64,000 bases of DNA from Chelativorans sp. (GTDB taxonomy: Bacteria > Pseudomonadota > Alphaproteobacteria > Rhizobiales > Rhizobiaceae), in the NCBI RefSeq assembly GCF_031180965.1, contig NZ_JAPSLH010000006.1, forward strand, positions 124,001 to 188,000, written 5' to 3'. The notes under the pieces were generated by a model. It was not told the DNA's origin. It saw only the letters and a list, made by a program, of their open reading frames with translations, and did not search any database. Below are positions 1-64,000 of this stretch, in pieces; positions within the stretch are counted from its first letter, which is position 1, and each line of letters opens with the position of its first letter. The translations under genes and the position numbers were made by a program.

Positions 1-1
1 C

Positions 2-583
2 GACGAGGCTTTTACCGAACTCGCGCGGCGCTGGAAGCCGATCTTCGACGTCTATGAAGATCACGGCGTGGACGTCGCCTTCGAGCTCCATCCGGGCGAG
101 GATCTCTTCGACGGCGCCACTTTCGAGATGTTTCTGGACAAGGTCGGCGGCCACAAGCGCTGCATGATCAACTACGATCCGTCGCATTTCCTTCTGCAGC
201 AGCTCGACTACCTCGCCTTCATCGACCTTTATCACGAGCGCATCTCCGCCTTCCACGTGAAGGATGCGGAGTTCAATCCGGACGGCCGCCAGGGAGTCTA
301 TTCCGGCTATCAGCCGTGGGTGAAGCGGGCCGGGCGCTTCCGCTCGCTCGGTGACGGGCAGGTGGATTTCACCGGCATCTTCTCCAAGCTGGCTCAATAC
401 GACTATGACCGGTGGGCGGTGCTGGAATGGGAGTGCGCGCTGAAGCATCCGGAGCAGGGCGCGGCGGAAGGCGCACCCTTCATCGAGCACCACATTATCC
501 GCGTCACCGAGAAGGCGTTCGACGATTTCGCGGCCGGCGCAAAGGATCAGGACAAGCTGCGCAAGATGCTCGGCATCGCCTGA
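2..583 (+). CDS. sugar phosphate isomerase/epimerase, 5' truncated
   Basis: The reading frame is open from the window edge to a TGA at 581-583, so the N-terminus lies outside. The 193 visible residues belong to the xylose-isomerase-like TIM barrel family. Metal-ligand segments are visible: FELHPGE near the start, NYDPSHF in the middle, HVKDAEF, then a late LEWEC segment. These enzymes isomerise or epimerise sugars or inososes using a divalent metal. The gene ends 11 bp before a Gfo/Idh/MocA oxidoreductase gene with a GAGGGGAG ribosome site between them, so the two are probably cotranscribed and act on the same polyol or keto-sugar. The exact substrate cannot be read from this fragment. Confidence 0.85.
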   Translation, partial: DEAFTELARRWKPIFDVYEDHGVDVAFELHPGEDLFDGATFEMFLDKVGGHKRCMINYDPSHFLLQQLDYLAFIDLYHERISAFHVKDAEFNPDGRQGVYSGYQPWVKRAGRFRSLGDGQVDFTGIFSKLAQYDYDRWAVLEWECALKHPEQGAAEGAPFIEHHIIRVTEKAFDDFAAGAKDQDKLRKMLGIA

Positions 584-594
584 GGAGGGGAGAA

Positions 595-1785
595 ATGGTT
601 TCGGCATCCACGACATCGGAAGCGGCGAGCCCCATTCGTCTCGGCATGGTGGGCGGCGGGCAGGGCGCTTTCATCGGCGCAGTGCACCGCATGGCGGCCC
701 GGCTCGACGGGCACTATGTGCTGGTGGCCGGAGCCCTTTCCTCCGATCCGGAGCGCGCCAGGGCTTCGGCGGCGGAGCTGGGGCTCGACCCGAACCGCTC
801 CTACGGCAGTTTCCAGGAGATGGCCGAGAAGGAAGCCGCAAGGCCGGACGGCATCGAGGCGGTCAGCATCGTCACGCCCAACCACATGCATTATCCGGCG
901 GCGAAAGCCTTTCTCGATGCCGGTATCCATGTGATCTGCGACAAGCCGCTGACCGCGAACCTCGACGACGCGAAGGCGCTGGCGGAGACGGTGAAGAAGA
1001 GCGGCAGGCTTTTCGTGCTCACGCACAACTATTCCGGCTATCCGATGATCCGCCAGGCGCGCCAAATGGTGCGCGAGGGCGTGCTGGGCGACATCATCCT
1101 TATCCAGGCGGAATACCCTCAGGACTGGCTGTCGGAGCCGATCGAGCAGACCGGCCAGAAGCAGGCGGCCTGGCGCACGGACCCCGCCCAGTCCGGTGCG
1201 GGCGGGGCGACCGGCGACATCGGCACGCATGCCTACCAGCTCGCCACCTTTGTCACCGGGCTGAAGGCCGAGAGCATTGCTGCCGACCTCGATCGTTTCG
1301 TGCCGGGCCGGCGGCTCGACGACAATGCCCATATCATGCTGCGCTTCAGCGAACGGAACGGCAAGCGCGCCAAGGGCACGATCTGGGTAAGCCAGGTGGC
1401 TCCAGGCAACGAGAACGGTTTGAAGCTGCGCGTCTACGGCACCAAGGGCGGGCTCGAATGGGTGCAGGCCGACCCCAACTACCTCTGGTACACGCCACTC
1501 GGCGAGCCGAAGCGGCTGCTGACGCGCGGCGGCGCGGGCGCCAATGCGGCCGCAGCCGCGGTCACCCGCATTCCCGGCGGCCATCCGGAAGGCTATCTGG
1601 AAGCGTTTGCGACGCTCTACACCGAGGCGGCGCAGGCGATCCGCTCGATGCGCGGCGGCGGAGGCGTGCCCCAGAATCTGGTCCTGCCGAATATCGAGGA
1701 CGGGCTCGAGGGCATGCGCTTCATCGAGGCTTGCGTGAGGTCTTCGAAGGAAGACGCCGCTTGGACCAGGCTCGATAGCCTTTGA
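595..1785 (+). CDS. Gfo/Idh/MocA family oxidoreductase
   Basis: This 396-residue NAD(P)-dependent dehydrogenase has an N-terminal Rossmann fold (GMVGGGQGAFIGAVHR near residue 17) and the family EKP-like motif as CDKPLTANLDDA. The C-terminal substrate domain contains GDIGTHAYQLATFVTG, whose histidine is the usual catalytic residue. The ATG at 595 was chosen because GAGGGGAG sits just upstream and because it follows the preceding isomerase stop by 11 bp; an open frame extends further upstream but overlaps that gene. Relatives oxidise inositols, glucosides or other polyols. With an isomerase before it and an aldose epimerase and sugar transporter after it, a sugar or inositol-isomer catabolic role is likely. 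The substrate is unknown. Confidence 0.88.
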   Translation: MVSASTTSEAASPIRLGMVGGGQGAFIGAVHRMAARLDGHYVLVAGALSSDPERARASAAELGLDPNRSYGSFQEMAEKEAARPDGIEAVSIVTPNHMHYPAAKAFLDAGIHVICDKPLTANLDDAKALAETVKKSGRLFVLTHNYSGYPMIRQARQMVREGVLGDIILIQAEYPQDWLSEPIEQTGQKQAAWRTDPAQSGAGGATGDIGTHAYQLATFVTGLKAESIAADLDRFVPGRRLDDNAHIMLRFSERNGKRAKGTIWVSQVAPGNENGLKLRVYGTKGGLEWVQADPNYLWYTPLGEPKRLLTRGGAGANAAAAAVTRIPGGHPEGYLEAFATLYTEAAQAIRSMRGGGGVPQNLVLPNIEDGLEGMRFIEACVRSSKEDAAWTRLDSL

Positions 1786-2017
1786 GACAAGGATGATCGC
1801 GAGCAGGCGTAGCGACCCGGACCATCGAAGGCTCGGCCGCCTCCCGCGGGCGGCAAGGATGCTGAAGCCGAGAATTGGCTGGGCCTCGTGGCGCGCCCGT
1901 AGTGAGGTCCGGATAGCTGCTTCGGGGCGCACGTATGATGATGTCGGCCCTGCTTCCGGGTTGACGGCGGCGCTTTTCTAACGGATTCCCTCTCGGAAAC
2001 TCCAAGGGAGGGGCACC

Positions 2018-3025
2018 ATGGCGAGCCAGCCGAAAAAGATCGGTATCCATGAAGGGCGCGACGTACTGGAGACGGTGCTCGAGAGCCAAACGGGCGCACG
2101 CGTCGCGGTCATGAGCTACGGCGCCGTCATCCGCGATTGGCAGGTGCCCGTTGCAGGCGGCATGCGCTCCGTGGTGCTCGGCTTCGACCGCTTCGAGGAC
2201 TATCCCGAACACAGCCCCTATTTCGGCGCGATCGCGGGCCGGGTGGCGAACCGCATCGCCAATTCGCGCTTCGCCCTCGGTGGCCGGGAATACAGGCTGC
2301 CGGCCAATGAGGGATCCAACCACCTGCATGGTGGGCCGAAGGGCGTTTCCAAACAGGTCTGGGACATGGAGGCGCTCTCGGGCGAGGCCGTGCGGCTGTC
2401 TCTCACCAGTCCGGACGGAGAAATGGGCTATCCGGGACGGCTGAAGATCGCCGTCACCTATCGGCTCTCCGGCAACGCGCTGCGCATAGAATTTGCCGCA
2501 GAGACGGATGCGCCGACGCCGGTCAGCCTAGTCCAGCACAACTATTTCAACCTGCTGGGCGAGGGCCTCATATGCGGACACGAGCTTCAGGTGGCCGCGA
2601 ATGCCTATACGGTTCTGGGCGATGGCTTCATCCCGACCGGCGAGATCCGCCCTGTGGCCGGCACGCCCTACGATTTCCGTGCTCCGCGCGAGCTCTGCGA
2701 CAACGCCGGCGATCCCATCCCCTATGACATTAATTTGGTGCTCGACACCGGGCGCGACCCCATGGCACCCGTCGCGGTGGTGACGGCACCCGACGGCTCG
2801 CTCACCCTGAGGCTGAAGACCGACCGGCCGGGCCTTCAGGTCTACACGGGAGACAAGATGAACGTCACGGTTCCCGGCCTGGGCGGCCGTCGCTATCCAC
2901 GCTTCGGCGCCCTGTGCCTTGAGGACCAGTTATTCCCGGACGCCGTCAACCACGCGCATTTTCCCTCGCCGGTGATCGTGCCCGATCGGCCATATAGCCA
3001 CTGGTGCGTGATCGAGATTGGCTGA
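2018..3025 (+). CDS. galM: aldose 1-epimerase (mutarotase)
   Basis: This 335-residue protein interconverts the alpha and beta anomers of aldoses. Family landmarks are visible: AGRVANRIANSRF near residue 74, NEGSNHLHGG near residue 97, LVQHNYFNL with the catalytic-type histidine near residue 175, and GDKMNV and CLEDQLFPDAVNH near the end, carrying the conserved glutamate. The ATG at 2018 follows AAGGGAGGGG at good spacing. The 232-bp gap before it holds a GC-rich inverted repeat near 1848 but no clear promoter. The gene lies between the oxidoreductase pair and the sugar ABC transporter, which fits equilibration of an imported or released sugar. Confidence 0.9.
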   Translation: MASQPKKIGIHEGRDVLETVLESQTGARVAVMSYGAVIRDWQVPVAGGMRSVVLGFDRFEDYPEHSPYFGAIAGRVANRIANSRFALGGREYRLPANEGSNHLHGGPKGVSKQVWDMEALSGEAVRLSLTSPDGEMGYPGRLKIAVTYRLSGNALRIEFAAETDAPTPVSLVQHNYFNLLGEGLICGHELQVAANAYTVLGDGFIPTGEIRPVAGTPYDFRAPRELCDNAGDPIPYDINLVLDTGRDPMAPVAVVTAPDGSLTLRLKTDRPGLQVYTGDKMNVTVPGLGGRRYPRFGALCLEDQLFPDAVNHAHFPSPVIVPDRPYSHWCVIEIG

Positions 3026-3147
3026 GACGCGTTGGCTGGGCGGCAGCTATTCCCGCGCTTTCGCGCCGTGTGGCGGCTCCTCCGTTTTGGTTGCAAATAG
3101 CCTGGTTTGGCAGCGTCGCGCTTCTCTCGGATGCGAGCGGAAGCGCC

Positions 3148-3213
3148 TTGACGGCAAAACAGCTGATAGAATAGAAATTTCATGTGGAGCTTATAATTGC
3201 AGGACACGTTCCA
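3148..3213 (+). promoter_or_regulatory. candidate promoter and operator upstream of the sugar-binding protein gene
   Basis: The 312-bp gap 3026-3337 holds no gene. It contains TTGACG (3148-3153), TAGAAA 18 bp further (3172-3177), and a perfect TATAAT at 3192-3197. Directly after the TATAAT, at 3198-3213, TGCAGGACACGTTCCA matches one half of the TGGAA-N6-TTCCA palindromes near iolR and part of the other half. Its position at the expected transcription start would suit repression by IolR. The promoter assignment is by eye and the operator is a weak match. Confidence 0.4.
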
Positions 3214-3337
3214 TTTCGGGCGGGGAGAAGCTGAGCGCGCGGGCGCACGGAACGGGTTCAGGGAGGATGCCGCGGTTCGCCATAAGGGGAACCTCCGGTT
3301 GAAAAGGCGTCGGACGCCAAACTGTGGAGGAGCAATA

Positions 3338-4285
3338 ATGAAGATCTTGAAGACCATAGTCGTCGCAGCGCTGGCGGTCAGCGCGACACTCGGAACGGCG
3401 GCGACCGCCCTCGCCGAGAACGAGCGCTTCGTATTCGTCAGCCACGCGCCGGATTCCGACACCTGGTGGAACACCATCAAGAACGCCCTGAACGTGGCCA
3501 GCGAGCAGATGGGCGTCACGGTCGAATACCGCAATCCGCCTACCGGGGACCTTGCGGACATGGCGCGCATCATCGAGCAGGCGGCGGCGACGAACCCGAA
3601 CGGCATTATCACCTCCATTGCCGATTTCGACGTGCTGAGGGGGCCGCTCACCTCGGCTGTCGACAAGGGTATCCCCGTGATCACGGTGAATTCCGGTACG
3701 GTCGAGCAATCAAAGGAGCTTGGCGCACTCCTCCATATCGGCCAGCCCGAGTACGATGCGGGCAAGGGCGCCGGAGAACGCGCCAAGGCCGAAGGCGTGA
3801 CGAAATTCCTGTGCGTGAACCACTATATCACCAACCCCGCCTCAGTGGAGCGCTGCCAGGGTTTTGCCGACGCGCTGGGGGTGGAACTCGGAAGCCAGAT
3901 GATCGACTCCGGCATCGACCCGGCCGAGGTGAAGAACAAGGTGCTCGCGCATCTGCGGGCCAATGCCGATACGAACGGGATCCTTACGCTCGGGCCGAAT
4001 TCCGCCGAACCCACGATTGAAGCGCTGAAGGAAAACGGCACGGCCGGCCAGGTCTTCTTCGGCACCTTCGACCTCTCGCCTGGCATCTCCGCCGGCATCA
4101 AGGACGGGACCATCTCCTTCGCCATCGATCAGCAGCCTTACCTGCAGGGCTACCTCCCGGTCGTGCTGCTGACGAACTACGCCCGCTACGGCGTCATTCC
4201 CGCGAACTCGATCAATTCCGGGCCGGGTTTTGTGACCAAGGAGAACATCGAGAAAGTGGAGGCGCTGGCGGGCGAGTACCGCTAG
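3338..4285 (+). CDS. sugar ABC transporter substrate-binding protein
   Basis: This 315-residue periplasmic protein starts with a Sec signal peptide (MKILKTIVVAALAVSA, cleavage probably after ATALA near residue 27). It belongs to the Peripla_BP_4 type that binds ribose, fructose, xylose or inositol. The mature part has the family pattern FVSHAPDSDTWWNTIKNA, then DMARIIEQA and a late SFAIDQQPYLQGY segment. The ATG at 3338 follows TGGAGGAGC. It is the first gene of a binding protein-permease-ATPase set that ends with iolG, so a myo-inositol or related polyol ligand is a reasonable inference, not a proof. A strong stem-loop follows the stop codon. Confidence 0.92.
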   Translation: MKILKTIVVAALAVSATLGTAATALAENERFVFVSHAPDSDTWWNTIKNALNVASEQMGVTVEYRNPPTGDLADMARIIEQAAATNPNGIITSIADFDVLRGPLTSAVDKGIPVITVNSGTVEQSKELGALLHIGQPEYDAGKGAGERAKAEGVTKFLCVNHYITNPASVERCQGFADALGVELGSQMIDSGIDPAEVKNKVLAHLRANADTNGILTLGPNSAEPTIEALKENGTAGQVFFGTFDLSPGISAGIKDGTISFAIDQQPYLQGYLPVVLLTNYARYGVIPANSINSGPGFVTKENIEKVEALAGEYR

Positions 4286-4294
4286 AGGGGCGAC

Positions 4295-4325
4295 AGAGCC
4301 GGGGCGGCGCCGTTGCCCCGGCTCT
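4295..4325 (+). terminator. stem-loop after the binding-protein gene
   Basis: AGAGCCGGGGC (4295-4305) pairs perfectly with GCCCCGGCTCT (4315-4325) across a 9-nt loop, just after the binding-protein stop. No T-run follows it. In transporter operons such structures usually stabilise or partly terminate the transcript, so that the binding protein is made in excess over the permease. A similar hairpin follows the second binding-protein gene at 41068-41091. Confidence 0.6.
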
Positions 4326-4405
4326 CCTTGATGTGGGGACAAGGCTTCTGCCGGCGAAGACCGCGCTAGCCCTCGCCCGCCTGCCGGCGCAAGAAGGAAC
4401 AGCGG

Positions 4406-5545
4406 ATGACCGACGGTATCCAGGCGAAGGAGTCTGTCTCCAGGCCGGAAGGCGACGAACGCGTCAAACGCGTCGCCGGCGTGCGCAGGGCCATGGTGCG
4501 GCCCGAGCTGGGTGCCATCTGCGGCGCCATAGCCGTCTTCGTCTATTTCTTCTTCGCCGCCGGCAATACCGGCATGTTCTCGCTGGAAGGCGTGATGAAC
4601 TGGGGCACCGTCTCCGCCCAGTTCGCGATCATCGCCGTCGGCGCCTGCCTCTTGATGATCGCCGGCGAGTTCGATCTCTCGGTCGGCTCCATGATCGGCT
4701 TTGCCGGCATCATGATCGCCCTTCTGTCCGTCCACTACTCCTTTCCGATGTGGCTGGCGATCCTCTCCGCCTTCGCCATCGCAGTCGCGATCGGCGCGCT
4801 CAACGGCTATGTGGTGGTAAAAACCAAGCTGCCCTCCTTCATCGTGACGCTTGCCTCGCTGTTCATCCTGCGCGGGCTGACGATCTACCTCTCCATCGCC
4901 ACCACGCGCCAGACGATCATCGGCGGCGTGCGCGAAGTGGGCGAGGGAGACTGGCTGGCGCCGGTCTTCGGCGGCAAGATTCTGAAAGGCCTCTTCGCCT
5001 GGCTCGCCGAGGCTGGGATCATAGCCACCTATACCGGCGGCACCCGCGCCGGGCAGCCGGTGGTGGACGGCATCCCCATGCTGATGGTCTGGGCGCTGCT
5101 GCTGATCATCTTCGGCCACATCCTGCTCACGCGAACCCAGTTCGGGAACTGGATCTTTGCTTCGGGCGGAGACGCGCAGGCGGCGCGCAATGTGGGCGTA
5201 CCGGTGAACCGCGTAAAAATCCTGATGTTCATGTTCACCGCCTTCTGCGCCACGGTCTTTGCCGCCTGCCAGGTGATGGAGTTCGGCTCGGCCGCCGCCG
5301 ACCGGGGCCTGCTCAAGGAGTTCGAGGCGATCATCGCTGTCGTCATCGGCGGTGCGTTGCTGACCGGCGGTTACGGTTCGGTGATCGGCGCGGCGCTGGG
5401 CGCCCTGGTGTTCGGCGTCGTGCAGCAGGGCCTGTTCTTCGCCGGCGTGGAAAGCTCGCTCTTCCGCGTCTTCCTCGGCATCATCCTGCTGCTTGCCGTC
5501 GTGCTCAACACCTATATCCGCCGCCTCATCACCGGGGAGCGATGA
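4406..5545 (+). CDS. sugar ABC transporter permease
   Basis: This 379-residue inner-membrane protein is of the BPD_transp_2 type (RbsC/FrcC-like). It has about ten hydrophobic segments after a 35-residue charged N-terminus. Family landmarks are [15 protein letters not shown] near residue 90, [20 protein letters not shown] near residue 135, [20 protein letters not shown] near 250 and [20 protein letters not shown] near 315. The ATG at 4406 follows AAGAAGGAAC. The gene ends 1 bp before the ATPase start, indicating tight coupling. It would form the transmembrane channel for the same substrate as the preceding binding protein. Confidence 0.92.
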
Positions 5546-5546
5546 C

Positions 5547-6329
5547 ATGGCCGATACACCGCTCATCGAACTGATCGGCATCGAAAAGCATTTCGGCTCC
5601 GTCATCGCGCTTGCCGGCGTGTCCCTCTCGGTCCTCCCCGGCGAGTGCCACTGCCTGCTGGGCGACAACGGTGCCGGAAAATCGACCTTCATCAAGGTCA
5701 TGTCGGGCGTGCATCAGCCGACGCGCGGGGAGATCCGCGTCAATGGCAGGGAAGTGGGTTTTTCGAGCCCGCGCGACGCGATGAACATGGGAATTGCCAC
5801 GGTCTATCAGGACCTGGCGATGATCCCTCTGATGTCGGTCACCCGCAATTTCTGGATGGGCCGCGAGCCCACGAAACGGTTCGGGCCGCTGAAATTCTTC
5901 GACTTCGAGAAGGCGAACGCCGTCACCATGAGCGAGATGCGCCGGATGGGCATCCAACTGCGCGAGCCGGATCAGGCGGTGGGCACGCTTTCGGGCGGCG
6001 AGCGCCAGACCGTGGCGATCGCCCGCGCCGTCTATTTCGGCGCCAAGGTGCTGATCCTCGACGAGCCTACCTCCGCGCTTGGCGTTCGGCAGACCTCGAA
6101 CGTGCTCGCCACCATCGATCGTGTGCGCAAGGGCGGCGTGGGCATTGTCTTCATCACCCATAATGTGCGCCATGCCATGGCGGTGGGCGACCGGTTTACG
6201 GTGCTCAATCGCGGCAAGACGCTCGGAACCGCCAAGCGCGGCGAGATCTCTACCGAGGAGCTTCAGGACATGATGGCGGGCGGGGCTGAGCTTGCGGCCC
6301 TTGAGGGCTCGCTCGGCGGCACGGTATGA
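5547..6329 (+). CDS. sugar ABC transporter ATP-binding protein, single ABC domain
   Basis: This 260-residue ATPase has Walker [10 protein letters not shown] (residues 39-47), Q-loop [10 protein letters not shown], signature LSGGERQ, Walker [13 protein letters not shown] and the switch histidine in FITHN. Most RbsA-type sugar importers use a fused double-ABC subunit of about 500 residues. This one has one domain, like rhizobial FrcA, so it should work as a homodimer. The ATG at 5547 lies 1 bp after the permease stop; upstream starts would overlap the permease. It powers the importer made by the two preceding genes and is followed 46 bp later by iolG. Confidence 0.93.
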
Positions 6330-6375
6330 GCGGGCCTGCAGCTCCCTCGAACGGAAAAATGAAAAGAGACAAGAA

Positions 6376-7380
6376 ATGACCATCAGATTTGCGCTTCTCG
6401 GCGCGGGACGCATCGGCAAGGTCCACGCAAAGGCGATCACCTCAAATGCGGATGCGAGGCTTGTTGCCGTTGCCGACGCGGTGGAGGCTGCTGCGACCGA
6501 CATCGCCGGGAAATATGGCTGCGAGATCCGGACGACCGATGAGATCGAGAGGGCGGGCGACATCGATGCCGTGGTGATCTGCACGCCCACCGACACCCAT
6601 GCCGACCTGATCGAGCGCTTTGCGCGTGCCGGCAAGGCGATCTTCTGCGAAAAGCCGATCCACCTCGATCTCGCCCGCGTGAAGTCATGCCTGAAGGTGG
6701 TGCGGGAGACAGGGGCCACGCTGATGGTCGGCTTCAACCGCCGCTTTGATCCGCACTTTCTCGCGGTGCGAAAGGCCATCGACGAGGGCAGGATCGGGAC
6801 CGTCGAGATGGTGCAGATCATTTCGCGCGATCCCGGCGCTCCGCCCGTGAGCTACATCCGCTCTTCCGGCGGCATCATGCGCGACATGACGATCCATGAT
6901 TTCGACATGGCCCGCTTCCTTCTCGGCGAGGAGCCGGACACGGTGTTCGCCACGGCTTCCGTTCTGGTGGATCCGGAGATCGGCAGGGCGGGCGACCATG
7001 ACAGCGTTTCCGTCATCCTGACCACGGCCTCAGGAAAACACTGCTCCATCTCCAATTCGCGCCGCGCCACCTATGGCTATGATCAGCGCATCGAGGTGCA
7101 CGGGTCGAAGGGCGCGGTTTCGGCCGAAAACCAGCGGCCGGTCTCGATCGAGATCGCGACCGGCGAGGGTTACACCAGGCCACCGCTGCATGATTTCTTC
7201 ATGACGCGCTACACGGAAGCCTATGCTGCCGAAATCGCCGCCTTCATCGCGGCCCTTTCCGGCAAAAAACCCGCCTCGCCTTCGGGCGAAGACGGGTTGA
7301 AAGCGCTGGCTTTGGCGGATGCCGCGTACCTCTCGATCCGGGAGGGCCGGGCGGTAAAGGTATCCGAAGTGCTGGGCTAG
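6376..7380 (+). CDS. iolG: inositol 2-dehydrogenase
   Basis: This 334-residue NAD-dependent enzyme would oxidise myo-inositol to scyllo-inosose, the first step of inositol breakdown. It has the Rossmann motif GAGRIGKVHAKA (about residues 8-19), FCEKPIHLDL with the conserved lysine near residue 94, GFNRRFDPHF, and GGIMRDMTIHDFDMARFLLG, which supplies the catalytic Asp/His pair typical of IolG. The ATG at 6376 follows AAAAGAGAC. It sits directly behind a sugar ABC transporter rather than with iolCDEB, 2.5 kb before iolR. This supports inositol or a stereoisomer as the transporter cargo. Confidence 0.88.
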   Translation: MTIRFALLGAGRIGKVHAKAITSNADARLVAVADAVEAAATDIAGKYGCEIRTTDEIERAGDIDAVVICTPTDTHADLIERFARAGKAIFCEKPIHLDLARVKSCLKVVRETGATLMVGFNRRFDPHFLAVRKAIDEGRIGTVEMVQIISRDPGAPPVSYIRSSGGIMRDMTIHDFDMARFLLGEEPDTVFATASVLVDPEIGRAGDHDSVSVILTTASGKHCSISNSRRATYGYDQRIEVHGSKGAVSAENQRPVSIEIATGEGYTRPPLHDFFMTRYTEAYAAEIAAFIAALSGKKPASPSGEDGLKALALADAAYLSIREGRAVKVSEVLG

Positions 7381-7385
7381 CGCGT

Positions 7386-7408
7386 CGCCCTCCCAATCAT
7401 GGGGGGCG
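7386..7408. terminator. hairpin between convergent genes
   Basis: CGCCCTCC (7386-7393) pairs with GGGGGGCG (7401-7408), with one G-U pair, across a 7-nt loop. It lies between the iolG stop and the stop of the convergent SH3-like gene, so it could end transcription from both sides. There is no strong T-run. Confidence 0.45.
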
Positions 7409-7429
7409 ATCGCCAGCCTGGACCTGGGC

Positions 7430-7927
7430 CTACTGGCCGCTCAGATAATTGGCGTTGACCCAGCCTTGCCAGCCATCCACGCGAATCTTCTGCCAACCCT
7501 TTGTTGCGTAGGGAAGGAAGGAGATTCCGCATTTGTTGCGCTGCAGGCGCACGAGCACGCGCGACTGTGGCGAGGGGAAGGCGCGGACATTGAGCCTGTC
7601 GCCCTGCGCCACGCCCGTCACACAATAGCGCGCCGGCGAAACCATCGAGATATAGCGCCTGTGGACCCAGCCGAGGCTGTGTCCATCCTCAACCTTGCAC
7701 CAGTTTCCGGAGCACTGATTGACCAGAATGCCGCAGTCTCCGTAGCGCTTCTGCGCCGTGATCGGAGCGCTGGCGCTTGGTCCTTCCCGCATGTTCAGGC
7801 GATCGTCGGAACGCACATTGACGACACAATGCTCTTCCCCCTCGACCACCTGAGCCGCCGCTGGAAGTTCCGACAGGAAAAAGAGTGCCGCCGCTGCCAA
7901 CACTCCGCGTACCAAAAAAGAACTCAT
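7430..7927 (-). CDS. secreted SH3-like domain protein
   Basis: This 165-residue protein has a signal peptide (MSSFLVRGVLAAAALFFLS, cleavage near AAAQ at residue 26). Two bacterial SH3-like repeats follow. The first carries DRLNMREGPSASAPITA with the cysteine-flanked NQCSGNWCKVEDG and WVHRRYIS. The second carries DRLNVRAFPSPQSRVLVRL with KIRVDGWQGWVNANYL. Such domains usually bind peptidoglycan or act in the envelope. The ATG at 7927 was preferred over longer in-frame starts because CAGGGGGAAG lies just upstream and the signal peptide begins there. It is convergent with iolG and has no obvious functional partner. Confidence 0.8.
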   Translation of the reverse strand: MSSFLVRGVLAAAALFFLSELPAAAQVVEGEEHCVVNVRSDDRLNMREGPSASAPITAQKRYGDCGILVNQCSGNWCKVEDGHSLGWVHRRYISMVSPARYCVTGVAQGDRLNVRAFPSPQSRVLVRLQRNKCGISFLPYATKGWQKIRVDGWQGWVNANYLSGQ

Positions 7928-8041
7928 ATTTCTTCCCCCTGCGTTACCTGGGAGTGCAATAGCACCATCTTCCTGAACGGCAGCTGTATGATTGAGGCTC
8001 GGCTCTCGTCTTGTTTGTGGAACCGAGAATGCTATTTTTGA

Positions 8042-8221
8042 ATGATGACCAGGCTTGAGCAGATCGAGAAATCCGTTGCCTCTCTCTCGGACGAGGAGCT
8101 GAAATCCTTCGCCGAGTGGTTTGACGAATTGCGTTGGCAGCGCTGGGACCGCCAGATCGAGGCCGATACCAAAGCTGGCAAGCTCGATAGGTTTTTGACG
8201 GCGGCTCGTACCAAACCATGA
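8042..8221 (+). CDS. orphan antitoxin-like small protein, C-terminus altered
   Basis: This 59-residue acidic helical protein begins MMTRLEQIEKSVASLSDEEL and continues with WFDELRWQRWDRQIEADTKAGKLDR. It resembles the short antitoxins encoded beside RelE/ParE-type toxins in alphaproteobacteria. The last residues (FLTAARTKP) look shortened compared with the usual tail, as I recall the family. No toxin gene follows: the next 70 bp are non-coding and are followed by an unrelated small gene. It is probably a solitary or decaying antitoxin. A second ATG lies at 8045. Confidence 0.5.
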   Translation: MMTRLEQIEKSVASLSDEELKSFAEWFDELRWQRWDRQIEADTKAGKLDRFLTAARTKP

Positions 8222-8293
8222 CGGTGTTTCTGTTGCCGCCATCTCCGAACATGTGCGTGCGCCATAGGGGCGCACCGATGTTCGGAGGTTTTG

Positions 8294-8473
8294 ATGCACC
8301 ACAAGCGAAAGCGGCCGAAAAGTGCACGAGCAGGTTGTCTTTTGTGCAAACCACATAAGGCAAATGGGTGCTGTCCCAAGCATAAGGACATGAGGCACGG
8401 CAATCGGCGCCGCTACGAATCGGGAAGTGATCAGTTGCGCTGCGAGGGTGTTCAGGCACCAAGGCGGCAGTGA
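8294..8473 (+). CDS. small basic conserved-type hypothetical protein
   Basis: This 59-residue very basic protein begins MHHKRKRPKSARAGCLLCKP, with the Lys/Arg-rich N-terminus and the CLLCKP motif of a small uncharacterised family seen in Rhizobiales. A second cysteine pair (GCCPKH) follows, so metal binding is possible. The ATG at 8294 follows TTCGGAGG. The C-terminal third (after about residue 40) shows no recognisable features and may have been altered, as it runs up to a repeat block. Function unknown. Confidence 0.5.
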   Translation: MHHKRKRPKSARAGCLLCKPHKANGCCPKHKDMRHGNRRRYESGSDQLRCEGVQAPRRQ

Positions 8474-8485
8474 TCGGCCCCCTCT

Positions 8486-8690
8486 CTTGCAAATTCCAAG
8501 GACTTAGCTTCGCTAAGCCCAAGAATTTGCTTTCTCCCCCGCCAAGGGGGAGAAAGGCGCACCGCGCCGTCGCCTCCGCAAGTCTTCTCAGTCGGCGATT
8601 CGCAACGAAGCCGGTGCCGGCGGTTTCTCCCCCTTGCCAGGGGAGAAAGCGATTTCAACATCTTAGCGATGGCCAAGTGTTAGAAATCGC
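8486..8690. repeat. block of nested palindromes, rhizobial intergenic repeat type
   Basis: Four inverted repeats are packed into about 200 bp. GCAAATTC/GAATTTGC (8489-8496/8523-8530) encloses CTTAGC/GCTAAG (8503-8508/8512-8517). CTTTCTCCCCC/GGGGGAGAAAG spans 8530-8556. TTTCTCCCC/GGGGAGAAA spans 8624-8648. GCGATTTC/GAAATCGC spans 8649-8690. The two TTTCTCCCCC hairpins are near copies of one another. The arrangement resembles dispersed palindromic elements of rhizobial intergenic DNA. It lies just downstream of the minus-strand oxidoreductase stop and may also act as a terminator. Confidence 0.65.
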
Positions 8691-8722
8691 GGGTGAGGGC
8701 TCCGGCGTAGCCGCCATACATG

Positions 8723-9841
8723 CTACACCTCCACCCTTCGCCCCTCCCGCGCCGAAGTGGCCATCGCGTGGATTGCCTTCTCGAACTCAAGCGCCTCCGA
8801 AAAATCCGGCGAGGATTTTTCGCCGCCGCCGACCCAGCGAAGGAAGGCGCCGGCTTCGAGCACCTTCAGGTCGTTGAAGCCGAGCTGGTGGCCGGGCGCG
8901 GGGCAGAAGAGGCCGTATGGCGGGTGCGCCGGTCCGGTGAGGATCGTCTTGAAACCCTGCAGTGCCCGGTCGCCTTCGTTCTGGTAAAGCTGCAATTCGT
9001 TCATGCGCTCCTGGTCGAAGACGAGCATGCCCTTCGTGCCGTGCACTTCCCAGGCGAGCTTGCTCTTGCGGCCCCAAGCCGTGCGCGAGGCAGAGAGCGA
9101 GCCCTGCGCGCCGTTTCTGAACCGCACCAGCGCGGTGGCGACGTCTTCGTTCTCCACCGGCTTGCGCTCGCTGCCGTCGGGCATCGCGCGCGTCTCATGC
9201 ACGGTCTGCATGTCGGCAACCAGGCTTTGGATCGGCCCCATGAGTCCGTAGGCCATGGAAACCAGATGGCAGCCGAGGTCGCCCAACGCGCCCAGGCCCG
9301 CTTCCTCCAGCCGCGCGCGCCAGGTCCAGGGCAGGTCGGGGTCGGCCTGATAATCTTCGTCCACCCAGCCGCGGAAGTGGATCGGGCGGCCGATGTCGCC
9401 GTCCCTCACCAGCCGGCAGGCATGCTGGAAGGCGGGATTCTTGATGTAGTTGTAGCCGACGATGGTCTTGACGCGCGCTTTCGCGGCGGCTGCCGCCATC
9501 TCCTCCGCCTCCGCCAGCGTCAGGCCCATCGGCTTTTCGCAATGGACGTGTTTGCCCGCCGCGATCGCCGCCAGCGCCATCTCCCGATGCAGCTGGTTGG
9601 GCGTGGTGACCGAAACGATGTCGACTCGAGGATCGGAGACAAGCTCCCGCCAGTCGTCCGTTGAGCGCGCAAATCCGAACTGCTCGGCCATCGCCCGCGC
9701 CTTCTCGCCCGGAACGTCGCACAGGAGCTCCAGCCGCGCCTCCGGCACATCGCCCATCACCGCCCTTGCTGCGCGGTAGGCGAGCGCATGCGCCTTCCCC
9801 ATGAAGCCGGTGCCGATGAGTCCAATTCCTATGGCGCGCAT
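8723..9841 (-). CDS. Gfo/Idh/MocA family oxidoreductase, divergent from iolR
   Basis: This 372-residue NAD(P)-dependent dehydrogenase has the Rossmann motif GLIGTGFMGKAHA (about residues 7-19), HCEKPMGLTLAEA near residue 99 and GYNYIKNPAFQHA. The catalytic-type GALGDLGCHLVSMAYGLMG lies near residue 180. It resembles oxidoreductases that act on inositol stereoisomers or glycosides. It is transcribed away from iolR, and the shared 95-bp promoter region holds a TGGAA-N6-TTCCA palindrome. It is therefore probably repressed with the inositol genes, and a scyllo- or chiro-inositol dehydrogenase role is a fair guess. The ATG at 9841 is preceded on the minus strand by GGAGGAGC. Confidence 0.88.
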   Translation of the reverse strand: MRAIGIGLIGTGFMGKAHALAYRAARAVMGDVPEARLELLCDVPGEKARAMAEQFGFARSTDDWRELVSDPRVDIVSVTTPNQLHREMALAAIAAGKHVHCEKPMGLTLAEAEEMAAAAAKARVKTIVGYNYIKNPAFQHACRLVRDGDIGRPIHFRGWVDEDYQADPDLPWTWRARLEEAGLGALGDLGCHLVSMAYGLMGPIQSLVADMQTVHETRAMPDGSERKPVENEDVATALVRFRNGAQGSLSASRTAWGRKSKLAWEVHGTKGMLVFDQERMNELQLYQNEGDRALQGFKTILTGPAHPPYGLFCPAPGHQLGFNDLKVLEAGAFLRWVGGGEKSSPDFSEALEFEKAIHAMATSAREGRRVEV

Positions 9842-9868
9842 GCGAGCTCCTCCAAAGACCGGCCGCAG

Positions 9869-9884
9869 TGGAATTTTTATTCCA
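9869..9884. promoter_or_regulatory. IolR-type operator palindrome, site 1
   Basis: TGGAATTTTTATTCCA is a perfect TGGAA-N6-TTCCA inverted repeat. It lies between the divergent oxidoreductase gene and iolR. The same symmetric pattern recurs before iolC at 10790. RpiR-type IolR proteins of rhizobia are known to bind palindromes near iol genes; that this is the site is inference. Confidence 0.65.
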
Positions 9885-9936
9885 AACCCGTTAGGAGTGG
9901 GACAGCTTTATTGTCAAGCTCCAGGAAAGGCCGCGT

Positions 9937-10761
9937 ATGGATGCAGTCACGGCACCCGCATCGGTTGAGGAATTGCTAGACCGTGTGCTGGACGTCTCCG
10001 GCGATCTGCCGAAGCGGCTGAAGCAATGCGCCGACTACCTTGCCGCAAATCCGGACCGCGTCGCCGTCTCCACCGTGGCCGAGATGGCCGAGGGCGCGGG
10101 CGTCCAGCCTTCCGCCTTCATGCGCTTTTGCCAGGTGCTGGGCTTCTCCGGCTATTCGCAGATGCAGCGGCTATTTCGCGATACCTACGCGCAGAACTGG
10201 CCGGACTACGCGACCCGGCTCGAAAAACTGCGCGAGAGTGGCGCCGGCAGCCCCTCCGCACTTCTCGCCGAGTTCATCGAGGCCGGACGGCTCTCGCTAG
10301 AAAACCTGGCGAAGACCATTGATCCCCGCGCGCTGGATACGGCTATAAAGACGCTCTCGGAAGCGAATATGGTGCACATTGTCGGGCTGCGCCGGGCTTT
10401 TTCCGTCGCCTCCTATCTGGCCTATGCCTTCGAGAAGATGGACGTGCCGACCATGCTGCACAACGGCGTGGGCAAGCTTGACAGCCGGCACGCGATCCGC
10501 TCGGGCGACGCCATGATTGCAATTACCTTCGCGCCCTATACGCCCGAAACGGTGGAGCTTGCCGATGCCGCCCGCCGCGCCGGGGCAAAGGTGGTCGCCA
10601 TTACGGATTCTCTTGCCAGCCCCCTGCGGCCCGTAACGCCACTGCTTCTCACGGTTCAGGAGGCGGATTTCGGTAATTTCCGCTCGCTTTCGGCAACGCT
10701 TTCCCTGGCCGTGGCGCTGGTTGTCGCCGTCGGCACCGAGATCCGCGGCCCGAGGAAGTAG
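9937..10761 (+). CDS. iolR: MurR/RpiR family regulator of inositol catabolism
   Basis: This 274-residue regulator has an N-terminal RpiR helix-turn-helix (residues about 10-85, with VSTVAEMAEGAGVQPSAFMRFCQVLGFSGY). A C-terminal SIS phosphosugar-binding domain follows (about 125-255, with MVHIVGLRRAFSVASYLAYA and SGDAMIAITFAPYTPETVEL). In Sinorhizobium the equivalent IolR represses iolRCDEB and iolA until an inositol breakdown intermediate appears. Here it directly precedes iolC and is flanked on both sides by TGGAA-N6-TTCCA sites, which suggests autoregulation plus control of iolCDEB. The ATG at 9937 follows CAGGAAAGG. The identification as IolR rests on family and context. Confidence 0.85.
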   Translation: MDAVTAPASVEELLDRVLDVSGDLPKRLKQCADYLAANPDRVAVSTVAEMAEGAGVQPSAFMRFCQVLGFSGYSQMQRLFRDTYAQNWPDYATRLEKLRESGAGSPSALLAEFIEAGRLSLENLAKTIDPRALDTAIKTLSEANMVHIVGLRRAFSVASYLAYAFEKMDVPTMLHNGVGKLDSRHAIRSGDAMIAITFAPYTPETVELADAARRAGAKVVAITDSLASPLRPVTPLLLTVQEADFGNFRSLSATLSLAVALVVAVGTEIRGPRK

Positions 10762-10789
10762 AATTTCCTGATTGATATTCCCTTGAGCT

Positions 10790-10805
10790 TGGAACATATC
10801 TTCCA
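10790..10805. promoter_or_regulatory. IolR-type operator palindrome, site 2
   Basis: TGGAACATATCTTCCA has the same TGGAA-N6-TTCCA symmetry as the site at 9869. It lies in the 130-bp gap between iolR and iolC, about 90 bp before the iolC start, where it could control a separate iolC promoter. Confidence 0.65.
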
Positions 10806-10891
10806 TTGCCTGCAGGGAAGACCGAGATCTTGAAGCAGCGCCCGATGACGCACAACAACACGCGCATCCGCATCGGCCGGGGAGGAGTGCT

Positions 10892-12811
10892 TTGGCGAAA
10901 CCGCTCGACGTCATCACGATAGGCCGCTCCTCGGTTGACCTCTATGGCGTGCAGGTGGGCGGCCGGCTGGAGGATATGGCCTCCTTCAACAAATATATCG
11001 GCGGCTCGCCCACAAACATTGCCGCGGGCGCGGCCCGTCTGGGGCTGAAATCGGCGCTGATCACCCGCGTCGGAGACGAGCATATGGGCCGCTTCATCCG
11101 CGAGGAGCTTGCCCGTGAGGGGGTGGACGTCCGCGGCGTGAAGACCGATCCCGAGCGGCTGACGGCGCTCGTGCTCCTCGGCATCCGTGACCAGCACCAT
11201 TTCCCGCTGATCTTTTATCGCGAGAACTGCGCCGACATGGCTTTGTGCGAGGACGACATCGACCCGGCCTTCATTGCCGAGGCGGGCTGCGTCTGCGCCA
11301 CCGGCACCCATCTTTCCCACCCGCGCACCGAAGCCGCGGTTCTGAAGGCGCTGCGGCTTGCGCGCGAAAGTGGCGCCAGGACGGCACTCGACATCGACTA
11401 CCGGCCGAATCTCTGGGGGCTGGCGGGCCACGGGGCAGGGGAGAGCCGCTACATCCAATCTGAGCGCGTTACGGCAAAGCTCCAGAAGACGCTGCCGCTC
11501 TTCGATCTCATCGTCGGCACGGAAGAGGAATTTCACATTGCCGGCGGCTCGACCGATACGATCGAAGCGCTGCGTGCGGTACGCAAGCTCACGCCAGCTG
11601 TGCTTGTCTGCAAGCGTGGGCCGATGGGGGCCTCCGCCTTCACGGGAGAGATCCCCGACACGCTCGACGAAGGCGAGATGGGCCAACATTTTCCCATCGA
11701 GGTATTCAACGTGCTTGGCGCCGGAGACGGTTTTATGGCCGGCCTGCTCAAGGGCTGGCTTTCCGGCGAGGACTGGCCGACGACGCTGAAATACGCCAAT
11801 GCCTGCGGTGCCTTTGCTGTCTCGCGTCATGGCTGCACGCCCTCCTATCCCTCCTGGGAAGAGCTGCAATATTTCTTCCGTACCGGCATCAGGAACTCAG
11901 CCCTGCGCAAGGATGCCGCTCTCGAGCAGGTGCACTGGGCCACCAATCGCAGGGGCGACTGGCCGGAAATGCGCGTCTTCGCCTTCGATCACCGCATTCA
12001 GCTTGAGGAGATGGCCGTCCAGGCAGGTGCGCCGCGCGAGCGCATCGGCGCTTTCAAGCTGCTGTGCCTCCAAGCGGCCCAACAGGTTGCGAATGGCCAC
12101 GGCTACGGCATCCTCTGCGATGGCAGGCTCGGCCGCGACGCACTTTACCGCGCTGCCGGCAGCGGCCTCTGGATCGGGAGGCCGGTCGAACTGCCCGGCT
12201 CCCGGCCTTTGCAACTGGAGACCGAGATCGGTCCCGACTTCGGCGGCCTTGTCGAATGGCCGGTCGAGCACGTCGTAAAGGTGCTCTGCTTCTATCACCC
12301 GGACGACGATGCTGAGATGAAGGCGCGGCAGGAGCAGGTCGTGCAGCGCCTCTTCGCCGCCTGCCGCCGCAACCGGCTGGAAATGCTCCTGGAGGTCATC
12401 CCCTCCAAGGTGCGCGCCAGTGACGACGATGCCACCGCCGCCGTGGTCGAACGTTTTTACCAGATCGGCGTCTTTCCGGATTGGTGGAAGCTGGAGCCTA
12501 TGACATCGGAAAGCGCATGGTCAAAAGCCTGCGAGGCGATCACGCGCTACGATCCCTACACGCGGGGCGTCGTCGTGCTTGGGCTCGACGCACCGCAGGA
12601 GGAGCTGGAGCAAAGTTTTGCCATTGCCGCGCGCTTCGATCTCGTGAAAGGTTTTGCCGTCGGCCGCACCATCTTTGCCGACGCGGCCAGGCGCTGGCTC
12701 GCGGGCGAGCTGGCCGACGAGGAGGCCGTCGCCGCTATGGCGGAAAAATACCAGGCCCTGTGTACAGTCTGGGATCGTGTACGGGCCGGAAGCAAGGGGA
12801 GGATTGCATGA
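10892..12811 (+). CDS. iolC: bifunctional 5-dehydro-2-deoxygluconokinase / DUF2090 aldolase-like protein
   Basis: This 639-residue protein has an N-terminal PfkB sugar kinase domain (about 1-325). It shows GGSPTNIAAGAARLG near residue 36, DIDYRPNLW near 167 and the catalytic GAGDGFMAGLLKG near 275. The C-terminal domain (about 330-639) is the DUF2090 type fused to IolC in many proteobacteria. The kinase phosphorylates 5-dehydro-2-deoxygluconate. The DUF2090 half resembles class I aldolases and is thought to cleave the product, replacing IolJ. The start is TTG at 10892, supported by GGGGAGGAG and by the homologous N-terminus. The stop overlaps the iolD ATG by 4 bp. Confidence 0.93.
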   Translation: MAKPLDVITIGRSSVDLYGVQVGGRLEDMASFNKYIGGSPTNIAAGAARLGLKSALITRVGDEHMGRFIREELAREGVDVRGVKTDPERLTALVLLGIRDQHHFPLIFYRENCADMALCEDDIDPAFIAEAGCVCATGTHLSHPRTEAAVLKALRLARESGARTALDIDYRPNLWGLAGHGAGESRYIQSERVTAKLQKTLPLFDLIVGTEEEFHIAGGSTDTIEALRAVRKLTPAVLVCKRGPMGASAFTGEIPDTLDEGEMGQHFPIEVFNVLGAGDGFMAGLLKGWLSGEDWPTTLKYANACGAFAVSRHGCTPSYPSWEELQYFFRTGIRNSALRKDAALEQVHWATNRRGDWPEMRVFAFDHRIQLEEMAVQAGAPRERIGAFKLLCLQAAQQVANGHGYGILCDGRLGRDALYRAAGSGLWIGRPVELPGSRPLQLETEIGPDFGGLVEWPVEHVVKVLCFYHPDDDAEMKARQEQVVQRLFAACRRNRLEMLLEVIPSKVRASDDDATAAVVERFYQIGVFPDWWKLEPMTSESAWSKACEAITRYDPYTRGVVVLGLDAPQEELEQSFAIAARFDLVKGFAVGRTIFADAARRWLAGELADEEAVAAMAEKYQALCTVWDRVRAGSKGRIA

Positions 12812-14631
12812 AGACGATCCGGCTGACGGCCGCCCAGGCGGCCACCCGCTACATCGCCGCGCAGATGAACGAGGACGGCGTGTCCTTCATCGCCGGCGTC
12901 TGGGCGATCTTCGGCCATGGCAATGTGGCAGCGCTTGGCGAGGCGCTCTATGCCGTGCGGGAAAAGCTTCCCACCTTTCGCGGCCACAACGAACAATCCA
13001 TGGCCCACGCGGCAATCGCCTATTCAAAGCAGCTCGGCCGCAGGCGGGCGATGGCGGTGACCTCCTCCATCGGCCCCGGCGCCACAAACATGGTGACGGC
13101 GGCCGCCGTCGCCCATGTGAACCGCCTGCCGGTGCTGTTTCTCCCCGGCGATGTCTTTGCCAATCGCGCGCCGGATCCCGTTCTGCAGCAGATCGAGGTT
13201 TTTGGAGACGGAACGGTCAGCGTCAACGACTGCTTCCGTCCCGTGTCGCGCTATTTCGACCGCATCACCCGGCCCGAGCAGCTTCTGACCGCACTGCCGC
13301 GCGCCTTCCGTGTCATGTCCGACCCGGCCGATTGCGGCCCGGTGACGCTGGCGCTGTGCCAGGATGTGCAGGCCGAAGCCTATGACTGGCCCGAAAGTTT
13401 TTTCGAGCCAAAAGTCTGGCGCATGCGCCGCATCCAGCCGGATCCGGTGGAGGTTGAGCAGGCGGCCAGGATCATCGCGGCGGCTAAGACGCCGGTCATC
13501 GTCGCCGGCGGCGGTGTGCACTATGCCCACGCATATGAAGCCTTCCAGTTCTTCGTCGAAGCGCACCAGATTCCGGTGGTGGAGACCCAGGCGGGAAAAT
13601 CCTCGCTTCCCTGGGATCACCCGCTCAATTTCGGCCCCGTCGGCGTCACCGGCTCCTCCGCAGCCAACATACGCTGTGCGGAAGCCGACGTGATCATCGG
13701 CATCGGCACCCGCTTCCAGGATTTCACGACCGGCTCCTGGTCGCTGTTCTCCAAGCCTGGACGCCAGCTCATCAGCCTCAACGTCAACGCCTATGATGCG
13801 GCCAAGCATGGCGCCGTGCCCGTCCTGTCCGATGCCTGCGTCGGAGTCGAGGCGCTCTGGCGCGCGCTTGGCGACAAGCGCTTCGAGCCGCCGCCGGCAA
13901 GCCTCAAGGAGGAGTGGTTCGCCGCCGCCGACGCGGTGACCGCCGCGCCGAAGGACACCAACGCGCTTCCCACCGACATGCAGGTGATCGGAGCCCTGCA
14001 GCGCGCCGCGCGCGAGAACACGGTGGTGATGTGCGCGGCCGGCACCATGCCGGGCGAGCTGCATAAGCTCTGGAAGGCCGGGCGACCCATGTCCTACCAC
14101 ATGGAATACGGCTATTCCTGCATGGGCTATGAGATCGCCGGCGGCATCGGCATCAAGATGGCCGAGCCTGACCGCGACGTGGTCGTCATGCTGGGCGACG
14201 GCTCCTACATGATGATGAACTCCGAGCTCGCCACGGCCGTGATGATGGGCATCAAGATCACGGTCGTGATCACCGACAACCGCGGCTTCGGCTGCATCAA
14301 CCGGCTGCAGATGTCGACCGGCCAGGCCGAGTTCAACAACCTGCTCGACCATGCCCGGCACGTGAACCCGTCGCGGATCGATTTCGTAGCGCACGCAGCC
14401 TCCATGGGCGCGCATGCGGAGAAGGCAGGCTCGATCGCCGAGCTGGAGGCCGCGCTCGAGCGGGCAAGGCACGCCGATGGGCCTTTCGTTGTTGTCATCG
14501 ACACCGACCCATATCCTTCCACTGAGGCCGGCGGCCACTGGTGGGATGTGGCGGTGCCGGAAGTCTCGGATCGCGAGGAAGTTCGCAAGGCGCGCGAAAA
14601 ATACGAAGCAGCGCTCATGGGGAGGAACTGA
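12808..14631 (+). CDS. iolD: 3D-(3,5/4)-trihydroxycyclohexane-1,2-dione acylhydrolase
   Basis: This 607-residue thiamine-diphosphate enzyme opens the inositol-derived ring to 5-deoxy-glucuronate. The N-terminal TPP-binding domain carries [19 protein letters not shown], whose glutamate activates the cofactor. A central domain contains [14 protein letters not shown]. The C-terminal domain carries the Mg/TPP motif [16 protein letters not shown] near residue 466 and [14 protein letters not shown]. Length matches the IolD family. The ATG at 12808 overlaps the iolC stop (ATGA) and follows AAGGGGAGG. The TGA overlaps the iolE start by one base, so the genes are translationally coupled. Confidence 0.95.
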
Positions 14632-15530
14632 TGATCCGCTACGGCACCAACCCGATCGCCTGGTCCAATGACGACGATCGCTCCATCGGCGCGCATATCT
14701 CGCTGGAGCAATGCCTGCGCCAGGCAGCGGAGATAGGCTTTCAGGGCATTGAGAAGGGCCACAAGATGCCCTCGGACGGCGAGGCGCTGAAACAGGTCCT
14801 CGCCGCCTATGGGCTGGTCTTCATTTCCGGCTGGTATTCGCTCAATCTGCTCGTCAACGACGTCGAGACGGAGAAGCGGGCGATCCAGCCGCATCTCGAC
14901 ATGCTGAAGGCCAACGGCTCAAGGGTCTGCATTGTCTGCGAGACCTCGAACGCGATCCACGGCAATGATGCGGTGCCGCTTAGAAACAAGCCGGTGCTGG
15001 CATTGGACCGGTGGCCGGCCTTCTGCGCCGGCGTCGAGGCGATCGCACAATACTGCGCGGCTCAGGGCATCGACCTGGTCTACCACTACCACATGGGCAC
15101 GATCGTCCAGACACGTGAGGAGATCGACCTGTTGATGGCGGGCACCGGGCCGGCCACCAAACTTCTGCTGGACACGGGGCATGCCTTCTTCGGCGGCTCG
15201 GACCCTGTTGAACTCGCCCGCGCCTATATGCCCCGCGTGCGCCACATCCACGCCAAGAATGTTCGCCCGGCAATCAAGAACGAGGTGGAGGGGCTGGGCC
15301 TCTCCTTCCTGGAAGGCGTCCGGCGCGGCGTCTTCACCGTGCCCGGCGATCCGGAAGGGGCGCTTGCGTTCGAGCCGGTTCTGGAGATCGCCGCAGCGCA
15401 TAACTACAGCGGCTGGCTGGTGATCGAGGCCGAGCAGGATCCGCTCAAGGCCGACCCCGTGATTTATCAATCCATGGGTCTGAAGGCGCTGAAGCAAGCC
15501 GCTCGCATGGCGGGGCTGGACCGCGCCTGA
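14631..15530 (+). CDS. iolE: inosose dehydratase (2-keto-myo-inositol dehydratase)
   Basis: This 299-residue TIM-barrel enzyme would dehydrate scyllo-inosose to the trione precursor used by IolD. Landmarks are [14 protein letters not shown] at the start, [12 protein letters not shown] with the metal-binding glutamate, and [24 protein letters not shown] and [12 protein letters not shown] carry metal ligands, and [10 protein letters not shown] closes the site. Length is that of typical IolE. The ATG at 14631 shares one base with the iolD stop and follows GGGGAGGAAC. It is the third enzyme gene of the iolCDEB run. Confidence 0.94.
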
Positions 15531-15550
15531 GCACCGTCTATAGTCAGGGC

Positions 15551-15763
15551 ATGCACAAGCTCTTCGACCTCAACCACCCGTTCTTCGCGCCGCTCTGGCG
15601 GCGGGTCGCGGTCATCATCGTCTGCCTCGGCTGGGGCCTTTTCGAGTTCGCGATGGGCTCTCCCTTCTGGGGAACCCTTTTTGCAGGCCTCGGCGTCTAC
15701 TGCGCCTGGATTTTTCTTTTCGACTTCAAGCCGCGCATCGAGCCCGAAAACAAGCCAGAATAG
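15551..15763 (+). CDS. small inner-membrane protein (DUF3329-like) inside the iol operon
   Basis: This 70-residue protein starts MHKLFDLNHPFFAPLWRRVA and has two hydrophobic helices (about residues 18-35 and 38-55), followed by a charged tail. It resembles the short DUF3329-type membrane proteins common in Rhizobiales. It lies 20 bp after iolE and 12 bp before iolB on the same strand, so it is transcribed with the inositol genes. No function in inositol use is known; it may simply be a conserved passenger. The ATG at 15551 follows AGTCAGGGC, a weak ribosome site. Confidence 0.7.
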   Translation: MHKLFDLNHPFFAPLWRRVAVIIVCLGWGLFEFAMGSPFWGTLFAGLGVYCAWIFLFDFKPRIEPENKPE

Positions 15764-15775
15764 GGAAGCACACGG

Positions 15776-16591
15776 ATGACAAGCCTGCTGGTGAAGCCCG
15801 CCGGCACCTCCGGCAAGGTGCACGACATCACCCCGCAGTCAGCGGGCTGGGGCTATGTGGGATTCGGCCTTTACCGGCTGAGAGCAGGCGAGGCGGCCGA
15901 GGAAGAGACCGGCGACCGCGAGGTGATCCTGGTCCTGGTCGAAGGCAAGGCGGAGATCGCCGCTGACGGAAGGCGTTTCGGTGAACTGGGCGACCGCATG
16001 AACGTGTTCGAGCGCCGGCCGCCCCACGCCGTCTACATTCCCAACGGTTCGCACTGGTCGGCCAAAGCCACGACCGACTGCACGCTGGCCGTCTGCTCCG
16101 CCCCGGGCAAGGGCGGGCACGATGCGCAGGTGGTCGGCCCCGCTGGCATTTCGCTCACCGAGCGCGGCAGGGGCACCAATACGCGCTACATCCACAATAT
16201 CGCCATGGAAGATCGCGACGTCGCCGACAGCCTGCTTGTGACGGAGGTCTACACGCCCGCGGGCCACTGGTCGTCCTACCCGCCGCACCGGCACGACGAG
16301 GACGATTTTCCCGACATGACCTATCTGGAAGAATCCTACTACCACCGCCTGAACCCTCCCCAGGGCTTCGGCTTCCAGCGGGTCTTTACCGAGGACGGCA
16401 GCCTCGACGAAACCATGGCCGTCTCGAACCACGACGTGGTTCTCGTCCCTCGCGGGCATCATCCCTGCGGCGCCCCCCATGGATACGAGATGTATTACTT
16501 GAACGTCATGGCCGGCCCCCGCCGTGCCTGGCGCTTCAAGAACCATCCGGACCACGATTGGATCGCGCAGCGGGATAGCGGCAAGTCCTAG
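15776..16591 (+). CDS. iolB: 5-deoxy-glucuronate isomerase
   Basis: This 271-residue bicupin enzyme isomerises 5-deoxy-glucuronate to 5-dehydro-2-deoxygluconate, the substrate of IolC. Visible landmarks are the first cupin strand region REVILVLVEGKAEIAADG and ERRPPHAVYIPNGSHW. The second metal-binding cupin carries GHWSSYPPHRHDEDDFPDMT, then LEESYYHRLNPPQGFGFQRV and HHPCGAPHGYEMYYLNVMAG. Histidines and glutamate in these segments bind the metal. Length matches the family. It closes the iolRCDE-B run; iolA is not in this window. Confidence 0.95.
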   Translation: MTSLLVKPAGTSGKVHDITPQSAGWGYVGFGLYRLRAGEAAEEETGDREVILVLVEGKAEIAADGRRFGELGDRMNVFERRPPHAVYIPNGSHWSAKATTDCTLAVCSAPGKGGHDAQVVGPAGISLTERGRGTNTRYIHNIAMEDRDVADSLLVTEVYTPAGHWSSYPPHRHDEDDFPDMTYLEESYYHRLNPPQGFGFQRVFTEDGSLDETMAVSNHDVVLVPRGHHPCGAPHGYEMYYLNVMAGPRRAWRFKNHPDHDWIAQRDSGKS

Positions 16592-16604
16592 TCTTTGGAT
16601 GGCA

Positions 16605-16629
16605 GGCACGACTGTCCTTGCGACGTGCC
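16605..16629. terminator. weak hairpin between iolB and the polysaccharide operon
   Basis: GGCACG (16605-16610) pairs with CGTGCC (16624-16629) across a 13-nt loop, between two convergent genes. The stem is short and there is no T-run, so this is only a candidate bidirectional terminator. Confidence 0.3.
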
Positions 16630-16650
16630 GCAGAAGGTCCTGAACGGCTT

Positions 16651-18684
16651 TTACACGCCGGCGATTGTAGCGATGCCCGAATCCTCCTGTACTCTCGAAC
16701 GGTACTCGGGGACGATATGTCGTAGGAGTTCCAGCGCCCGTCCAACATCCTCGCTATCGACCGCTGCTTCCAGACCGGCGAGAGTCCTCAGAAGCAAGGA
16801 GCGGTCGATAACACGAGGAGAAGCTACCACATATCCGTCGTCGGTTTTGGCCTCCTGAACCTCCGTCGAATCGAAAAGCTCCTCATACAGCTTTTCGCCA
16901 GGCCGCAGCCCGGTAAACACGATGTCGATGTCAACGCCGGGCCTAAAGCCGGCGAGCTGTATCATCCGCTCCGCCAGGTCCACGATCCGTACGGGTTTGC
17001 CCATATTGAGGACCATGATCTTTCCGCGTTCCTGCTTCGCCTTCAAGGCACGGGCGGAGGCGTGCAGGACGAGCCTGACGGCCTCAGGAATGGTCATGAA
17101 GTAACGCACGATCTGCGGATGGGTCACCGTGACAGGTCCGCCGGCAGTAATCTGCTCTTTGAAGCGCGGGACCACCGAGCCGTTGGAGCCCAGCACATTC
17201 CCGAAGCGAACCGTCTTGAAGCGCGTTCTTTCGGAGGCCAGATCCATGGCCTGACAGTAGATTTCAGCCGCTCTCTTCGTCGCCCCCATCACATTCGTCG
17301 GGTTCACCGCCTTGTCGGTGGAAATCATGATGAAGGTGGAGGCGCCGTTGGCCACTGCCGCATCAACGGTATTGCGGGTCCCCAGGACATTCGTCTTGAT
17401 CCCCTCGAGGGGATTCTCCTCGACGAGCGGCACATGTTTCAGCGCCGCAGCATGGAAGACGACCTCGGGCTTGTAGCGCTCGAAGATGCTGTTCAATCGA
17501 TGCCTGTCCCGCACGCTGACAAGTTGGGTAGCCAGGTCGAGATCGGGGAAGCGCTCACGGATCTCTGTATCCAGCAGATAGGCATTGTGCTCGGAATGGT
17601 CGGTGAGGACCAGGCGGCGTGGCTGGAATTGTGCGATTTGCCGCACAAGTTCTGACCCGATCGAACCACCGGCGCCGGTCGCGAGCACAATTTTGCCGCT
17701 GATGAGGTTTGCCACGCCGTCTATGTCAGTCTTTACCTCCGGCCGTCCCAGCAGGTCACTGAGTTCGATGGGCTTGGGGTCGATCAGCGTGTTGCTTGTG
17801 ATCGAGGCGGTTTCAGTGGGATTGGAGATGCGGGTAGTCTTCAGTCCGGCTGATATGGCGACTTCAAGGATCTGGCTCAGCCTTTGCCGGCTGGGGTTGT
17901 CTTCGGCAACGACGAGTTCCGTTACGGTGACGCCTTGACGTGCCAAACGGCGGACGACCTCGGGAAGCTCGGCGAGGCCGCCATAGATGCGAACACCCTG
18001 CATTGATGGGGAACGGGAGGACTCGTCCAGAATTCCCGCTATCGCAAACCGGCGCTCCCTGGCCCGGCGCGCCGCCCGGATGAAGCTCTCTGAGGCATTG
18101 GTGGACCCGAGGAGGAGAACCGTGCGCAGGCCGCTCTCCGCGCGTCGCCGGCCAAGCGGCTTCAGGAGATGGCCTTCGATTGCAAGCCGGTATATGACGC
18201 GAGGGCCGGCAAGGCCAGCGATGAGCAGGAAGGTTGTCAGCACCGGCACGCTCCGCGGCACGTTCTCGGCGCGCGAAACGAGGAAGGCTCCGATTGTGTA
18301 AACCAGAACCGCGAAAATAGCCGCTTTCGAAAGATTGAGCATCTCCGGGAGCGACACGAATCGCCAGGAACCCCGATGCACCGAGAAGGTGAAAAATGAG
18401 ATCGCGCTTACAGCCGCGAAAGCTAACGTCTTCTCCTCTATTCCCGGAACCAAGGTGACCATGGAGGGGCTGAAGACTAGCGCATATGCAGCAAGAAAAG
18501 ACACTGCGGCAATGCAAGTATCGAGAGCGAAGCTCGCCGTCCGCAAGGCTGTCAGGTTCAGCTTTCTGCTTCTCAAAACATGCCTCCGGAACAGTCGAGA
18601 GAGAGCATTCGGCGCTCGATGCTTCTGGGCTTCTCGTGGCACTCGTTTTATGTCCACCCGCCAACTCGCTAGCGGATAGCACAA
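16651..18684 (-). CDS. UDP-sugar 4,6-dehydratase, membrane-anchored (PglF/WbpM-like)
   Basis: This 677-residue protein has hydrophobic segments in its first 170 residues, a second nucleotide-binding region near 190-260, and a C-terminal SDR dehydratase domain from about 325. The dehydratase has the Rossmann motif ATGAGGSIGSELVRQI, AALKHVPLVEENP, and STDKAVNPTNVMGATKRAAE. There methionine takes the place of the usual catalytic tyrosine, as in PglF and WbpM. These enzymes convert UDP-GlcNAc to the 4-keto-6-deoxy sugar. With the PglE-, PglD- and PglC-like genes upstream in the operon, a bacillosamine-type product is likely. Start codon choice is uncertain by about 40 residues. It is the last gene of the operon. 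Confidence 0.88.
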   Translation of the reverse strand: MCYPLASWRVDIKRVPREAQKHRAPNALSRLFRRHVLRSRKLNLTALRTASFALDTCIAAVSFLAAYALVFSPSMVTLVPGIEEKTLAFAAVSAISFFTFSVHRGSWRFVSLPEMLNLSKAAIFAVLVYTIGAFLVSRAENVPRSVPVLTTFLLIAGLAGPRVIYRLAIEGHLLKPLGRRRAESGLRTVLLLGSTNASESFIRAARRARERRFAIAGILDESSRSPSMQGVRIYGGLAELPEVVRRLARQGVTVTELVVAEDNPSRQRLSQILEVAISAGLKTTRISNPTETASITSNTLIDPKPIELSDLLGRPEVKTDIDGVANLISGKIVLATGAGGSIGSELVRQIAQFQPRRLVLTDHSEHNAYLLDTEIRERFPDLDLATQLVSVRDRHRLNSIFERYKPEVVFHAAALKHVPLVEENPLEGIKTNVLGTRNTVDAAVANGASTFIMISTDKAVNPTNVMGATKRAAEIYCQAMDLASERTRFKTVRFGNVLGSNGSVVPRFKEQITAGGPVTVTHPQIVRYFMTIPEAVRLVLHASARALKAKQERGKIMVLNMGKPVRIVDLAERMIQLAGFRPGVDIDIVFTGLRPGEKLYEELFDSTEVQEAKTDDGYVVASPRVIDRSLLLRTLAGLEAAVDSEDVGRALELLRHIVPEYRSRVQEDSGIATIAGV

Positions 18685-18759
18685 TATCTGCAGTGTACAA
18701 AGAGGTAATGCAGCCCTCCCTGTTCCGACGGCTCAACTCCCGTCGCCCTAAACTCCCCG

Positions 18760-20016
18760 TCAGCCCCACTCCCCGCGTACCGGCGGCTCTGCTGGTAGGC
18801 TGCTGCGGACAGTCCATCTCGACGATTTCTCCGCTGCTCTTAGAACAACACCGATGGTTTCAGCAGTCTGTTGCAACTCGTTCGGCTTGAGAGTGGGGTG
18901 AACTAGGAACATCAAACTCGTTTCGCCAAGTTCCCGAGCGACAACAAGACGTTCCTTTGGCCGCCACGGTGTCCCTTCGAACGCGCGCTCAAGATAAACC
19001 TCAGAACAGGAGCCTTGGTAGCAAGGTACCGCGCGCGCCTCGATTTCATGTATGATCCGGTCGCGGCTCCAGCCCTCCGCCAAGTTCTCTGGACGGACAT
19101 AGGCGTAGAGCTTGTAGAATGCGTGGCGCGACCCGCTTTCATTGCCAGGCAGCGGAGCGCGAATTGGGCCTTCGTCTTCCGCAAAGCGCACGAGCGCCTG
19201 GTGGATCAAGGCTGCATTGGCTGCCCGGGCCGCCGTCCACGCCGCCATTCGTCTCAGTTGGATACGTCCGATGGCCGCTTGCACTTCGGTCATGCGCCAG
19301 TTGGTGCCGAAGCTGTCGTGCAACCAACGAAAACCCCGCGGATGGCTACGCTCATAGACCGCCTCCCAGCTCTTGCCATGATCCTTGAACGACCACATGC
19401 GAGACCACAGGTCGCGATCTTCGGTGGTGACCATGCCACCTTCGCCTCCAGTGCTCATGATCTTGTCCTGGCAGAATGACCAAGCACCGACGTGGCCAAT
19501 CGTTCCCACCGATCGCCCCTTATAGCGAGCACCATGCGCCTGGGCACAATCCTCTATGACTTTGATGTCGTTTGGTTGGGCCAGTTGCATGATAGGGTCC
19601 ATGTCGCATGGCCAGCCAGCAAGGTGTACTACGATTATCGCTCTGGTGCGCGGGGTCAGAACTCTGGCAATCGTCTCCGCACTGATATTACCGCTGTCGG
19701 GATCGACATCCGCGAAGATCGGAGTCGCACCTGCATTCACCACGCAGGAGACCGAGGCGAGGAAGGTTCGCGGTGTGACGACAACCTCGTCTCCTGGACC
19801 TATTCCAAGTCCGTGAAGCGCCAGGTCCAGCGCCACCGTGCCGTTGGTGAGTGCGATGGCATAGCGCGATCCAACCCATTGCGCGAATTCGCTCTCAAAG
19901 GCCCGGCACTCTTCTCCGGTCCAATAATTTACCCGATTTGAGCGAAGAACCCGGGAAACCGCCTCCACCTCTTCTTCTGAGAAGGAAGGCCATGGGGAAA
20001 AGGGGGTATTGAGCAA
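18760..20016 (-). CDS. DegT/DnrJ/EryC1/StrS aminotransferase (PglE-like)
   Basis: This 418-residue PLP enzyme has the family landmarks YWTGEECRAFESEFA, LTNGTVALDLALHGLGIGPG near residue 57, VIEDCAQAHGARYKG, and WSFCQDKIMSTGGEGG, where the lysine should carry PLP. SFGTNWRMTEVQAAIG follows. Members transfer an amino group to 4-keto-6-deoxy nucleotide sugars. Its neighbours are a 4,6-dehydratase, a NeuD-type acetyltransferase and a PglC-type transferase, which matches PglE of the bacillosamine pathway. The last 20 residues look like a non-conserved tail. The gene starts 11 bp after the acetyltransferase stop. Confidence 0.88.
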   Translation of the reverse strand: MLNTPFSPWPSFSEEEVEAVSRVLRSNRVNYWTGEECRAFESEFAQWVGSRYAIALTNGTVALDLALHGLGIGPGDEVVVTPRTFLASVSCVVNAGATPIFADVDPDSGNISAETIARVLTPRTRAIIVVHLAGWPCDMDPIMQLAQPNDIKVIEDCAQAHGARYKGRSVGTIGHVGAWSFCQDKIMSTGGEGGMVTTEDRDLWSRMWSFKDHGKSWEAVYERSHPRGFRWLHDSFGTNWRMTEVQAAIGRIQLRRMAAWTAARAANAALIHQALVRFAEDEGPIRAPLPGNESGSRHAFYKLYAYVRPENLAEGWSRDRIIHEIEARAVPCYQGSCSEVYLERAFEGTPWRPKERLVVARELGETSLMFLVHPTLKPNELQQTAETIGVVLRAAEKSSRWTVRSSLPAEPPVRGEWG

Positions 20017-20027
20017 GGCTTCACCCT

Positions 20028-20663
20028 CTATCTAGAGTATCTGAGTGGACGCGCCGGCACGCCAACGTACACCATGTCTCCGGGAAGATCCGTCACGACC
20101 GCCGCTCCGACTCCAATAACCGCATCATCACCGATCTTTACACCTTGCCGAACCGAACAGCCTGTCCCTAGCCATGATCGAGCGCCCACCGAGACGTTGC
20201 CCGACAGCGTGGCGCCCGGCGCGATGTGGCTAGCAACGCCGATTGTGCAATCATGATCTATCCGCGCACCGGTGTTGATGATTGCGGCGTCGAAGATGTG
20301 AGCTCCGGCGTTGATCACCGCCCCTGGCGCTACCAAGACGCCCGCACCCATGGACGCAGAGTGGCTGACGACCGCTGATGGATGAGCTACAGAGGGCGTT
20401 TCATAGCCCGCGTGCCGAAGTCGCTCAAAGAGCTCCAGACGCTTTAGGTTGTTCCCGATCGCTGCCATTGCGGCAGGCCATACCTGCACCAACTCTTCCA
20501 GCATCGCCATTGGACCAAGAACCGAAAACGGGGCCCGATTGCCGACCCCGCTCTGCGGGTCATCATCAAGAAACGCGATGGTAGTGTACCCACTTGCACG
20601 GGCGACATCCGCAACTACACGACCGTGCCCGCCGCTCCCAAGGATCAGCAAAGACCTGCTCAT
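20028..20663 (-). CDS. NeuD/PglD-type sugar N-acetyltransferase
   Basis: This 211-residue protein has an N-terminal nucleotide-sugar-binding Rossmann domain (LLILGSGGHGRVVADVARAS, about 5-24). A left-handed beta-helix of hexapeptide repeats follows (about 100-205, for example GAGVLVAPGAVINAGAHIF and GATLSGNVSVGARSWLG). The INTGARIDHDCTIG segment carries the histidine expected to be catalytic. PglD of this fold acetylates the 4-amino sugar made by PglE. The start overlaps the end of the PglC-like gene by 4 bp, showing tight coupling. Confidence 0.88.
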   Translation of the reverse strand: MSRSLLILGSGGHGRVVADVARASGYTTIAFLDDDPQSGVGNRAPFSVLGPMAMLEELVQVWPAAMAAIGNNLKRLELFERLRHAGYETPSVAHPSAVVSHSASMGAGVLVAPGAVINAGAHIFDAAIINTGARIDHDCTIGVASHIAPGATLSGNVSVGARSWLGTGCSVRQGVKIGDDAVIGVGAAVVTDLPGDMVYVGVPARPLRYSR

Positions 20664-21259
20664 GGCAGTTGGCGTGTGCCGGTGAAAGCCGGCATAGTCG
20701 CTTCACCATCCGCCGAAATTCCTGTCCGGGTTATTACTTTAGTGATAGTCATAGCCAGGATCTTCATATCCAGCCAGAGTGACTGATTGTCTACATACCA
20801 CACGTCGTAGGCGAATTTTTCTTCCCACGAGAGAGCGTTGCGACCGTTGACCTGCGCCCAGCCGGTCAGACCAGGACGCACTTCGTGGCGGCGTGCCTGC
20901 TCATTCGAATAGAGTGGAAGATACTCCATCAGCAGCGGTCGCGGCCCGACGAGGCTCATGTCCCCCTTCAACACGTTCCACAATTCCGGCAACTCGTCCA
21001 GGCTGGTTGAACGCAAAAAGCGGCCGAACTCGGTGAGACGCTCGGAATCTGGAAGCAGCGTGCCGTCAGCCCGACGCGCATCAGTCATCGTCCTAAACTT
21101 CAGCAGTTGGAAGGGCCTCGCGTTCTTCCCGGGCCTTGTTTGACGGAATATTGAGGGGCTGCCCAGCCTCAGGCGGACCAGCGAAGCAATGACGGCGATA
21201 AGCGGCAGAAGGAGAAGCAAAAGGAGCGCGGAACCGACAATGTCCACGAAGCGCTTCAT
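20660..21259 (-). CDS. initiating sugar-phosphate transferase (PglC-like)
   Basis: This 199-residue monotopic phosphoglycosyl transferase has one N-terminal hydrophobic segment (MKRFVDIVGSALLLLLLLPL). The catalytic domain follows with FRTMTDARRADG, then TSLDELPELWNVLKGDMSLV, carrying the Asp-Glu dyad, and GPRPLLMEYLPLYS and RPGLTGWAQVNGR. At about 200 residues it is the small PglC type rather than the large WbaP type. It would transfer a sugar phosphate from a UDP-sugar to undecaprenyl phosphate and so start glycan assembly at the inner membrane. It overlaps both neighbours by 4 bp. Confidence 0.92.
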   Translation of the reverse strand: MKRFVDIVGSALLLLLLLPLIAVIASLVRLRLGSPSIFRQTRPGKNARPFQLLKFRTMTDARRADGTLLPDSERLTEFGRFLRSTSLDELPELWNVLKGDMSLVGPRPLLMEYLPLYSNEQARRHEVRPGLTGWAQVNGRNALSWEEKFAYDVWYVDNQSLWLDMKILAMTITKVITRTGISADGEATMPAFTGTRQLP

Positions 21260-22527
21260 TGTGATATCTCCGCAGGCTGAGCTTGTTTCAAGACAGAATG
21301 CAGCAACTTTGCTAGAGTTCTTGTCCCCCGATCGAACGACAACTGCTCATTATAAAACCTGCGCGCGTTCGCGCCAAGTCTTGCCAATTCCTCAGGAGGG
21401 AGACCGGCCAGATTGCAGGCCGCTTCCGCCAGTCTTTGTGGGTCCTGCGGCGGCACCACGATTCCGCCACCAGCGCGTCGGATCAACTCTGCCGCGTCAC
21501 CCTCGACTGCCATGATGATGGGCTTGCCTGCAGCCATGTAGGCCTGCGTCTTAGACGGGATGGTGACCGTAAACAGCGGATCAGCCCTCAAGTGCACCAG
21601 CAAGCACTCAGCTGCGGAAAGGTATGCCCCGACATCCGCCATGGGCACGCGCGGAAGGAATCTGACATTGCCTAGCTTTTCCCGCTCGACCCTCAATTTC
21701 AAGTGATCGAGTTCGATGCCAGAACCGAGCAGCCAGAACTCTATCTCTGGCCGCTCCTCAGCGACGATCGCTGCGGCGTCAAGAACAGAGTCCAGAGCCT
21801 GCGCCGCTCCCATATTCCCGGCGAAAAGCACTCTGAACTTCCCGGGGACATTGAAAGCTTCGGGTGTAGTCCCCGTGGACGCCCTTGCGACAGTCTCATC
21901 TGCCCAATTCGGGACCACGCTGATTTTAAAATCCGGCACGTCGCGCGCAATGAGCAGCCTGCGGAAACCTTCCGATATGACCGAGATCCTATCAACTCCT
22001 CGCCACGTCCAACGGCATACAAGGCCGACGATCCTGAGCACACCTTCGCTCGTGATCATGCCTGTTGCTCGCAATGTGTCGGGCCACATGTCCTGAATAT
22101 CAAGGACCACCGGTGTCCGCTTAATAATCCGCGCGGCGGCGGCTGCTACTGCGGTGGTGAGAGGCGGGTGGTAAGCATAAATGACATCGCAACGGCGCAT
22201 GCCAAACGTCAGGTACAGTGTCGCCGAGATGAAGAAGCTGGCGTAGTTCAGGATTCTGCCGAGCTTACTGCTGTCATGACTTGGATAAAGGGCCAACCTC
22301 GTAAGCCGAAAGTCGCCGAAATCCTGCCGCTGAATTGGCCGGACGCGGTAGCGGTCATAAACCTTCCCTCCGGGATAATTTGGAAAACCAGTCACGACTT
22401 CGACGTCAAACCCAAGTTCGCTCAGTCGGCGCGCAAACGCAGCTCCTTTCAACGCCGGCTCTGGATCGAACCATTGCGTCAGGAAGATCAAACGTGGCTT
22501 TCTTGCTTCGGCCTGGTGCCGCGTCAT
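21256..22527 (-). CDS. family 4 glycosyltransferase (WbuB-like)
   Basis: This 423-residue GT-B enzyme begins with LIFLTQWFDPEPALKGAAFA and has VVTGFPNYPGGKVY near residue 40, PVVLDIQDMWPDTL near 135 and VVPNWADE near 205. FAGNMGAAQALDSVLDAA follows, and the donor site contains the late segment AYMAAGKPIIMAVEGD. The pattern is that of WbuB/CapL-type enzymes, which transfer N-acetyl-L-fucosamine. The genes just upstream in the operon make UDP-FucNAc, which supports that donor. It overlaps the epimerase gene and the PglC-like gene by 4 bp each. Confidence 0.88.
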   Translation of the reverse strand: MTRHQAEARKPRLIFLTQWFDPEPALKGAAFARRLSELGFDVEVVTGFPNYPGGKVYDRYRVRPIQRQDFGDFRLTRLALYPSHDSSKLGRILNYASFFISATLYLTFGMRRCDVIYAYHPPLTTAVAAAAARIIKRTPVVLDIQDMWPDTLRATGMITSEGVLRIVGLVCRWTWRGVDRISVISEGFRRLLIARDVPDFKISVVPNWADETVARASTGTTPEAFNVPGKFRVLFAGNMGAAQALDSVLDAAAIVAEERPEIEFWLLGSGIELDHLKLRVEREKLGNVRFLPRVPMADVGAYLSAAECLLVHLRADPLFTVTIPSKTQAYMAAGKPIIMAVEGDAAELIRRAGGGIVVPPQDPQRLAEAACNLAGLPPEELARLGANARRFYNEQLSFDRGTRTLAKLLHSVLKQAQPAEISQ

Positions 22528-23678
22528 GGCGTCAGGTCATTCTGACGTATGCCGTCCCATGCATTCGACAGTTTCGCCGTGCCTAGGATCAGACTGACAA
22601 CACGCTCGGAAGTATTCCCTATGCAATAATCGCCCGGCACCGGGTGCGGTTGTCCCGCGGCTTCGCGCTCCCTGAACATGAGGGTTACCGCGTCCACCCC
22701 CCTAAGGATTGCCTCTCGGTCCAGACCTGTAACTACGACACAGCCAACATCCAACGCCTCGGGCCGTTCTATAGCGTCGCGGGGGGTAACCGCTGGGAAC
22801 CCCAGTATCGAAGCTTCCTCTGCTATAGTGCCGCTGTCGGATAGCGCGCAATAGGCTGACATTTGCAGGCGGTTATAGTCATGGAAGCCAAAGGGCTTAA
22901 GGAATTGGATTCGGCGATCAGTCGTGCTGCCGAGCGATTGCAGACGTTTGCGTGTCCGCGGGTGAGTAGATACGATCACGGGCATGTCGAAGCGCTCCGC
23001 AAGCGCACTCAATACCCCCACCAGGCAGGTCAGGCGGGCGCTGCTATCCACGTTCTCTTCGCGATGTAAGGATACGATGAAGTAGCCCCTGCGCTCCAGC
23101 TGAAGCCGCTCAAGTACATTCGATGCTTCTATACGCTCCCGATAGTACTCCAACACCTCGCGCATCGGTGAGCCCGTAAGATAGATGCGCCGGTGCGCGA
23201 TGCCCTCGGAGAGAAGGTGGCGACGGGCATGTTCGGTATAGACCAAGTTAAAATCGGAAATGTGATCAACGATCTTGCGGTTGGTTTCCTCCGGCACATT
23301 CCGGTCGAAGGAGCGGTTTCCAGCCTCCATGTGATAAACCGGTATTTTCATGCGCCGTGCAATGATCGAGGATATGGCGGAATTGGTATCGCCCAGCACC
23401 AAGATCGCATCGGGGCTTTCGCTGGCAATTACCCGCTCACTCTCCTCCAGTATCTTTCCTAGGGTATGTCCCAGCGACCCGCCACCCGTGCCCAGAAAAT
23501 AGTCAGGGCGACGCACACCCAGGTCTTCAAAGAATACCTCATTCAGCTCGTAATCGTAGTTCTGCCCAGTATGCACGATGCGGTGGTCGCAATGTTGGTC
23601 CAGACGCGCCATCACCCTGGACAGCCGGATGATTTCCGGCCGCGTTCCAAGGATGGTCATGACTTTCAGCATCGCCAT
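22524..23678 (-). CDS. wbjD: UDP-N-acetylglucosamine 2-epimerase family, WbjD/FnlC-like
   Basis: This 384-residue non-hydrolysing epimerase has MTILGTRPEIIRLSRVMARL at the start, RIVHTGQNYDYELNEVFFED, and LVLGDTNSAIS. VYHMEAGNRSFDRNVPEETN, VSLHREENVD and DSGTIAEEASILGFPA follow. The sequence fits the WbjD/FnlC/Cap5G subgroup, which performs the C2 epimerisation that yields UDP-N-acetyl-L-fucosamine. It follows the CapF-like gene with a 1-bp gap. Plain WecB function (UDP-ManNAc formation) is the alternative, but the two upstream genes favour FucNAc. Confidence 0.9.
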   Translation of the reverse strand: MAMLKVMTILGTRPEIIRLSRVMARLDQHCDHRIVHTGQNYDYELNEVFFEDLGVRRPDYFLGTGGGSLGHTLGKILEESERVIASESPDAILVLGDTNSAISSIIARRMKIPVYHMEAGNRSFDRNVPEETNRKIVDHISDFNLVYTEHARRHLLSEGIAHRRIYLTGSPMREVLEYYRERIEASNVLERLQLERRGYFIVSLHREENVDSSARLTCLVGVLSALAERFDMPVIVSTHPRTRKRLQSLGSTTDRRIQFLKPFGFHDYNRLQMSAYCALSDSGTIAEEASILGFPAVTPRDAIERPEALDVGCVVVTGLDREAILRGVDAVTLMFREREAAGQPHPVPGDYCIGNTSERVVSLILGTAKLSNAWDGIRQNDLTP

Positions 23679-23679
23679 G

Positions 23680-24807
23680 TCAGTTTTCCCCCACAGGGTC
23701 GGCGTACGTATCAGGCGCGGTAGGGTCGAAGACGTCGTGGGTCCAAAACAAGGTCAGCAAGGGTTTGGAGCCAACATTCTCAATGCTGTGGGTATGGAGC
23801 GTTGGCATGTCGACTGCGGCAGGCTGCTGCCCGCGGACGCGGTATTCCCATATTGGCCCGCCTAGAACCCGTCGGATGCGTATGATCGCTTCGCCTTCGA
23901 GCACGAGGAAGCGCTCAACCTTCTGAAGATGAAAATGGTTGCCGCGCGTTATGCCTGGGTCCGTCCAACTCAGAAAGGTTTGGCCGCCACCCCCCCCCTT
24001 AGCCGCTTCGAACAGAACGCCCCGCGCGTCAACATTGAGCTTCAATGTCCGAGGAAATCGGTGTGGATAGAGAACGATACGATAACTATTGAAGAGCTCA
24101 ACATTAAATGCGTCCGAAAGATCGGGAAAGACGTTGCTTTCGTAAGCGCAATGGAAATCTTCTATGCGGGCCAGCAATTCCGCAACCGGGGTGTGGCGGC
24201 CGGGGGGGCGGACAACGCCGGCAACTCCCTCGACGGCCGCGTGGATCGCGATACGGGCTGCCTCTCCCGCGTGGAGAAGTTGCACCTCTGCACCAGGCGA
24301 GGCGTTGGAGGGCTCGCCATAGATCACCTGGTGCACGAAAGTAGCGGTGACATTGTTGTAAAACGGCCGGGCCCCTTCACCAAAGATGTGGGGCAATATG
24401 AGATCTGTGAAGCTTGGCGCAAAGTCAGATAGAATTTCGCCTGCACGGCGTTTGCTTCGGCCGTAGGGCGTGTCGGATAGCGCGTGAGTCGAGTTCGCGT
24501 AGACTATATGGGGACAGGAACCTGCCTCGCGGCAGGCTGACACCAGCGCTTCGGCAATAGCCGGATTGGCGCGCTCCACATCATCGTTGGGCCCGCGGTT
24601 AACCCCGGCAAAATGAAGCACCGCGTCAGCCTCGACAACGGCTTTTCGCAAGGATATGGGGTCGGAGAAGGTTGAGTGGTCAACCCTTACGATCGCGAAT
24701 GGCTCCGGCTCACCTTTGAACCGTGCAGCACAATTGCTCGCGTGCAAACGTACAGCAGCGTGCCAACCGAGCAGCCCGCCGGCTCCGGTGACGACAATAC
24801 GTCTCAT
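23680..24807 (-). CDS. wbjC: bifunctional epimerase/reductase with cupin domain, WbjC/CapF-like
   Basis: This 375-residue protein has an N-terminal SDR domain (RRIVVTGAGGLLGWHAAVRL). A C-terminal cupin follows (about 265-370, with TFLSWTDPGITRGNHFHLQK, VERFLVLEGEAIIRIRR and MPTLHTHSIENVG). This two-domain layout is diagnostic of CapF/WbjC/FnlB, where the cupin epimerises C3 and the SDR domain reduces the 4-keto group to give UDP-N-acetyl-L-talosamine. The ATG at 24807 was chosen because it overlaps the wbjB stop as ATGA; an in-frame start 15 bp upstream also exists. Confidence 0.92.
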   Translation of the reverse strand: MRRIVVTGAGGLLGWHAAVRLHASNCAARFKGEPEPFAIVRVDHSTFSDPISLRKAVVEADAVLHFAGVNRGPNDDVERANPAIAEALVSACREAGSCPHIVYANSTHALSDTPYGRSKRRAGEILSDFAPSFTDLILPHIFGEGARPFYNNVTATFVHQVIYGEPSNASPGAEVQLLHAGEAARIAIHAAVEGVAGVVRPPGRHTPVAELLARIEDFHCAYESNVFPDLSDAFNVELFNSYRIVLYPHRFPRTLKLNVDARGVLFEAAKGGGGGQTFLSWTDPGITRGNHFHLQKVERFLVLEGEAIIRIRRVLGGPIWEYRVRGQQPAAVDMPTLHTHSIENVGSKPLLTLFWTHDVFDPTAPDTYADPVGEN

Positions 24808-25832
24808 CCTCGCGTTGACCAAGCTTCGAGCTCGGCACGAATCTCTGGAAGTGACAGAAGCAATGCCTTGATGCCGTTTATGTCGAGGCGTTCTGTGTTA
24901 TGGGAGTGATAATCGTGCTGCTCTACCACGTGTGTATCGCCCTCGCTGAAATAGGCGCGGTAGTTGAGATCACGATCGTCCATGCAAATGCGGTAGTAAT
25001 TGACCATGTCTTCGCTTTGCGCGAGTTCCTGCGCGCTCACCAGCGTTTCATACAGTTTTTCGCCGTGGCGCCAACCGATTACCTCCACGGGGTGTTCAGG
25101 GCGGTCGAACAATTCCTTCAACGCGGTCACCAAGTCTGCGATGGTAGCAGCCGGTGCCTTTCGGACGAAAAGATCACCTTGCCGCGCATGCTGGAACGCA
25201 TGATGTACCAGCGCGACCGAGTCGCGTAGCGGCATGAGAAACCGAGTCATGGTCGGCTCGGTGATGGTGATCGGCGTTCGAGACTTGATCTGCCGTATAA
25301 AAAGCGGAATCGCTGAGCCGCGGGAATACATCACATTCCCATACCGGACCAGTGAGATCGTGGTCGCTGCCGCCGGGCCGAGGGAGCGCGCCACCGCCTG
25401 GGCGAGTTTTTCCATCATTGCCTTGGAGATTCCCATTGCATTGACAGGAAACACCGCCTTGTCGGTCGATAGGCAGACGACGTTGCGAACGCCTGCAGCC
25501 ACTGCCGAGTGCAGGACGTTCTCGGAACCGAGTATGTTGGTACGGACCGCCTCCAGGGGAAAGAACTCGCAGGAAGGCACTTGCTTTAGGGCTGCAGCAT
25601 GAAAGACATGATCTACGCCAGCCATGGCGCGGTCGACACTGTCGCGGTCGCGTATGTCACCGATATAGAAGCGCAGGCGGGGATCACGTATCTCCGTCCT
25701 CAGTGCATCCTGCTTCTCCTCGTCGCGGCTGAGTACACGCACTTCGCCTACACCTGAGCTTAGCAGGTCCCGGAGCATGGTCTTGCCAAACGAGCCCGTG
25801 CCACCGGTGATGAGAACACATTCGTATTGCAT
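24804..25832 (-). CDS. wbjB: UDP-GlcNAc 4,6-dehydratase/5-epimerase, WbjB/CapE-like
   Basis: This 342-residue SDR enzyme has the Rossmann motif VLITGGTGSFGKTMLRDLL (about 6-24), HAAALKQVPSCEFFP near residue 80, and STDKAVFPVNAMGISKAMME. Methionine again takes the tyrosine position of the triad, as in CapE/WbjB. RYGNVMYSRGSAIPLF and WRHGEKLYETL follow. It starts UDP-FucNAc synthesis from UDP-GlcNAc. It is the first gene of an eight-gene minus-strand operon with mostly 4-bp overlaps. The upstream 220 bp must hold the operon promoter; I see no convincing -35/-10 pair. Confidence 0.92.
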   Translation of the reverse strand: MQYECVLITGGTGSFGKTMLRDLLSSGVGEVRVLSRDEEKQDALRTEIRDPRLRFYIGDIRDRDSVDRAMAGVDHVFHAAALKQVPSCEFFPLEAVRTNILGSENVLHSAVAAGVRNVVCLSTDKAVFPVNAMGISKAMMEKLAQAVARSLGPAAATTISLVRYGNVMYSRGSAIPLFIRQIKSRTPITITEPTMTRFLMPLRDSVALVHHAFQHARQGDLFVRKAPAATIADLVTALKELFDRPEHPVEVIGWRHGEKLYETLVSAQELAQSEDMVNYYRICMDDRDLNYRAYFSEGDTHVVEQHDYHSHNTERLDINGIKALLLSLPEIRAELEAWSTRG

Positions 25833-26051
25833 TGTTCACTGTCATGATTTGCGTTGGTGGGCCGTATACCCCGAGCCGCAGGGCATAGTAAAGCACGAGT
25901 AGACCCGCTCAACATTGGTCACCGTGCTTCGGCTCGAGTTCGGAATGCGACGGCGCACGAACCCAGAGCGACTTCATCACGAACATGCAAACGGTTCGCA
26001 AGGAAACACAACGTGACGAACTCGGAGGTACATCAGATGCGGGTTAGGTTC

Positions 26052-26125
26052 TGGCTGGGGAACCTGGATTCGAACCAGGACTAACGGAGTCAGAGTCCGC
26101 TGGTCTACCGTTAACCTATTCCCCA
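26052..26125 (-). tRNA. tRNA-Gln (anticodon CTG)
   Basis: On the minus strand the sequence folds as a cloverleaf. The acceptor TGGGGAA (from 26125) pairs with TTCCCCA, followed by G and an encoded CCA at 26054-26052. The anticodon stem GCGGA/TCCGT encloses loop CTCTGAC, giving anticodon CTG, which reads CAG. The T arm is CCTGG-TTCGAAT-CCAGG. Length is 74 nt including CCA. Confidence 0.95.
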
Positions 26126-26158
26126 GCATCGGCAGCGCGAACCGCGGCACGGCCAAGC

Positions 26159-26186
26159 TATTTAGCCATACCCCCTCAATAGTCAA
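26159..26186 (-). promoter_or_regulatory. promoter of tRNA-Gln
   Basis: Read on the minus strand, TTGACT (26186-26181) is followed after 16 bp by TAAATA (26164-26159), about 34 bp before the mature tRNA 5' end. The rest of the 338-bp gap 26126-26463 shows no gene; its distal end carries the start region of ppx. Confidence 0.6.
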
Positions 26187-26463
26187 CCCCGGCTCAAATT
26201 GCAAACCGACAAGGTCAAGCCGAGGCAGGTTCTGAGAAGAGCTAGCCGCGGCCACACGACGGCAACCCGTCCAGCCCTTGCGGCGACGAAGCCCTACGCG
26301 CCGCCGGAACGGGGGGCGGCGCAAAATATGCCGGCGCGGGTGCCGACGCGTTTCCGCTCGGATGCTATTGGTCGATCACCGCTCCGGTGCTAATCTGCCC
26401 ACAACGCAAATGTTTAAGCGCCTGCTGCGCGCCCTTGAGGCTGTGCGCGGCGCGGAAGGATCG

Positions 26464-27756
26464 ATGGTGAACAACCACGAGGAAGGTGACGCGCCAGCCG
26501 TCGCGGAGCTGCACTGCGACGGCGCGTCGGCGGCAGTCGGCCATTCGGACGCGCCGGAGTTTGCCCCGTCCGCGACGCGTTCGCAGCCGACTCCACCCAA
26601 GCGCCGGCGCCGCAAGAGACGCAGGCGCGGCGTCTTCGTGCGCGAGCCGGAGGAGCAAGCTGTCCGTCCGGCGGCAGTGACCCCGGCGGCGGCGCTTCCT
26701 GCGGACGTACGGCGCAGCTTCGCCTATGCTGCGCGTCTAGAGCAACAGGACGCTCTTTATGCCGCGCTCGATCTGGGCACCAACAACTGCCGCCTCCTCG
26801 TCGCGACCCCGAGCCGGCCGGGGCAATTCCGCGTCGTCGACGCCTTCTCTCGCATCGTGCGGCTGGGCGAAGGCCTCGCCGCGAGCGGCAGGCTGAGCGA
26901 TGCAGCCATGGAGCGGGCCGTTGACGCGCTTGCGGTCTGCGCACAAAAGCTTACCGGCCGCCAGCTCAGCGGCGTGCGCATGATCGCCACGGAAGCTTGC
27001 CGGTCGGCGGCGAACGGGCAGGATTTCCTCAAAAGGGTCCGCCGGGAGACCGGGCTTGAACTTGAGATCATCGATCGGCGGACGGAGGCAAGGCTGGCGG
27101 TCTCCGGCTGCGGCTCGCTTGTCACCCGCGATACGGATGGGGTCGTGCTGTTCGACATCGGTGGCGGGTCGTCCGAGATCGCGCTGATCGACCTCTCGCG
27201 CCACCGCACGCCGCGGCTTGCCGACCACATCGTCTCCTGGACTTCCCTACCCACGGGCGTCGTGTCGCTTGCCGAGCGGTTCGGCGGGCGGAATGTCACG
27301 CGCGAGACCTTCGAAGCCATGATCGCCGACGTGTCGGAGATGCTGGCGCAATTCGACGGCGGCGGCCGGCTGGCCCACATTACCGCCACCGGCCGGTTCC
27401 ACCTCCTCGGCACCTCCGGGACGGTGACGACTCTCGCCGGCGTCCATCTCGGCCTGAAGCGCTATGACCGAAGGCGTGTGGACGGGCTTTGGATGGAGCG
27501 CGCTAGCGTCGATCGCATGATAGAGACCATCCTCGGCTGGAGCTTCCATGAGCGGAAAGCCAATCCGTGCATCGGCTCGGAGCGCGCAGACCTCGTGCTC
27601 GCCGGCTGTGCCATCCTGGAAGCGATCCGCCGCCACTGGCCGGCCGAGCGCCTGCGCGTTGCCGACCGGGGCTTGCGCGAGGGCATGCTGAACGAGATGA
27701 TGGCGCGCGACGGCGTCTGGCGGCGCCGGAAGCGCGTGGAGGCCGAGCCGGCGTGA
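26464..27756 (+). CDS. ppx: Ppx/GppA family phosphatase (exopolyphosphatase-like)
   Basis: This 430-residue protein has an N-terminal unstructured region rich in Arg/Lys (about 1-85, with RRRKRRRRG). The ASKHA-fold phosphatase core follows: [18 protein letters not shown] near residue 97, [18 protein letters not shown] near 175, and [14 protein letters not shown] near 230. These are the phosphate-binding loops. Such enzymes hydrolyse polyphosphate or pppGpp. The ATG at 26464 follows CGCGGAAGGA; in-frame ATG 26410 is an alternative. The TGA overlaps the rlmE GTG start as GTGA, the usual ppx-rlmE coupling in alphaproteobacteria. Confidence 0.9.
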
Positions 27757-28463
27757 CCAAGGAGAAGAAAGCAGGCTCCGGCGCCCGCCTCCTGAAGACG
27801 CGGGTGAAAAAAAAGCGGGGCCTGAAAAGCTCCTCGCGCCGCTGGCTCGAACGGCACCTGAATGATCCTTATGTCCGCCGTGCCAACGCGGAAGGCATGC
27901 GCTCCCGCGCCGCCTACAAGCTGATCGAGATCGACGAGCGGCACCGTATACTGGCCCCTGGCATGAAAGTGATCGATCTGGGCGCCGCGCCGGGCGGCTG
28001 GAGTCAGGTGGCGGCGGCCCGTGTGAAGTCCGATCCGGCCCGGCCTAACGTCATTGGTATCGATTACTTGGAGATGGATCCGGTTCCGGGCGCGATGATC
28101 CTGCGGATGGATTTTCTCGAGCCGCAAGCGCCCGCGCGCCTGATCGAACTCCTGGAGGGGGCGCCCGACGTGGTTTTGTCCGACATGGCGGCTCCCACTA
28201 CTGGTCATCGGCGCACGGACCACCTGCGCACGATGCAGCTATGCGAGGCGGCAGCCGACTTCGCCATCGCGGTGCTGAAGCCCGGCGGGCATTTTCTCGC
28301 GAAAACCTTCCAGGGCGGAACGGAAGCCGAGATGCTCAACCGCCTGAAGCGCAGCTTCCACGCGGTCCATCACGTGAAGCCGCCAGCCTCGCGCGACGAG
28401 TCGGTGGAGCTCTATCTCCTCGCCAAAGGGTTCAGGGGCGTGGATCAAACGGAGGAGGGCTGA
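27753..28463 (+). CDS. rlmE: 23S rRNA (uridine-2'-O)-methyltransferase
   Basis: This 236-residue FtsJ/RrmJ methyltransferase has a basic N-terminus, then [20 protein letters not shown] with the first catalytic lysine. The SAM loop is [16 protein letters not shown] near residue 74. [20 protein letters not shown] follows with the catalytic aspartate, and [12 protein letters not shown] carries the second lysine. It methylates U2552 of 23S rRNA in late 50S assembly. The start is GTG at 27753, overlapping the ppx stop by 4 bp. Its 3' end overlaps the convergent MFS gene by 19 bp. Confidence 0.95.
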
Positions 28464-29884
28464 GAGGCCCGCTCGGCCGCGAGCGCCTGATCCGCTTCCC
28501 GAACGGCCCGGCTCTTGTGGCCGGTGACCGCACTGCCTGTGTCGGCGGGCAGCGACAGGAATGGCACCACAGCAAGCGCCGACAGAAGCGCCACGAAGAC
28601 GAAGGCGTTGACGAAGGCCCCGTGGCCTAGCGGCGCGCCCGTTAGATAGCCGGTAACTTCCAGAACGCCGCCACCGACGGCAACGCCCATGGCGATGCTG
28701 ATCTGCTGGCTCGCGGCGGAGATGGCCGTGGCCTGCGCCACCTCGCGATCGCTGATCTCGGCAAACACGAGGGCGTTGTTCGAGGTAAAAAAGAGTGACC
28801 GGAAGAAGCCGGCCGCCACAAGCACGGCGAAGATCGCGGCATGCGGCGTCGCCGGGGTGAAGAGCGCGTTGGCCCCTATAAGCGCGCTGCCGAGGACGGC
28901 CGCCACCACAAGGGTCGGCCGAAAGCCGGCCGTTCTCAGCGCCGTGCTTGCAGCGAACTTCATGGCGATTGCACCGAGGGCGGAGGCGAAGGTGAGGAGG
29001 CCTGACTGGAACGGGGACAGGCCGAATCCGATCTGGAACATCAGCGGCAACAGGAAGGGCACGGCGCCGACGCCGATGCGGAAAAGCGAGCCACCGATGA
29101 TGGCGGCGCGAAAAGCCCTGTTGGAGAAAAGCCGCAGGTCGAGCACCGGATTTGCCGCGCGGCGGGCATGGAGGACGAAGAGCCATGCCATCAGCAGACC
29201 CGTGAGCGCGACGGCTATTCCCACCGCCGGCGGCAGCGCAGGCAGGCTAACGACCGAAAGCCCGAAGACGATGCCCGCGGCGGCCAAACCCGCCAACCCG
29301 AAGCCGACAAAGTCGAGCCTCTCGCGCGGCTCTGGCGGGAAGTCCGGCAGAACGCGGCCGGACACGGCAATTCCGATCAGCCCGATGGGCACATTGATCA
29401 GAAAGATCCAGTGCCACGAGAAATAGGTGGTGATGAAACCGCCGAGCGGCGGCCCGGCAACCGGGCCTATAAGCGCGGGTATGCTGAGCCAGGCCATTGC
29501 GGAGATGAGCTGGTTGCGCGGCGTGGCCCTGACGAGGACAAGACGGGCGACGGGGGTCATCATGGCGCCCCCCATACCTTCCACGAAGCGCGCCAGCACG
29601 AAGGCGAAGAGCGAGTTCGAGAAGGCGCAGGCGATGGAGCCGAGTACGAAGACCGCGATCGCCATACGGAATACGCGCTTCGCGCCGAACCGGTCCGCCA
29701 TCCATCCGCTGATGGGGATGAAGATGGCGAGGGCGACCAGATAGGTGGTGAGCGCAAGCTTAAGGGTGACTGGATTGGTGCCGATATCCTGCGCGATCGC
29801 CGGCAGCGCGGTGGCGATAACCGTCGAATCCATTTGCTCCATGAAAAGGGCGACGGCGAGCACCAGCGGCAGCGTTCGGTTCAA
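28445..29884 (-). CDS. MFS multidrug exporter, DHA2 (14-helix) type
   Basis: This 479-residue membrane protein starts with [20 protein letters not shown] and has the DHA2 motif pattern: [20 protein letters not shown] in loop 2-3, [20 protein letters not shown], and [15 protein letters not shown], typical of the EmrB/QacA group. About 14 hydrophobic helices are visible. It probably expels toxic compounds with proton exchange. The TTG at 29884 is preferred because CAGAGAAGAG precedes it and homologues start at this point; a GTG at 29959 would add 25 proline-rich residues. No regulator lies beside it. Confidence 0.85.
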
Positions 29885-30066
29885 CGGTCTCTTCTCTGTC
29901 GTGGGACGGATTTGCCGTCCCGCTAGGGGGAGGGGAGGATGATAAGCCGGCCTTACCACAAATAATGCGTTTATGCAGGGCGGGAAGCGCAGGGACTCCC
30001 TTTCAGCGCTACGCCGGAACCCCCGCGCGATCTATCCGTTTCCGACCTGCCGCTGAGGAGGAAGGG

Positions 30067-30855
30067 GTGAGCATCACCGCAGAAATCCGTCCTGAAGATA
30101 ACCGCGCGCAGCTCAGCTGTGCCGGCGGCCTGCTCGGCTTCGCCATCGGCGGGTTCTTCGACGGAATTCTGCTCCATCAGATCTTGCAGTGGCATCATCT
30201 CCTTTCCGGCCTTGAGGGCGGGCGCTTCGGCGACCTGCGCTTCCAGATCCTGGCCGACGGGCTGTTCCACCTCCTGATATATGTGCTCGCCCTGATCGGG
30301 CTTTTCCTGCTGTGGCGTTCGCGGAGGAATTTTGCGGGACATTCGGGCGGCAGGCTCTTCCTCGCGGACGCGCTGATCGGGTTCGGTGCATGGCACGTGC
30401 TCGACGGCATCGTCTCGCATTGGATCCTTGGCATTCACCGCATCCGAATGGATTCGGAAATGCCGCTCTTTTGGGACCTGCTTTGGTTCGTCGTCTTCGG
30501 TCTTGTTTTTATCGCCGCAGGTTGGCGCCTTCGCCGCCGCGGAGGAATTTTTGAGGGCGGCGGGGCGATGCCTGCCGCGGTCGCGGTACTGGCAATCCTG
30601 TCGGGAGCGGCCGCTGCGCTTCCGCCCTCGCAGGGTTCAACTGTCCTTGTCGTCTTCCGCCCTGGACTTTCGCCTGAACAGGCGCTGGTCGCCATAGCTG
30701 GAGTGGATGGGCGGCTTATGTGGTCCGACAGTTCCGACCAGGTCTGGGCCGTTGCCTTGCCGGAGGGTGCCGGGGTGCTCGACCTTTATCGCGACGGGGC
30801 GCTGCTCGTCAGCGGCTCGCCCGTCCTGGCGGGCTGCCTCAACTGGTTCCGCTAG
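30067..30855 (+). CDS. DUF2243 membrane protein with C-terminal extension
   Basis: This protein has 262 residues. Residues about 15-165 form a DUF2243 domain with four helices and the conserved GGFFDGILLHQILQWHHLLS and GAWHVLDGIVSHWILGIHRI; the histidines suggest metal or heme contact, but the function is unknown. Residues about 170-262 form an extra soluble region (STVLVVFRPGLSPEQALVAI, then DQVWAVALPEGAG and SGSPVLAGCLNWFR) after another hydrophobic stretch. DUF2243 proteins are usually about 150-170 residues, so this looks like a fusion. The GTG at 30067 follows GAGGAGGAAG, which decides the start. Confidence 0.8.
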   Translation: MSITAEIRPEDNRAQLSCAGGLLGFAIGGFFDGILLHQILQWHHLLSGLEGGRFGDLRFQILADGLFHLLIYVLALIGLFLLWRSRRNFAGHSGGRLFLADALIGFGAWHVLDGIVSHWILGIHRIRMDSEMPLFWDLLWFVVFGLVFIAAGWRLRRRGGIFEGGGAMPAAVAVLAILSGAAAALPPSQGSTVLVVFRPGLSPEQALVAIAGVDGRLMWSDSSDQVWAVALPEGAGVLDLYRDGALLVSGSPVLAGCLNWFR

Positions 30856-30947
30856 GCTGGGCGCATTTGCGCAGCATGGGCAGCCGGCCCCGCCTTCCCA
30901 TCTTGAAGCAGACGTGGTACCAGCCCTTGCCAATCCGCAAAGGGTAA

Positions 30948-32516
<1,569 letters not shown>

Positions 32517-32563
32517 GCCGGGTTTCTTCTGAAGGTTTTCTGGGCGCTGAGAGCGTTGTGGTT

Positions 32564-33346
32564 CTAACGGGCCGGGGCGCAGGCCGTGAGCACTGTCGCC
32601 AGCAGCTTTGCCCAATAGCCGGCGGTTTCGCCGGTGATCAGGTCGTTGCGAATCTCGAACTCGACGCAGGGGAGACCGCGCTTTTCTCCATGGACGGGTA
32701 TCGCGTAGTCGGTGTCGTCGCTGACCTTGTAGGGCTCGTTGATTCCGACCGTATGATCGGTGGTCTCCTGCAGCCATCGCGCTACGGCAGGGGCGAACTC
32801 CCGGTCCCGGTTGTAAAGCACGCCGATCTCCCACGGACGCTGTACCCCCAGAAAAACCGGCGTGAATGTGTGGATGGTGGCAAGCACCGTCGGCCTGCCC
32901 TCCGCCTGCCGTCGATCGAGGAAGGCGGTCACGGCGTCGTGGAAAGGCCAGAAGATCGCCTCCGCCCGTGCCTGTCGCGCGGCCTCGCTCAGCGCGACAT
33001 TGCCGGGGATCTGGGTCGCCTCGCTCACCTCCGGCGCAAAGCTCGGCACGTCCGGCCGGCGGTTGCAGTCGCAGACGAGGCGCGAATAGCGCTGCATGAA
33101 GAGCGGCGCGTCGAGCATGTCCGAGAGGGCGACCGCCACCGCTCTTGCGCCGATATCCCACGCGATATGCCGGACAAGATCCTCCTCACCGAGGCCTAGC
33201 GTGCCGAGCGAGCGCGGCATGAGCCTGCCGGCGTGTTCGCATATCAGCACGAAGCCGGACCGTCCCTGCTCGTTTCGCGTTTCCAGCGGATGCGGCTCGT
33301 CGGGGGCTAGGATGATTGTCTGCTTTGGCGCGGTAAGGCTCGTCAC
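32564..33346 (-). CDS. N-formylglutamate amidohydrolase family protein
   Basis: This 260-residue hydrolase has the family segments GFVLICEHAGRLMP near residue 31, HIAWDIGARAVAVALS, and RYSRLVCDCNRRPD. TIHTFTPVFLGVQRPWEIGV and VEFEIRNDLI follow. The His/Glu pattern fits the zinc-type fold of HutG. No histidine-degradation genes are nearby. Instead it is divergent from a Liv-type ABC operon, with a shared operator-like box 18 bp upstream of its start, so it probably removes an acyl or amide group from a compound imported by that transporter. The start is GTG at 33346. Confidence 0.82.
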   Translation of the reverse strand: MTSLTAPKQTIILAPDEPHPLETRNEQGRSGFVLICEHAGRLMPRSLGTLGLGEEDLVRHIAWDIGARAVAVALSDMLDAPLFMQRYSRLVCDCNRRPDVPSFAPEVSEATQIPGNVALSEAARQARAEAIFWPFHDAVTAFLDRRQAEGRPTVLATIHTFTPVFLGVQRPWEIGVLYNRDREFAPAVARWLQETTDHTVGINEPYKVSDDTDYAIPVHGEKRGLPCVEFEIRNDLITGETAGYWAKLLATVLTACAPAR

Positions 33347-33363
33347 GGGCGTGCTCCAGCGGA

Positions 33364-33419
33364 TGTATCAAATCGTACAAATCCCGCTTACAATTGCAAT
33401 CTGTATCTTTTTGTTGACG
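33364..33419. promoter_or_regulatory. divergent control region with two RpiR-type boxes (copy A)
   Basis: Box 1, TGTATCAAATCGTACA (33364-33379), is an imperfect TGTA-N8-TACA palindrome lying 18 bp before the minus-strand gene. Box 2, TGTATCTTTTTGTTGA (33402-33417), starts exactly 38 bp later and overlaps the -35 TTGACG (33414-33419) of the plus-strand ABC operon. A -10 TATCGT lies 16 bp further on. The same two-box layout at the same spacing recurs at 39747-39802 next to the rpiR gene. Confidence 0.6.
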
Positions 33420-33466
33420 GCTCCGCGAGGCTCGCTATCGTCGCGGAAGGCTTTCTGGGGACGAGC

Positions 33467-34255
33467 GTGACGGAAGCGATCATCGAGGCACATGGTCTGA
33501 GCAGGATCTTCGGCGGGCTCGTCGCCGTGGACGGCTACGGCTTACGCCTGGCCGGCGGCGAACTTGTCGGCCTCATCGGCCCCAACGGCGCCGGGAAGAC
33601 GACCGCCTTCAACCTGCTCACGGGCGTGCTGAAGCCCAGCGCCGGAAGGATACTGATACGGGGACAGGATCTTACGGGCGCCAGGCCGCATGTCCTGGCG
33701 CGGGCAGGGGTGGCGCGCACATTCCAGAACATTCGCCTTTTCAGCGACCTCAGCGCGTTGGAAAATGTCATGTGCGGCGGTCATATGCGGCATGGCTCCT
33801 CACTGATCAAAACCCTTGCACAACTGCCCGCGTTCTGGCGCAGCGAGAAGCTGATCGCGCGCCGCGCGGCGGAGATCATCGATCGGACGGGCTTGTCCGC
33901 GCTGGCCTACAGGCGCGCCGGCGATCTTTCCTATGGCGATCAGCGCCGGGTGGAGATCGCAAGGGCGCTGGCCACCGAGCCTGCCGCCCTTCTCTTGGAC
34001 GAGCCCGCGGCAGGCCTGAACCCCAGCGAGACGCAGAAGCTCGTCGAGCTCATCCGCCGTATCAACGAGGATATGGGGGTGAGCGTGCTGGTGGTGGAGC
34101 ATGACATGCGGCTGGTGATGGGGCTCTGTCGGCGCGTGCAGGTGCTGAACCGGGGCAAGCTCGTTGCCGAGGGTACCCCGGCCGAAGTGCAGGCCGATCC
34201 GGCCGTCATAGAAGCCTATCTCGGCACCCGTCGGAAAGCCCTGGCCAATGCTTGA
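33467..34255 (+). CDS. Liv-type ABC transporter ATP-binding protein (LivG-like)
   Basis: This 262-residue ATPase has Walker A LIGPNGAGKTTAFNLLTG near residue 36, VARTFQNIRLFSDLSALENV, signature LSYGDQRRVEIARAL, Walker B LLLDEPAAGLNPSET and switch VLVVEHDMRLVMGL. The long insert between Q-loop and signature is typical of LivG. It is the first gene of a five-gene run (ATPase, ATPase, permease, permease, amidohydrolase). The GTG at 33467 follows TGGGGACGAG. It would power uptake of an amino-acid-like or amide compound. The matching binding protein is encoded 5 kb downstream. Confidence 0.92.
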   Translation: MTEAIIEAHGLSRIFGGLVAVDGYGLRLAGGELVGLIGPNGAGKTTAFNLLTGVLKPSAGRILIRGQDLTGARPHVLARAGVARTFQNIRLFSDLSALENVMCGGHMRHGSSLIKTLAQLPAFWRSEKLIARRAAEIIDRTGLSALAYRRAGDLSYGDQRRVEIARALATEPAALLLDEPAAGLNPSETQKLVELIRRINEDMGVSVLVVEHDMRLVMGLCRRVQVLNRGKLVAEGTPAEVQADPAVIEAYLGTRRKALANA

Positions 34256-34970
34256 AGTGCGCGGTCTCGACGTCTTTCGCGGCGCCACCCATGTGCTGAA
34301 GGACGTTTCCTTTAATGTCGCCCGAGGCGAGCTTGCCGCGCTCATCGGGGCGAACGGAGCCGGCAAGTCCACGACGCTTCTGACGCTTTCGGGGCTGCTT
34401 CGCCCGCGCTCGGGTCTAGCGGTCATGCGAACGGAAGGAGGGGAGATCGACCTTACCCGCGCCAGTGCGGAACGGATCGTACGCGCAGGACTGATCCACT
34501 GCCCCGAGGGGCGGCAAATCTTTCAGTCCCTGACGGTCGCGGAGAACTTGGCAATGGGCGCCTACACCCGCTCCAGGCGAGAGGAGATCGCTGCTGCGAC
34601 AGCGGAGGTACATGAGCTCTTCCCCATCCTGAAGGAGCGGGCGTCTCTGCCTGCCGGTTCCCTCTCCGGCGGCGAACAGATGATGCTTGCGATAGGCCGC
34701 GCCCTGCTCGCCTCGCCAAAGCTGCTTCTGCTCGACGAGCCCTCCCTGGGCCTGGCGCCCAAGGTGGTCGAGACGATCTTTGATGTTATTGCGAGGCTGA
34801 AGGCGCAGGGAGTGACGATCCTGCTCATCGAGCAGAATGCCGTGATGGCGCTTGAGATCGCCGACCGTGCCTATGTGATGGAAAACGGGCGCATCGTGCT
34901 CGCAGGGGCCGGCCGGGAGCTGATGGACAATGACCGCGTGCGCCAGTCCTATCTGGGGGTCCCCTTGTGA
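34248..34970 (+). CDS. Liv-type ABC transporter ATP-binding protein (LivF-like)
   Basis: This 240-residue ATPase has Walker A LIGANGAGKSTTLLTLSG near residue 32, IHCPEGRQIFQSLTVAENLA, signature LSGGEQMMLAIGRAL, Walker B LLLLDEPSLGLAPK and switch ILLIEQNAVMALEIA, all in LivF form. It overlaps the LivG-like gene by 8 bp. A less usual point is the segment RTEGGEIDLTRASAERI, slightly longer than in typical LivF. It forms the ATPase heterodimer with the preceding protein. Confidence 0.92.
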   Translation: MLEVRGLDVFRGATHVLKDVSFNVARGELAALIGANGAGKSTTLLTLSGLLRPRSGLAVMRTEGGEIDLTRASAERIVRAGLIHCPEGRQIFQSLTVAENLAMGAYTRSRREEIAAATAEVHELFPILKERASLPAGSLSGGEQMMLAIGRALLASPKLLLLDEPSLGLAPKVVETIFDVIARLKAQGVTILLIEQNAVMALEIADRAYVMENGRIVLAGAGRELMDNDRVRQSYLGVPL

Positions 34971-35857
34971 GCCAGTATCTGTTCCAGCAGCTGGTGAACG
35001 GCCTGTCGCTTGGGAGCCTCTACGCTCTTGTGGCGATCGGCTTCTCGATGATCTACGGCATCGTGCGGTTGATCAATTTCGCTCATGGCGACCTTGTGAT
35101 GATAGGCGCCTTTTCCACCCTGGCGATGATCGCCGTTGGCGTCCCCTGGCCGCTGATCCTCGTCTTCGTCCTGATGATCGGCGCAGTAGCGGGCATGCTG
35201 ATCGAGAGCGTCGTCTTCCGTCCGATCCGCGGCGCGCCGCAGGTGACCGGCTTCATCGCCACGCTAGCCGTCTCGATCGTCATCCAGAACAGTGCGCTGT
35301 TGCTGCTCACAGGGCAGCAGCGCAACTTCGTCTTCCCTGCCTTCATGCGCCAGCGCGTGCCGCTCGGCGGCGTCAGCGCCTCGCTGACGGATATGGTCAT
35401 CATCTGCCTGACGCTGCTGTTGATCGCTATCCTCTTCTTCATCGTCTACCGTACGCGGCTAGGCACCGCCATGCGGGCGACGGCGGAGAACCTGATGGCG
35501 GCCCGCCTGATGGGTGTTTCCGTCAATCGGACGATCCTCGCCGCCTTCGCGATTGGCAGCGCGCTCGCGGCCGTCGCCGGCGTGTTCTGGGGCGGCAAGT
35601 TCGGACAGATCGATCCGCTCCTCGGCTTTGTTCCCGGTTTGAAGGCCTTCGTCGCCTGTGTGATCGGCGGCGTCGGCTCTCTCGGCGGCGCGATGCTTGG
35701 CGGCTACATTCTGGGCCTTGCGGAGGTCCTCTTCGTTGGTCTTCTGCCTCAGGAGCTCTCCGGCTATCGCGACGCGTTCGTATTCCTGCTCCTCATCGTC
35801 ATCCTTCTCGTCAAGCCTTCCGGACTGTTCGTGCGCCATGTCGAAGACCGTGCCTGA
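34967..35857 (+). CDS. Liv-type ABC transporter permease (LivH-like)
   Basis: This 296-residue membrane protein begins with QLVNGLSLGSLYALVAIGFS and MIYGIVRLINFAHGDLVMIG, the classic LivH start. It ends with FVACVIGGVGSLGGAMLGGY near residue 225 and about eight helices in all. The GTG at 34967 overlaps the LivF-like stop as GTGA. It overlaps the next permease by 20 bp. The substrate is not determined by the sequence. Confidence 0.92.
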   Translation: MSQYLFQQLVNGLSLGSLYALVAIGFSMIYGIVRLINFAHGDLVMIGAFSTLAMIAVGVPWPLILVFVLMIGAVAGMLIESVVFRPIRGAPQVTGFIATLAVSIVIQNSALLLLTGQQRNFVFPAFMRQRVPLGGVSASLTDMVIICLTLLLIAILFFIVYRTRLGTAMRATAENLMAARLMGVSVNRTILAAFAIGSALAAVAGVFWGGKFGQIDPLLGFVPGLKAFVACVIGGVGSLGGAMLGGYILGLAEVLFVGLLPQELSGYRDAFVFLLLIVILLVKPSGLFVRHVEDRA

Positions 35858-36878
35858 CGAGACCCCGCTGCCCATTCGAGGCTTTGCGGCCGCTGCTTTA
35901 GTCGCGGCCGCCGCCGCTGCCGCGGTGTGGCTCGCCCAGGCAAGCCTTAGCGACTATGTCGTCACGCTGCTGGCTGTGCTCTTCCTCAACGCGGCTCTTG
36001 CCGTTTCGCTGAACTTCACCAACGGCTTCACCGGCCTTTTCTCGCTTGGCCATCCAGCCTTCATGACCATCGGCGCCTACGTGGCGGCGATCCTAACCTT
36101 TCCGGAACGCCGCAAGGGCACGATGCTGCCGGGCCTGCCCGAGTTCCTCGCCACGACCGAGCTTTCGCTGCTGCCGGCTATTCTGATCGCCGGCGCCGTG
36201 GCCGCAGTGGTAGCGCTGATTGTGGGATTCCCGGTTCTCCGGCTCCGCGGCCACTATCTGGCAGTGGCGACGCTGGGGCTGATCGTGATCATCCAGAGTC
36301 TCGCGACCAATTGGGACACCATCACGCGTGGCGGCTCGGGCCTGAGCGGCATTCCCCGCCTCACCGGCATCTGGTGGGCATTCGGTTTCATGCTCGTGGT
36401 GATCGCCGCTGCCTGGCGCATTAAGTTCTCTTCACTCGGGCGCGCCATGATGGCCACGCGCGAGAACGAACTTGCGGCGGAATGCGTCGGCATCGATACG
36501 GTGAGGGTCCGGATGCTGGCTTTCGTGCTCGGCGCATTTTTTGCCGCGGTCGCTGGCGCACTGCTTGTCCATCTGATCAGCGTGGTGACGCCAAGAACCT
36601 ACTCCGTCCTGCTTGCGTTCAACCTGGTGGTGATGGTGGTGATCGGCGGTTCGGGAAGCATCATCGGCGCGGTGATCGCCGCATCCGCGATTACCGTTCT
36701 GTCGGAGGCGTTGCGGCCGGTGGAGGAATCGGTGGGCCTTTACGGCATGAGCCAGGTGATAGTGGCGCTGGCGCTCATCCTGGTCCTATACCTTCGCCCG
36801 CAAGGCCTGTTCGGCAGTGGCGAACCGATGATCGTGCGGCGCCTTTTCGGAGGAGATCGGTTTGGGCAGACCCCGTGA
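35838..36878 (+). CDS. Liv-type ABC transporter permease (LivM-like)
   Basis: This 346-residue membrane protein has about ten helices after an Ala-rich N-terminus. LivM landmarks are NAALAVSLNFTNGFTGLFSL near residue 45, GHPAFMTIGAYVAAIL, and PVLRLRGHYLAVATLGLIVI. RAMMATRENELAAECVGIDT and VVMVVIGGSGSIIGAVIAAS follow. The ATG at 35838 lies inside the end of the LivH-like gene; upstream in-frame starts would overlap it much further. It overlaps the following amidohydrolase gene by 17 bp. Confidence 0.9.
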   Translation: MSKTVPDETPLPIRGFAAAALVAAAAAAAVWLAQASLSDYVVTLLAVLFLNAALAVSLNFTNGFTGLFSLGHPAFMTIGAYVAAILTFPERRKGTMLPGLPEFLATTELSLLPAILIAGAVAAVVALIVGFPVLRLRGHYLAVATLGLIVIIQSLATNWDTITRGGSGLSGIPRLTGIWWAFGFMLVVIAAAWRIKFSSLGRAMMATRENELAAECVGIDTVRVRMLAFVLGAFFAAVAGALLVHLISVVTPRTYSVLLAFNLVVMVVIGGSGSIIGAVIAASAITVLSEALRPVEESVGLYGMSQVIVALALILVLYLRPQGLFGSGEPMIVRRLFGGDRFGQTP

Positions 36879-37506
36879 ACGGGATGTTTTTCACAGCCGC
36901 GTCCTCCCGCTGCTCGCTGACCGGCTGGGGCTGCTCGTCATTGACGTGCAGAACTGGGTGATGGACGAGAAGAACCGCCAGCCCCGGCCTGAATTCTACG
37001 AGGATGCGCACTCGACCGTGATTCCCAATATCCGCCGGCTGATAGAAGCGGCGCGTGGCCATGGTGTCGAGGTGATCTACACAGTGATGGAGAATTTTAC
37101 CGAGGACGGCCGCGACCGAAGCCTCGACTATAAGCTTTCGAATTTCTTCATTCCGAAAGGGTCGTGGGACGCAAAGGTGGTCGACGAGATCCGGCCGGAG
37201 CCGGACGAGATGGTCATCCCGAAGACTTCCTCGAGCCTCTTCAACTCGACGAATTTCGAGTATCTGATCCGCAATATCGGCCTCGACACGATCGCAGTCA
37301 CCGGCTTCCTGACGGATCAATGTGTCGACCACACGATCCGGGACGGCGCCGACCGCGGCTTTCACATGATCTGCGTGAGCGATGCCTGCGCGACGGATAC
37401 GCGCCTGCGCCATCAGGCCGCACTGAACGCTTTCAAAGGCTATTGCCGCATGGAAACCACGGACTCGTTGCTGGCGGCGATGAGCCGCGACTTTGCAGCT
37501 CAGTAG
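36862..37506 (+). CDS. isochorismatase-fold cysteine hydrolase, copy 1
   Basis: This 214-residue protein has the triad of the cysteine hydrolase family: Asp28 in LLVIDVQN, Lys121 in IPKTSSSLFNSTNFEY and Cys154 in GFLTDQCVDHTIRDG. The segment ENFTEDGRDRSLDYKLSNF is shared with the second copy at 41112 and resembles ureidoacrylate or biuret-type amidohydrolases. It probably hydrolyses an amide or carbamoyl group of the imported substrate. The TTG at 36862 follows TCGGAGGAGA at good spacing. The stop overlaps the convergent ligase gene by 7 bp. Confidence 0.87.
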   Translation: MGRPRERDVFHSRVLPLLADRLGLLVIDVQNWVMDEKNRQPRPEFYEDAHSTVIPNIRRLIEAARGHGVEVIYTVMENFTEDGRDRSLDYKLSNFFIPKGSWDAKVVDEIRPEPDEMVIPKTSSSLFNSTNFEYLIRNIGLDTIAVTGFLTDQCVDHTIRDGADRGFHMICVSDACATDTRLRHQAALNAFKGYCRMETTDSLLAAMSRDFAAQ

Positions 37507-38816
37507 GCAAGCCGATATTTCTCGCACTGTTCCGCAGGGGAGAGCGCCGACATGAGCTTCTCCTCAAAGCGCTTATGGGCCAGATAGGCCGATTTGAGCT
37601 CGGGACCGAACAGGTCCGTCAGCTCCTCCTCGGCTTCAAAAGCGTCGAGCGCCTCCCCGAGCGACTGCGGGAGCCGTACGATCGCGAGCCTGTCCAGATC
37701 CTCCTGAGCCATGTTCTGCGGCGCGCCCTGGCAGACAGGCGGCGCCGGCAGGTCCTGGTCCAATCCATATAGGCCGGCGGCTAGGATGGCGCCGAGCACA
37801 AGATAGGGGCTGCCGGTGGCATCGGCTGCGCGGTACTCGAAATGATATTGCCGTGCGATTTGCTCTTCGGCGGTCGCAAACACGGGACAAATGCGCACGC
37901 CGGCCTCGCGGTCGCGGAACCCGAGATTGTTGTAAGCGGCGCTCCAGCGGTTCGGCGTCAGCCGGAGATAGGAGACTGAGGAGGCCGCCGTGACGGCGGT
38001 GATGGCGGGCAACTTCTGCAGGATTCCGGCGATGAAGGCGCCCGCCCTCGCCGAGAGCCCATGTGGTGCTTGCGCGTTGTAGTTGACCGGCATGCCCGTG
38101 GCGGCATCCTGCAGGCTGAAATGGACGTGCACGCCGTTGCCGACTGCATCTGGGCGGAGGATGGGTGTGAAGCTGACGCGCGTACCGAGCCGCGTTGCTA
38201 CCGCGCGCGCGATCTCGCGTATGGCGACAGCCTGGTCGGCGGAACGCACGCCGGTGGCCGGGCCGACCGTCACCTCGTATTGCTTCGGGCCGTATTCGGG
38301 CATGAAGGTGTCGAGCGTGATACCCGCTTCCTTCAGCGCACCAAGAAAGCTCTCGGCGAAAATGTCCTGGCGTCGGAAGGAATCGAGCGCATAGCTGGCA
38401 TTCGGCCTTTCCTCCACGCCTTCGAAGACGAACTCATGCTCGAAGGCTGATTTCACTTTCAGCCCGTGGCGCTTCTCGATTGCCTCGAGAACGCGCTTGA
38501 GGAAACCCCGAGGACAAACCTCCCAGGGCGTGCCATCGATATGGCAGATATCGCCAATGACGAAATGCTCGGCGGCGTGATCCTCGCCGAAATCGACCCG
38601 TATGCGGCTTTCGGGATCAGGCTTCAGCACCAGGTCGCCGAATGGCCCCCATGGGCTGGGGGCGATCGGCCCATGGGCCGTGATCATGCTGTTCGTCGGC
38701 GTCCAGCCGATGCCGCGCGTGAGCCGCTCTTCCAGATCGGAGACGGGAAAGCCCTTGCCTCGCATCTGGCCTGCCAGGTCGCATGTGCAGATCATGACGA
38801 TCTCTTCGCGTCGCAT
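37500..38816 (-). CDS. glutamine synthetase family protein (probable gamma-glutamyl ligase)
   Basis: This 438-residue protein has the catalytic fold of GlnA: SAFEHEFVFEG near residue 121 with metal-binding glutamates, EYGPKQYEVTVGPATGVRSA, GNGVHVHFSL with the ammonia-site histidine, and NRWSAAYNNLG with RRAA-like contacts. FEYRAADATGSPYLVLGAIL follows. There is no clear adenylylation loop and the sequence is not that of housekeeping GlnA, so it may couple glutamate to an amine as PuuA or GlnA3/4 enzymes do. It begins directly after the rpiR stop (no gap), which ties it to that regulator. Confidence 0.85.
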   Translation of the reverse strand: MRREEIVMICTCDLAGQMRGKGFPVSDLEERLTRGIGWTPTNSMITAHGPIAPSPWGPFGDLVLKPDPESRIRVDFGEDHAAEHFVIGDICHIDGTPWEVCPRGFLKRVLEAIEKRHGLKVKSAFEHEFVFEGVEERPNASYALDSFRRQDIFAESFLGALKEAGITLDTFMPEYGPKQYEVTVGPATGVRSADQAVAIREIARAVATRLGTRVSFTPILRPDAVGNGVHVHFSLQDAATGMPVNYNAQAPHGLSARAGAFIAGILQKLPAITAVTAASSVSYLRLTPNRWSAAYNNLGFRDREAGVRICPVFATAEEQIARQYHFEYRAADATGSPYLVLGAILAAGLYGLDQDLPAPPVCQGAPQNMAQEDLDRLAIVRLPQSLGEALDAFEAEEELTDLFGPELKSAYLAHKRFEEKLMSALSPAEQCEKYRLAY

Positions 38817-39731
38817 CTAATCTCCCCGTTTCAACAGCGTCTCGGTGCGGTTCAGCCCGGCTTCCTTTGGCGCAAATGGCCGCCGCAATTCCTCCAGCGC
38901 CTCAATGCGCTCGCGCCCCGACCCGCCGAGCTTGCTTGCGACGGCCCCCACCAGCGCCTCCGAAAGCGCCATTCCGATGGTGAGCACGTCGAAGATGGAG
39001 GGGGACTCAACCTGGAAGGTGAGCACGTGATCGGCTGCGCGCGAGGCGGGTGATTGCCAGGCATCGGTCAGCAGCACCACGGTGGCGCCGCGCCGGGACG
39101 CGGCGCCGGCGAATTCGATGACGTCCTGCTGGTATCTCCGGACATCGAAGACCAGGAGCACGCTGCTCTTGCCCATATCGAGCAGATGCTGCGGCCATTG
39201 CTGCGTTTGCCCCCGGATGGTGAAGACGCGGCCGCGCACCGCGGTGAGCAGGTCCGCCACATAGGCGCCGAGATTGGAGGAATAGCGGCCGCCCACTATG
39301 TGTATGTCGCGGCGAGGGTCGGAAAGGAGGGCGACGACCTTCTCGAACTCCGCCGCGGGAACGCTGCCGCGCAGGGCCTGCATGTGACCCACCATCGCTT
39401 CCATGAAGCGGTCGAGAAACGGGTCGTTTTCGGACCCTTCAGAGACCTGGCGCTCGCCGAAACGGATCAGCGGCGACTGCAGTGTCTCCTCCAGATGTCT
39501 GCGCAATGCCGCCTGGAAATCGGCATAGACGGAAAAGCCCAGCCTTTTCACGAGCCGCAGGATGGTGGCGGTGCTGACGCCGCTCTGGGCGGCGAATTCG
39601 GCGACGGTGGTGAGGCCGGCCATCGGATAATTCGCAAGGAGATGGCGCGCGGCGCGCGCTTCGCGCCCGCTCAACTGCGGCAAATCCCGGCGAAGCTGTT
39701 CCAGCACCGTGCCTTTTTCCAATATCGCCAT
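38817..39731 (-). CDS. MurR/RpiR family transcriptional regulator
   Basis: This 304-residue regulator has an N-terminal RpiR helix-turn-helix (about 10-85, with LTTVAEFAAQSGVSTATILR and LVKRLGFSVYADFQ). A C-terminal SIS domain follows (about 125-275, with DIHIVGGRYSSNLGAYVADL and SVLLVFDVRRYQQDVIEFAG). It precedes the glutamine-synthetase-like gene and is divergent from the binding-protein gene. Two operator-like boxes lie in the 171-bp intergenic region, one 16 bp before its own start, and the same pair controls the transporter operon. The ATG at 39731 follows CCCGGGAGG. The effector may be a phosphorylated or amino metabolite. Confidence 0.9.
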   Translation of the reverse strand: MAILEKGTVLEQLRRDLPQLSGREARAARHLLANYPMAGLTTVAEFAAQSGVSTATILRLVKRLGFSVYADFQAALRRHLEETLQSPLIRFGERQVSEGSENDPFLDRFMEAMVGHMQALRGSVPAAEFEKVVALLSDPRRDIHIVGGRYSSNLGAYVADLLTAVRGRVFTIRGQTQQWPQHLLDMGKSSVLLVFDVRRYQQDVIEFAGAASRRGATVVLLTDAWQSPASRAADHVLTFQVESPSIFDVLTIGMALSEALVGAVASKLGGSGRERIEALEELRRPFAPKEAGLNRTETLLKRGD

Positions 39732-39746
39732 TCTGCACCTCCCGGA

Positions 39747-39802
39747 TGTATCAAATCAGACAAAACGCCTGCTTGAAAGAAAAATGTACGATTCGATTGA
39801 CG
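39747..39802. promoter_or_regulatory. divergent control region with two RpiR-type boxes (copy B)
   Basis: Box 1, TGTATCAAATCAGACA (39747-39762), shares GGATGTATCAAATC and the trailing ACAAA with copy A. Box 2, TGTACGATTCGATTGA (39785-39800), starts 38 bp after box 1 and overlaps a -35 TTGACG (39797-39802) for the binding-protein gene. Box 2 is also close to the reverse complement of the copy A box 1. Confidence 0.6.
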
Positions 39803-39902
39803 CTGTGCCGGTGGCGAGTCATGCTGTGCCTGAAGCCGCTGGGGGCCTTCCGGATCCGCCGGCCGGGCATCCGAAAGCGGCCGCTAGCAGGGGAATGGGA
39901 GC

Positions 39903-41045
39903 ATGAACAGATTGATTGCAGCCTCCGTGGCGTTTGCGGCCATGCTGGCAAGCGCGTCCGCGCAGGAGACCATCAAGATCGGCGCACTCTACAACCTCAC
40001 GGGCGGCATGTCGTCGCTCGACGGGCCCTCGCTCAAGGGCGCGCAACTCGCCGTGAAGCAGATCAATGCCCAAGGCGGACTTCTGGACAAGCAGGTTGAA
40101 CTGATCGCGCCGGACGGCAAGACGGACCAGCAGGAGACCGCCAAGGCCGCACAGCGCGTCCTTTCGGAAGGGGTTGTGGCAGGTATCGGCCAATCCGACA
40201 CGACTTTCGTCATGGCCGGCGCTCCGCTGTTCCAGGAGAAGGGCGTGCCTTTCGTCACTTCGGGCGCCACCCATCCCGAGCTGCCGCAATGGGTGGGCGA
40301 CTATATGTTCATGACGCCGTTCGGTGACGACGACCAATCCTATGCCATTGCCGACTACGCCTATGACAAGCTCGGCGCGCGGCGCGTCGCGGTCTGGACC
40401 GACAACTCCATGGATTTCACCAAGGCGCTGAGCGCCTTCTTCACCGAGCGCTTCCAGGAGCGGGGCGGCGAGGTCGTCGGCACCGACACTTTCATGATGG
40501 GCGATACGGACTTCTCCGCGCAGATCGCGCGGTTGGCCTCCATGGACCCGGCACCCGATGCCGTCTTCGTATCGGCCATCCCGTCGGAGGCGGGCCTGTC
40601 GGTCAAGCAGATCCGCGAGCAAGGCATCAACATCCCGATCGTCTCCGGCGACGGCTTCGACACGGAGCTCGTCTCCACTGTGCCCGGTCCTGAACTCGCC
40701 AACGACGTCTATTTCTCGACCCACACTTATCGCGCCGACGACCGGCCCGAGGTCAAGAAGTTCATCGAGGACTACAAGGCCGAGTATGGCATCGAGCCGG
40801 AAAACGCATTCGCGCCGCTCGGCTATGACGCCATGATGCTGGTGGCGGATGCCATCAAGCGTGCGAACTCGGCCGAGCCGGCCAAGATCAGAGACGCACT
40901 GGCCGAAACGCGCGGCTTCAAGGGCGTGACCGGGGAGATCAGCTATACGCGCGCCAATATGGTGCCGCCAAAGCCGGTCTCGATCATCAGCGTCAAGAAC
41001 GGAAAATATGCCGTCGAGGAGATCTGGCGTCCCGAGACGCAGTAA
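39903..41045 (+). CDS. Liv-type ABC transporter substrate-binding protein
   Basis: This 380-residue periplasmic protein has a signal peptide (MNRLIAASVAFAAMLASA, cleaved near ASAQ, residue 20) and the Peripla_BP_6 pattern: IKIGALYNLTGGMSSLDGPS, GAQLAVKQINAQGG, and GIGQSDTTFVMAGAPLFQEK. FVSAIPSEAGLSVKQIREQG and FAPLGYDAMMLVADAIKRA follow. It is the natural partner of the LivHMGF-like genes 3-6 kb upstream, from which it is separated by the ligase and rpiR genes. A strong hairpin follows the stop. The ligand is unknown; this family binds amino acids, amides and urea-like compounds. Confidence 0.92.
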   Translation: MNRLIAASVAFAAMLASASAQETIKIGALYNLTGGMSSLDGPSLKGAQLAVKQINAQGGLLDKQVELIAPDGKTDQQETAKAAQRVLSEGVVAGIGQSDTTFVMAGAPLFQEKGVPFVTSGATHPELPQWVGDYMFMTPFGDDDQSYAIADYAYDKLGARRVAVWTDNSMDFTKALSAFFTERFQERGGEVVGTDTFMMGDTDFSAQIARLASMDPAPDAVFVSAIPSEAGLSVKQIREQGINIPIVSGDGFDTELVSTVPGPELANDVYFSTHTYRADDRPEVKKFIEDYKAEYGIEPENAFAPLGYDAMMLVADAIKRANSAEPAKIRDALAETRGFKGVTGEISYTRANMVPPKPVSIISVKNGKYAVEEIWRPETQ

Positions 41046-41067
41046 GGTTTGGGTGGGGCGGAACGGC

Positions 41068-41091
41068 GGGCGGGGCTGCCGTGCCCCGCCC
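41068..41091 (+). terminator. stem-loop after the Liv binding-protein gene
   Basis: GGGCGGGGC (41068-41076) pairs with GCCCCGCCC (41083-41091) over a 6-nt loop, followed by GTTCT. It sits between the binding-protein gene and the second amidohydrolase gene. It could reduce readthrough or protect the upstream mRNA, as after the first binding-protein gene. Confidence 0.6.
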
Positions 41092-41111
41092 GTTCTCTAT
41101 GGAGACTTTGA

Positions 41112-41744
41112 ATGACCGCCGAAAAAGGCAGCACGCTCGCACATTACGAGGGCCGAAACCGGAAGCTGGTGGCAGCGCGGACCGCCGTTCTGGTCGTTGA
41201 CGCGCAGAATGCCGAACTCGAGCCTGAAATCCTGAACAAGCATCCCGAATTCGAGCGCGCTCTTCGCCAGCGCGCCCTGCCCGCGATGAAGAAGCTGATA
41301 GAAGGGGCCAGGGAGAAAGGCTGCGAGATCGTCTATACTGTCATCGAGGCGCTGACGCTTGACGGGCGTGACCGCTCACTCGACCACAAGCTTTCGAACA
41401 TTCTGGTGCCGCGCGGCTCGCCCCTCGCCAAGGTCATCGAGGATGTGGCGCCGCATGCTGACGAGATCGTGCTGCCCAAGACGTCGTCAGGCGTCTTCAA
41501 TTCCACAAATCTCGACTATGTTCTGCGCAATCTGGGCGTGGAAAACGTCGTCGTCACCGGTTTCGTGACGGATCAGTGCGTGGACATGGCGATCCGCGAC
41601 GGGGCCGACCGGGGCTACTATATGGTCTGCGCCGCTGACGCCTGCGCCGCCTATTCGGAGGAGCGTCACTCGACCGCACTTAGGGCTTTCGGCGGTTATT
41701 GCCGCATCCAGACCGCTGACGAGGTGCTTGCCGACATCACCTGA
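41112..41744 (+). CDS. isochorismatase-fold cysteine hydrolase, copy 2
   Basis: This 210-residue protein has the catalytic triad Asp30 (VLVVDAQN), Lys123 (LPKTSSGVFNSTNLDY) and Cys156 (GFVTDQCVDMAIRDG). It is clearly related to the protein at 36862: both share YTVxE, DGRDRSLDxKLSN and the C-terminal GYCRxxTxD pattern. The residues after the triad aspartate differ (AELEPEILNKHPEF against WVMDEKNRQP), so the two may act on successive or related substrates. The ATG at 41112 follows TATGGAGAC. It is transcribed with the binding protein. Confidence 0.87.
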   Translation: MTAEKGSTLAHYEGRNRKLVAARTAVLVVDAQNAELEPEILNKHPEFERALRQRALPAMKKLIEGAREKGCEIVYTVIEALTLDGRDRSLDHKLSNILVPRGSPLAKVIEDVAPHADEIVLPKTSSGVFNSTNLDYVLRNLGVENVVVTGFVTDQCVDMAIRDGADRGYYMVCAADACAAYSEERHSTALRAFGGYCRIQTADEVLADIT

Positions 41745-41764
41745 GCTTGGTTCCGGAAGAGGAG

Positions 41765-41785
41765 AGGCGCCCGGCGGCCGGGCGC
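41765..41785. terminator. bidirectional terminator hairpin
   Basis: GGCGCCCGG (41765-41773) pairs perfectly with CCGGGCGCC (41777-41785) across a 3-nt loop, followed by TTCCC. It lies in the 50-bp gap between two convergent genes (amidohydrolase copy 2 and aqpZ). Confidence 0.65.
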
Positions 41786-41794
41786 CTTCCCTGT

Positions 41795-42520
41795 TCAGTG
41801 CGGGATATCCGAGGTTCCTACTTTCCTGACGAGGTCCGACTCGGTGCTTTCGAAGAGCCGAGCCTTGTAGACCACGCCGGCCACCGCACCGCCGATCAGC
41901 GGGGCAAGAATGTAGAGCCAAAGCTGCGCGATCGCCGTGCTTCCCGAGAAGAGGGCGGGTCCGATGGAGCGTGCCGGATTGAGCGAGGAACCGGAGACCT
42001 GGACGAAGCCGAGATGCATTGCCGTGAGCGTGAGACCGATGACAAGGCCGCCAAGCACGGTCGAATGCACCTTCGTCGTCACTCCGAGAATAACCATGAC
42101 GAAGAGGAAGGTCGCCACAACCTCCGCGAGGAACACCGCGGCGGTCGAAAAGGCACTCGGGTCCCACGTGGTTGCCGCCAGACTTGCGGGTGCTCCGTTG
42201 GCCGAGCCTGAGGCGATGATCCACAGCACGATGGCGCCGAGGATGCCGCCTGCCACCTGGGCAATCATGTAGGGCGCCACATCCTTGGCCGGCAGGCGAC
42301 CGGCGAGGAACGCGCCGAGGGTGACGGCCGGATTGAGATGCGCACCGGACACCGAGCCGATTGCATAGGCCATCGCCACAACCGCAATGCCGAAGGCCAG
42401 ACCTATGGCCAGAACGCCGCCCGATGGCACAAGTGCGCCGAAGCCGCCGAGCACCACGCTCGCGCAGCCTATGAAGACCAGACAGAATGTACCGAAGAGT
42501 TCCGCGATATAGGCTTTCAT
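41795..42520 (-). CDS. aqpZ: aquaporin Z-type water channel
   Basis: This 241-residue MIP-family protein has six helices and both NPA loops: VSGAHLNPAVTLGAFLAGRL near residue 64 and VSGSSLNPARSIGPALFSG near residue 186. The spacing and the SSLNPARSIGPAL form match AqpZ, which passes water, rather than glycerol facilitators. The ATG at 42520 gives the standard start MKAYIAELFGTF; a longer frame upstream has no family similarity. It stands alone, facing the amidohydrolase across a terminator. Confidence 0.93.
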   Translation of the reverse strand: MKAYIAELFGTFCLVFIGCASVVLGGFGALVPSGGVLAIGLAFGIAVVAMAYAIGSVSGAHLNPAVTLGAFLAGRLPAKDVAPYMIAQVAGGILGAIVLWIIASGSANGAPASLAATTWDPSAFSTAAVFLAEVVATFLFVMVILGVTTKVHSTVLGGLVIGLTLTAMHLGFVQVSGSSLNPARSIGPALFSGSTAIAQLWLYILAPLIGGAVAGVVYKARLFESTESDLVRKVGTSDIPH

Positions 42521-42911
42521 GACCGAATCATCCCCGCAATAGCCACAACAGCCGGAGCATCCTACAACCTCTTGATGAAGGCAATGTTTAGAGCCCGGGT
42601 CGGATGGCAAGGCCGCGGGTCTGGCCGCACAAACCCATACCGGGCCCCGCGGCGGCAAATCCTGCTCTTGCGGGATTGTTTTCCGTCATCGCCGCAGGCC
42701 GCGGGCGCGCGCCAGAAGAAGGGGTCTCGGCCAGCCGTCGGAGATACTGAACTTGGCGGGGTGGGGCGGGCATAAGGGATCTGATCGCGGCCACCAGGAT
42801 GACGGTCGGCGCCTCCTTCCATCGGACCTGCCGTTCTCGCGCGGCTCTTGTGCATCCCGCCCGTGCAGGTTAGCGAGGTATGGTGACGGGTACACCGGAA
42901 GGACTAGGATC
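42521..42911. other. 391-bp intergenic region, no gene seen
   Basis: This is the divergent gap between aqpZ and the RsmB-like gene. Short open frames exist on both strands but none resembles a protein. It must contain both promoters; no clear pair of hexamers was found. Confidence 0.5.
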
Positions 42912-44198
42912 ATGCGCCTCGGCGGAAGGCTGGCAGCGGCCATAGAAATTCTCCAGGACATCGAGACGCGCCACCGCCCCGCCGCCGACGCCATGCGGGA
43001 CTGGGGCCTCTCACACCGTTTTGCCGGCGCCGGCGACCGCGCCGCCATCGGCAATTTCGTCTATGACGGGCTGCGCCGGCGCCGCGCTGCCGCCTGGATT
43101 TTCGGGGCCGACACGCCGCGTGCGCTTGTCCTCGGCGGTTATCTGCTGGAGAGGACGATTTCGCTCGAGGAGTTTGGCCGCGCGATCGCGGACGATAATT
43201 TCGCTCCGCCGCCGCTCAGCCAGGCGGAATTCGCCTTGCTGCGGGAGAGGCTTGGCGCAAAGCTTCCGGACCCCGCGCGCGCCAATGTGCCTGAATGGTG
43301 CGAGCCGATGATGCAGGAGGTTTTTGGCAGCGCGTGGGTCGAGGAGGGCGAGGCCCTGGCAAGCCGGCCGCCGCTCGACATGCGTGCCAACCGGCTGAAG
43401 GCATCGCGGGAAAAGGTCCTGGCTAGCCTTTCGCGCGCCGGCGCGGCGCCCACGCGCCTCGCGCGCAACGGGCTCCGCATAGCCCCCATTGCCGGCGATG
43501 GACGCCACCCCAATGTGCAGGCAGAGCCGGCTTTCCAGAAGGGGTGGTTCGAGGTCCAGGACGAGGGCTCGCAGGTCGTGGCGGAGCTAGCGGGGGCCGC
43601 ACCGGGCGAGCAGGTGCTCGACTTCTGCGCCGGCGCGGGCGGCAAGACGCTCGCCTTCTCGGCCATGATGGAAAACCGCGGGCAAATCCACGCCTATGAT
43701 GCGGACAGGCAGCGGCTTGCTCCGATTTTTGAGCGCCTGAAGCGGGCGGGCTGCCGCAATGTCCAGGTGGCGGCGGAGGAGGCGCAACTGAAGCGACTGG
43801 AAAGCCAGATGGACCTCGTTGTCGTGGATGCGCCCTGCTCTGGTTCCGGCACTTGGCGTCGCCGCCCGGATGCCAAATGGCGCCTGACCCCGCAGCAGAT
43901 CGAGGCGAGGCAGGCGGAGCAGAGCGCAATTCTCGATGCGGCGAGCCGCTATGTCCGCCCTGGCGGGCGGCTTGCCTATATTACCTGTTCCGTGTTCCCA
44001 CAGGAGAATGCCGCCCAGGCAGCCGCCTTTCTCGCGCGCTCGCCCCGCTTTCGCGCTCTCGATCATGCGGCCCTCTGGCTGCAGCAGTTTCCGGCCCATC
44101 CGCACCGGCCCCGCTTCGAAGGCGGGATCACGCTCACACCGGCTGCGACCGAAACGGACGGATTTTATTTCGCCGGCTTCGAGCGGCTGCCGGACTGA
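42912..44198 (+). CDS. RsmB/NOP-family RNA m5C methyltransferase
   Basis: This 428-residue SAM-dependent RNA methyltransferase has an N-terminal helical RNA-binding region (about 1-165). The Rossmann core has motif I VLDFCAGAGGKTLAFSAMM near residue 233, motif IV VVVDAPCSGSGTWRRRPDAK with the release cysteine, and motif VI AYITCSVFPQENAAQ with the nucleophile cysteine. The target is probably 16S rRNA, but the exact cytosine is not predictable. The ATG at 42912 follows GGAAGGACTAGGATC; the frame opens upstream without family similarity. It is followed by a thioesterase gene and then guaA, all on the same strand. Confidence 0.88.
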   Translation: MRLGGRLAAAIEILQDIETRHRPAADAMRDWGLSHRFAGAGDRAAIGNFVYDGLRRRRAAAWIFGADTPRALVLGGYLLERTISLEEFGRAIADDNFAPPPLSQAEFALLRERLGAKLPDPARANVPEWCEPMMQEVFGSAWVEEGEALASRPPLDMRANRLKASREKVLASLSRAGAAPTRLARNGLRIAPIAGDGRHPNVQAEPAFQKGWFEVQDEGSQVVAELAGAAPGEQVLDFCAGAGGKTLAFSAMMENRGQIHAYDADRQRLAPIFERLKRAGCRNVQVAAEEAQLKRLESQMDLVVVDAPCSGSGTWRRRPDAKWRLTPQQIEARQAEQSAILDAASRYVRPGGRLAYITCSVFPQENAAQAAAFLARSPRFRALDHAALWLQQFPAHPHRPRFEGGITLTPAATETDGFYFAGFERLPD

Positions 44199-44258
44199 CC
44201 GCCATTGCCCCGTCGCATGCCCTTTGCCATAAGCGGCTCGTCCAGCGAGGGAACAGAC

Positions 44259-44717
44259 ATGGCGGAGCGGCGGATGGCGGCCGAAGATTTCGAGGCTCGG
44301 GTGCGCGCAAGCTTCGCGCGCCAGAAGGCCATGGCAACCATCGGCGCGGAACTGACGCTGGTGACGCCGGGCATCGTCGAGATCGAGATGCCTTATGCGG
44401 AGGCGTTCACCCAGCAGCATGGCTTCCTGCATGCGGGGGTGATCTCCATGGCGCTCGACGCCGCCTGCGGCTATGCCGCCTATTCACTGATGCCGGCCGA
44501 GGCCGGCGTGCTGACAATCGAGTTCAAGGTCAATTTGCTTGCGCCGGGAAGGGGGCAGCGCTTCCTATTCCGCGGCTCCGTGACCAAGCCAGGGCGCACC
44601 ATCATCGTGGCCGACGGGCAGGCCTATGCCTTCGACGCCGAAGGAGAGGCGAAGCTGATCGCCACCATGACCGGCACGATGATGACGATCGTCGGCCGCG
44701 AGGGCATCGCGGGTTAG
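44259..44717 (+). CDS. PaaI-type hotdog thioesterase
   Basis: This 152-residue protein has the 4HBT/PaaI hotdog pattern: LVTPGIVEIEMPYAEAFTQQ, then HGFLHAGVISMALDAACGYA with the active-site His/Asp region near residue 55, TIEFKVNLLAPGRG and FRGSVTKPGRTIIVADGQ. It would hydrolyse an acyl-CoA thioester. The ATG at 44259 follows AGCGAGGGAAC, so it is preferred over in-frame starts at 44205 or 44217. It lies 60 bp after the methyltransferase and 80 bp before guaA. No pathway link is visible. Confidence 0.85.
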   Translation: MAERRMAAEDFEARVRASFARQKAMATIGAELTLVTPGIVEIEMPYAEAFTQQHGFLHAGVISMALDAACGYAAYSLMPAEAGVLTIEFKVNLLAPGRGQRFLFRGSVTKPGRTIIVADGQAYAFDAEGEAKLIATMTGTMMTIVGREGIAG

Positions 44718-44797
44718 GCAGGGCGCCGAAGCGAGAATCCCGGCACGAGGCGTTCCCACCCGTTGCGCTCTTGAAAAACCTTCTTTAAAGCCTCGAC

Positions 44798-46360
44798 ATG
44801 AGCATTGCGCCCCACCCCGACACCGTTCTTATCGTCGACTTCGGCAGCCAGGTCACGCAGCTGATCGCGCGGCGCGTGCGCGAGGCGGGGGTCTATTCCG
44901 AGATCGCTCCCTTCCAGACCGCAGAGGATGCCTTCAGGCGGCTCACTCCGAAGGCCGTCATTCTTTCAGGCAGCCCCGCCTCGACGGTCGACTCCGGTAG
45001 CCCGCGCGCGCCCGACATCATCTTCCAGTCAGGTGTTCCTGTCCTCGGCATCTGCTACGGCGAGCAGACGATGTGCGCCCAGCTTGGCGGTAAGGTCGAG
45101 GGAAGCGATCACCGGGAATTCGGCCGCGCCTTTCTTGAAATTGAGGAGGATTGCGCGCTCTTCGCCGGCATTTGGGCGCCGGGCACCCGCCATCAGGTCT
45201 GGATGAGCCATGGCGACCGCGTGACAGCGATCCCGACCGGCTTCAAGGTGGTCGGCACCTCATCCGGCGCGCCCTTCGCTGCCATCGCCGATGACCGGCG
45301 CCGATATTACGGCGTGCAGTTCCATCCCGAGGTGGTGCACACGCCGGACGGGGCCAGGCTGATCGCCAATTTCGTGCACAGGATCGCCGGGCTGAAGGGC
45401 GACTGGACCATGGCCGCCTATCGCGAGCAGGCGATCCGCGCGATCCGCGACCAGGTAGGCTCGGGCCGGGTCATCTGCGCGCTTTCGGGCGGCGTCGATT
45501 CCTCGGTGGCGGCGCTCCTCACCCATGAGGCGGTCGGCGAGCAGCTCACCTGCATTCTGGTCGACCACGGCCTGATGCGCCAGAACGAGGCAGCGGAGGT
45601 GGTAGCCATGTTCCGCGAGCATTATAACGTGCCGCTGATCCTGGTCGATGCTTCCGATCGCTTCCTCTCCGCGCTGGAGGGTGAGACCGACCCGGAAAAG
45701 AAGCGCAAGACCATAGGCCGCCTCTTCATCGAGGTCTTCGAGGAAGAGGCAAGGAAACTCGGGGGCGCCGATTTCCTCGTGCAGGGCACGCTTTACCCCG
45801 ATGTGATCGAGAGCGTTTCCTTCACCGGCGGGCCGTCGGTCACCATCAAGTCGCACCACAATGTGGGCGGCCTGCCCGAGCGCATGAAGATGCGCCTAGT
45901 CGAGCCGCTGCGCGAGCTCTTTAAGGACGAGGTGAGAGCGCTTGGGAAGGAGATTGGCCTGCCCGACCACTTTATCGGCCGCCATCCTTTCCCGGGTCCG
46001 GGCCTTGCCATCCGCTGCCCCGGCGGCGTGACGCGGGAAAAACTGGACATCCTGCGCGCCGCCGACGCGATATACCTCGACGAGATCCGCAAGGCCGGCC
46101 TTTACGACGCGATCTGGCAGGCTTTCGCCGTTCTTCTGCCGGTCCAGACAGTCGGCGTGATGGGCGACGGCCGCACCTATGAATATGTCTGCGCCCTGCG
46201 CGCCGTCACGTCGGTGGACGGCATGACGGCCGACTTCTACCACTTCGACATGGGTTTTTTGAGCCAGGCAGCGACTCGCATCATCAACGAGGTGCGCGGC
46301 ATAAACCGGGTCGTCTATGACGTGACATCAAAACCCCCCGGCACAATAGAGTGGGAGTGA
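44798..46360 (+). CDS. guaA: GMP synthase (glutamine-hydrolysing)
   Basis: This 520-residue enzyme converts XMP to GMP. The N-terminal class I amidotransferase has [17 protein letters not shown] with the nucleophile cysteine and QFHPEVVHT with the catalytic histidine. The ATP pyrophosphatase domain has [15 protein letters not shown] near residue 227. The C-terminal dimerisation domain contains [14 protein letters not shown] and ends with [20 protein letters not shown], the invariant end of GuaA, so the gene is intact. The ATG at 44798 gives the standard start. The 3' end borders a decayed mobile region, consistent with guaA as a known integration hot spot. Confidence 0.97.
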
Positions 46361-46473
46361 TTCAGCGTCCTTCGCAGCCTATCGCGAACAATCGTAAATT
46401 CATTCTAAATCACCAATTTTAAAAGCAGAATCTTCGGACCAATCGCGAACTATCGCGTGCAAAAGGACCGCTC

Positions 46474-46632
46474 TGACGGTCTTTTTGGCGGTATCTGTTT
46501 TCTTGTCCGAGCGCCCAAATCGCAATACCGTCAGCCCAATTCAGCCGATGACGGTCTTTTTTCGGAAGCTAACGCTCTGAATTGATTAGAAAAGAAGCGT
46601 TCCAGCAGGCCGAATTTGCCTGACGGTCTTTT
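46474..46632 (+). repeat. three TGACGGTCTTTT direct repeats in front of the integrase
   Basis: TGACGGTCTTTT occurs at 46474-46485, 46549-46560 and 46621-46632, that is at 75- and 72-bp intervals. An inverted CCGTCA lies near 46528. A second motif, ATCGCGAAC, occurs near 46382 and 46442. All are in the 302-bp gap between guaA and the integrase start, which has no gene. The layout suggests arm-type integrase binding sites of an attachment region. Confidence 0.6.
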
Positions 46633-46662
46633 AGGCCGCAAATCGGTCCATTTCCGCTAGAA

Positions 46663-47931
46663 ATGGAGGGCACTTTGCTGACGGACACGGCGCTTAAGCA
46701 TCTAAAATCTAGGGTAAAAGATTACAAGATTGCGGACCGTGACGGTATGTACGCCCTGGTCAAGAGCTCGGGCGCCTTGACCTTTCGGTACGACTACCGA
46801 ATGAACGGCCGGCGCGAGACAGTGACGCTCGGAAAATACGGACCGGAGGGCATAACTCTCGCTCGCGCCAGAGAATTGTGTCTCGACGCGCGCCGCATGG
46901 TGGCGGAGGGAATCTCGCCAGCGCAGGAAAAGCAGCGACAGAAGCGCCGCCTGAAGGAAGCGAAGAGCTTCGGCGAGTTCGGGGAGCGCTGGTTCAAGGA
47001 ACCGCGGATGGCCGACAGCACACGCGCCACGCGCCGGGCGATTTTCGACCGCGACATTGTGCCGACCTTGAGAAACCGGCTCCTCAAGGAGATCACACCG
47101 GAAGACCTTCGGGCGCTCTCCGCGAAAGTGAAGGATCGAGGAGCGCCGGCCACCGCCGTCCACGTCCGCGACATCGTCAAGCAGATCTTCGCCTTCACTA
47201 TCCTGCACGGCGAGAAAGTGCCGAACCCGGCCGCGGATGTCGGTCCTGCCTCGATCGCGACCTTCGTGCCGAAAGACCGTGCCCTCTCGCCAACTGAAAT
47301 CAGGATTATGCTGAAGCAGCTCGAGCACGTCCCGACGCTGCCCACGATCCGCCTAGGCCTGCGGCTGATCCTGCTCACGATGGTTCGAAAGAGCGAATTG
47401 CAGGATGCGGTCTGGGACGAAGTCGATTCGAGAATGCCGTATGGAGCATTCCCAAAGAGCGCATGAAGCGCTCGAAGCCTCATAACGTGTATCTGTCACG
47501 CCAATCGATCGACATCATGATCGCACTCAAGACCTGCGCCGGGAACTCACGCTACGTCCTGCCGTCGCGCTACGATGCCGACGCGCCGATGTCCCGCGCC
47601 ACGTTCAACCGCATCACCACCGCTGTCGTCGTGAGAGCCAAGCAGCAGGGTCTGCCATTGGAGCCATTCACCGTGCACGACCTGCGCAGAACCGGATCGA
47701 CCCTACTCAACGAGTTGGGCTTCAATCGCGACTGGATCGAGAAGTGCCTAGCCCACGAGGAGGGAAAATCCTCTCGAGGCGTCTACAACAAGGCCGACTA
47801 TGAGCAGCAACGCCGTCACATTGCTCCAGGAATGGGCCGACGTTGTCGACGCATGGGTGGACGGTCGAACGCACCAGCCGACGCTCTATCTGCCGACCAT
47901 GCAGTTGATCGCACCGAAAGCAAAGATCTAG
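46663..47931 (+). pseudogene. tyrosine recombinase (phage/island integrase), two frameshifts
   Basis: The first frame (46663 to about 47427) encodes an Arm-binding DUF4102-type N-terminus (LKHLKSRVKDYKIADRDGMY, FRYDYRMNGRRETVTLGKYG), a core-binding domain and the start of the catalytic domain with the first arginine in LTMVRKSELQDAVWDEVD. One T appears lost at about 47427-47428 (GATTCGAG instead of GATTTCGAG). The frame then resumes with MKRSKPHNVYLSRQSIDIMI and FTVHDLRRTGSTLLNELGFN. A further T is gained at 47821-47822 (CACATTGCTC for CACATGCTC), after which the proper C-terminus EWADVVDAWVDGRTHQP runs to the TAG at 47931. Restoring both bases gives a full-length integrase of about 422 residues. 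As it stands it cannot be functional. Confidence 0.88.
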
Positions 47932-48113
47932 CGTGCGAAAGCACCCGTTCGGATCGGAGCTGGCATCGCGGCGAAAGGATTGCCAGAAATTGCGCTGACG
48001 TTCCCATTGTCCCGATGATCGCTCGCCAGCGCCCACCCCGGGCCCCACGCCGCGTTAATGTCTAAGAGGTCTTGTTTTCCGCTGGCGCACGTCGGGCGAC
48101 GGAGCGCGTTTGA

Positions 48114-48410
48114 TCATCGCCGCATCCAAAGCTGGCGTCGCTCCTCGATCCAAGCCTCAGCCTCCGCCAAATCCCAGACCACACAGCGCGAAGTCAGATG
48201 GAACCGTCGAGGAAACTCGCCACGCTGCTCCATTTCGTAGATCGTGGTGTCGGCCAGGGGGACAATCTTGCGAAGTTCCGGCCGCCGGATTGTCTGCTCG
48301 GCGAGTCGGGGTGATGAAGTGTCAGAGGGAGCTGTGTCGGCGGCTGATGCGCTATTCGACTTATCCGACACCTCTAAGCTGAGCTCCTTGAAGTTGGCCT
48401 TTCCAGTCAT
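48114..48410 (-). CDS. AlpA-family prophage/island regulator
   Basis: This 98-residue protein has a disordered, Ser-rich N-terminus and an AlpA-type winged helix-turn-helix at about 45-95: RRPELRKIVPLADTTIYEME, then GEFPRRFHLTSRCVVWDLAE and VEAW-like AEAWIEERRQ. AlpA and related excisionase-like proteins control integrases of islands and prophages. It faces the broken integrase tail to tail and appears intact. The ATG at 48410 follows only a weak TTGGGAAA ribosome site. Confidence 0.8.
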   Translation of the reverse strand: MTGKANFKELSLEVSDKSNSASAADTAPSDTSSPRLAEQTIRRPELRKIVPLADTTIYEMEQRGEFPRRFHLTSRCVVWDLAEAEAWIEERRQLWMRR

Positions 48411-48705
48411 GGCGATTTCCCAAATCAGCGACTTGTCTTGGAGGCTGACCACTTTGGACGGAGAGTGGAAGAGGCATTGTCTGTGCGGTGACCAACGAAC
48501 GGCTCTGGCCTGCAAATCGGACGACTGGCAATCTCCCGATGGGCGTCGCCTGGCCCTTGTCGGGGTTCGAGTCGCTGGAGCGCTACCGCCTTTTCCCACA
48601 CCCGGGGAGGCTGCGTTATCTTCTGCACTGTTCAGCATAAGTATGCAGTCTGGTGGGCCCGGAGGGACGTCACTTTTCGAGGAGACACAGAACCTTGCCG
48701 TGTGG

Positions 48706-48749
48706 TTCGCCACGCCATTTCTCCGTATGTTCTCAAATGGGGTGGCGAA
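48706..48749. repeat. 15-bp inverted repeat
   Basis: TTCGCCACGCCATTT (48706-48720) and AAATGGGGTGGCGAA (48735-48749) are inverted with one mismatch around a 14-nt loop. The stretch 48411-48799 otherwise holds no recognisable gene. It may be a small palindromic element or a remnant terminator. Confidence 0.5.
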
Positions 48750-48799
48750 TCTGAGGACGGTTCGAATGGACGATTCCACTCGCATCGGCTGCTGGGCCG

Positions 48800-49035
48800 T
48801 CCCGATCAAGGAATCGATACTGAGCGAACCGGGGCCAGCGACTGCGATGTAAAAAAGATGAAGCAATACGACATTGCCGCCTCGCCGTGGGTTGAGCACG
48901 GGGAAAATCCTTGGGAGGCGTGAGCGATAAAATAGGCGAAAGCCATCAGGCCGGACAACAAGAACGCGATCGGACGCGGCCTCCTGTCAGCAATATCCCG
49001 CCAACAACTTCCAGAATGCCGGCCACATACAACAT
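48800..49035 (-). pseudogene. DoxX-family membrane protein, fragment with frameshifts
   Basis: Read on the minus strand, three frames give successive parts of a DoxX protein. MLYVAGILEVVGGILLTGG starts at 49035, RPIAFLLSGLMAFAYFIAHA is in a second frame, and LHLFYIAVAGPGSLSIDSLI is in a third, ending near 48800. The N-terminal helix is missing. At least two frame changes are needed to join the pieces. It is a decayed gene of the accessory region. Confidence 0.65.
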
Positions 49036-49598
49036 CGCGGTTCAAGGTGGCGCGGGGTTGCTGCCCTCGACCTGCTGAGATGTCAAAACAAAGGCTCCGC
49101 TGCATCGCTGCGTCGCGCCGTCTCTGTCGCTGCCACGAAATGCCGGCGGTTGGGCGCAGCCGGGTTTACTCCGCCAAGCTAGCGCCCTAGCTTCTCCGCG
49201 GTGCACGCGGCGCAAACATGGGGAAGGCGCCTCGGCAACATTATCGTGTGATCAAGCCGTCGAACGTTCAGAGTCCCCGAGTGGAAAATGCGAGGCAACA
49301 CTGAAAATCAGCTGGTACTTATATTGCCTGCTCCCATCGTGCGCCCGCAGAAGAAGTCATAATGCCGATGAGGCAGTTTCTGAGTAGTGCGAGTTCCGCA
49401 TGTGCGGTTTCGGCAGGCTCGCCTCCAACGCAACCCCGACTATCCTTTTGGCATGGCCGACCAAGCAATGCCCCTCAAATTGAAACCGGAGCGATGGGCA
49501 GATCTGTATCACCTCGCCGACGACGCTTGTGAACTTGAACCCGTGTCCGGAGCAGGCGGAGCAAACCACTACCGTCCGTTCTACCGGAAGGCTATCGA
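49036..49598. other. 563-bp accessory stretch, no gene recognised
   Basis: Short open frames occur on both strands, for example around 49387-49629 on the plus strand, but none resembles a known protein. A perfect hairpin AAGCTAG-CGCC-CTAGCTT lies at 49176-49193. The stretch looks like degraded mobile-element DNA. Confidence 0.4.
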
Positions 49599-50066
49599 TC
49601 AGGAAATCTTCGCCAGCAGCATCGTGTAGGGGCAGGTCACCCCTCGCACACGCGTTGTCGCGACATTTGGCATGCGTCTTACCGCGAGGGCGTCGAGCAA
49701 GGTCGCGTCGACGTCTTTGACTGGCGGTGTCTCCCGATCGGGGTCGATCGGCTCCTGCAGATGGGTGTGCTTACCAATCGTTACGCCGTCCGATCCTGGG
49801 CTTGCCGACCACTGCATCTCCGAGCCGAGAAAGGTGCCGCCCATCATCGCGCGCGCGTCATTGGCCGTTCGAACCTGACGGCCGAGGAACCTCCAGCTAG
49901 AAGCTATCCCCGTGCATCACGAGGTTGCAGGCCTTCTCCGCAAAATCCGCCTCCGGAAGCCACACATCAAGTCCTATGGAATCCTTGCGGCATGAAAGCT
50001 TTTGCGCTCAATGCGGGTCAGCTCTTCAAAGCCTTCAAGCAGAACGTAACTTGCTGATCGTACCTG
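49599..50066 (-). pseudogene. unidentified protein gene broken by frameshifts
   Basis: Three minus-strand frames with coding-like composition join end to end. They are SYVLLEGFEELTRIERKSFH (from about 50051), GLDVWLPEADFAEKACNLVM plus HGDSF (49974 to 49900), and SWRFLGRQVRTANDARAMMG onward (49898 to 49599, ending TMLLAKIS). Passing from the second to the third needs removal of one base at 49899. I do not recognise the family. The longest piece alone is 82 codons from an ATG at 49847. Confidence 0.45.
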
Positions 50067-50850
50067 TCCGCATGTTGGGCTGCAACCAAATGCGCATGTC
50101 TGCTTTGCTAGCCGGCGCAGCGGCGTGGACTAGAAGATCTTCTCGAACTGAGGGGCGCTCGGAGATTTTCGAAGTGGCGGTGGTGTTCTAGAGTAGGGCG
50201 CTACTTAGCGCCTCGCGTGGCGTCGCCCTTCACCAGCGCGAACTGAAGCTACCATACTGCGCAAATATCCAGGCGCTTGCGTATCCAACGGAATGTCAAC
50301 GCAGCCGCGGGTGAATATTTTTCGCAGTTTCACGTTGGCCGGTCGGATTCAGAGCGCTGGCTTGATCACGACCGCTAAAGCTGGACATCTTCCAGAGAGC
50401 CGCACGCCCAACGAACTCACGAACAGCATAATGTCGCAAATTGTTCACAAGGTTAGATTTTTGCCTGCTATAGCGTAGTTTTCTGATATCGTCGGCGCTT
50501 CTGAAATACACGAATCGCGAATTGTGCCTCCCATCATTCTGCTCTACACTTTCGTGTTCTGATTTCTGTGGTGCGCTGCAGCCGTGCAGCCTTTTACTTT
50601 GCTGCCGAAACATCGGCATCTCCGCCGTTTGGTGATCGACGGGCACGCGGCGGACGATGTGGAACATGCCGACGCTACGTTTAGCCATTGACATAGCCCG
50701 ACACTGTTGCCGGCGCTGACCCGGATCTTGATACCGAGGCAATGGCCGACGAGCTCCTGGAAGCCCATCCCCGAAGCAGATGCCACTCGCGAAGACGTTC
50801 GTGAAACGCTTGAAGAAGAACTCCGCAGCCTAGACGAATAGACGCCCCCA
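50067..50850. other. 784-bp accessory stretch, only coding remnants
   Basis: No intact gene was recognised. Near 50712-50841 the plus strand carries a coding-like piece (DLDTEAMADELLEAHP then EADATREDVRETLEEELRSL) that is joined only by dropping one C of a CCCC run, ending at a TAG about 10 bp before the DUF6894 gene. Composition elsewhere is mixed and lower in GC. Confidence 0.4.
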
Positions 50851-51093
50851 ATGCCGTTCTATCGCTTTCACCTGAAGCCCGATCAAAAACTTCCTCACTG
50901 CATGGATGAAGAGGTGCTTTTGCCGAACACAGAGGCCGCGCTGAAGGAGGCCACGAGGACCTGCGGCGAGATGATCCGCGACATAGACGGCTTACCTCTT
51001 GGCTGCGAATGGCGAATGGAAGTCGCCGACGAGGAGGGACCGATCTTCGCCATCACCGTTGGTGCAAAGCAGATGCGCTGGGCATCGCGCTGA
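50851..51093 (+). CDS. DUF6894-like small protein
   Basis: This 80-residue protein follows the DUF6894 pattern: an aromatic start (MPFYRFHL), an acidic turn with the conserved Glu/Leu strand (DEEVLLPNTEAALKEA), a helix (RTCGEMIRDIDG) and a final strand pair (CEWRMEVADEEGPIFAITV). The function of the family is unknown. It is common as a single gene in Rhizobiales chromosomes and islands. The ATG at 50851 follows CGCCCCCA with no good ribosome site. It appears to be the only intact gene between AlpA and the amino-sugar cluster besides a possible micro-protein. Confidence 0.65.
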   Translation: MPFYRFHLKPDQKLPHCMDEEVLLPNTEAALKEATRTCGEMIRDIDGLPLGCEWRMEVADEEGPIFAITVGAKQMRWASR

Positions 51094-51142
51094 AATGTCA
51101 TTTGATTGCGCCCCCGCTTGGCTGGCCAGCGAGGCTTGGTTG

Positions 51143-51292
51143 TCACACCAAGGCATTGACGATAGTGATCGAGATCCAAACTAAATCGGCTACGCCAAGG
51201 GCAATCGAGACCGCGGCATAGATCTTGAGGAGCACTGTCTGACGGCGTGCGTCGTCTTGAGGGTGATCAGGCTGACTGTTCGTACTGCTCAT
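51143..51292 (-). CDS. possible 49-residue membrane micro-protein
   Basis: The frame encodes MSSTNSQPDHPQDDARRQTV followed by a hydrophobic helix (IYAAVSIALGVADLVWISIT) and ends VNALV. The composition, a hydrophilic head and one membrane span, is protein-like. No ribosome site is obvious before the ATG at 51292. It was not recognised as a known family and could be spurious. Confidence 0.3.
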   Translation of the reverse strand: MSSTNSQPDHPQDDARRQTVLLKIYAAVSIALGVADLVWISITIVNALV

Positions 51293-51610
51293 GCTGCGAC
51301 TCAGCAGCGTGGCCGCGGCGAAGGGTAACGAACCGTAGCGAGGTGAGTTTAAGGCCTTGTTCGGCCGGTCAGCGCCCGTGACTAACCTCAGCGGCCTAGC
51401 CTAACCGTCTCACGTTTCTGGGTGAAAGACCAATCACCATTTATTTCCTGTTGCCCGTCAGCTGCTCTTCACGCGCATTCTGCTGAAATCGCGAGCGCAG
51501 CATTTCGAGGGCTGTAAGCGCCTCCTTCGCGGTCCAGCCACGAAAGGCGCATCCCGCCCAAAGACGCGATCCTTCCGGTCAATGTGTCCTCACAGCAGCG
51601 CAGGACCTGC
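51293..51610. other. 318-bp gap before the amino-sugar cluster
   Basis: The minus strand carries a coding-like tail (WTAKEALTALEMLRSRFQQN ending at a TAA near 51445) without a start codon, probably a gene remnant. Nothing else was recognised. Confidence 0.35.
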
Positions 51611-52837
51611 CTATCCGCCTGACGGAACCACCCGCTTTTGCTGAGCCACGCGGATGGCGGCAAGCAGGCTGAGGCCGATGTGATAGCCGGGATCGAGGTC
51701 GGGTGTGGCGGGCACGTAGTCCACCGGTCCCTCTGCCGTCAGCGTCTGGTAGGCGATCGGCGGCTCGCCCCGCCAGTAATGGCGGAAGAAGGCTTCGTCC
51801 GCCCGTTGCCAGGCGCTGAGGCTTTCGGGGCTTTCGGTAATAGACCAGGCCAGCGCGGCCGTGCGGATCGCCTCCGGCAGCGACCACCAGGGCTGATACG
51901 GGCTGAGCTTTTCAGTGGTGGAGATCGAAACCGTGAGCGACAGGCCGGCTTCCGCAAACCCGAAGTTGAGCGAGGAAAGCAGGATGCGCTCCAGGATCCG
52001 GACAAGCTCCGGATTGCCCGCGGTTGGGGAGTAGTCCAGTGCAAAGCCAGCGAACTCGATCCCGTGCCCAACATTGCAGCGGTCATCGCCCGGCGCGTTG
52101 CGCAGCAGGCAGGTTTGAGGATCGAGGTGGCGCTCGATCACATGGGGTATGAAGCGTTCGGCAAAGGCTGCATGGTCGGCCAACCCGAGCCGCTCCAGCA
52201 TGCCCGCGGCGCCCAGCAGGATCATGCGCGGCCCGAAATCGTCCGCCTGGGCGGCAAGCGCAGCAGGGCCGAGCTCGGCCTGCTCGTCCATCTGGAAGCG
52301 TCCGTCCTCTATTGCCGCGATGACGCGGCCGAAATAGGCGAGGTGGCGGGGCAGGTCCTCCGGCCGATAGCGGTACGCAGCCGCGATCAGCCCCTTGGCC
52401 GCAAATGCGTCCGAGTACGTGAAGATTTCGCCAGCGGGGTTTTGGCTAAGCACCCGGCCATCCTTTTCGGCGCGGATCGGCCGCATGTCGGCATCGTAAC
52501 GGAAATAGACATGGCCATCCGCGCTCTGCAGTTGCGTTAGAAGCGCGTAGAGGTGGCGCCCGGTCTGATCGAGGCGTTGCGCCAGCTCAGGCTGCCGATC
52601 GGCAAAGAAGCCAGCATGCGTGACAATCGCTTCGAGGCCGCGGCCTTGGATCCAGCCATAGGTATAGTCCGGCCCGCGCAATCCGTCCGCGCTCGTATAG
52701 TCGGCGAGGGTGATGCTGTTCAGCTTGGTGTTTAGGAATCCGCTCTTCAGCGTCGGCCGGGAAAGCATCCACTCCAATGTGGCGGCATTGGCGCGTGTGT
52801 AGCGCTCGGCTGCCTCCTGCAGGAATGCACTGCTCAT
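51611..52837 (-). CDS. AGE-family (N-acylglucosamine 2-epimerase-like) protein
   Basis: This 408-residue protein has the (alpha/alpha)6-barrel pattern of AGE enzymes: DYTYGWIQGRGLEAIVTHAG near residue 57, VYFRYDADMRPIRA, and FTYSDAFAAKGLIAAAYRY. VGHGIEFAGFALDYSP follows with a conserved histidine, then WWSLPEAIRTAALAW and PGYHIGLSLLAA-like C-terminal segments. AGE enzymes interconvert GlcNAc and ManNAc or related sugars. It is the last gene of the transporter operon in a cluster with nagA and nagB, so an amino-sugar substrate is likely. The ATG at 52837 overlaps the permease stop as ATGA. Confidence 0.8.
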   Translation of the reverse strand: MSSAFLQEAAERYTRANAATLEWMLSRPTLKSGFLNTKLNSITLADYTSADGLRGPDYTYGWIQGRGLEAIVTHAGFFADRQPELAQRLDQTGRHLYALLTQLQSADGHVYFRYDADMRPIRAEKDGRVLSQNPAGEIFTYSDAFAAKGLIAAAYRYRPEDLPRHLAYFGRVIAAIEDGRFQMDEQAELGPAALAAQADDFGPRMILLGAAGMLERLGLADHAAFAERFIPHVIERHLDPQTCLLRNAPGDDRCNVGHGIEFAGFALDYSPTAGNPELVRILERILLSSLNFGFAEAGLSLTVSISTTEKLSPYQPWWSLPEAIRTAALAWSITESPESLSAWQRADEAFFRHYWRGEPPIAYQTLTAEGPVDYVPATPDLDPGYHIGLSLLAAIRVAQQKRVVPSGG

Positions 52838-53715
52838 TCCTTCAGTCCCGTGCTGGCGACACTCTGCACGAAATTGCGGCGCAGGATGACAAAGAGCGTG
52901 ATGGAAGGAATGAGGACGGTGGCGGAGGCGGCGCTCAAACGGCCGAGATCCACCGTAAAGCCGGTCTGGAAGAGTGCCAGCCCCACCTCGATCGTATAGC
53001 TTTCGCGGGTGGTGGCGACGATCATCGGCCAAGCGAAGGCGGTCCATGCCTGGAAGAAGGCGAGAACGGCGAGCGCCCCGAGCGCGCCGCGCAGGAGCGG
53101 CAGGACGATCGACCAGAAGATCCAGAGCTCGCCAGCGCCGTCGATGCGCGCCGCCTCCAGAAGCTCATCGGGAATGGAGTGCATGACATTCTGGCGGATC
53201 AGGAAGATCCCGAAGCTCATCACAAGATAGCCGAGGAGGAGACCCCCGATGGAATTGAGGATGCCCAGCGCCTGCGCCTGGAAATAGAGCGGGATCATAT
53301 AGACCTCGAAGGGCACGATTGCCGTGGCCAGCACGATCACGAAAATGATCTTCAGCGTGCGGAAGGGGAATTTGGCCAGCACATAGCCGGAGATAGCCGA
53401 GGTGGCGACGATCGAAAGGGTCGAGAGCACCGCGAAGGCAAGGCTGTTGAAGATCCAGCGCGCCAGTGGGGTGTCGGCCAGGACAGCGCGGAAATTCTCC
53501 ACCGTCGGGTCCGTTGGAATGACGGTGGGCGGCCAGGCAAGAAGCTCCTGCGGCGACTTGAATGCGTTCGAGACCAGGAAGACAAGCGGCAGGATCATAA
53601 GGATCGAGAAGGCGAAAAGAAAAATGTCGATCGCCAGATTGACCAGCCTCTCGCGAGTGGGAATTTTTTCAGCCGCGCTCACGCTCACATGCTCCGTTGC
53701 GCTCACCGCCGTCAT
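52834..53715 (-). CDS. sugar ABC transporter permease, MalG type
   Basis: This 293-residue membrane protein has six helices and the permease EAA-type loop near residue 190 (DELLEAARIDGAGELWIFWS, then IVLPLLRGALGALAVLAFFQ). It also has NSLAFAVLSTLSIVATSAIS and SGYVLAKFPFR. It pairs with the MalF-type permease whose stop it overlaps by 4 bp. The ATG at 53715 follows GGGGCGGAA. No ATP-binding subunit is encoded in this cluster. Confidence 0.92.
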   Translation of the reverse strand: MTAVSATEHVSVSAAEKIPTRERLVNLAIDIFLFAFSILMILPLVFLVSNAFKSPQELLAWPPTVIPTDPTVENFRAVLADTPLARWIFNSLAFAVLSTLSIVATSAISGYVLAKFPFRTLKIIFVIVLATAIVPFEVYMIPLYFQAQALGILNSIGGLLLGYLVMSFGIFLIRQNVMHSIPDELLEAARIDGAGELWIFWSIVLPLLRGALGALAVLAFFQAWTAFAWPMIVATTRESYTIEVGLALFQTGFTVDLGRLSAASATVLIPSITLFVILRRNFVQSVASTGLKE

Positions 53716-54599
53716 TTCCGCCCCTTCTCGCGCAGGAGGCCGAACTGGATCAGCGTCAGCACCAGGACGATCGCCAGCAGAACCACTGCTTCCGATGCCG
53801 CATAGCCGACGCGATAATTGCGAAAACTGTTCTCCAGCATGTCGAGCACCAGCACCCGCACCTGGCGGCCGGGCGCTCCCTGGGAGTCGGAGGCAAGCAC
53901 GAAGGCTTGCGCATAGACGTTGAAGCCGGAGATCAGCGTGACGACGGAAACGTAGAGCGTGATCGGCTTCAACAGCGGCACGGCGACATGCCAGAAACGC
54001 TGGATGCCGCCGGCGCCGTCCAGCTTTGCTGCCTCGAAGAGGGACACCGGCAGGCTCTTGAATCCTACGAGATAGATCAGCACCGCGTATCCGAGTGCCT
54101 GCCAGGAGCAGAGGACGATGATGCAGATCACGGAAAGGACAGGATCGAAGAGCCAAGCCTGCGCGGGAATTCCGAAATACTGCAAGAGCGCGTTTAGCGG
54201 TCCGAGCTTGGCGTCAAAAATCCACTTCCAGGCCATGGCCGCCGGCACCAGCGAGACCACATGGGGGATGAAGACGGCCGTCTCGTAGAAGCCCGAGAAA
54301 CGCGACGCCGTCCGATGGTGGATCAGCCCTGCGATTACCAGCGCCAGCGGGATCGTCACCGCCAGCACGCCGAAGGCTATGATCGACGTGTTGACGAGCG
54401 CATCAAGGAACAGCCGGTCGTGGAAGAGTTCACGGAAATTATCGAGCCCGATGAATGGCTTGTTCTTCGACAGGATGTCCCACTTGTGCAGGCTGAGCCG
54501 CAGCGTCTCGCCGATCGGGTAGATGCGCACCCAGGCGAAGATCGCGAGCGTGGGCAGGAACGCCAAGATCGCGAACCACCATAGTCTCCGCTGCAGCAT
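53712..54599 (-). CDS. sugar ABC transporter permease, MalF type
   Basis: This 295-residue membrane protein starts LQRRLWWFAILAFLPTLAIF and has the MalF-type segment IGETLRLSLHKWDILSKNKP, then FIGLDNFRELFHDRLFLDAL. The EAA loop is VSLFEAAKLDGAGGIQRFWH near residue 200, followed by VAVPLLKPITLYV. The ATG at 54599 follows CAGGGGAAC; a start 24 bp upstream is less well supported. It forms the channel with the next permease for the amino sugar or glycan bound by the preceding binding protein. Confidence 0.92.
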   Translation of the reverse strand: MLQRRLWWFAILAFLPTLAIFAWVRIYPIGETLRLSLHKWDILSKNKPFIGLDNFRELFHDRLFLDALVNTSIIAFGVLAVTIPLALVIAGLIHHRTASRFSGFYETAVFIPHVVSLVPAAMAWKWIFDAKLGPLNALLQYFGIPAQAWLFDPVLSVICIIVLCSWQALGYAVLIYLVGFKSLPVSLFEAAKLDGAGGIQRFWHVAVPLLKPITLYVSVVTLISGFNVYAQAFVLASDSQGAPGRQVRVLVLDMLENSFRNYRVGYAASEAVVLLAIVLVLTLIQFGLLREKGRK

Positions 54600-54673
54600 G
54601 TGTTCCCCTGTTGGACCCGCCACTCCAGCCAGAGCGGCTGGTGCCGCTCTGGACGTTTCCTAGCGAGAGCCGC

Positions 54674-55984
54674 CTACTCGGCCAGCAACCCCTCGCGGCT
54701 GAGGATGTTGTTCGTCTCCTCCGCTGCCGAGGCAAGGAAAGCGTCGATCGCTGCGTCGTCCTTGGCCAGATCCGCATTGCCGTAGGCGTTGGTGAGCTGG
54801 CCGGCCAGTCGCGTCAGCACTTCTTCAATCGGACCGATCGCCGGCAAGGTGAAGAACTCGTAGCCTTCCGGGTAGTCCACGAAAGCGGCGAAGGCGGGAA
54901 CGCGCTTCGTGACGACCGAATAGTCAACGCCGGCCCGGTTGGGCAGCCAACCTACATTGTCCAAAAGCCAGATTAGATTTTCCGGCTCGTTGGCGGCGAG
55001 CGCGAAGGCCCAGGCAGCCTCGGCATCCTCGCCCCCGGTCGAGTTCACATAAAGATTGGTCGGCAACGCGATCGAGCCGCGGGGCAGGGGGGCGGTGGCG
55101 TAGTTGAGGTCCGGGGCCTTGGCCGCTATGTCGCCGATCACCCAGGATTCGCGGATGAACATGGCCGTCTGGCCGCGCTCGAAGGCCTCGGCATCCGCAG
55201 GCATCTCCGGCGTCACCGTCTTCAGCACGTGCACATTTTCCAGATATTGCTTCAGCGTCTTGCCGCCGGCCTCGTTGGCATAGTTGGCGCGCCACTTCCC
55301 GTCGCCGGCCGGCTCGATCACCGATCCGCCATACTGGAACAGGTTGATCCAGAACTTTTCCGCAATGCCCTGGCCGCCGCCGGAAAGCCGCAGGCTCCAG
55401 CCGGAAACGGTGGGGTTGCCATTGGCATCGCGCTGGGTGAGCTTCTCGGCGTACTGGGTGTATTCCTCCATGGTCTTGGGCGCTTCGGTAAGACCGGCCG
55501 CCTTGAACATGTCAACATTGTAGAAGAGAGCGCCCTGGCCGCGGAACAGCGGCACGCCGTAAACCGTGCCTTCCCTGCTGGCTGTCTCGCTGAAAAAGGC
55601 GTCGAAATTGGCAGGGTCCCTGACGAAGGAGGCCACGTTTTCGGGTGCGGCCGGAAGAAGGTCGTTCTCCAGATAGCGGCTGGCGGTAGAGCCCGAAAGC
55701 TCGATCACTGTGACTCCGGCAGAGCCGGATGTGAGCCCCAGGGCAATGCGCTTTTCGTGCTCGCGCAGCGCGATCGCCTCCACCTTCACTTCCAGGTCGG
55801 GATATTCGTCCTTCATGGACTCCGCGACGTGCTCGTAGAACGGTGCCATTTCCGGATAGCCGCTCCACACGGTAATGGTCTGGGCCGTGGCCGGCGTCAT
55901 GGAAAGCCCCGCGGCCACTGCGAGCGCCAACGGCGTTGCCGCGATCTTGGCCATGATGGATCGAGAAGTGCGCTGCGCTCTCAT
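54674..55984 (-). CDS. sugar ABC transporter substrate-binding protein, family 1
   Basis: This 436-residue protein has a signal peptide (RSIMAKIAATPLALAVAAGL, cleaved near ATAQ at residue 34). It has the SBP_bac_1 pattern: TITVWSGYPEMAPFYEHVAE, VPLFRGQGALFYNVDMFKAA and GLTEAPKTMEEYTQYAEKLT. GQTAMFIRESWVIGDIA follows. The ATG at 55984 follows CAAGGGAGAAC and was preferred over an upstream start at 56056, which lies beyond the operator. An operator TGCAACCGGTTGCG sits 53 bp upstream. It should deliver an amino sugar or its oligomer to the two permeases that follow. Confidence 0.92.
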   Translation of the reverse strand: MRAQRTSRSIMAKIAATPLALAVAAGLSMTPATAQTITVWSGYPEMAPFYEHVAESMKDEYPDLEVKVEAIALREHEKRIALGLTSGSAGVTVIELSGSTASRYLENDLLPAAPENVASFVRDPANFDAFFSETASREGTVYGVPLFRGQGALFYNVDMFKAAGLTEAPKTMEEYTQYAEKLTQRDANGNPTVSGWSLRLSGGGQGIAEKFWINLFQYGGSVIEPAGDGKWRANYANEAGGKTLKQYLENVHVLKTVTPEMPADAEAFERGQTAMFIRESWVIGDIAAKAPDLNYATAPLPRGSIALPTNLYVNSTGGEDAEAAWAFALAANEPENLIWLLDNVGWLPNRAGVDYSVVTKRVPAFAAFVDYPEGYEFFTLPAIGPIEEVLTRLAGQLTNAYGNADLAKDDAAIDAFLASAAEETNNILSREGLLAE

Positions 55985-56036
55985 GTCTGTTCTCCCTTGT
56001 TTTTGAGCGGAAGTGTTCCCTTGCGAAAGCCTGCCA

Positions 56037-56050
56037 TGCAACCGGTTGCG
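56037..56050. promoter_or_regulatory. LacI-family operator, site 1
   Basis: TGCAACCGGTTGCG lies 53 bp before the binding-protein start and continues CGTCAA. It matches the perfect palindrome at 60111 at 13 of 14 positions, with the same GTCAA following. It probably lets the LacI regulator at 60173 control the transporter operon. Confidence 0.8.
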
Positions 56051-56095
56051 CGTCAAGTGAAGCTGAGGGCGATAATCCGGTGTGCATTGTCTGCG

Positions 56096-57343
56096 TCAGC
56101 GCTTCGGAAGCAAGGATATAGCGGCCGCAGCCAGCGCCTCGGCGCCGCCCGGCGCAAACGTGGCCGGCTGGCCGTAGTAGCGGTGTGCCTCGTCCACTTC
56201 GTAGCCTCCAAAGGCATACTCCTCACGCGGCGGGATGTAGCCGGGATTGTCCTCGGCAAAACCGGCGATGAAGAGGGGCTTCGGCCCGAAGGCCTCCCGG
56301 ATCGAAAGCGCGGTTGATGCAAATATCTCGCCTGGCAGACCGATAACGGGCAACCCGCCCCAATCAAGGACGGTGACGCGCGCCGGCAGCGGGCGCATGT
56401 CGCGCCCGGCGACCGTTTCCGCCCAGGCGATCCAGTAATTGAGGAGGGTGGCGCTTAATGGATCGGCTTGGTTAAGCTGTCGCCGCCACTGCGCGACCAG
56501 GGTTTCAGGCTTTTCCTGCTCACGCGGCTCGAAGCGCAATGCGACCTCGGCAGCTGCAGCATCAACATGCTCGCCAAGCGGGGCAGGGGTGGCCCGAATG
56601 GCTGCAGCCGCGATCGCGCGTCCGATCCGCTCCGCAGCCGCAAAGCTGCGCTCCGGCTTTGGCGTGAGAGACATGGAAGCATGTGCCGAATGGCCCGTGT
56701 TCGCGTCCCCCACACAGCCGGTCAGAAAGACAGCAATTGCCCCTGGATGTGCTTCCTCCAGAGCTGCGCGTACGTAGTGCGGATAGTCGGCGGTCCAAAG
56801 CGTGTTGTCCGCTCCCAGCACCACGGGATGACAGGCATAGCCGGTCATCAGCGCGATCACGGTACCGTCCTCGCCGACCACCCGCAGAAGCGGCAGCGAA
56901 CGATCGAGCGGCCCGCCGGAGTGGCGGCGGTTGCGGGCGATGTCGGGATCGACACCCAGACCCACCTCCAGCCGGGCCGGACACTGTCGCGCTACCGCTT
57001 CATCGATGGCTCGTACGCAGGCTTCCTCGAGATGGGCGAGATAGGCGGGGTCTGCGTCAGCGCCGAGCCGCCGGATCATCGAAACCGGGCCGCCGTGATT
57101 GTGAAGTGCCGCCACGATGACGCGCTCGTCCGGCAACATGGAGCGGCGGCGGATGCGCTTGCTCATCTCGTGGTGCAGCCCGATCACGTCAGCAACCGCA
57201 ATTGCCGTGTCACCAACGGCGAGAGCCCGCACGGTGAGCGGATCGTGCGTGCCGCTGGCTGGGAGGGTTCGCGCCGCAAAACCGGACATCGCAAGCCCGG
57301 CAGGCGGGGTGATGTCGACGACGGCGGCGCCGGCTAGGATCAT
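56096..57343 (-). CDS. neutral/alkaline ceramidase-like amidase
   Basis: This 415-residue protein resembles the N-terminal part of neutral ceramidases: AAVVDITPPAGLAMSGFAAR near residue 7, VIVAALHNHGGPVS near 75 with a zinc-type histidine, MTGYACHPVVLGADNTLWTA near 167 with the second histidine, and FLTGCVGDANTGH, matching the family serine/glycine loop region. There is no signal peptide, so it should act in the cytosol. It overlaps nagA by 4 bp. Removal of N-acyl groups from an amino sugar or glycolipid fragment fits the context, but the substrate is not established. Confidence 0.78.
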   Translation of the reverse strand: MILAGAAVVDITPPAGLAMSGFAARTLPASGTHDPLTVRALAVGDTAIAVADVIGLHHEMSKRIRRRSMLPDERVIVAALHNHGGPVSMIRRLGADADPAYLAHLEEACVRAIDEAVARQCPARLEVGLGVDPDIARNRRHSGGPLDRSLPLLRVVGEDGTVIALMTGYACHPVVLGADNTLWTADYPHYVRAALEEAHPGAIAVFLTGCVGDANTGHSAHASMSLTPKPERSFAAAERIGRAIAAAAIRATPAPLGEHVDAAAAEVALRFEPREQEKPETLVAQWRRQLNQADPLSATLLNYWIAWAETVAGRDMRPLPARVTVLDWGGLPVIGLPGEIFASTALSIREAFGPKPLFIAGFAEDNPGYIPPREEYAFGGYEVDEAHRYYGQPATFAPGGAEALAAAAISLLPKR

Positions 57344-58491
57344 CTACAAAACACCTCTTCGCCGGCCTTCCAGACGGCGTGGACCTGAAGGGGTTCGCCC
57401 GGGGCGCCAGGCGTGAATTGCAGAAGGTCCGCAGGCTGGCCCGGCGCAAGGCGCCCGAGCCCGCCGACAAACCGTCCCGGGTTCATCGTCGCAAGTTGCA
57501 GGGCTTCGGCAAGCGAGAGCCCCGCCATACGCATCGCGATTGGTACGTTGGCAATCAGCGGCAGGCCGGCACCGGCGAGATAAGGCGTGCCGGTAATGCT
57601 GATCCGGCCGTCGCTGCGCACTTCAACCTCGCCACCGACCACCTGCGAATAGATGCCGGGAGGCATGCCGGCGAGTGCCACGCAGTCGGAGACAAGCAGC
57701 GAGCGTTCAAGACCCTTGGCGCGCAGCATCGCCTTGAAGGTTTCAGCAGGTAGATGATGGCCGTCGGCGATGAAGCTCGCCGAAAGCCGGTCTTCCGCAA
57801 GCTGCGCCCAGATGAGATTGGGGTGGCGGGGCATCATCCCCGCGACGCCGTTGCCCAAATGCGTGGAAAGCGAAGCGCCCGCTTCTGCAGCGGCAAATAT
57901 CTCTTCCGGGGTGGCGGCCGAGTGTCCCAGCGCGGCATGAACACCCGCAGCCACGACTGCGCGGATATAATCCACGGCGCCTTTGTGCTCGGGCGCCAGT
58001 GTGATCAGGCGGATCAGGCCGCCGCTCGCCTTCTGCCAATGCGAAAACTCCTCGAGCGAGGGCGGCCGAACGTGGGCCGCCGGATGCGCGCCGCGGGGGC
58101 CGTCTGCCGGCGACACGCTCGGCCCTTCCATGTGGATGCCGGGGATGACCTGCCGTGACAGCCCATCCATGCGCCGGGCCTCGGCAATCGCTGCCAGCGC
58201 ATCGAGCAGCGCCTCCTTCGATGCAGTGATCAGCGTCGGTAAATAGGTGGTCACGCCGAGGCAGAGCATAGTGCGGGTGAGCTGGATAACCCGCTCAGGA
58301 TCAACCTTCCCGTCGTTAAGGTCGATGCCGGCATAGCCGTTGACCTGCAGGTCGATCAGCCCCGGCGTCAGATAGCCGTCACCAGCGCCCTCTGCCGCCG
58401 AAATCGCGACGATCACCCCATCGCGCACGGAGACGGCGATCCCTTCGCCGGTCGCGGGATCCCGGCCGGTGATCACGGCTGTGCCGCTCAC
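57340..58491 (-). CDS. nagA: N-acetylglucosamine-6-phosphate deacetylase
   Basis: This 383-residue amidohydrolase-fold enzyme removes acetate from GlcNAc-6-phosphate. Landmarks are LTPGLIDLQVNGYAGIDLND near residue 39, PGIHMEGPSVSPADGPRGAH with the metal-binding glutamate near 125, and AALGHSAATPEEI. LSTHLGNGVAGMMPRHPN carries histidine ligands, and DGHHLPAETFKAM and LLVSDCVALAGMPPG carry the catalytic aspartate. Length is that of NagA. It overlaps both the SIS gene and the ceramidase-like gene by 4 bp, inside an operon starting with nagB. Confidence 0.95.
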   Translation of the reverse strand: MSGTAVITGRDPATGEGIAVSVRDGVIVAISAAEGAGDGYLTPGLIDLQVNGYAGIDLNDGKVDPERVIQLTRTMLCLGVTTYLPTLITASKEALLDALAAIAEARRMDGLSRQVIPGIHMEGPSVSPADGPRGAHPAAHVRPPSLEEFSHWQKASGGLIRLITLAPEHKGAVDYIRAVVAAGVHAALGHSAATPEEIFAAAEAGASLSTHLGNGVAGMMPRHPNLIWAQLAEDRLSASFIADGHHLPAETFKAMLRAKGLERSLLVSDCVALAGMPPGIYSQVVGGEVEVRSDGRISITGTPYLAGAGLPLIANVPIAMRMAGLSLAEALQLATMNPGRFVGGLGRLAPGQPADLLQFTPGAPGEPLQVHAVWKAGEEVFCR

Positions 58492-59261
58492 AGGCTACGC
58501 ACCCGGTCACGAAAACGGGAGATGAAGCGCGCGTTGGCCTCATCGCCCCCCGGTGCGTTGCCGCTGCGCCAGACCGGAGGCTCGATGCCGCGCTCCACGA
58601 GCTTAGCGACTGTGCGGATCACCAGGCAGTTCAGTGCAAAGGCATTGGCAAATGTCGAGATCGCGGCGATGTTCTCGCCCATGCCGGGCACGCGCACCAC
58701 CGCATCGCCGATCGGCACCTTCGTGTCGATCGCGATGTCGACGATGTCATTCAGGTTCTTTTTGGTCGGATGGCGCGCCGGGTGATCGGGCGCCGTGTTC
58801 TGCGCGTGCTCGCGCGAACTCACACCAATGAGAAAAGCGCCGCGCGAACGCGCTTCCAGGGCGGCGTCGATGAGGGCCGCGTTGATGCCATAGGCATTGG
58901 CGAGGATCAGCATATCCGTCTCGCCGAGGCGGGCGTTGGAGATGACCACGCGGCCATAGCCCGGCGTGCGCTCGATGGCCATGGAGCGCAGCGCGCCGTT
59001 GGAAAGAAGTGTGCCTTCGTCGAGGATGGCGCTGACATGCATCAGTCCGCCGGCGCGGAAGAAGACTTCCTGCGAGGCGAGGTTCGAATGGCCGCCGGGG
59101 CCGAAAATGTGCACCAGCCGGTCGGCTTCGATCTGCTCTGCCAGCCTTGCGGCCGCTGCATCCAACGGCGCGCGCTCCTCGCTCAGGATGCGCTGCATCA
59201 GCGAATGGACTTCTGCGAGATAGCCGGCGCAGAGTGCATCGGCGTCGATCGTCTCAGGCAT
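58488..59261 (-). CDS. SIS-domain phosphosugar-binding protein
   Basis: This 257-residue protein consists mainly of one SIS domain: LVHIFGPGGHSNLASQEVFF near residue 49, GETDMLILANAYGINAALID and SRGAFLIGVSSREHAQ. It ends with a helical MGENIAAISTFANAFALNCL segment. It resembles uncharacterised SIS proteins of the COG4821 type, which bind phosphosugars and often lie near amino-sugar genes. An isomerase, deaminase or sensing role is possible. It overlaps nagB by 8 bp and nagA by 4 bp, so it is part of the same operon. Confidence 0.8.
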   Translation of the reverse strand: MPETIDADALCAGYLAEVHSLMQRILSEERAPLDAAAARLAEQIEADRLVHIFGPGGHSNLASQEVFFRAGGLMHVSAILDEGTLLSNGALRSMAIERTPGYGRVVISNARLGETDMLILANAYGINAALIDAALEARSRGAFLIGVSSREHAQNTAPDHPARHPTKKNLNDIVDIAIDTKVPIGDAVVRVPGMGENIAAISTFANAFALNCLVIRTVAKLVERGIEPPVWRSGNAPGGDEANARFISRFRDRVRSL

Positions 59262-60045
59262 CGGGGTCGGCCTCCCTGTCCAGAAAGAGCGTGCAATCCG
59301 GGTGCCGGCGCAGGATGCTCGCCGGGCAGGCGGTCGTCACCGGCCCCTGCAAGCTGCCGCGCACCGCCTCTTTTTTGTGCGTGCCTGGCACGATGCAGAA
59401 GAGCCGGTCGGCGCGCAAGAGCCGCGGGATCGTCAGCGTGATCGCCTGCCGCGGCACGGAGTCCATGCTGGCAAACCCCTGATCGTCGAGCTGCTGCCTG
59501 CGGCAGATCTCGTCTAGTTCGATCACCTTCACGTCCAGCGGATCTTCAAAGTCGGCTACCGGCGGGTCGTTGAAGGCGATGTGCCCGTTGACCCCGATCC
59601 CGAGGCAGATCACGTCGATCGGCGCTTCGTCCAGAAGGGCCGCATACCGCTCGCACTCCCGTTGCGGGTTCGGCTCGGGGTCGATCTTGTGCACGGCCGC
59701 CAAGGGAATTCGTTCGAATAAATGCCGGTCGAGCCAATTGCCGAAGCGCTGCGGCGCGCCGGGCGGAAGACCGATAAACTCGTCCATATGGAAGGCAGTA
59801 ACACGGCTCCAGTCTACGCTCTCGGCGCCGCTGAGCCGCGCGAGCATGGATGACTGGCTTGGTGCGGCAGCGAAGACCATGCGCAGGTGATCCTGCTGGC
59901 GCAGGCCCTCTCTCAGCGCCTCGGCGACCGCAACCGCGGCAGCAGCGCCCATTTCCTCGCTGTTGCGGTAGGTTTGCACGAGTAGCTGTTCCACCCGGCG
60001 AGCGGAAACGGGTAAGGGCGGCACGTCTGATAGAAAGGGACGCAA
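59254..60045 (-). CDS. nagB: glucosamine-6-phosphate deaminase
   Basis: This 263-residue enzyme converts glucosamine-6-phosphate to fructose-6-phosphate and ammonia. Landmarks are VTAFHMDEFIGLPPGAPQRF with the catalytic aspartate near residue 89, VICLGIGVNGHIAFNDPP with the catalytic His region near 143, and AITLTIPRLLRADRLFCIVP. The start codon is TTG at 60045, preceded by TTCTGGAG. It lies 66 bp from a LacI operator in the divergent region and is first in the nag operon. NagB and this family can be confused with 6-phosphogluconolactonase, but the nagA neighbour settles it. Confidence 0.93.
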   Translation of the reverse strand: MRPFLSDVPPLPVSARRVEQLLVQTYRNSEEMGAAAAVAVAEALREGLRQQDHLRMVFAAAPSQSSMLARLSGAESVDWSRVTAFHMDEFIGLPPGAPQRFGNWLDRHLFERIPLAAVHKIDPEPNPQRECERYAALLDEAPIDVICLGIGVNGHIAFNDPPVADFEDPLDVKVIELDEICRRQQLDDQGFASMDSVPRQAITLTIPRLLRADRLFCIVPGTHKKEAVRGSLQGPVTTACPASILRRHPDCTLFLDREADPDA

Positions 60046-60110
60046 GCAAAACTCCAGAAAGGCTTCAGCTTCCGGCTGGAGGCATTGTCGCCGGTATGCG
60101 TCATATTATG

Positions 60111-60124
60111 TGCAACCGGTTGCA
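60111..60124. promoter_or_regulatory. LacI-family operator, site 2
   Basis: TGCAACCGGTTGCA is a perfect 14-bp palindrome with the central CG step typical of LacI-family operators. It lies between the divergent nagB and lacI genes, so it can repress both. The near copy at 56037 lies before the transporter genes. Confidence 0.85.
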
Positions 60125-60172
60125 TGTCAACGCTTGCATTGCGGCGCGCCTCATGCATTCTCATGCGGGGCA

Positions 60173-61189
60173 ATGAACGCCGGGAGAAGAGCTTTGCCGG
60201 TCGAGCGGAAGGGCGGGGTTACGATCAGCCAGGTGGCTGAGGCGGCGGGTGTGGCGCGCTCCAGCGTTTCGCGCGCCTACACCAAGCCGCATATGCTGAG
60301 CCCCGATACGGTGGAGCACATCAAGGCGGTGGCCGAGCGTCTCGGCTATATTCCCAATCATACGGCGCGCGCGCTCAGCACCGGCCGCAACGGCAACATC
60401 GCCCTCATCGTGCCGGATGTGGCAAACCCCTTCTTCCCGCCTCTGATCCGGGCGGCGCAGGGGGAGGCGGACCGGTACGATTTCTGCGTCTTCCTCGGCA
60501 ATTCCGAAGAGGACGCCGAGAAGGAAGACAAGCTGCTCAGCCGTCTATCGAGCCAGGTGGAGGGAGTGATTCTTGCGTCCCCCCGTCTTTCCGACGAGCG
60601 CATCCTGGCGCATGCCTCGCTGAAGCCAATGGTGCTGATCAACCGCAACGTGGAGGGGATTCCGAGGGTGCTGATCGATAGTGGCACCGGCGTGGCGCAA
60701 GCGACAAGACATCTGGCCGAGCAGGGGCACAGGCGCATAGTTTATGTGAGCGGCCCCTCGGCCTCCTGGTCGAACAGGCAGCGCCGCTCCGCCGCGCGCA
60801 ACACTGCTGCCAAACTTAGCCTGGAATTCAGCGTTGTCTCGGCTTCCGTCCCAAGCTTCGAGGCTGGCCTGCAGGCGGTCCCCTCCATCCTCGGCCGGAA
60901 AGCCACGGCAGCGATCGCTTTCGACGATGTCATGGCGCAGGGCGTTCTGGCCGGCCTCGCCGCACGCGGCGTATCCGTGCCGGAGGAGTTTTCTGTTGTC
61001 GGCTGCGACGATGCGCTGGGACCCTTGATGGTGCCTGTCCTGACCACGGTTTCCGGCCAGTCAGTGGAGGCGGGCAAACTTTCCGTATCGCTGCTGATGC
61101 AGGTGCTGCAGTCGGATGCGCTGGGCGATGCGTGCTATGTCCTGGAAACGCACCTGATCGTTCGGTCGACGACGAATGCGGCACCCTAG
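60173..61189 (+). CDS. LacI-family regulator of the amino-sugar cluster
   Basis: This 338-residue regulator has a LacI helix-turn-helix and hinge (TISQVAEAAGVARSSVSRAY near residue 14, then LGYIPNHTARALSTGR). A Peripla_BP-type effector domain follows (IALIVPDVANPFFPPLIRAA near residue 70; VPEEFSVVGCDDALGPLMVP near 265). It is divergent from nagB, and its two sites TGCAACCGGTTGC(A/G) lie before nagB/lacI and before the transporter. It is therefore probably the NagR-like repressor of the cluster, responding to an amino-sugar phosphate. The ATG at 60173 follows CGGGGC; a TTG at 60194 with AGAAGAG is an alternative. Confidence 0.9.
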   Translation: MNAGRRALPVERKGGVTISQVAEAAGVARSSVSRAYTKPHMLSPDTVEHIKAVAERLGYIPNHTARALSTGRNGNIALIVPDVANPFFPPLIRAAQGEADRYDFCVFLGNSEEDAEKEDKLLSRLSSQVEGVILASPRLSDERILAHASLKPMVLINRNVEGIPRVLIDSGTGVAQATRHLAEQGHRRIVYVSGPSASWSNRQRRSAARNTAAKLSLEFSVVSASVPSFEAGLQAVPSILGRKATAAIAFDDVMAQGVLAGLAARGVSVPEEFSVVGCDDALGPLMVPVLTTVSGQSVEAGKLSVSLLMQVLQSDALGDACYVLETHLIVRSTTNAAP

Positions 61190-61819
61190 GCATGCTCGAT
61201 TCCTTCTCGAGCTGATGCTTGGGACGGGAATAATCTCGGACTTTGGTCCCTCGGACAGGCACGAACTGCACTTCAGGCAAAGAAGACTCGACCATGCGCC
61301 GAGGAATGGCGGATGAATGCACACAGCCGACTTCCGCTTCCTGTGAAAAGAGAGCCGAGACATGCCGCGGCAGGTTCGGACCGAGGAAGGCCATGGCAGA
61401 ACCGGGAAGAAGAACAGACTTGTCGCTACGCTCAGCGGCCGCGCTGCTCCCTGTTCAACTAGGTCAGGAGGCGCCGAGCGTCTGCCGAGACGGTCGGGCG
61501 GACGCCGCTGCGCTCGGCAGCAACACTAGTCAGCCTCGTTCCACCACGCCTGCAGGGCTCCTTACCGCGGCCCACAGGAGACTTAGGCCGGTGGCTTCCC
61601 GATGTGGTCTCGGGCAGACTTGGGTGGACATTGGCGAGGACGAAAGGAGTTTCCGACGTCTTGCCAACGCTTGCGGCGTACTTATCCTGCCAGAGGTAGC
61701 TTTGTAGAGCGGGCGGGAAGGCGCTTCAGCACCAGCCGCGCGACCGACTACCTTCCGACGTAGTGCCTATCCCTTGACCGGAATTGGTGCAACATGATCG
61801 GGAATATCGGTGAGGGATC
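61190..61819. other. 630-bp gap, no intact gene recognised
   Basis: The first part carries a coding-like minus-strand stretch (EVQFVPVRGTKVRDYSRPKH, from about 61300 down to 61200) of unknown family. The rest has open frames on both strands without protein-like features. A TTGACC at 61774-61779 may belong to the promoter of the following regulator. It probably contains a decayed gene or element. Confidence 0.4.
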
Positions 61820-62851
61820 ATGAAGCAGCATGCGCCCGCGTCCTTTGAAGGCGATGCCGAGACGCCGGTGAGGTTTGCGGTTCTCGTGTTTCCCGGCTTT
61901 CCCTTGATGGCGTTCAGCTCCGTCATCGAACCGCTTCGCGCGGCCAACAGTCTTGCTGGAAAGCAATGCTATACCTGGATTACAGTTGGCGTTAGTGGGC
62001 AAAAAGTGTTTGCATCCAACGGAGTGGGTATCGATCCTGACTATTTCGTTCAAGCAGCGCCGCTGGTCGACCGGATCGTAGTCTGCTCCGGCGGCGATGC
62101 CGACCTGGTGGTGGCAGACGAGGCACTTGTCTGGATCAGGAAAAATCTCCGGGCGGGCGGCAAGGTTGGAGCCGTCGCGGATGCCGCCTTCTTTCTCGCC
62201 AGGGCGGGGTTGCTTGACGGCCATGCCTGCACCCTGCACTGGACCAGCCAGCCCGCCTTTCGGGAAGCATTTCCGGATCTCGACATGCGGCACGATCTAT
62301 ACGTGATAGACCGGCGCCGCTTCACCTCGGCAGGAGGTGTGGGTAGCCTGGACATGATGCTTGAGCTGATTGCCAGAGATTATGGCCCGGAACTCGCCGC
62401 GGGTGTTGCCGAATGGTATGTACATAGCCCGTTGCGCTCCAGTGTCGACCGCAGGATGATGCCGCTACGTCTACGCACCGGCATTCGCGACGACCTGGTG
62501 TTGAAAGCAGTGGCTATCATGGAGGATGCGGTGGAAGACCGGCTGAGCATGGCCGATCTCGCCCGGCGCCTGAGCATTTCGCCAGACAAGCTCGAACGTG
62601 CCTTCCAGGCGGAACTCAACACCGTTCCGAGCCTCTACTACCGCCGGCTAAGGCTCGGGCGAGCGGCGGATCTTCTGGCCCATTCCAGCGTTCCCATAGG
62701 CGAGGTCGCCCTGTCCTGCGGCTTTGCCAGCGCATCGAGCTTCGCCCGCGCCTTTCGCGAGCAATTCGGCTACCCTCCGCGCGACGCCCGCCGACGGCCG
62801 CGCAATCCTATAGCCTCAAACGGAAAGCGTCAGCTTGGTGAAGTCTGTTAG
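61820..62851 (+). CDS. GlxA-type AraC-family regulator with DJ-1/PfpI domain
   Basis: This 343-residue regulator has an N-terminal DJ-1/PfpI domain (FAVLVFPGFPLMAFSSVIEP near residue 15, and AVADAAFFLARAGLLDGHAC, where the GATase cysteine position is occupied by Ala, so it should sense rather than catalyse). The C-terminal AraC double helix-turn-helix (about 225-330) contains SMADLARRLSISPDKLERAF and VPIGEVALSCGFASASSFAR. Relatives include GlxA, GbdR and CdhR, which respond to quaternary amines. It lies 85 bp before a DddP-like enzyme gene on the same strand and may control it. Confidence 0.9.
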   Translation: MKQHAPASFEGDAETPVRFAVLVFPGFPLMAFSSVIEPLRAANSLAGKQCYTWITVGVSGQKVFASNGVGIDPDYFVQAAPLVDRIVVCSGGDADLVVADEALVWIRKNLRAGGKVGAVADAAFFLARAGLLDGHACTLHWTSQPAFREAFPDLDMRHDLYVIDRRRFTSAGGVGSLDMMLELIARDYGPELAAGVAEWYVHSPLRSSVDRRMMPLRLRTGIRDDLVLKAVAIMEDAVEDRLSMADLARRLSISPDKLERAFQAELNTVPSLYYRRLRLGRAADLLAHSSVPIGEVALSCGFASASSFARAFREQFGYPPRDARRRPRNPIASNGKRQLGEVC

Positions 62852-62910
62852 CGGATTCCGGCACAATTTTTGCGGTATCGCAGGCATCGCCGAGCGCGAC
62901 GATGGTTCAT

Positions 62911-62930
62911 CCTCCTCTCGATAGGGGAGG
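62911..62930 (+). promoter_or_regulatory. hairpin covering the ribosome binding site of the DddP-like gene
   Basis: CCTCCTC (62911-62917) can pair with GGGGAGG (62924-62930), with one G-U pair, over a 6-nt loop. The right arm is the Shine-Dalgarno sequence, 6 bp before the ATG at 62937. The 85-bp gap holds no other feature. Translational control is possible but untested. Confidence 0.4.
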
Positions 62931-62936
62931 TTGTTC

Positions 62937-64000
62937 ATGAGTATTGTCGTCTTTGATCCGGATAAGGTGGATGACGTCGACTTCGCCGACCGGATGCGCC
63001 ATCCCGCTGCGGCCGATCCCGGCGGCGGCATGTGGCTGTCCGATACCGAGCCGCCTTACATCGACGCCAATGCGCTACGAAAAGGCCGGCTGAAGAGGCT
63101 TCGCGACTGGCTGAGCGAGGCAGGCTACGGTGCGGTCGTCCTTTTTGATCCCTACAATCAGCGTTACGCCACCGGCTCGCGCAACATGTTCGGCTATTTT
63201 CTGCGCAATTCCACGCGGTACTTCTTCATCCCAGCGGTGGGGCCGATCATCCTCTTCGAGTACCCGCAGAGCTACCATGTCTCGATGGTTCTCGACACGG
63301 TCGATGAAGCGCGTCCGTCGAAACTGGTGTGGTCTTCGGTTTCCGGCCGCGACGACGAGTCGGCTGGATCGTTTGCCGACGAGATCGCCGATCTCCTTCG
63401 CGCCCACGGAGGCGGATCGATGAAAATCGGCCTCGACCGGTGCCAGCATCTTCACGCCCTGGCGCTTGAGAAACGCGGTTGTGAGGTGAAGGACTGTCAA
63501 GGCGAGATCCTTGCGGTTCGCGCCATCAAGACACCGGAGGAGGTAAGGTGTCTCCAGGTCTCGATGGCCGGCGCGGAAGCGGCGGTGGCTGCCGTGCGCG
63601 AAGCGATCAAGCCCGGTATTTCGGAGAACGAGCTTTTCGCCATGATGTATCACGAGGTGATCCGGCAGGGTGGAGAATTCATCGAAACCCGTTTGCTCAC
63701 CTCCGGTCAACGCACCAATCCGTGGTTTAACGAGGCGAGCGGCCGCAAGATCCGGCCGGGCGAACTCGTTGCGCTCGATACAGATACGATCGGGTGCTAT
63801 GGCTACTATTCCGACTTCTCGCGCACCTTTCGCTGCGGTCCCGGCAGGCCGACCGACTATCAGAAGACGCTGTACCGGATGGCTTATGACCAGGTTCAGC
63901 ACAATATCGGCATCGTCAAGCCAGGAATGGCATTCCGCGAGATCGCGGAAAAGGCTTGGAAAATTCCGGAGCGTTTCATCGAGCAGCGCTACACTTCCGT
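62937..64000 (+). CDS. DddP-like M24-family metalloenzyme, 3' truncated
   Basis: About 354 residues are visible, running off the window. The M24 (creatinase/aminopeptidase P) fold is clear. The segment GGEFIETRLLTSGQRTNPWF and the motif LDTDTIGCYGYYSDFSRTF place it in the subfamily of the DMSP lyase DddP. Metal-ligand aspartates sit at 281, 283 and 293; their 2 and 10 spacing matches the Asp-x-Asp...Asp ligands reported for DddP (295, 297, 307 in the Ruegeria enzyme) rather than classic M24 peptidases. The remaining His/Glu ligands are beyond the window. DMSP cleavage is possible, but related enzymes of unknown activity exist. The ATG at 62937 follows GGGGAGG, inside a hairpin. Confidence 0.82.
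   Translation, partial: MSIVVFDPDKVDDVDFADRMRHPAAADPGGGMWLSDTEPPYIDANALRKGRLKRLRDWLSEAGYGAVVLFDPYNQRYATGSRNMFGYFLRNSTRYFFIPAVGPIILFEYPQSYHVSMVLDTVDEARPSKLVWSSVSGRDDESAGSFADEIADLLRAHGGGSMKIGLDRCQHLHALALEKRGCEVKDCQGEILAVRAIKTPEEVRCLQVSMAGAEAAVAAVREAIKPGISENELFAMMYHEVIRQGGEFIETRLLTSGQRTNPWFNEASGRKIRPGELVALDTDTIGCYGYYSDFSRTFRCGPGRPTDYQKTLYRMAYDQVQHNIGIVKPGMAFREIAEKAWKIPERFIEQRYTS

Follow-up and report, generated by a model that had tools for sequence, protein, structure and literature searches.

Paired boxes as putative operators of a local RpiR-family regulator in a ten-gene cluster of Chelativorans sp.

Introduction

In the window, by which we mean the whole 64,000-nucleotide stretch of Chelativorans sp. 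DNA that was analysed, two divergent intergenic regions each carry a pair of 16-bp boxes at the same spacing, and a gene for an RpiR-family regulator starts beside one of them. This arrangement raises the question of whether the box pairs are the operators of that regulator and, if they are, how it would act on the genes to either side. The reading that we favor, at a probability of roughly 0.85, is that the pairs are operators of the RpiR protein encoded at 38817..39731, which would be a local, autoregulated repressor, probably a tetramer spanning both boxes.

Gene content of the cluster

An earlier note on this DNA assigned eleven genes to the regulon; based on the gene list and domain matches, the cluster has ten.

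32564..33346, minus strand: N-formylglutamate amidohydrolase-family protein (FGase); PF05013; NCBIfam hutG at 18.6 bits (cut-off 278.75)
33467..34255, plus strand: LivG-like ABC transporter ATPase (livG); domain and family model matches
34248..34970, plus strand: LivF-like ABC transporter ATPase (livF); domain and family model matches
34967..35857, plus strand: LivH-like ABC transporter permease (livH); domain and family model matches
35850..36878, plus strand: LivM-like ABC transporter permease (livM); domain and family model matches
36862..37506, plus strand: isochorismatase-like amidohydrolase 1 (ich1); PF00857; RutB and biuret hydrolase models under cut-off
37500..38816, minus strand: glutamine-synthetase-like ligase (GS); nearest NCBIfam model gamma-glutamylputrescine synthetase, at 274.6 bits (cut-off 650)
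38817..39731, minus strand: RpiR-family regulator (HTH_6 and SIS; SIS stretch DVRRYQ); Pfam PF01418 and PF01380; alignment
39903..41045, plus strand: periplasmic substrate-binding protein (SBP) of Liv/urea type; domain and family model matches
41112..41744, plus strand: isochorismatase-like amidohydrolase 2 (ich2); PF00857

The GS-like gene lies directly downstream of rpiR. For ich2, there was no match at an E-value of 1e-20 in two of the related loci compared below (L043 and L044). None of the ten cluster proteins matched an NCBIfam model above its cut-off (for livG and livF, among the best 25 of 186 and 188 matches), and because no NCBIfam model shown met its cut-off, we leave the pathway of the cluster without a name.

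Box pairs in the window

Positions of the boxes were read directly from the sequence.

33364..33379, plus strand: box 1 of the FGase/livG region, TGTATCAAATCGTACA; a TGTA-N8-TACA dyad that overlies TACGAT, the -10 candidate for the FGase gene on the minus strand
33402..33417, plus strand: box 2 of the FGase/livG region, TGTATCTTTTTGTTGA; reaches into the -35 TTGACG of livG
39747..39762, plus strand: box 1 of the rpiR/SBP region, TGTATCAAATCAGACA; identified by sequence and conservation
39785..39800, plus strand: box 2 of the rpiR/SBP region, TGTACGATTCGATTGA; reaches into the -35 TTGACG of the SBP gene, which is followed by N17 and CATGCT

The start-to-start distance is 38 bp in both pairs (33364 to 33402 and 39747 to 39785), as the earlier note had reported, and several of its other observations agree with our reading: the 21-base stretches starting with GGATGTATCAAATC are identical at 19 of 21 positions between the two regions, the second box overlaps TTGACG in the same register at both, and the remainder of the two intergenic regions is dissimilar outside the boxes. 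The distance of 16–18 bp that it gave between box 1 and the minus-strand gene applies at FGase (17 bp; GTG start codon at 33346) but not at rpiR (15 bp; ATG start codon at 39731).

In the 4.37-Mb genome, exact matches (0 mismatches) to a relaxed box-1 motif, TGTATSAAATNNKACAAA, are confined to the two window sites; the same search found no sites at 1 or 2 mismatches and nine at 3. Because the box-1 motif is limited to two sites within 2 mismatches, the regulon looks local, with two operators found in its own genome. A looser box pattern gave 10 matches in this genome, compared with 20 in its control, and was replaced by the longer motif.

Conservation of the boxes in orthologous loci

Close homologues of the RpiR protein are patchy within the genus, occurring at an E-value of 1e-80 or better in 5 of 16 genomes, and they occur in 2 of 397 genomes in a sample of the order; both counts include the own genome. 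The orthologous set consisted of 13 loci beyond the window that encode a close RpiR homologue (51–74% aa identity): L001 (Tianweitania sediminis), L002 (Aquamicrobium defluvii), L003 (a Mesorhizobium MAG), L004 (a Rhizobiaceae MAG in which a contig end cuts the locus), L005 (Mesorhizobium camelthorni), L042–L046, and L065–L067. L067, with an RpiR of 51% aa identity, belongs to a different family of the same order. The 13 relatives are partly redundant, with L002/L003, L042/L065, and L043/L044 as close pairs, leaving about eleven lineages including the window.

The earlier note had named missing boxes or missing spacing, in relatives that keep both gene sets, as evidence against its reading. 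When we ran this comparison, the box pair was kept in all 27 readable divergent regions of the 14 loci (window included), with a spacing of 38 bp in 16 regions and 39 bp in 11. The spacing of "exactly 38" is accurate for both window pairs but not for the relatives, where it ranges over 38–40 bp. Every locus with the FGase/livG region (13 of 13) and every locus with the rpiR/SBP region (14 of 14) has box 1 there, the window being counted in each. The detailed column comparison covered spacings of 37–40 bp only; with spacings of 26–49 bp allowed, all 27 regions again gave 38 or 39 bp, plus one overlapping false match at 48 bp in L002.

Across the 27 regions, the box columns are strongly conserved, and the outer flanks and the first ten inter-box columns are variable. 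Averaged over ten columns at a time, the information content of the eight FGase regions spaced at 38 bp was 1.65 and 1.50 bits over box 1, 0.47 bits just before it, and 0.36 bits just after it. Immediately ahead of box 2, about ten columns show conservation, both in the rpiR/SBP region (AAGAAAAA, 1.63 bits) and in the five FGase regions with 39-bp spacing (ATTGCAAGAT). Box 1 ends in GTACAAA on the FGase side in 11 of 13 loci and in CAGACAAA on the rpiR side in 13 of 14, and box 2 matches TGTATCTTTTNGTTGAC at livG in 11 of 13 loci and TGTAYSATTCGATTGAC at the SBP gene in 11 of 14. Judging from these alignments, each divergent region maintains its own box variant across loci.

In the tree, both regions shift from 38 to 39 bp in the same well-supported clade of six members, and L045 lies between the spacing groups, with 38 bp at FGase and 39 bp at rpiR; a long-branch warning applies to L026, L029, L067, and L046. 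The pattern is suggestive of a joint change in the two regions, though it comprises one event in each.

Chance likeness, or recent copying of one promoter region into the other, could account for box-1 stretches that agree at 19 of 21 positions. However, the two regions are otherwise unlike, each keeps its own box-1 variant, and the shuffled, reversed, and other-spacing controls given below also argue against this explanation, to which we assign a negligible probability. Selection for binding of the RpiR regulator, as proposed in the earlier note, is supported by the sequence conservation and by like pairs beside rpiR in genomes in which most cluster genes were not found nearby.

Promoter layout and spacing

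In each of the 27 regions, box 2 is joined to the plus-strand promoter at its TTGAC. This -35 is near consensus (TTGACG in most regions), and the plus-strand -10 candidates, CATGCT and TATCGT, are weak; for the SBP gene, 9 of 14 loci have the candidate CATGCT or CATCCT after 17 bp. Box 1 overlies minus-strand -10 candidates, which read TACNAT for FGase and TCTGAT for rpiR in most loci. In 9 of 13 loci, a TTGMAW -35 lies 16 or 17 bp from the FGase -10 candidate, and no clear -35 was seen across loci for the minus-strand promoter of rpiR. In the window group, box 2 is half a good dyad only, and its conservation is partly promoter conservation because its right half, TTGA, belongs also to the -35. 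The DNA helix has 10.5 bp per turn, and a spacing of 38–40 bp is about 3.6–3.8 helical turns, so the box dyads would lie on different faces of the DNA; we count this against the operator-pair model.

In the FGase/livG region, a spacing of 38 bp accompanies TTGMAW-N16-TACNAT or TATCAT (4 loci), and a spacing of 39 bp accompanies N17 (5 loci). Because the change from 38 to 39 bp tracks the 16- or 17-bp spacer in 9 of 13 loci, promoter geometry could fix the pair spacing in this region. On that basis, the boxes might be independent operators, box 1 for the minus-strand gene and box 2 for the plus-strand gene, with a spacing that comes from promoter geometry and not from a spanning complex; the fusion of box 2 to TTGAC in every region would fit such an arrangement as well. 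However, the rpiR/SBP region holds to 38 or 39 bp despite having no clear minus-strand -35, and the distant group described in the next section retains 39 bp although its -35 lies outside the pair. We consider independent operators rather unlikely and retain the reading in which one RpiR complex spans the pair.

Distant RpiR homologues

We compared 21 distant loci chosen by RpiR similarity (39–43% aa identity). In the wider group of distant homologues, rpiR is divergent from an FGase gene, and 16 of the 18 distant loci mapped have no comparable set of the remaining cluster genes around rpiR. Box 1 (YGTATSAAAY) is upstream of rpiR in 19 of the 21 loci, and the pair is upstream of rpiR in 17, with a spacing of 39 bp in 16 and 40 bp in one; dinucleotide shuffles of the distant-locus regions gave the pair in 0 of 6300. 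Eleven of the 21 loci had already been read before the box definition was fixed, and two others correspond to the L053 and L054 clusters; among the eight previously unseen loci, seven have the pair.

Four of the 21 loci are without the full pair. Two of these, L053 and L054 (the same clusters as L026 and L029), are without either box; they are relatives with a fuller cluster and an RpiR of 42% aa identity. In L053 and L054, six stretches were scanned, and no dyad reached 7 or 8 of 8 matches; either the operator may have diverged in these clusters, or the regulator may use other sites.

The second box of the distant group is mostly a fuller dyad, e.g., CGTAACATACGATACG. In 13 of 13 distant loci read, a TTTGACAA -35 on the FGase side precedes box 1 by 13 bp, which means that the boxes overlie the FGase -10 and the positions beyond it. 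Given the fuller second dyad and the -35 outside the pair, the pair is therefore taken to be an operator feature rather than solely a by-product of the -35. Three loci with an RpiR of 33–36% aa identity (L006, L007, and L008) have a perfect TGTA-N8-TACA adjoining rpiR and no clear second box. In L061, a TRAP transporter is found beside FGase, where the window has the Liv-type ABC system.

The position of the boxes also bears on the sign of regulation. RpiR could be an activator of the plus-strand promoters, with box 2 acting at the -35 as a class II activator site: overlap of an operator with the -35 is compatible with either sign, the plus-strand -10 candidates are weak, and activators of the RpiR family are reported (GlaR; SpNanR, PMC12713135). 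Against this stand the near-consensus plus-strand -35, the minus-strand -10 candidates that box 1 also covers, and the boxes on and beyond the FGase -10 in the distant group, which is a repressor position. We regard activation as improbable, to about the same degree as independent operators, and prefer repression by RpiR.

Specificity of the pair across the family

A pair pattern derived from the orthologous and distant loci was scanned in 297 genomes of the family. This analysis identified 77 matches in 69 of the 297 genomes, and the reversed control gave 1. Most matches (70 of 77) lie upstream of a listed rpiR hit at a distance of no more than 300 bp, one further match (in G119) precedes a weaker rpiR hit by 88 bp, and the remaining 6 occupy the FGase/livG site in clusters that have an orthologous RpiR, window included. 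Twelve other gap lengths (10–21 bp) yielded one match in total (in G164, at a gap of 21), with 2 in the reversed control. The match count is partly built in, because the pattern was made from some of the same sites; the exclusive rpiR-side position and the failure of other spacings are less so.

Pairs were also compared with rpiR hits, covering all 80 hits of at least 190 bits and 30 of the 70 lower ones. The lower hits were picked partly for having a pair, so pair fractions below 190 bits are not used. At 190 bits or more, 55 of the 80 hits have the strict pair and 25 have none; five upstream regions read among these 25 comprise one with a spacing of 40, two with box 1 and no full box 2, and two with neither.

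Proximity alone is no proof of a link between regulator and operator, and a regulator other than this RpiR might bind the boxes. However, all 77 pair matches are at an rpiR homologue or at the FGase/livG site of an orthologous cluster, a global regulator would have sites elsewhere too, and the half-sites are like those known for RpiR proteins. Binding by another regulator is thus highly unlikely, and the pairs in the window and its relatives are very probably RpiR docking sites.

The RpiR protein and its possible ligand

The protein encoded at 38817..39731 has the N-terminal HTH_6 domain (PF01418; E = 3.3e-10; 40.3 bits, cut-off 28.3) and the C-terminal SIS domain (PF01380; E = 8.4e-16; 58.4 bits, cut-off 25) of the RpiR family, and a TGTA-type dyad, recognized from sequence only, lies near its own gene. 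In the SIS domain of 35 aligned members, GGR and D-x-RRYQ are present at 90% or more. RpiR members that sense sugar phosphates have a Ser/Thr-rich SIS loop, S-x-S-G-x-T, and such a loop is not seen in this alignment, in which D-x-RRYQ stands at the corresponding stretch. The best solved-structure match by sequence is 4ivn (E = 8e-6), which we take to be V. vulnificus NanR. The aligned SIS stretch is Ser-rich in 4ivn (SSSGST) and 8ju9 (SQSGRS), and that of the RpiR protein 3sho, VWRYLRD, resembles DVRRYQQD.

The RpiR ligand may differ from a sugar phosphate. An anionic ligand of amino-acid type seems more likely than a sugar phosphate because D-x-RRYQ replaces the Ser-rich loop of two solved relatives. 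FGase is the sole enzyme common to the orthologous and distant groups, and we infer that the ligand is close to the substrate of FGase and may be an N-acyl or amide amino acid.

Proposed mechanism

Each 16-bp box (TGTA-N8-TACA or a weaker form) would be the site for one HTH dimer, and two dimers, probably as one SIS-linked tetramer, would fill both boxes of a pair. Box 1 would mask the minus-strand -10 candidate and box 2 the plus-strand -35, and one complex per region would shut both directions, i.e., FGase and livGFHM-ich1 at one region and rpiR-GS and SBP-ich2 at the other. The rpiR gene would thereby be under its own control (autoregulation). Release from the DNA would occur when an imported compound, or a product of the cluster enzymes, binds the SIS domain. 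We infer RpiR binding, the tetramer, repression, and the ligand class; the tetramer model seems the simplest because the layout is similar to the two-site proposal for E. coli MurR.

More tentatively, the widespread D-x-RRYQ branch as a whole might sense an FGase-linked carboxylate or amide, not a sugar phosphate, and use a rigid twin-dyad ruler of 38–40 bp, with a tetramer gripping two faces of the DNA. We hold this to be possible, if somewhat doubtful; were it true, the same ruler would have been kept despite the change of transporter from Liv-type ABC to TRAP in L061.

With these results, an RpiR branch of the window's family for which we found no description in the open-access literature would gain a defined operator, a local regulon, and a testable ligand class. 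Further regulons of the same branch should be predictable from sequence, and the 77 sites offer a natural data set on how tight the spacing of an RpiR two-site operator is.

Comparison with known systems

An earlier description of this regulon was not found in the open-access literature searched. The two-site design of an RpiR operator is already known from related regulators; here it comes with a strict, widely shared spacing and with a non-standard SIS stretch in the regulator.

MurR has a ligand and target genes that differ from those here. A preprint (PMC12713135) proposes that a tetramer of E. coli MurR bridges two neighboring sites that cover the -35 and -10. The likeness lies in the RpiR family and in two adjacent sites that overlap promoter elements; however, the two sites for MurR lie 17 bp apart and together cover 47 bp (PMC12713135), whereas here 22–24 bp lie between the 16-bp boxes and the span is 54–56 bp. 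Two adjacent dyads over promoter elements are likewise present here by sequence, with a weak box 2 in the window group.

RccR and HexR of Pseudomonas are RpiR-family regulators with few operators and with TGTA/TACA-like or TTGT/ACAA half-sites; the half-sites of RccR are TGTAGT/ACTACA, and HexR has TTGT-N7-8-ACAA (PMC5489143). They differ from the present system in their 15-bp or 28-bp dyads, or TTGT-N7-8-ACAA, in the two 15-bp RccR sites at aceE that are 68 bp apart, and in their effector, KDPG, a sugar phosphate (PMC5489143). Where TTGT and ACAA both occur in box 1, the spacer is 10, and the targets in the cluster are amidase-like, ligase-like, and Liv-type transporter genes, not the central-carbon targets of HexR. 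Another study gives HexR as its RpiR regulon (PMC5343134).

VvNanR resembles the regulator proposed here as a repressor with two adjacent sites (PMC12713135), but its sites are about 55 bp each, and the SIS stretch of 4ivn is Ser-rich. The SIS stretch of 3sho, by comparison, is close to that of the window protein.

Promoter and putative operator variation among related clusters

33414-33441, promoter of livG
26052-26125, minus strand, tRNA-Gln (ctg)

Within the livG promoter of the window, TTGACG is followed by CTATCG after just 15 bp, with TATCGT at 16 bp. Unlike the window, 7 of the other 12 loci carry TATCGT or TATCAT at 18 bp after the livG -35 element. The livG promoter in the window may be a weaker copy, or a different -10 element may be in use. 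The tRNA-Gln gene is the sole tRNA gene found within the window.

At two relatives' loci (L053 and L054), the cluster order is rearranged and the gene types are those of the window: a Liv-type ABC transporter, the N-formylglutamate amidohydrolase-family protein (FGase), a glutamine-synthetase-like ligase, an isochorismatase and an RpiR regulator (42% identity). The stretches scanned at these loci contain no TGTA-N8-TACA dyad; upstream words found in its place include TAACAAA or TTGTTTCAAA. A search at E 1e-20 returned no match to the second isochorismatase-like gene at L043 and L044, which encode close RpiR homologues.

At a distant RpiR-FGase locus (L061:6850-9501), FGase is followed by the TRAP transporter genes DctQ and DctM; thus, the transporter is different, whereas the regulator and the enzyme are common to both systems. 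One genome (G226) holds the orthologous cluster (L005) and this distant pair together, on contigs C8 and C13, with similar boxes. Cross-binding between the two RpiR systems is possible.

SIS domain of the RpiR regulator

38817-39731, minus strand, RpiR regulator

Within the SIS domain, a D-x-RRYQ motif is common to the RpiR branch (at least 90% of 35 aligned members), and it aligns with the Ser-rich stretch of the solved relatives 4ivn and 8ju9.
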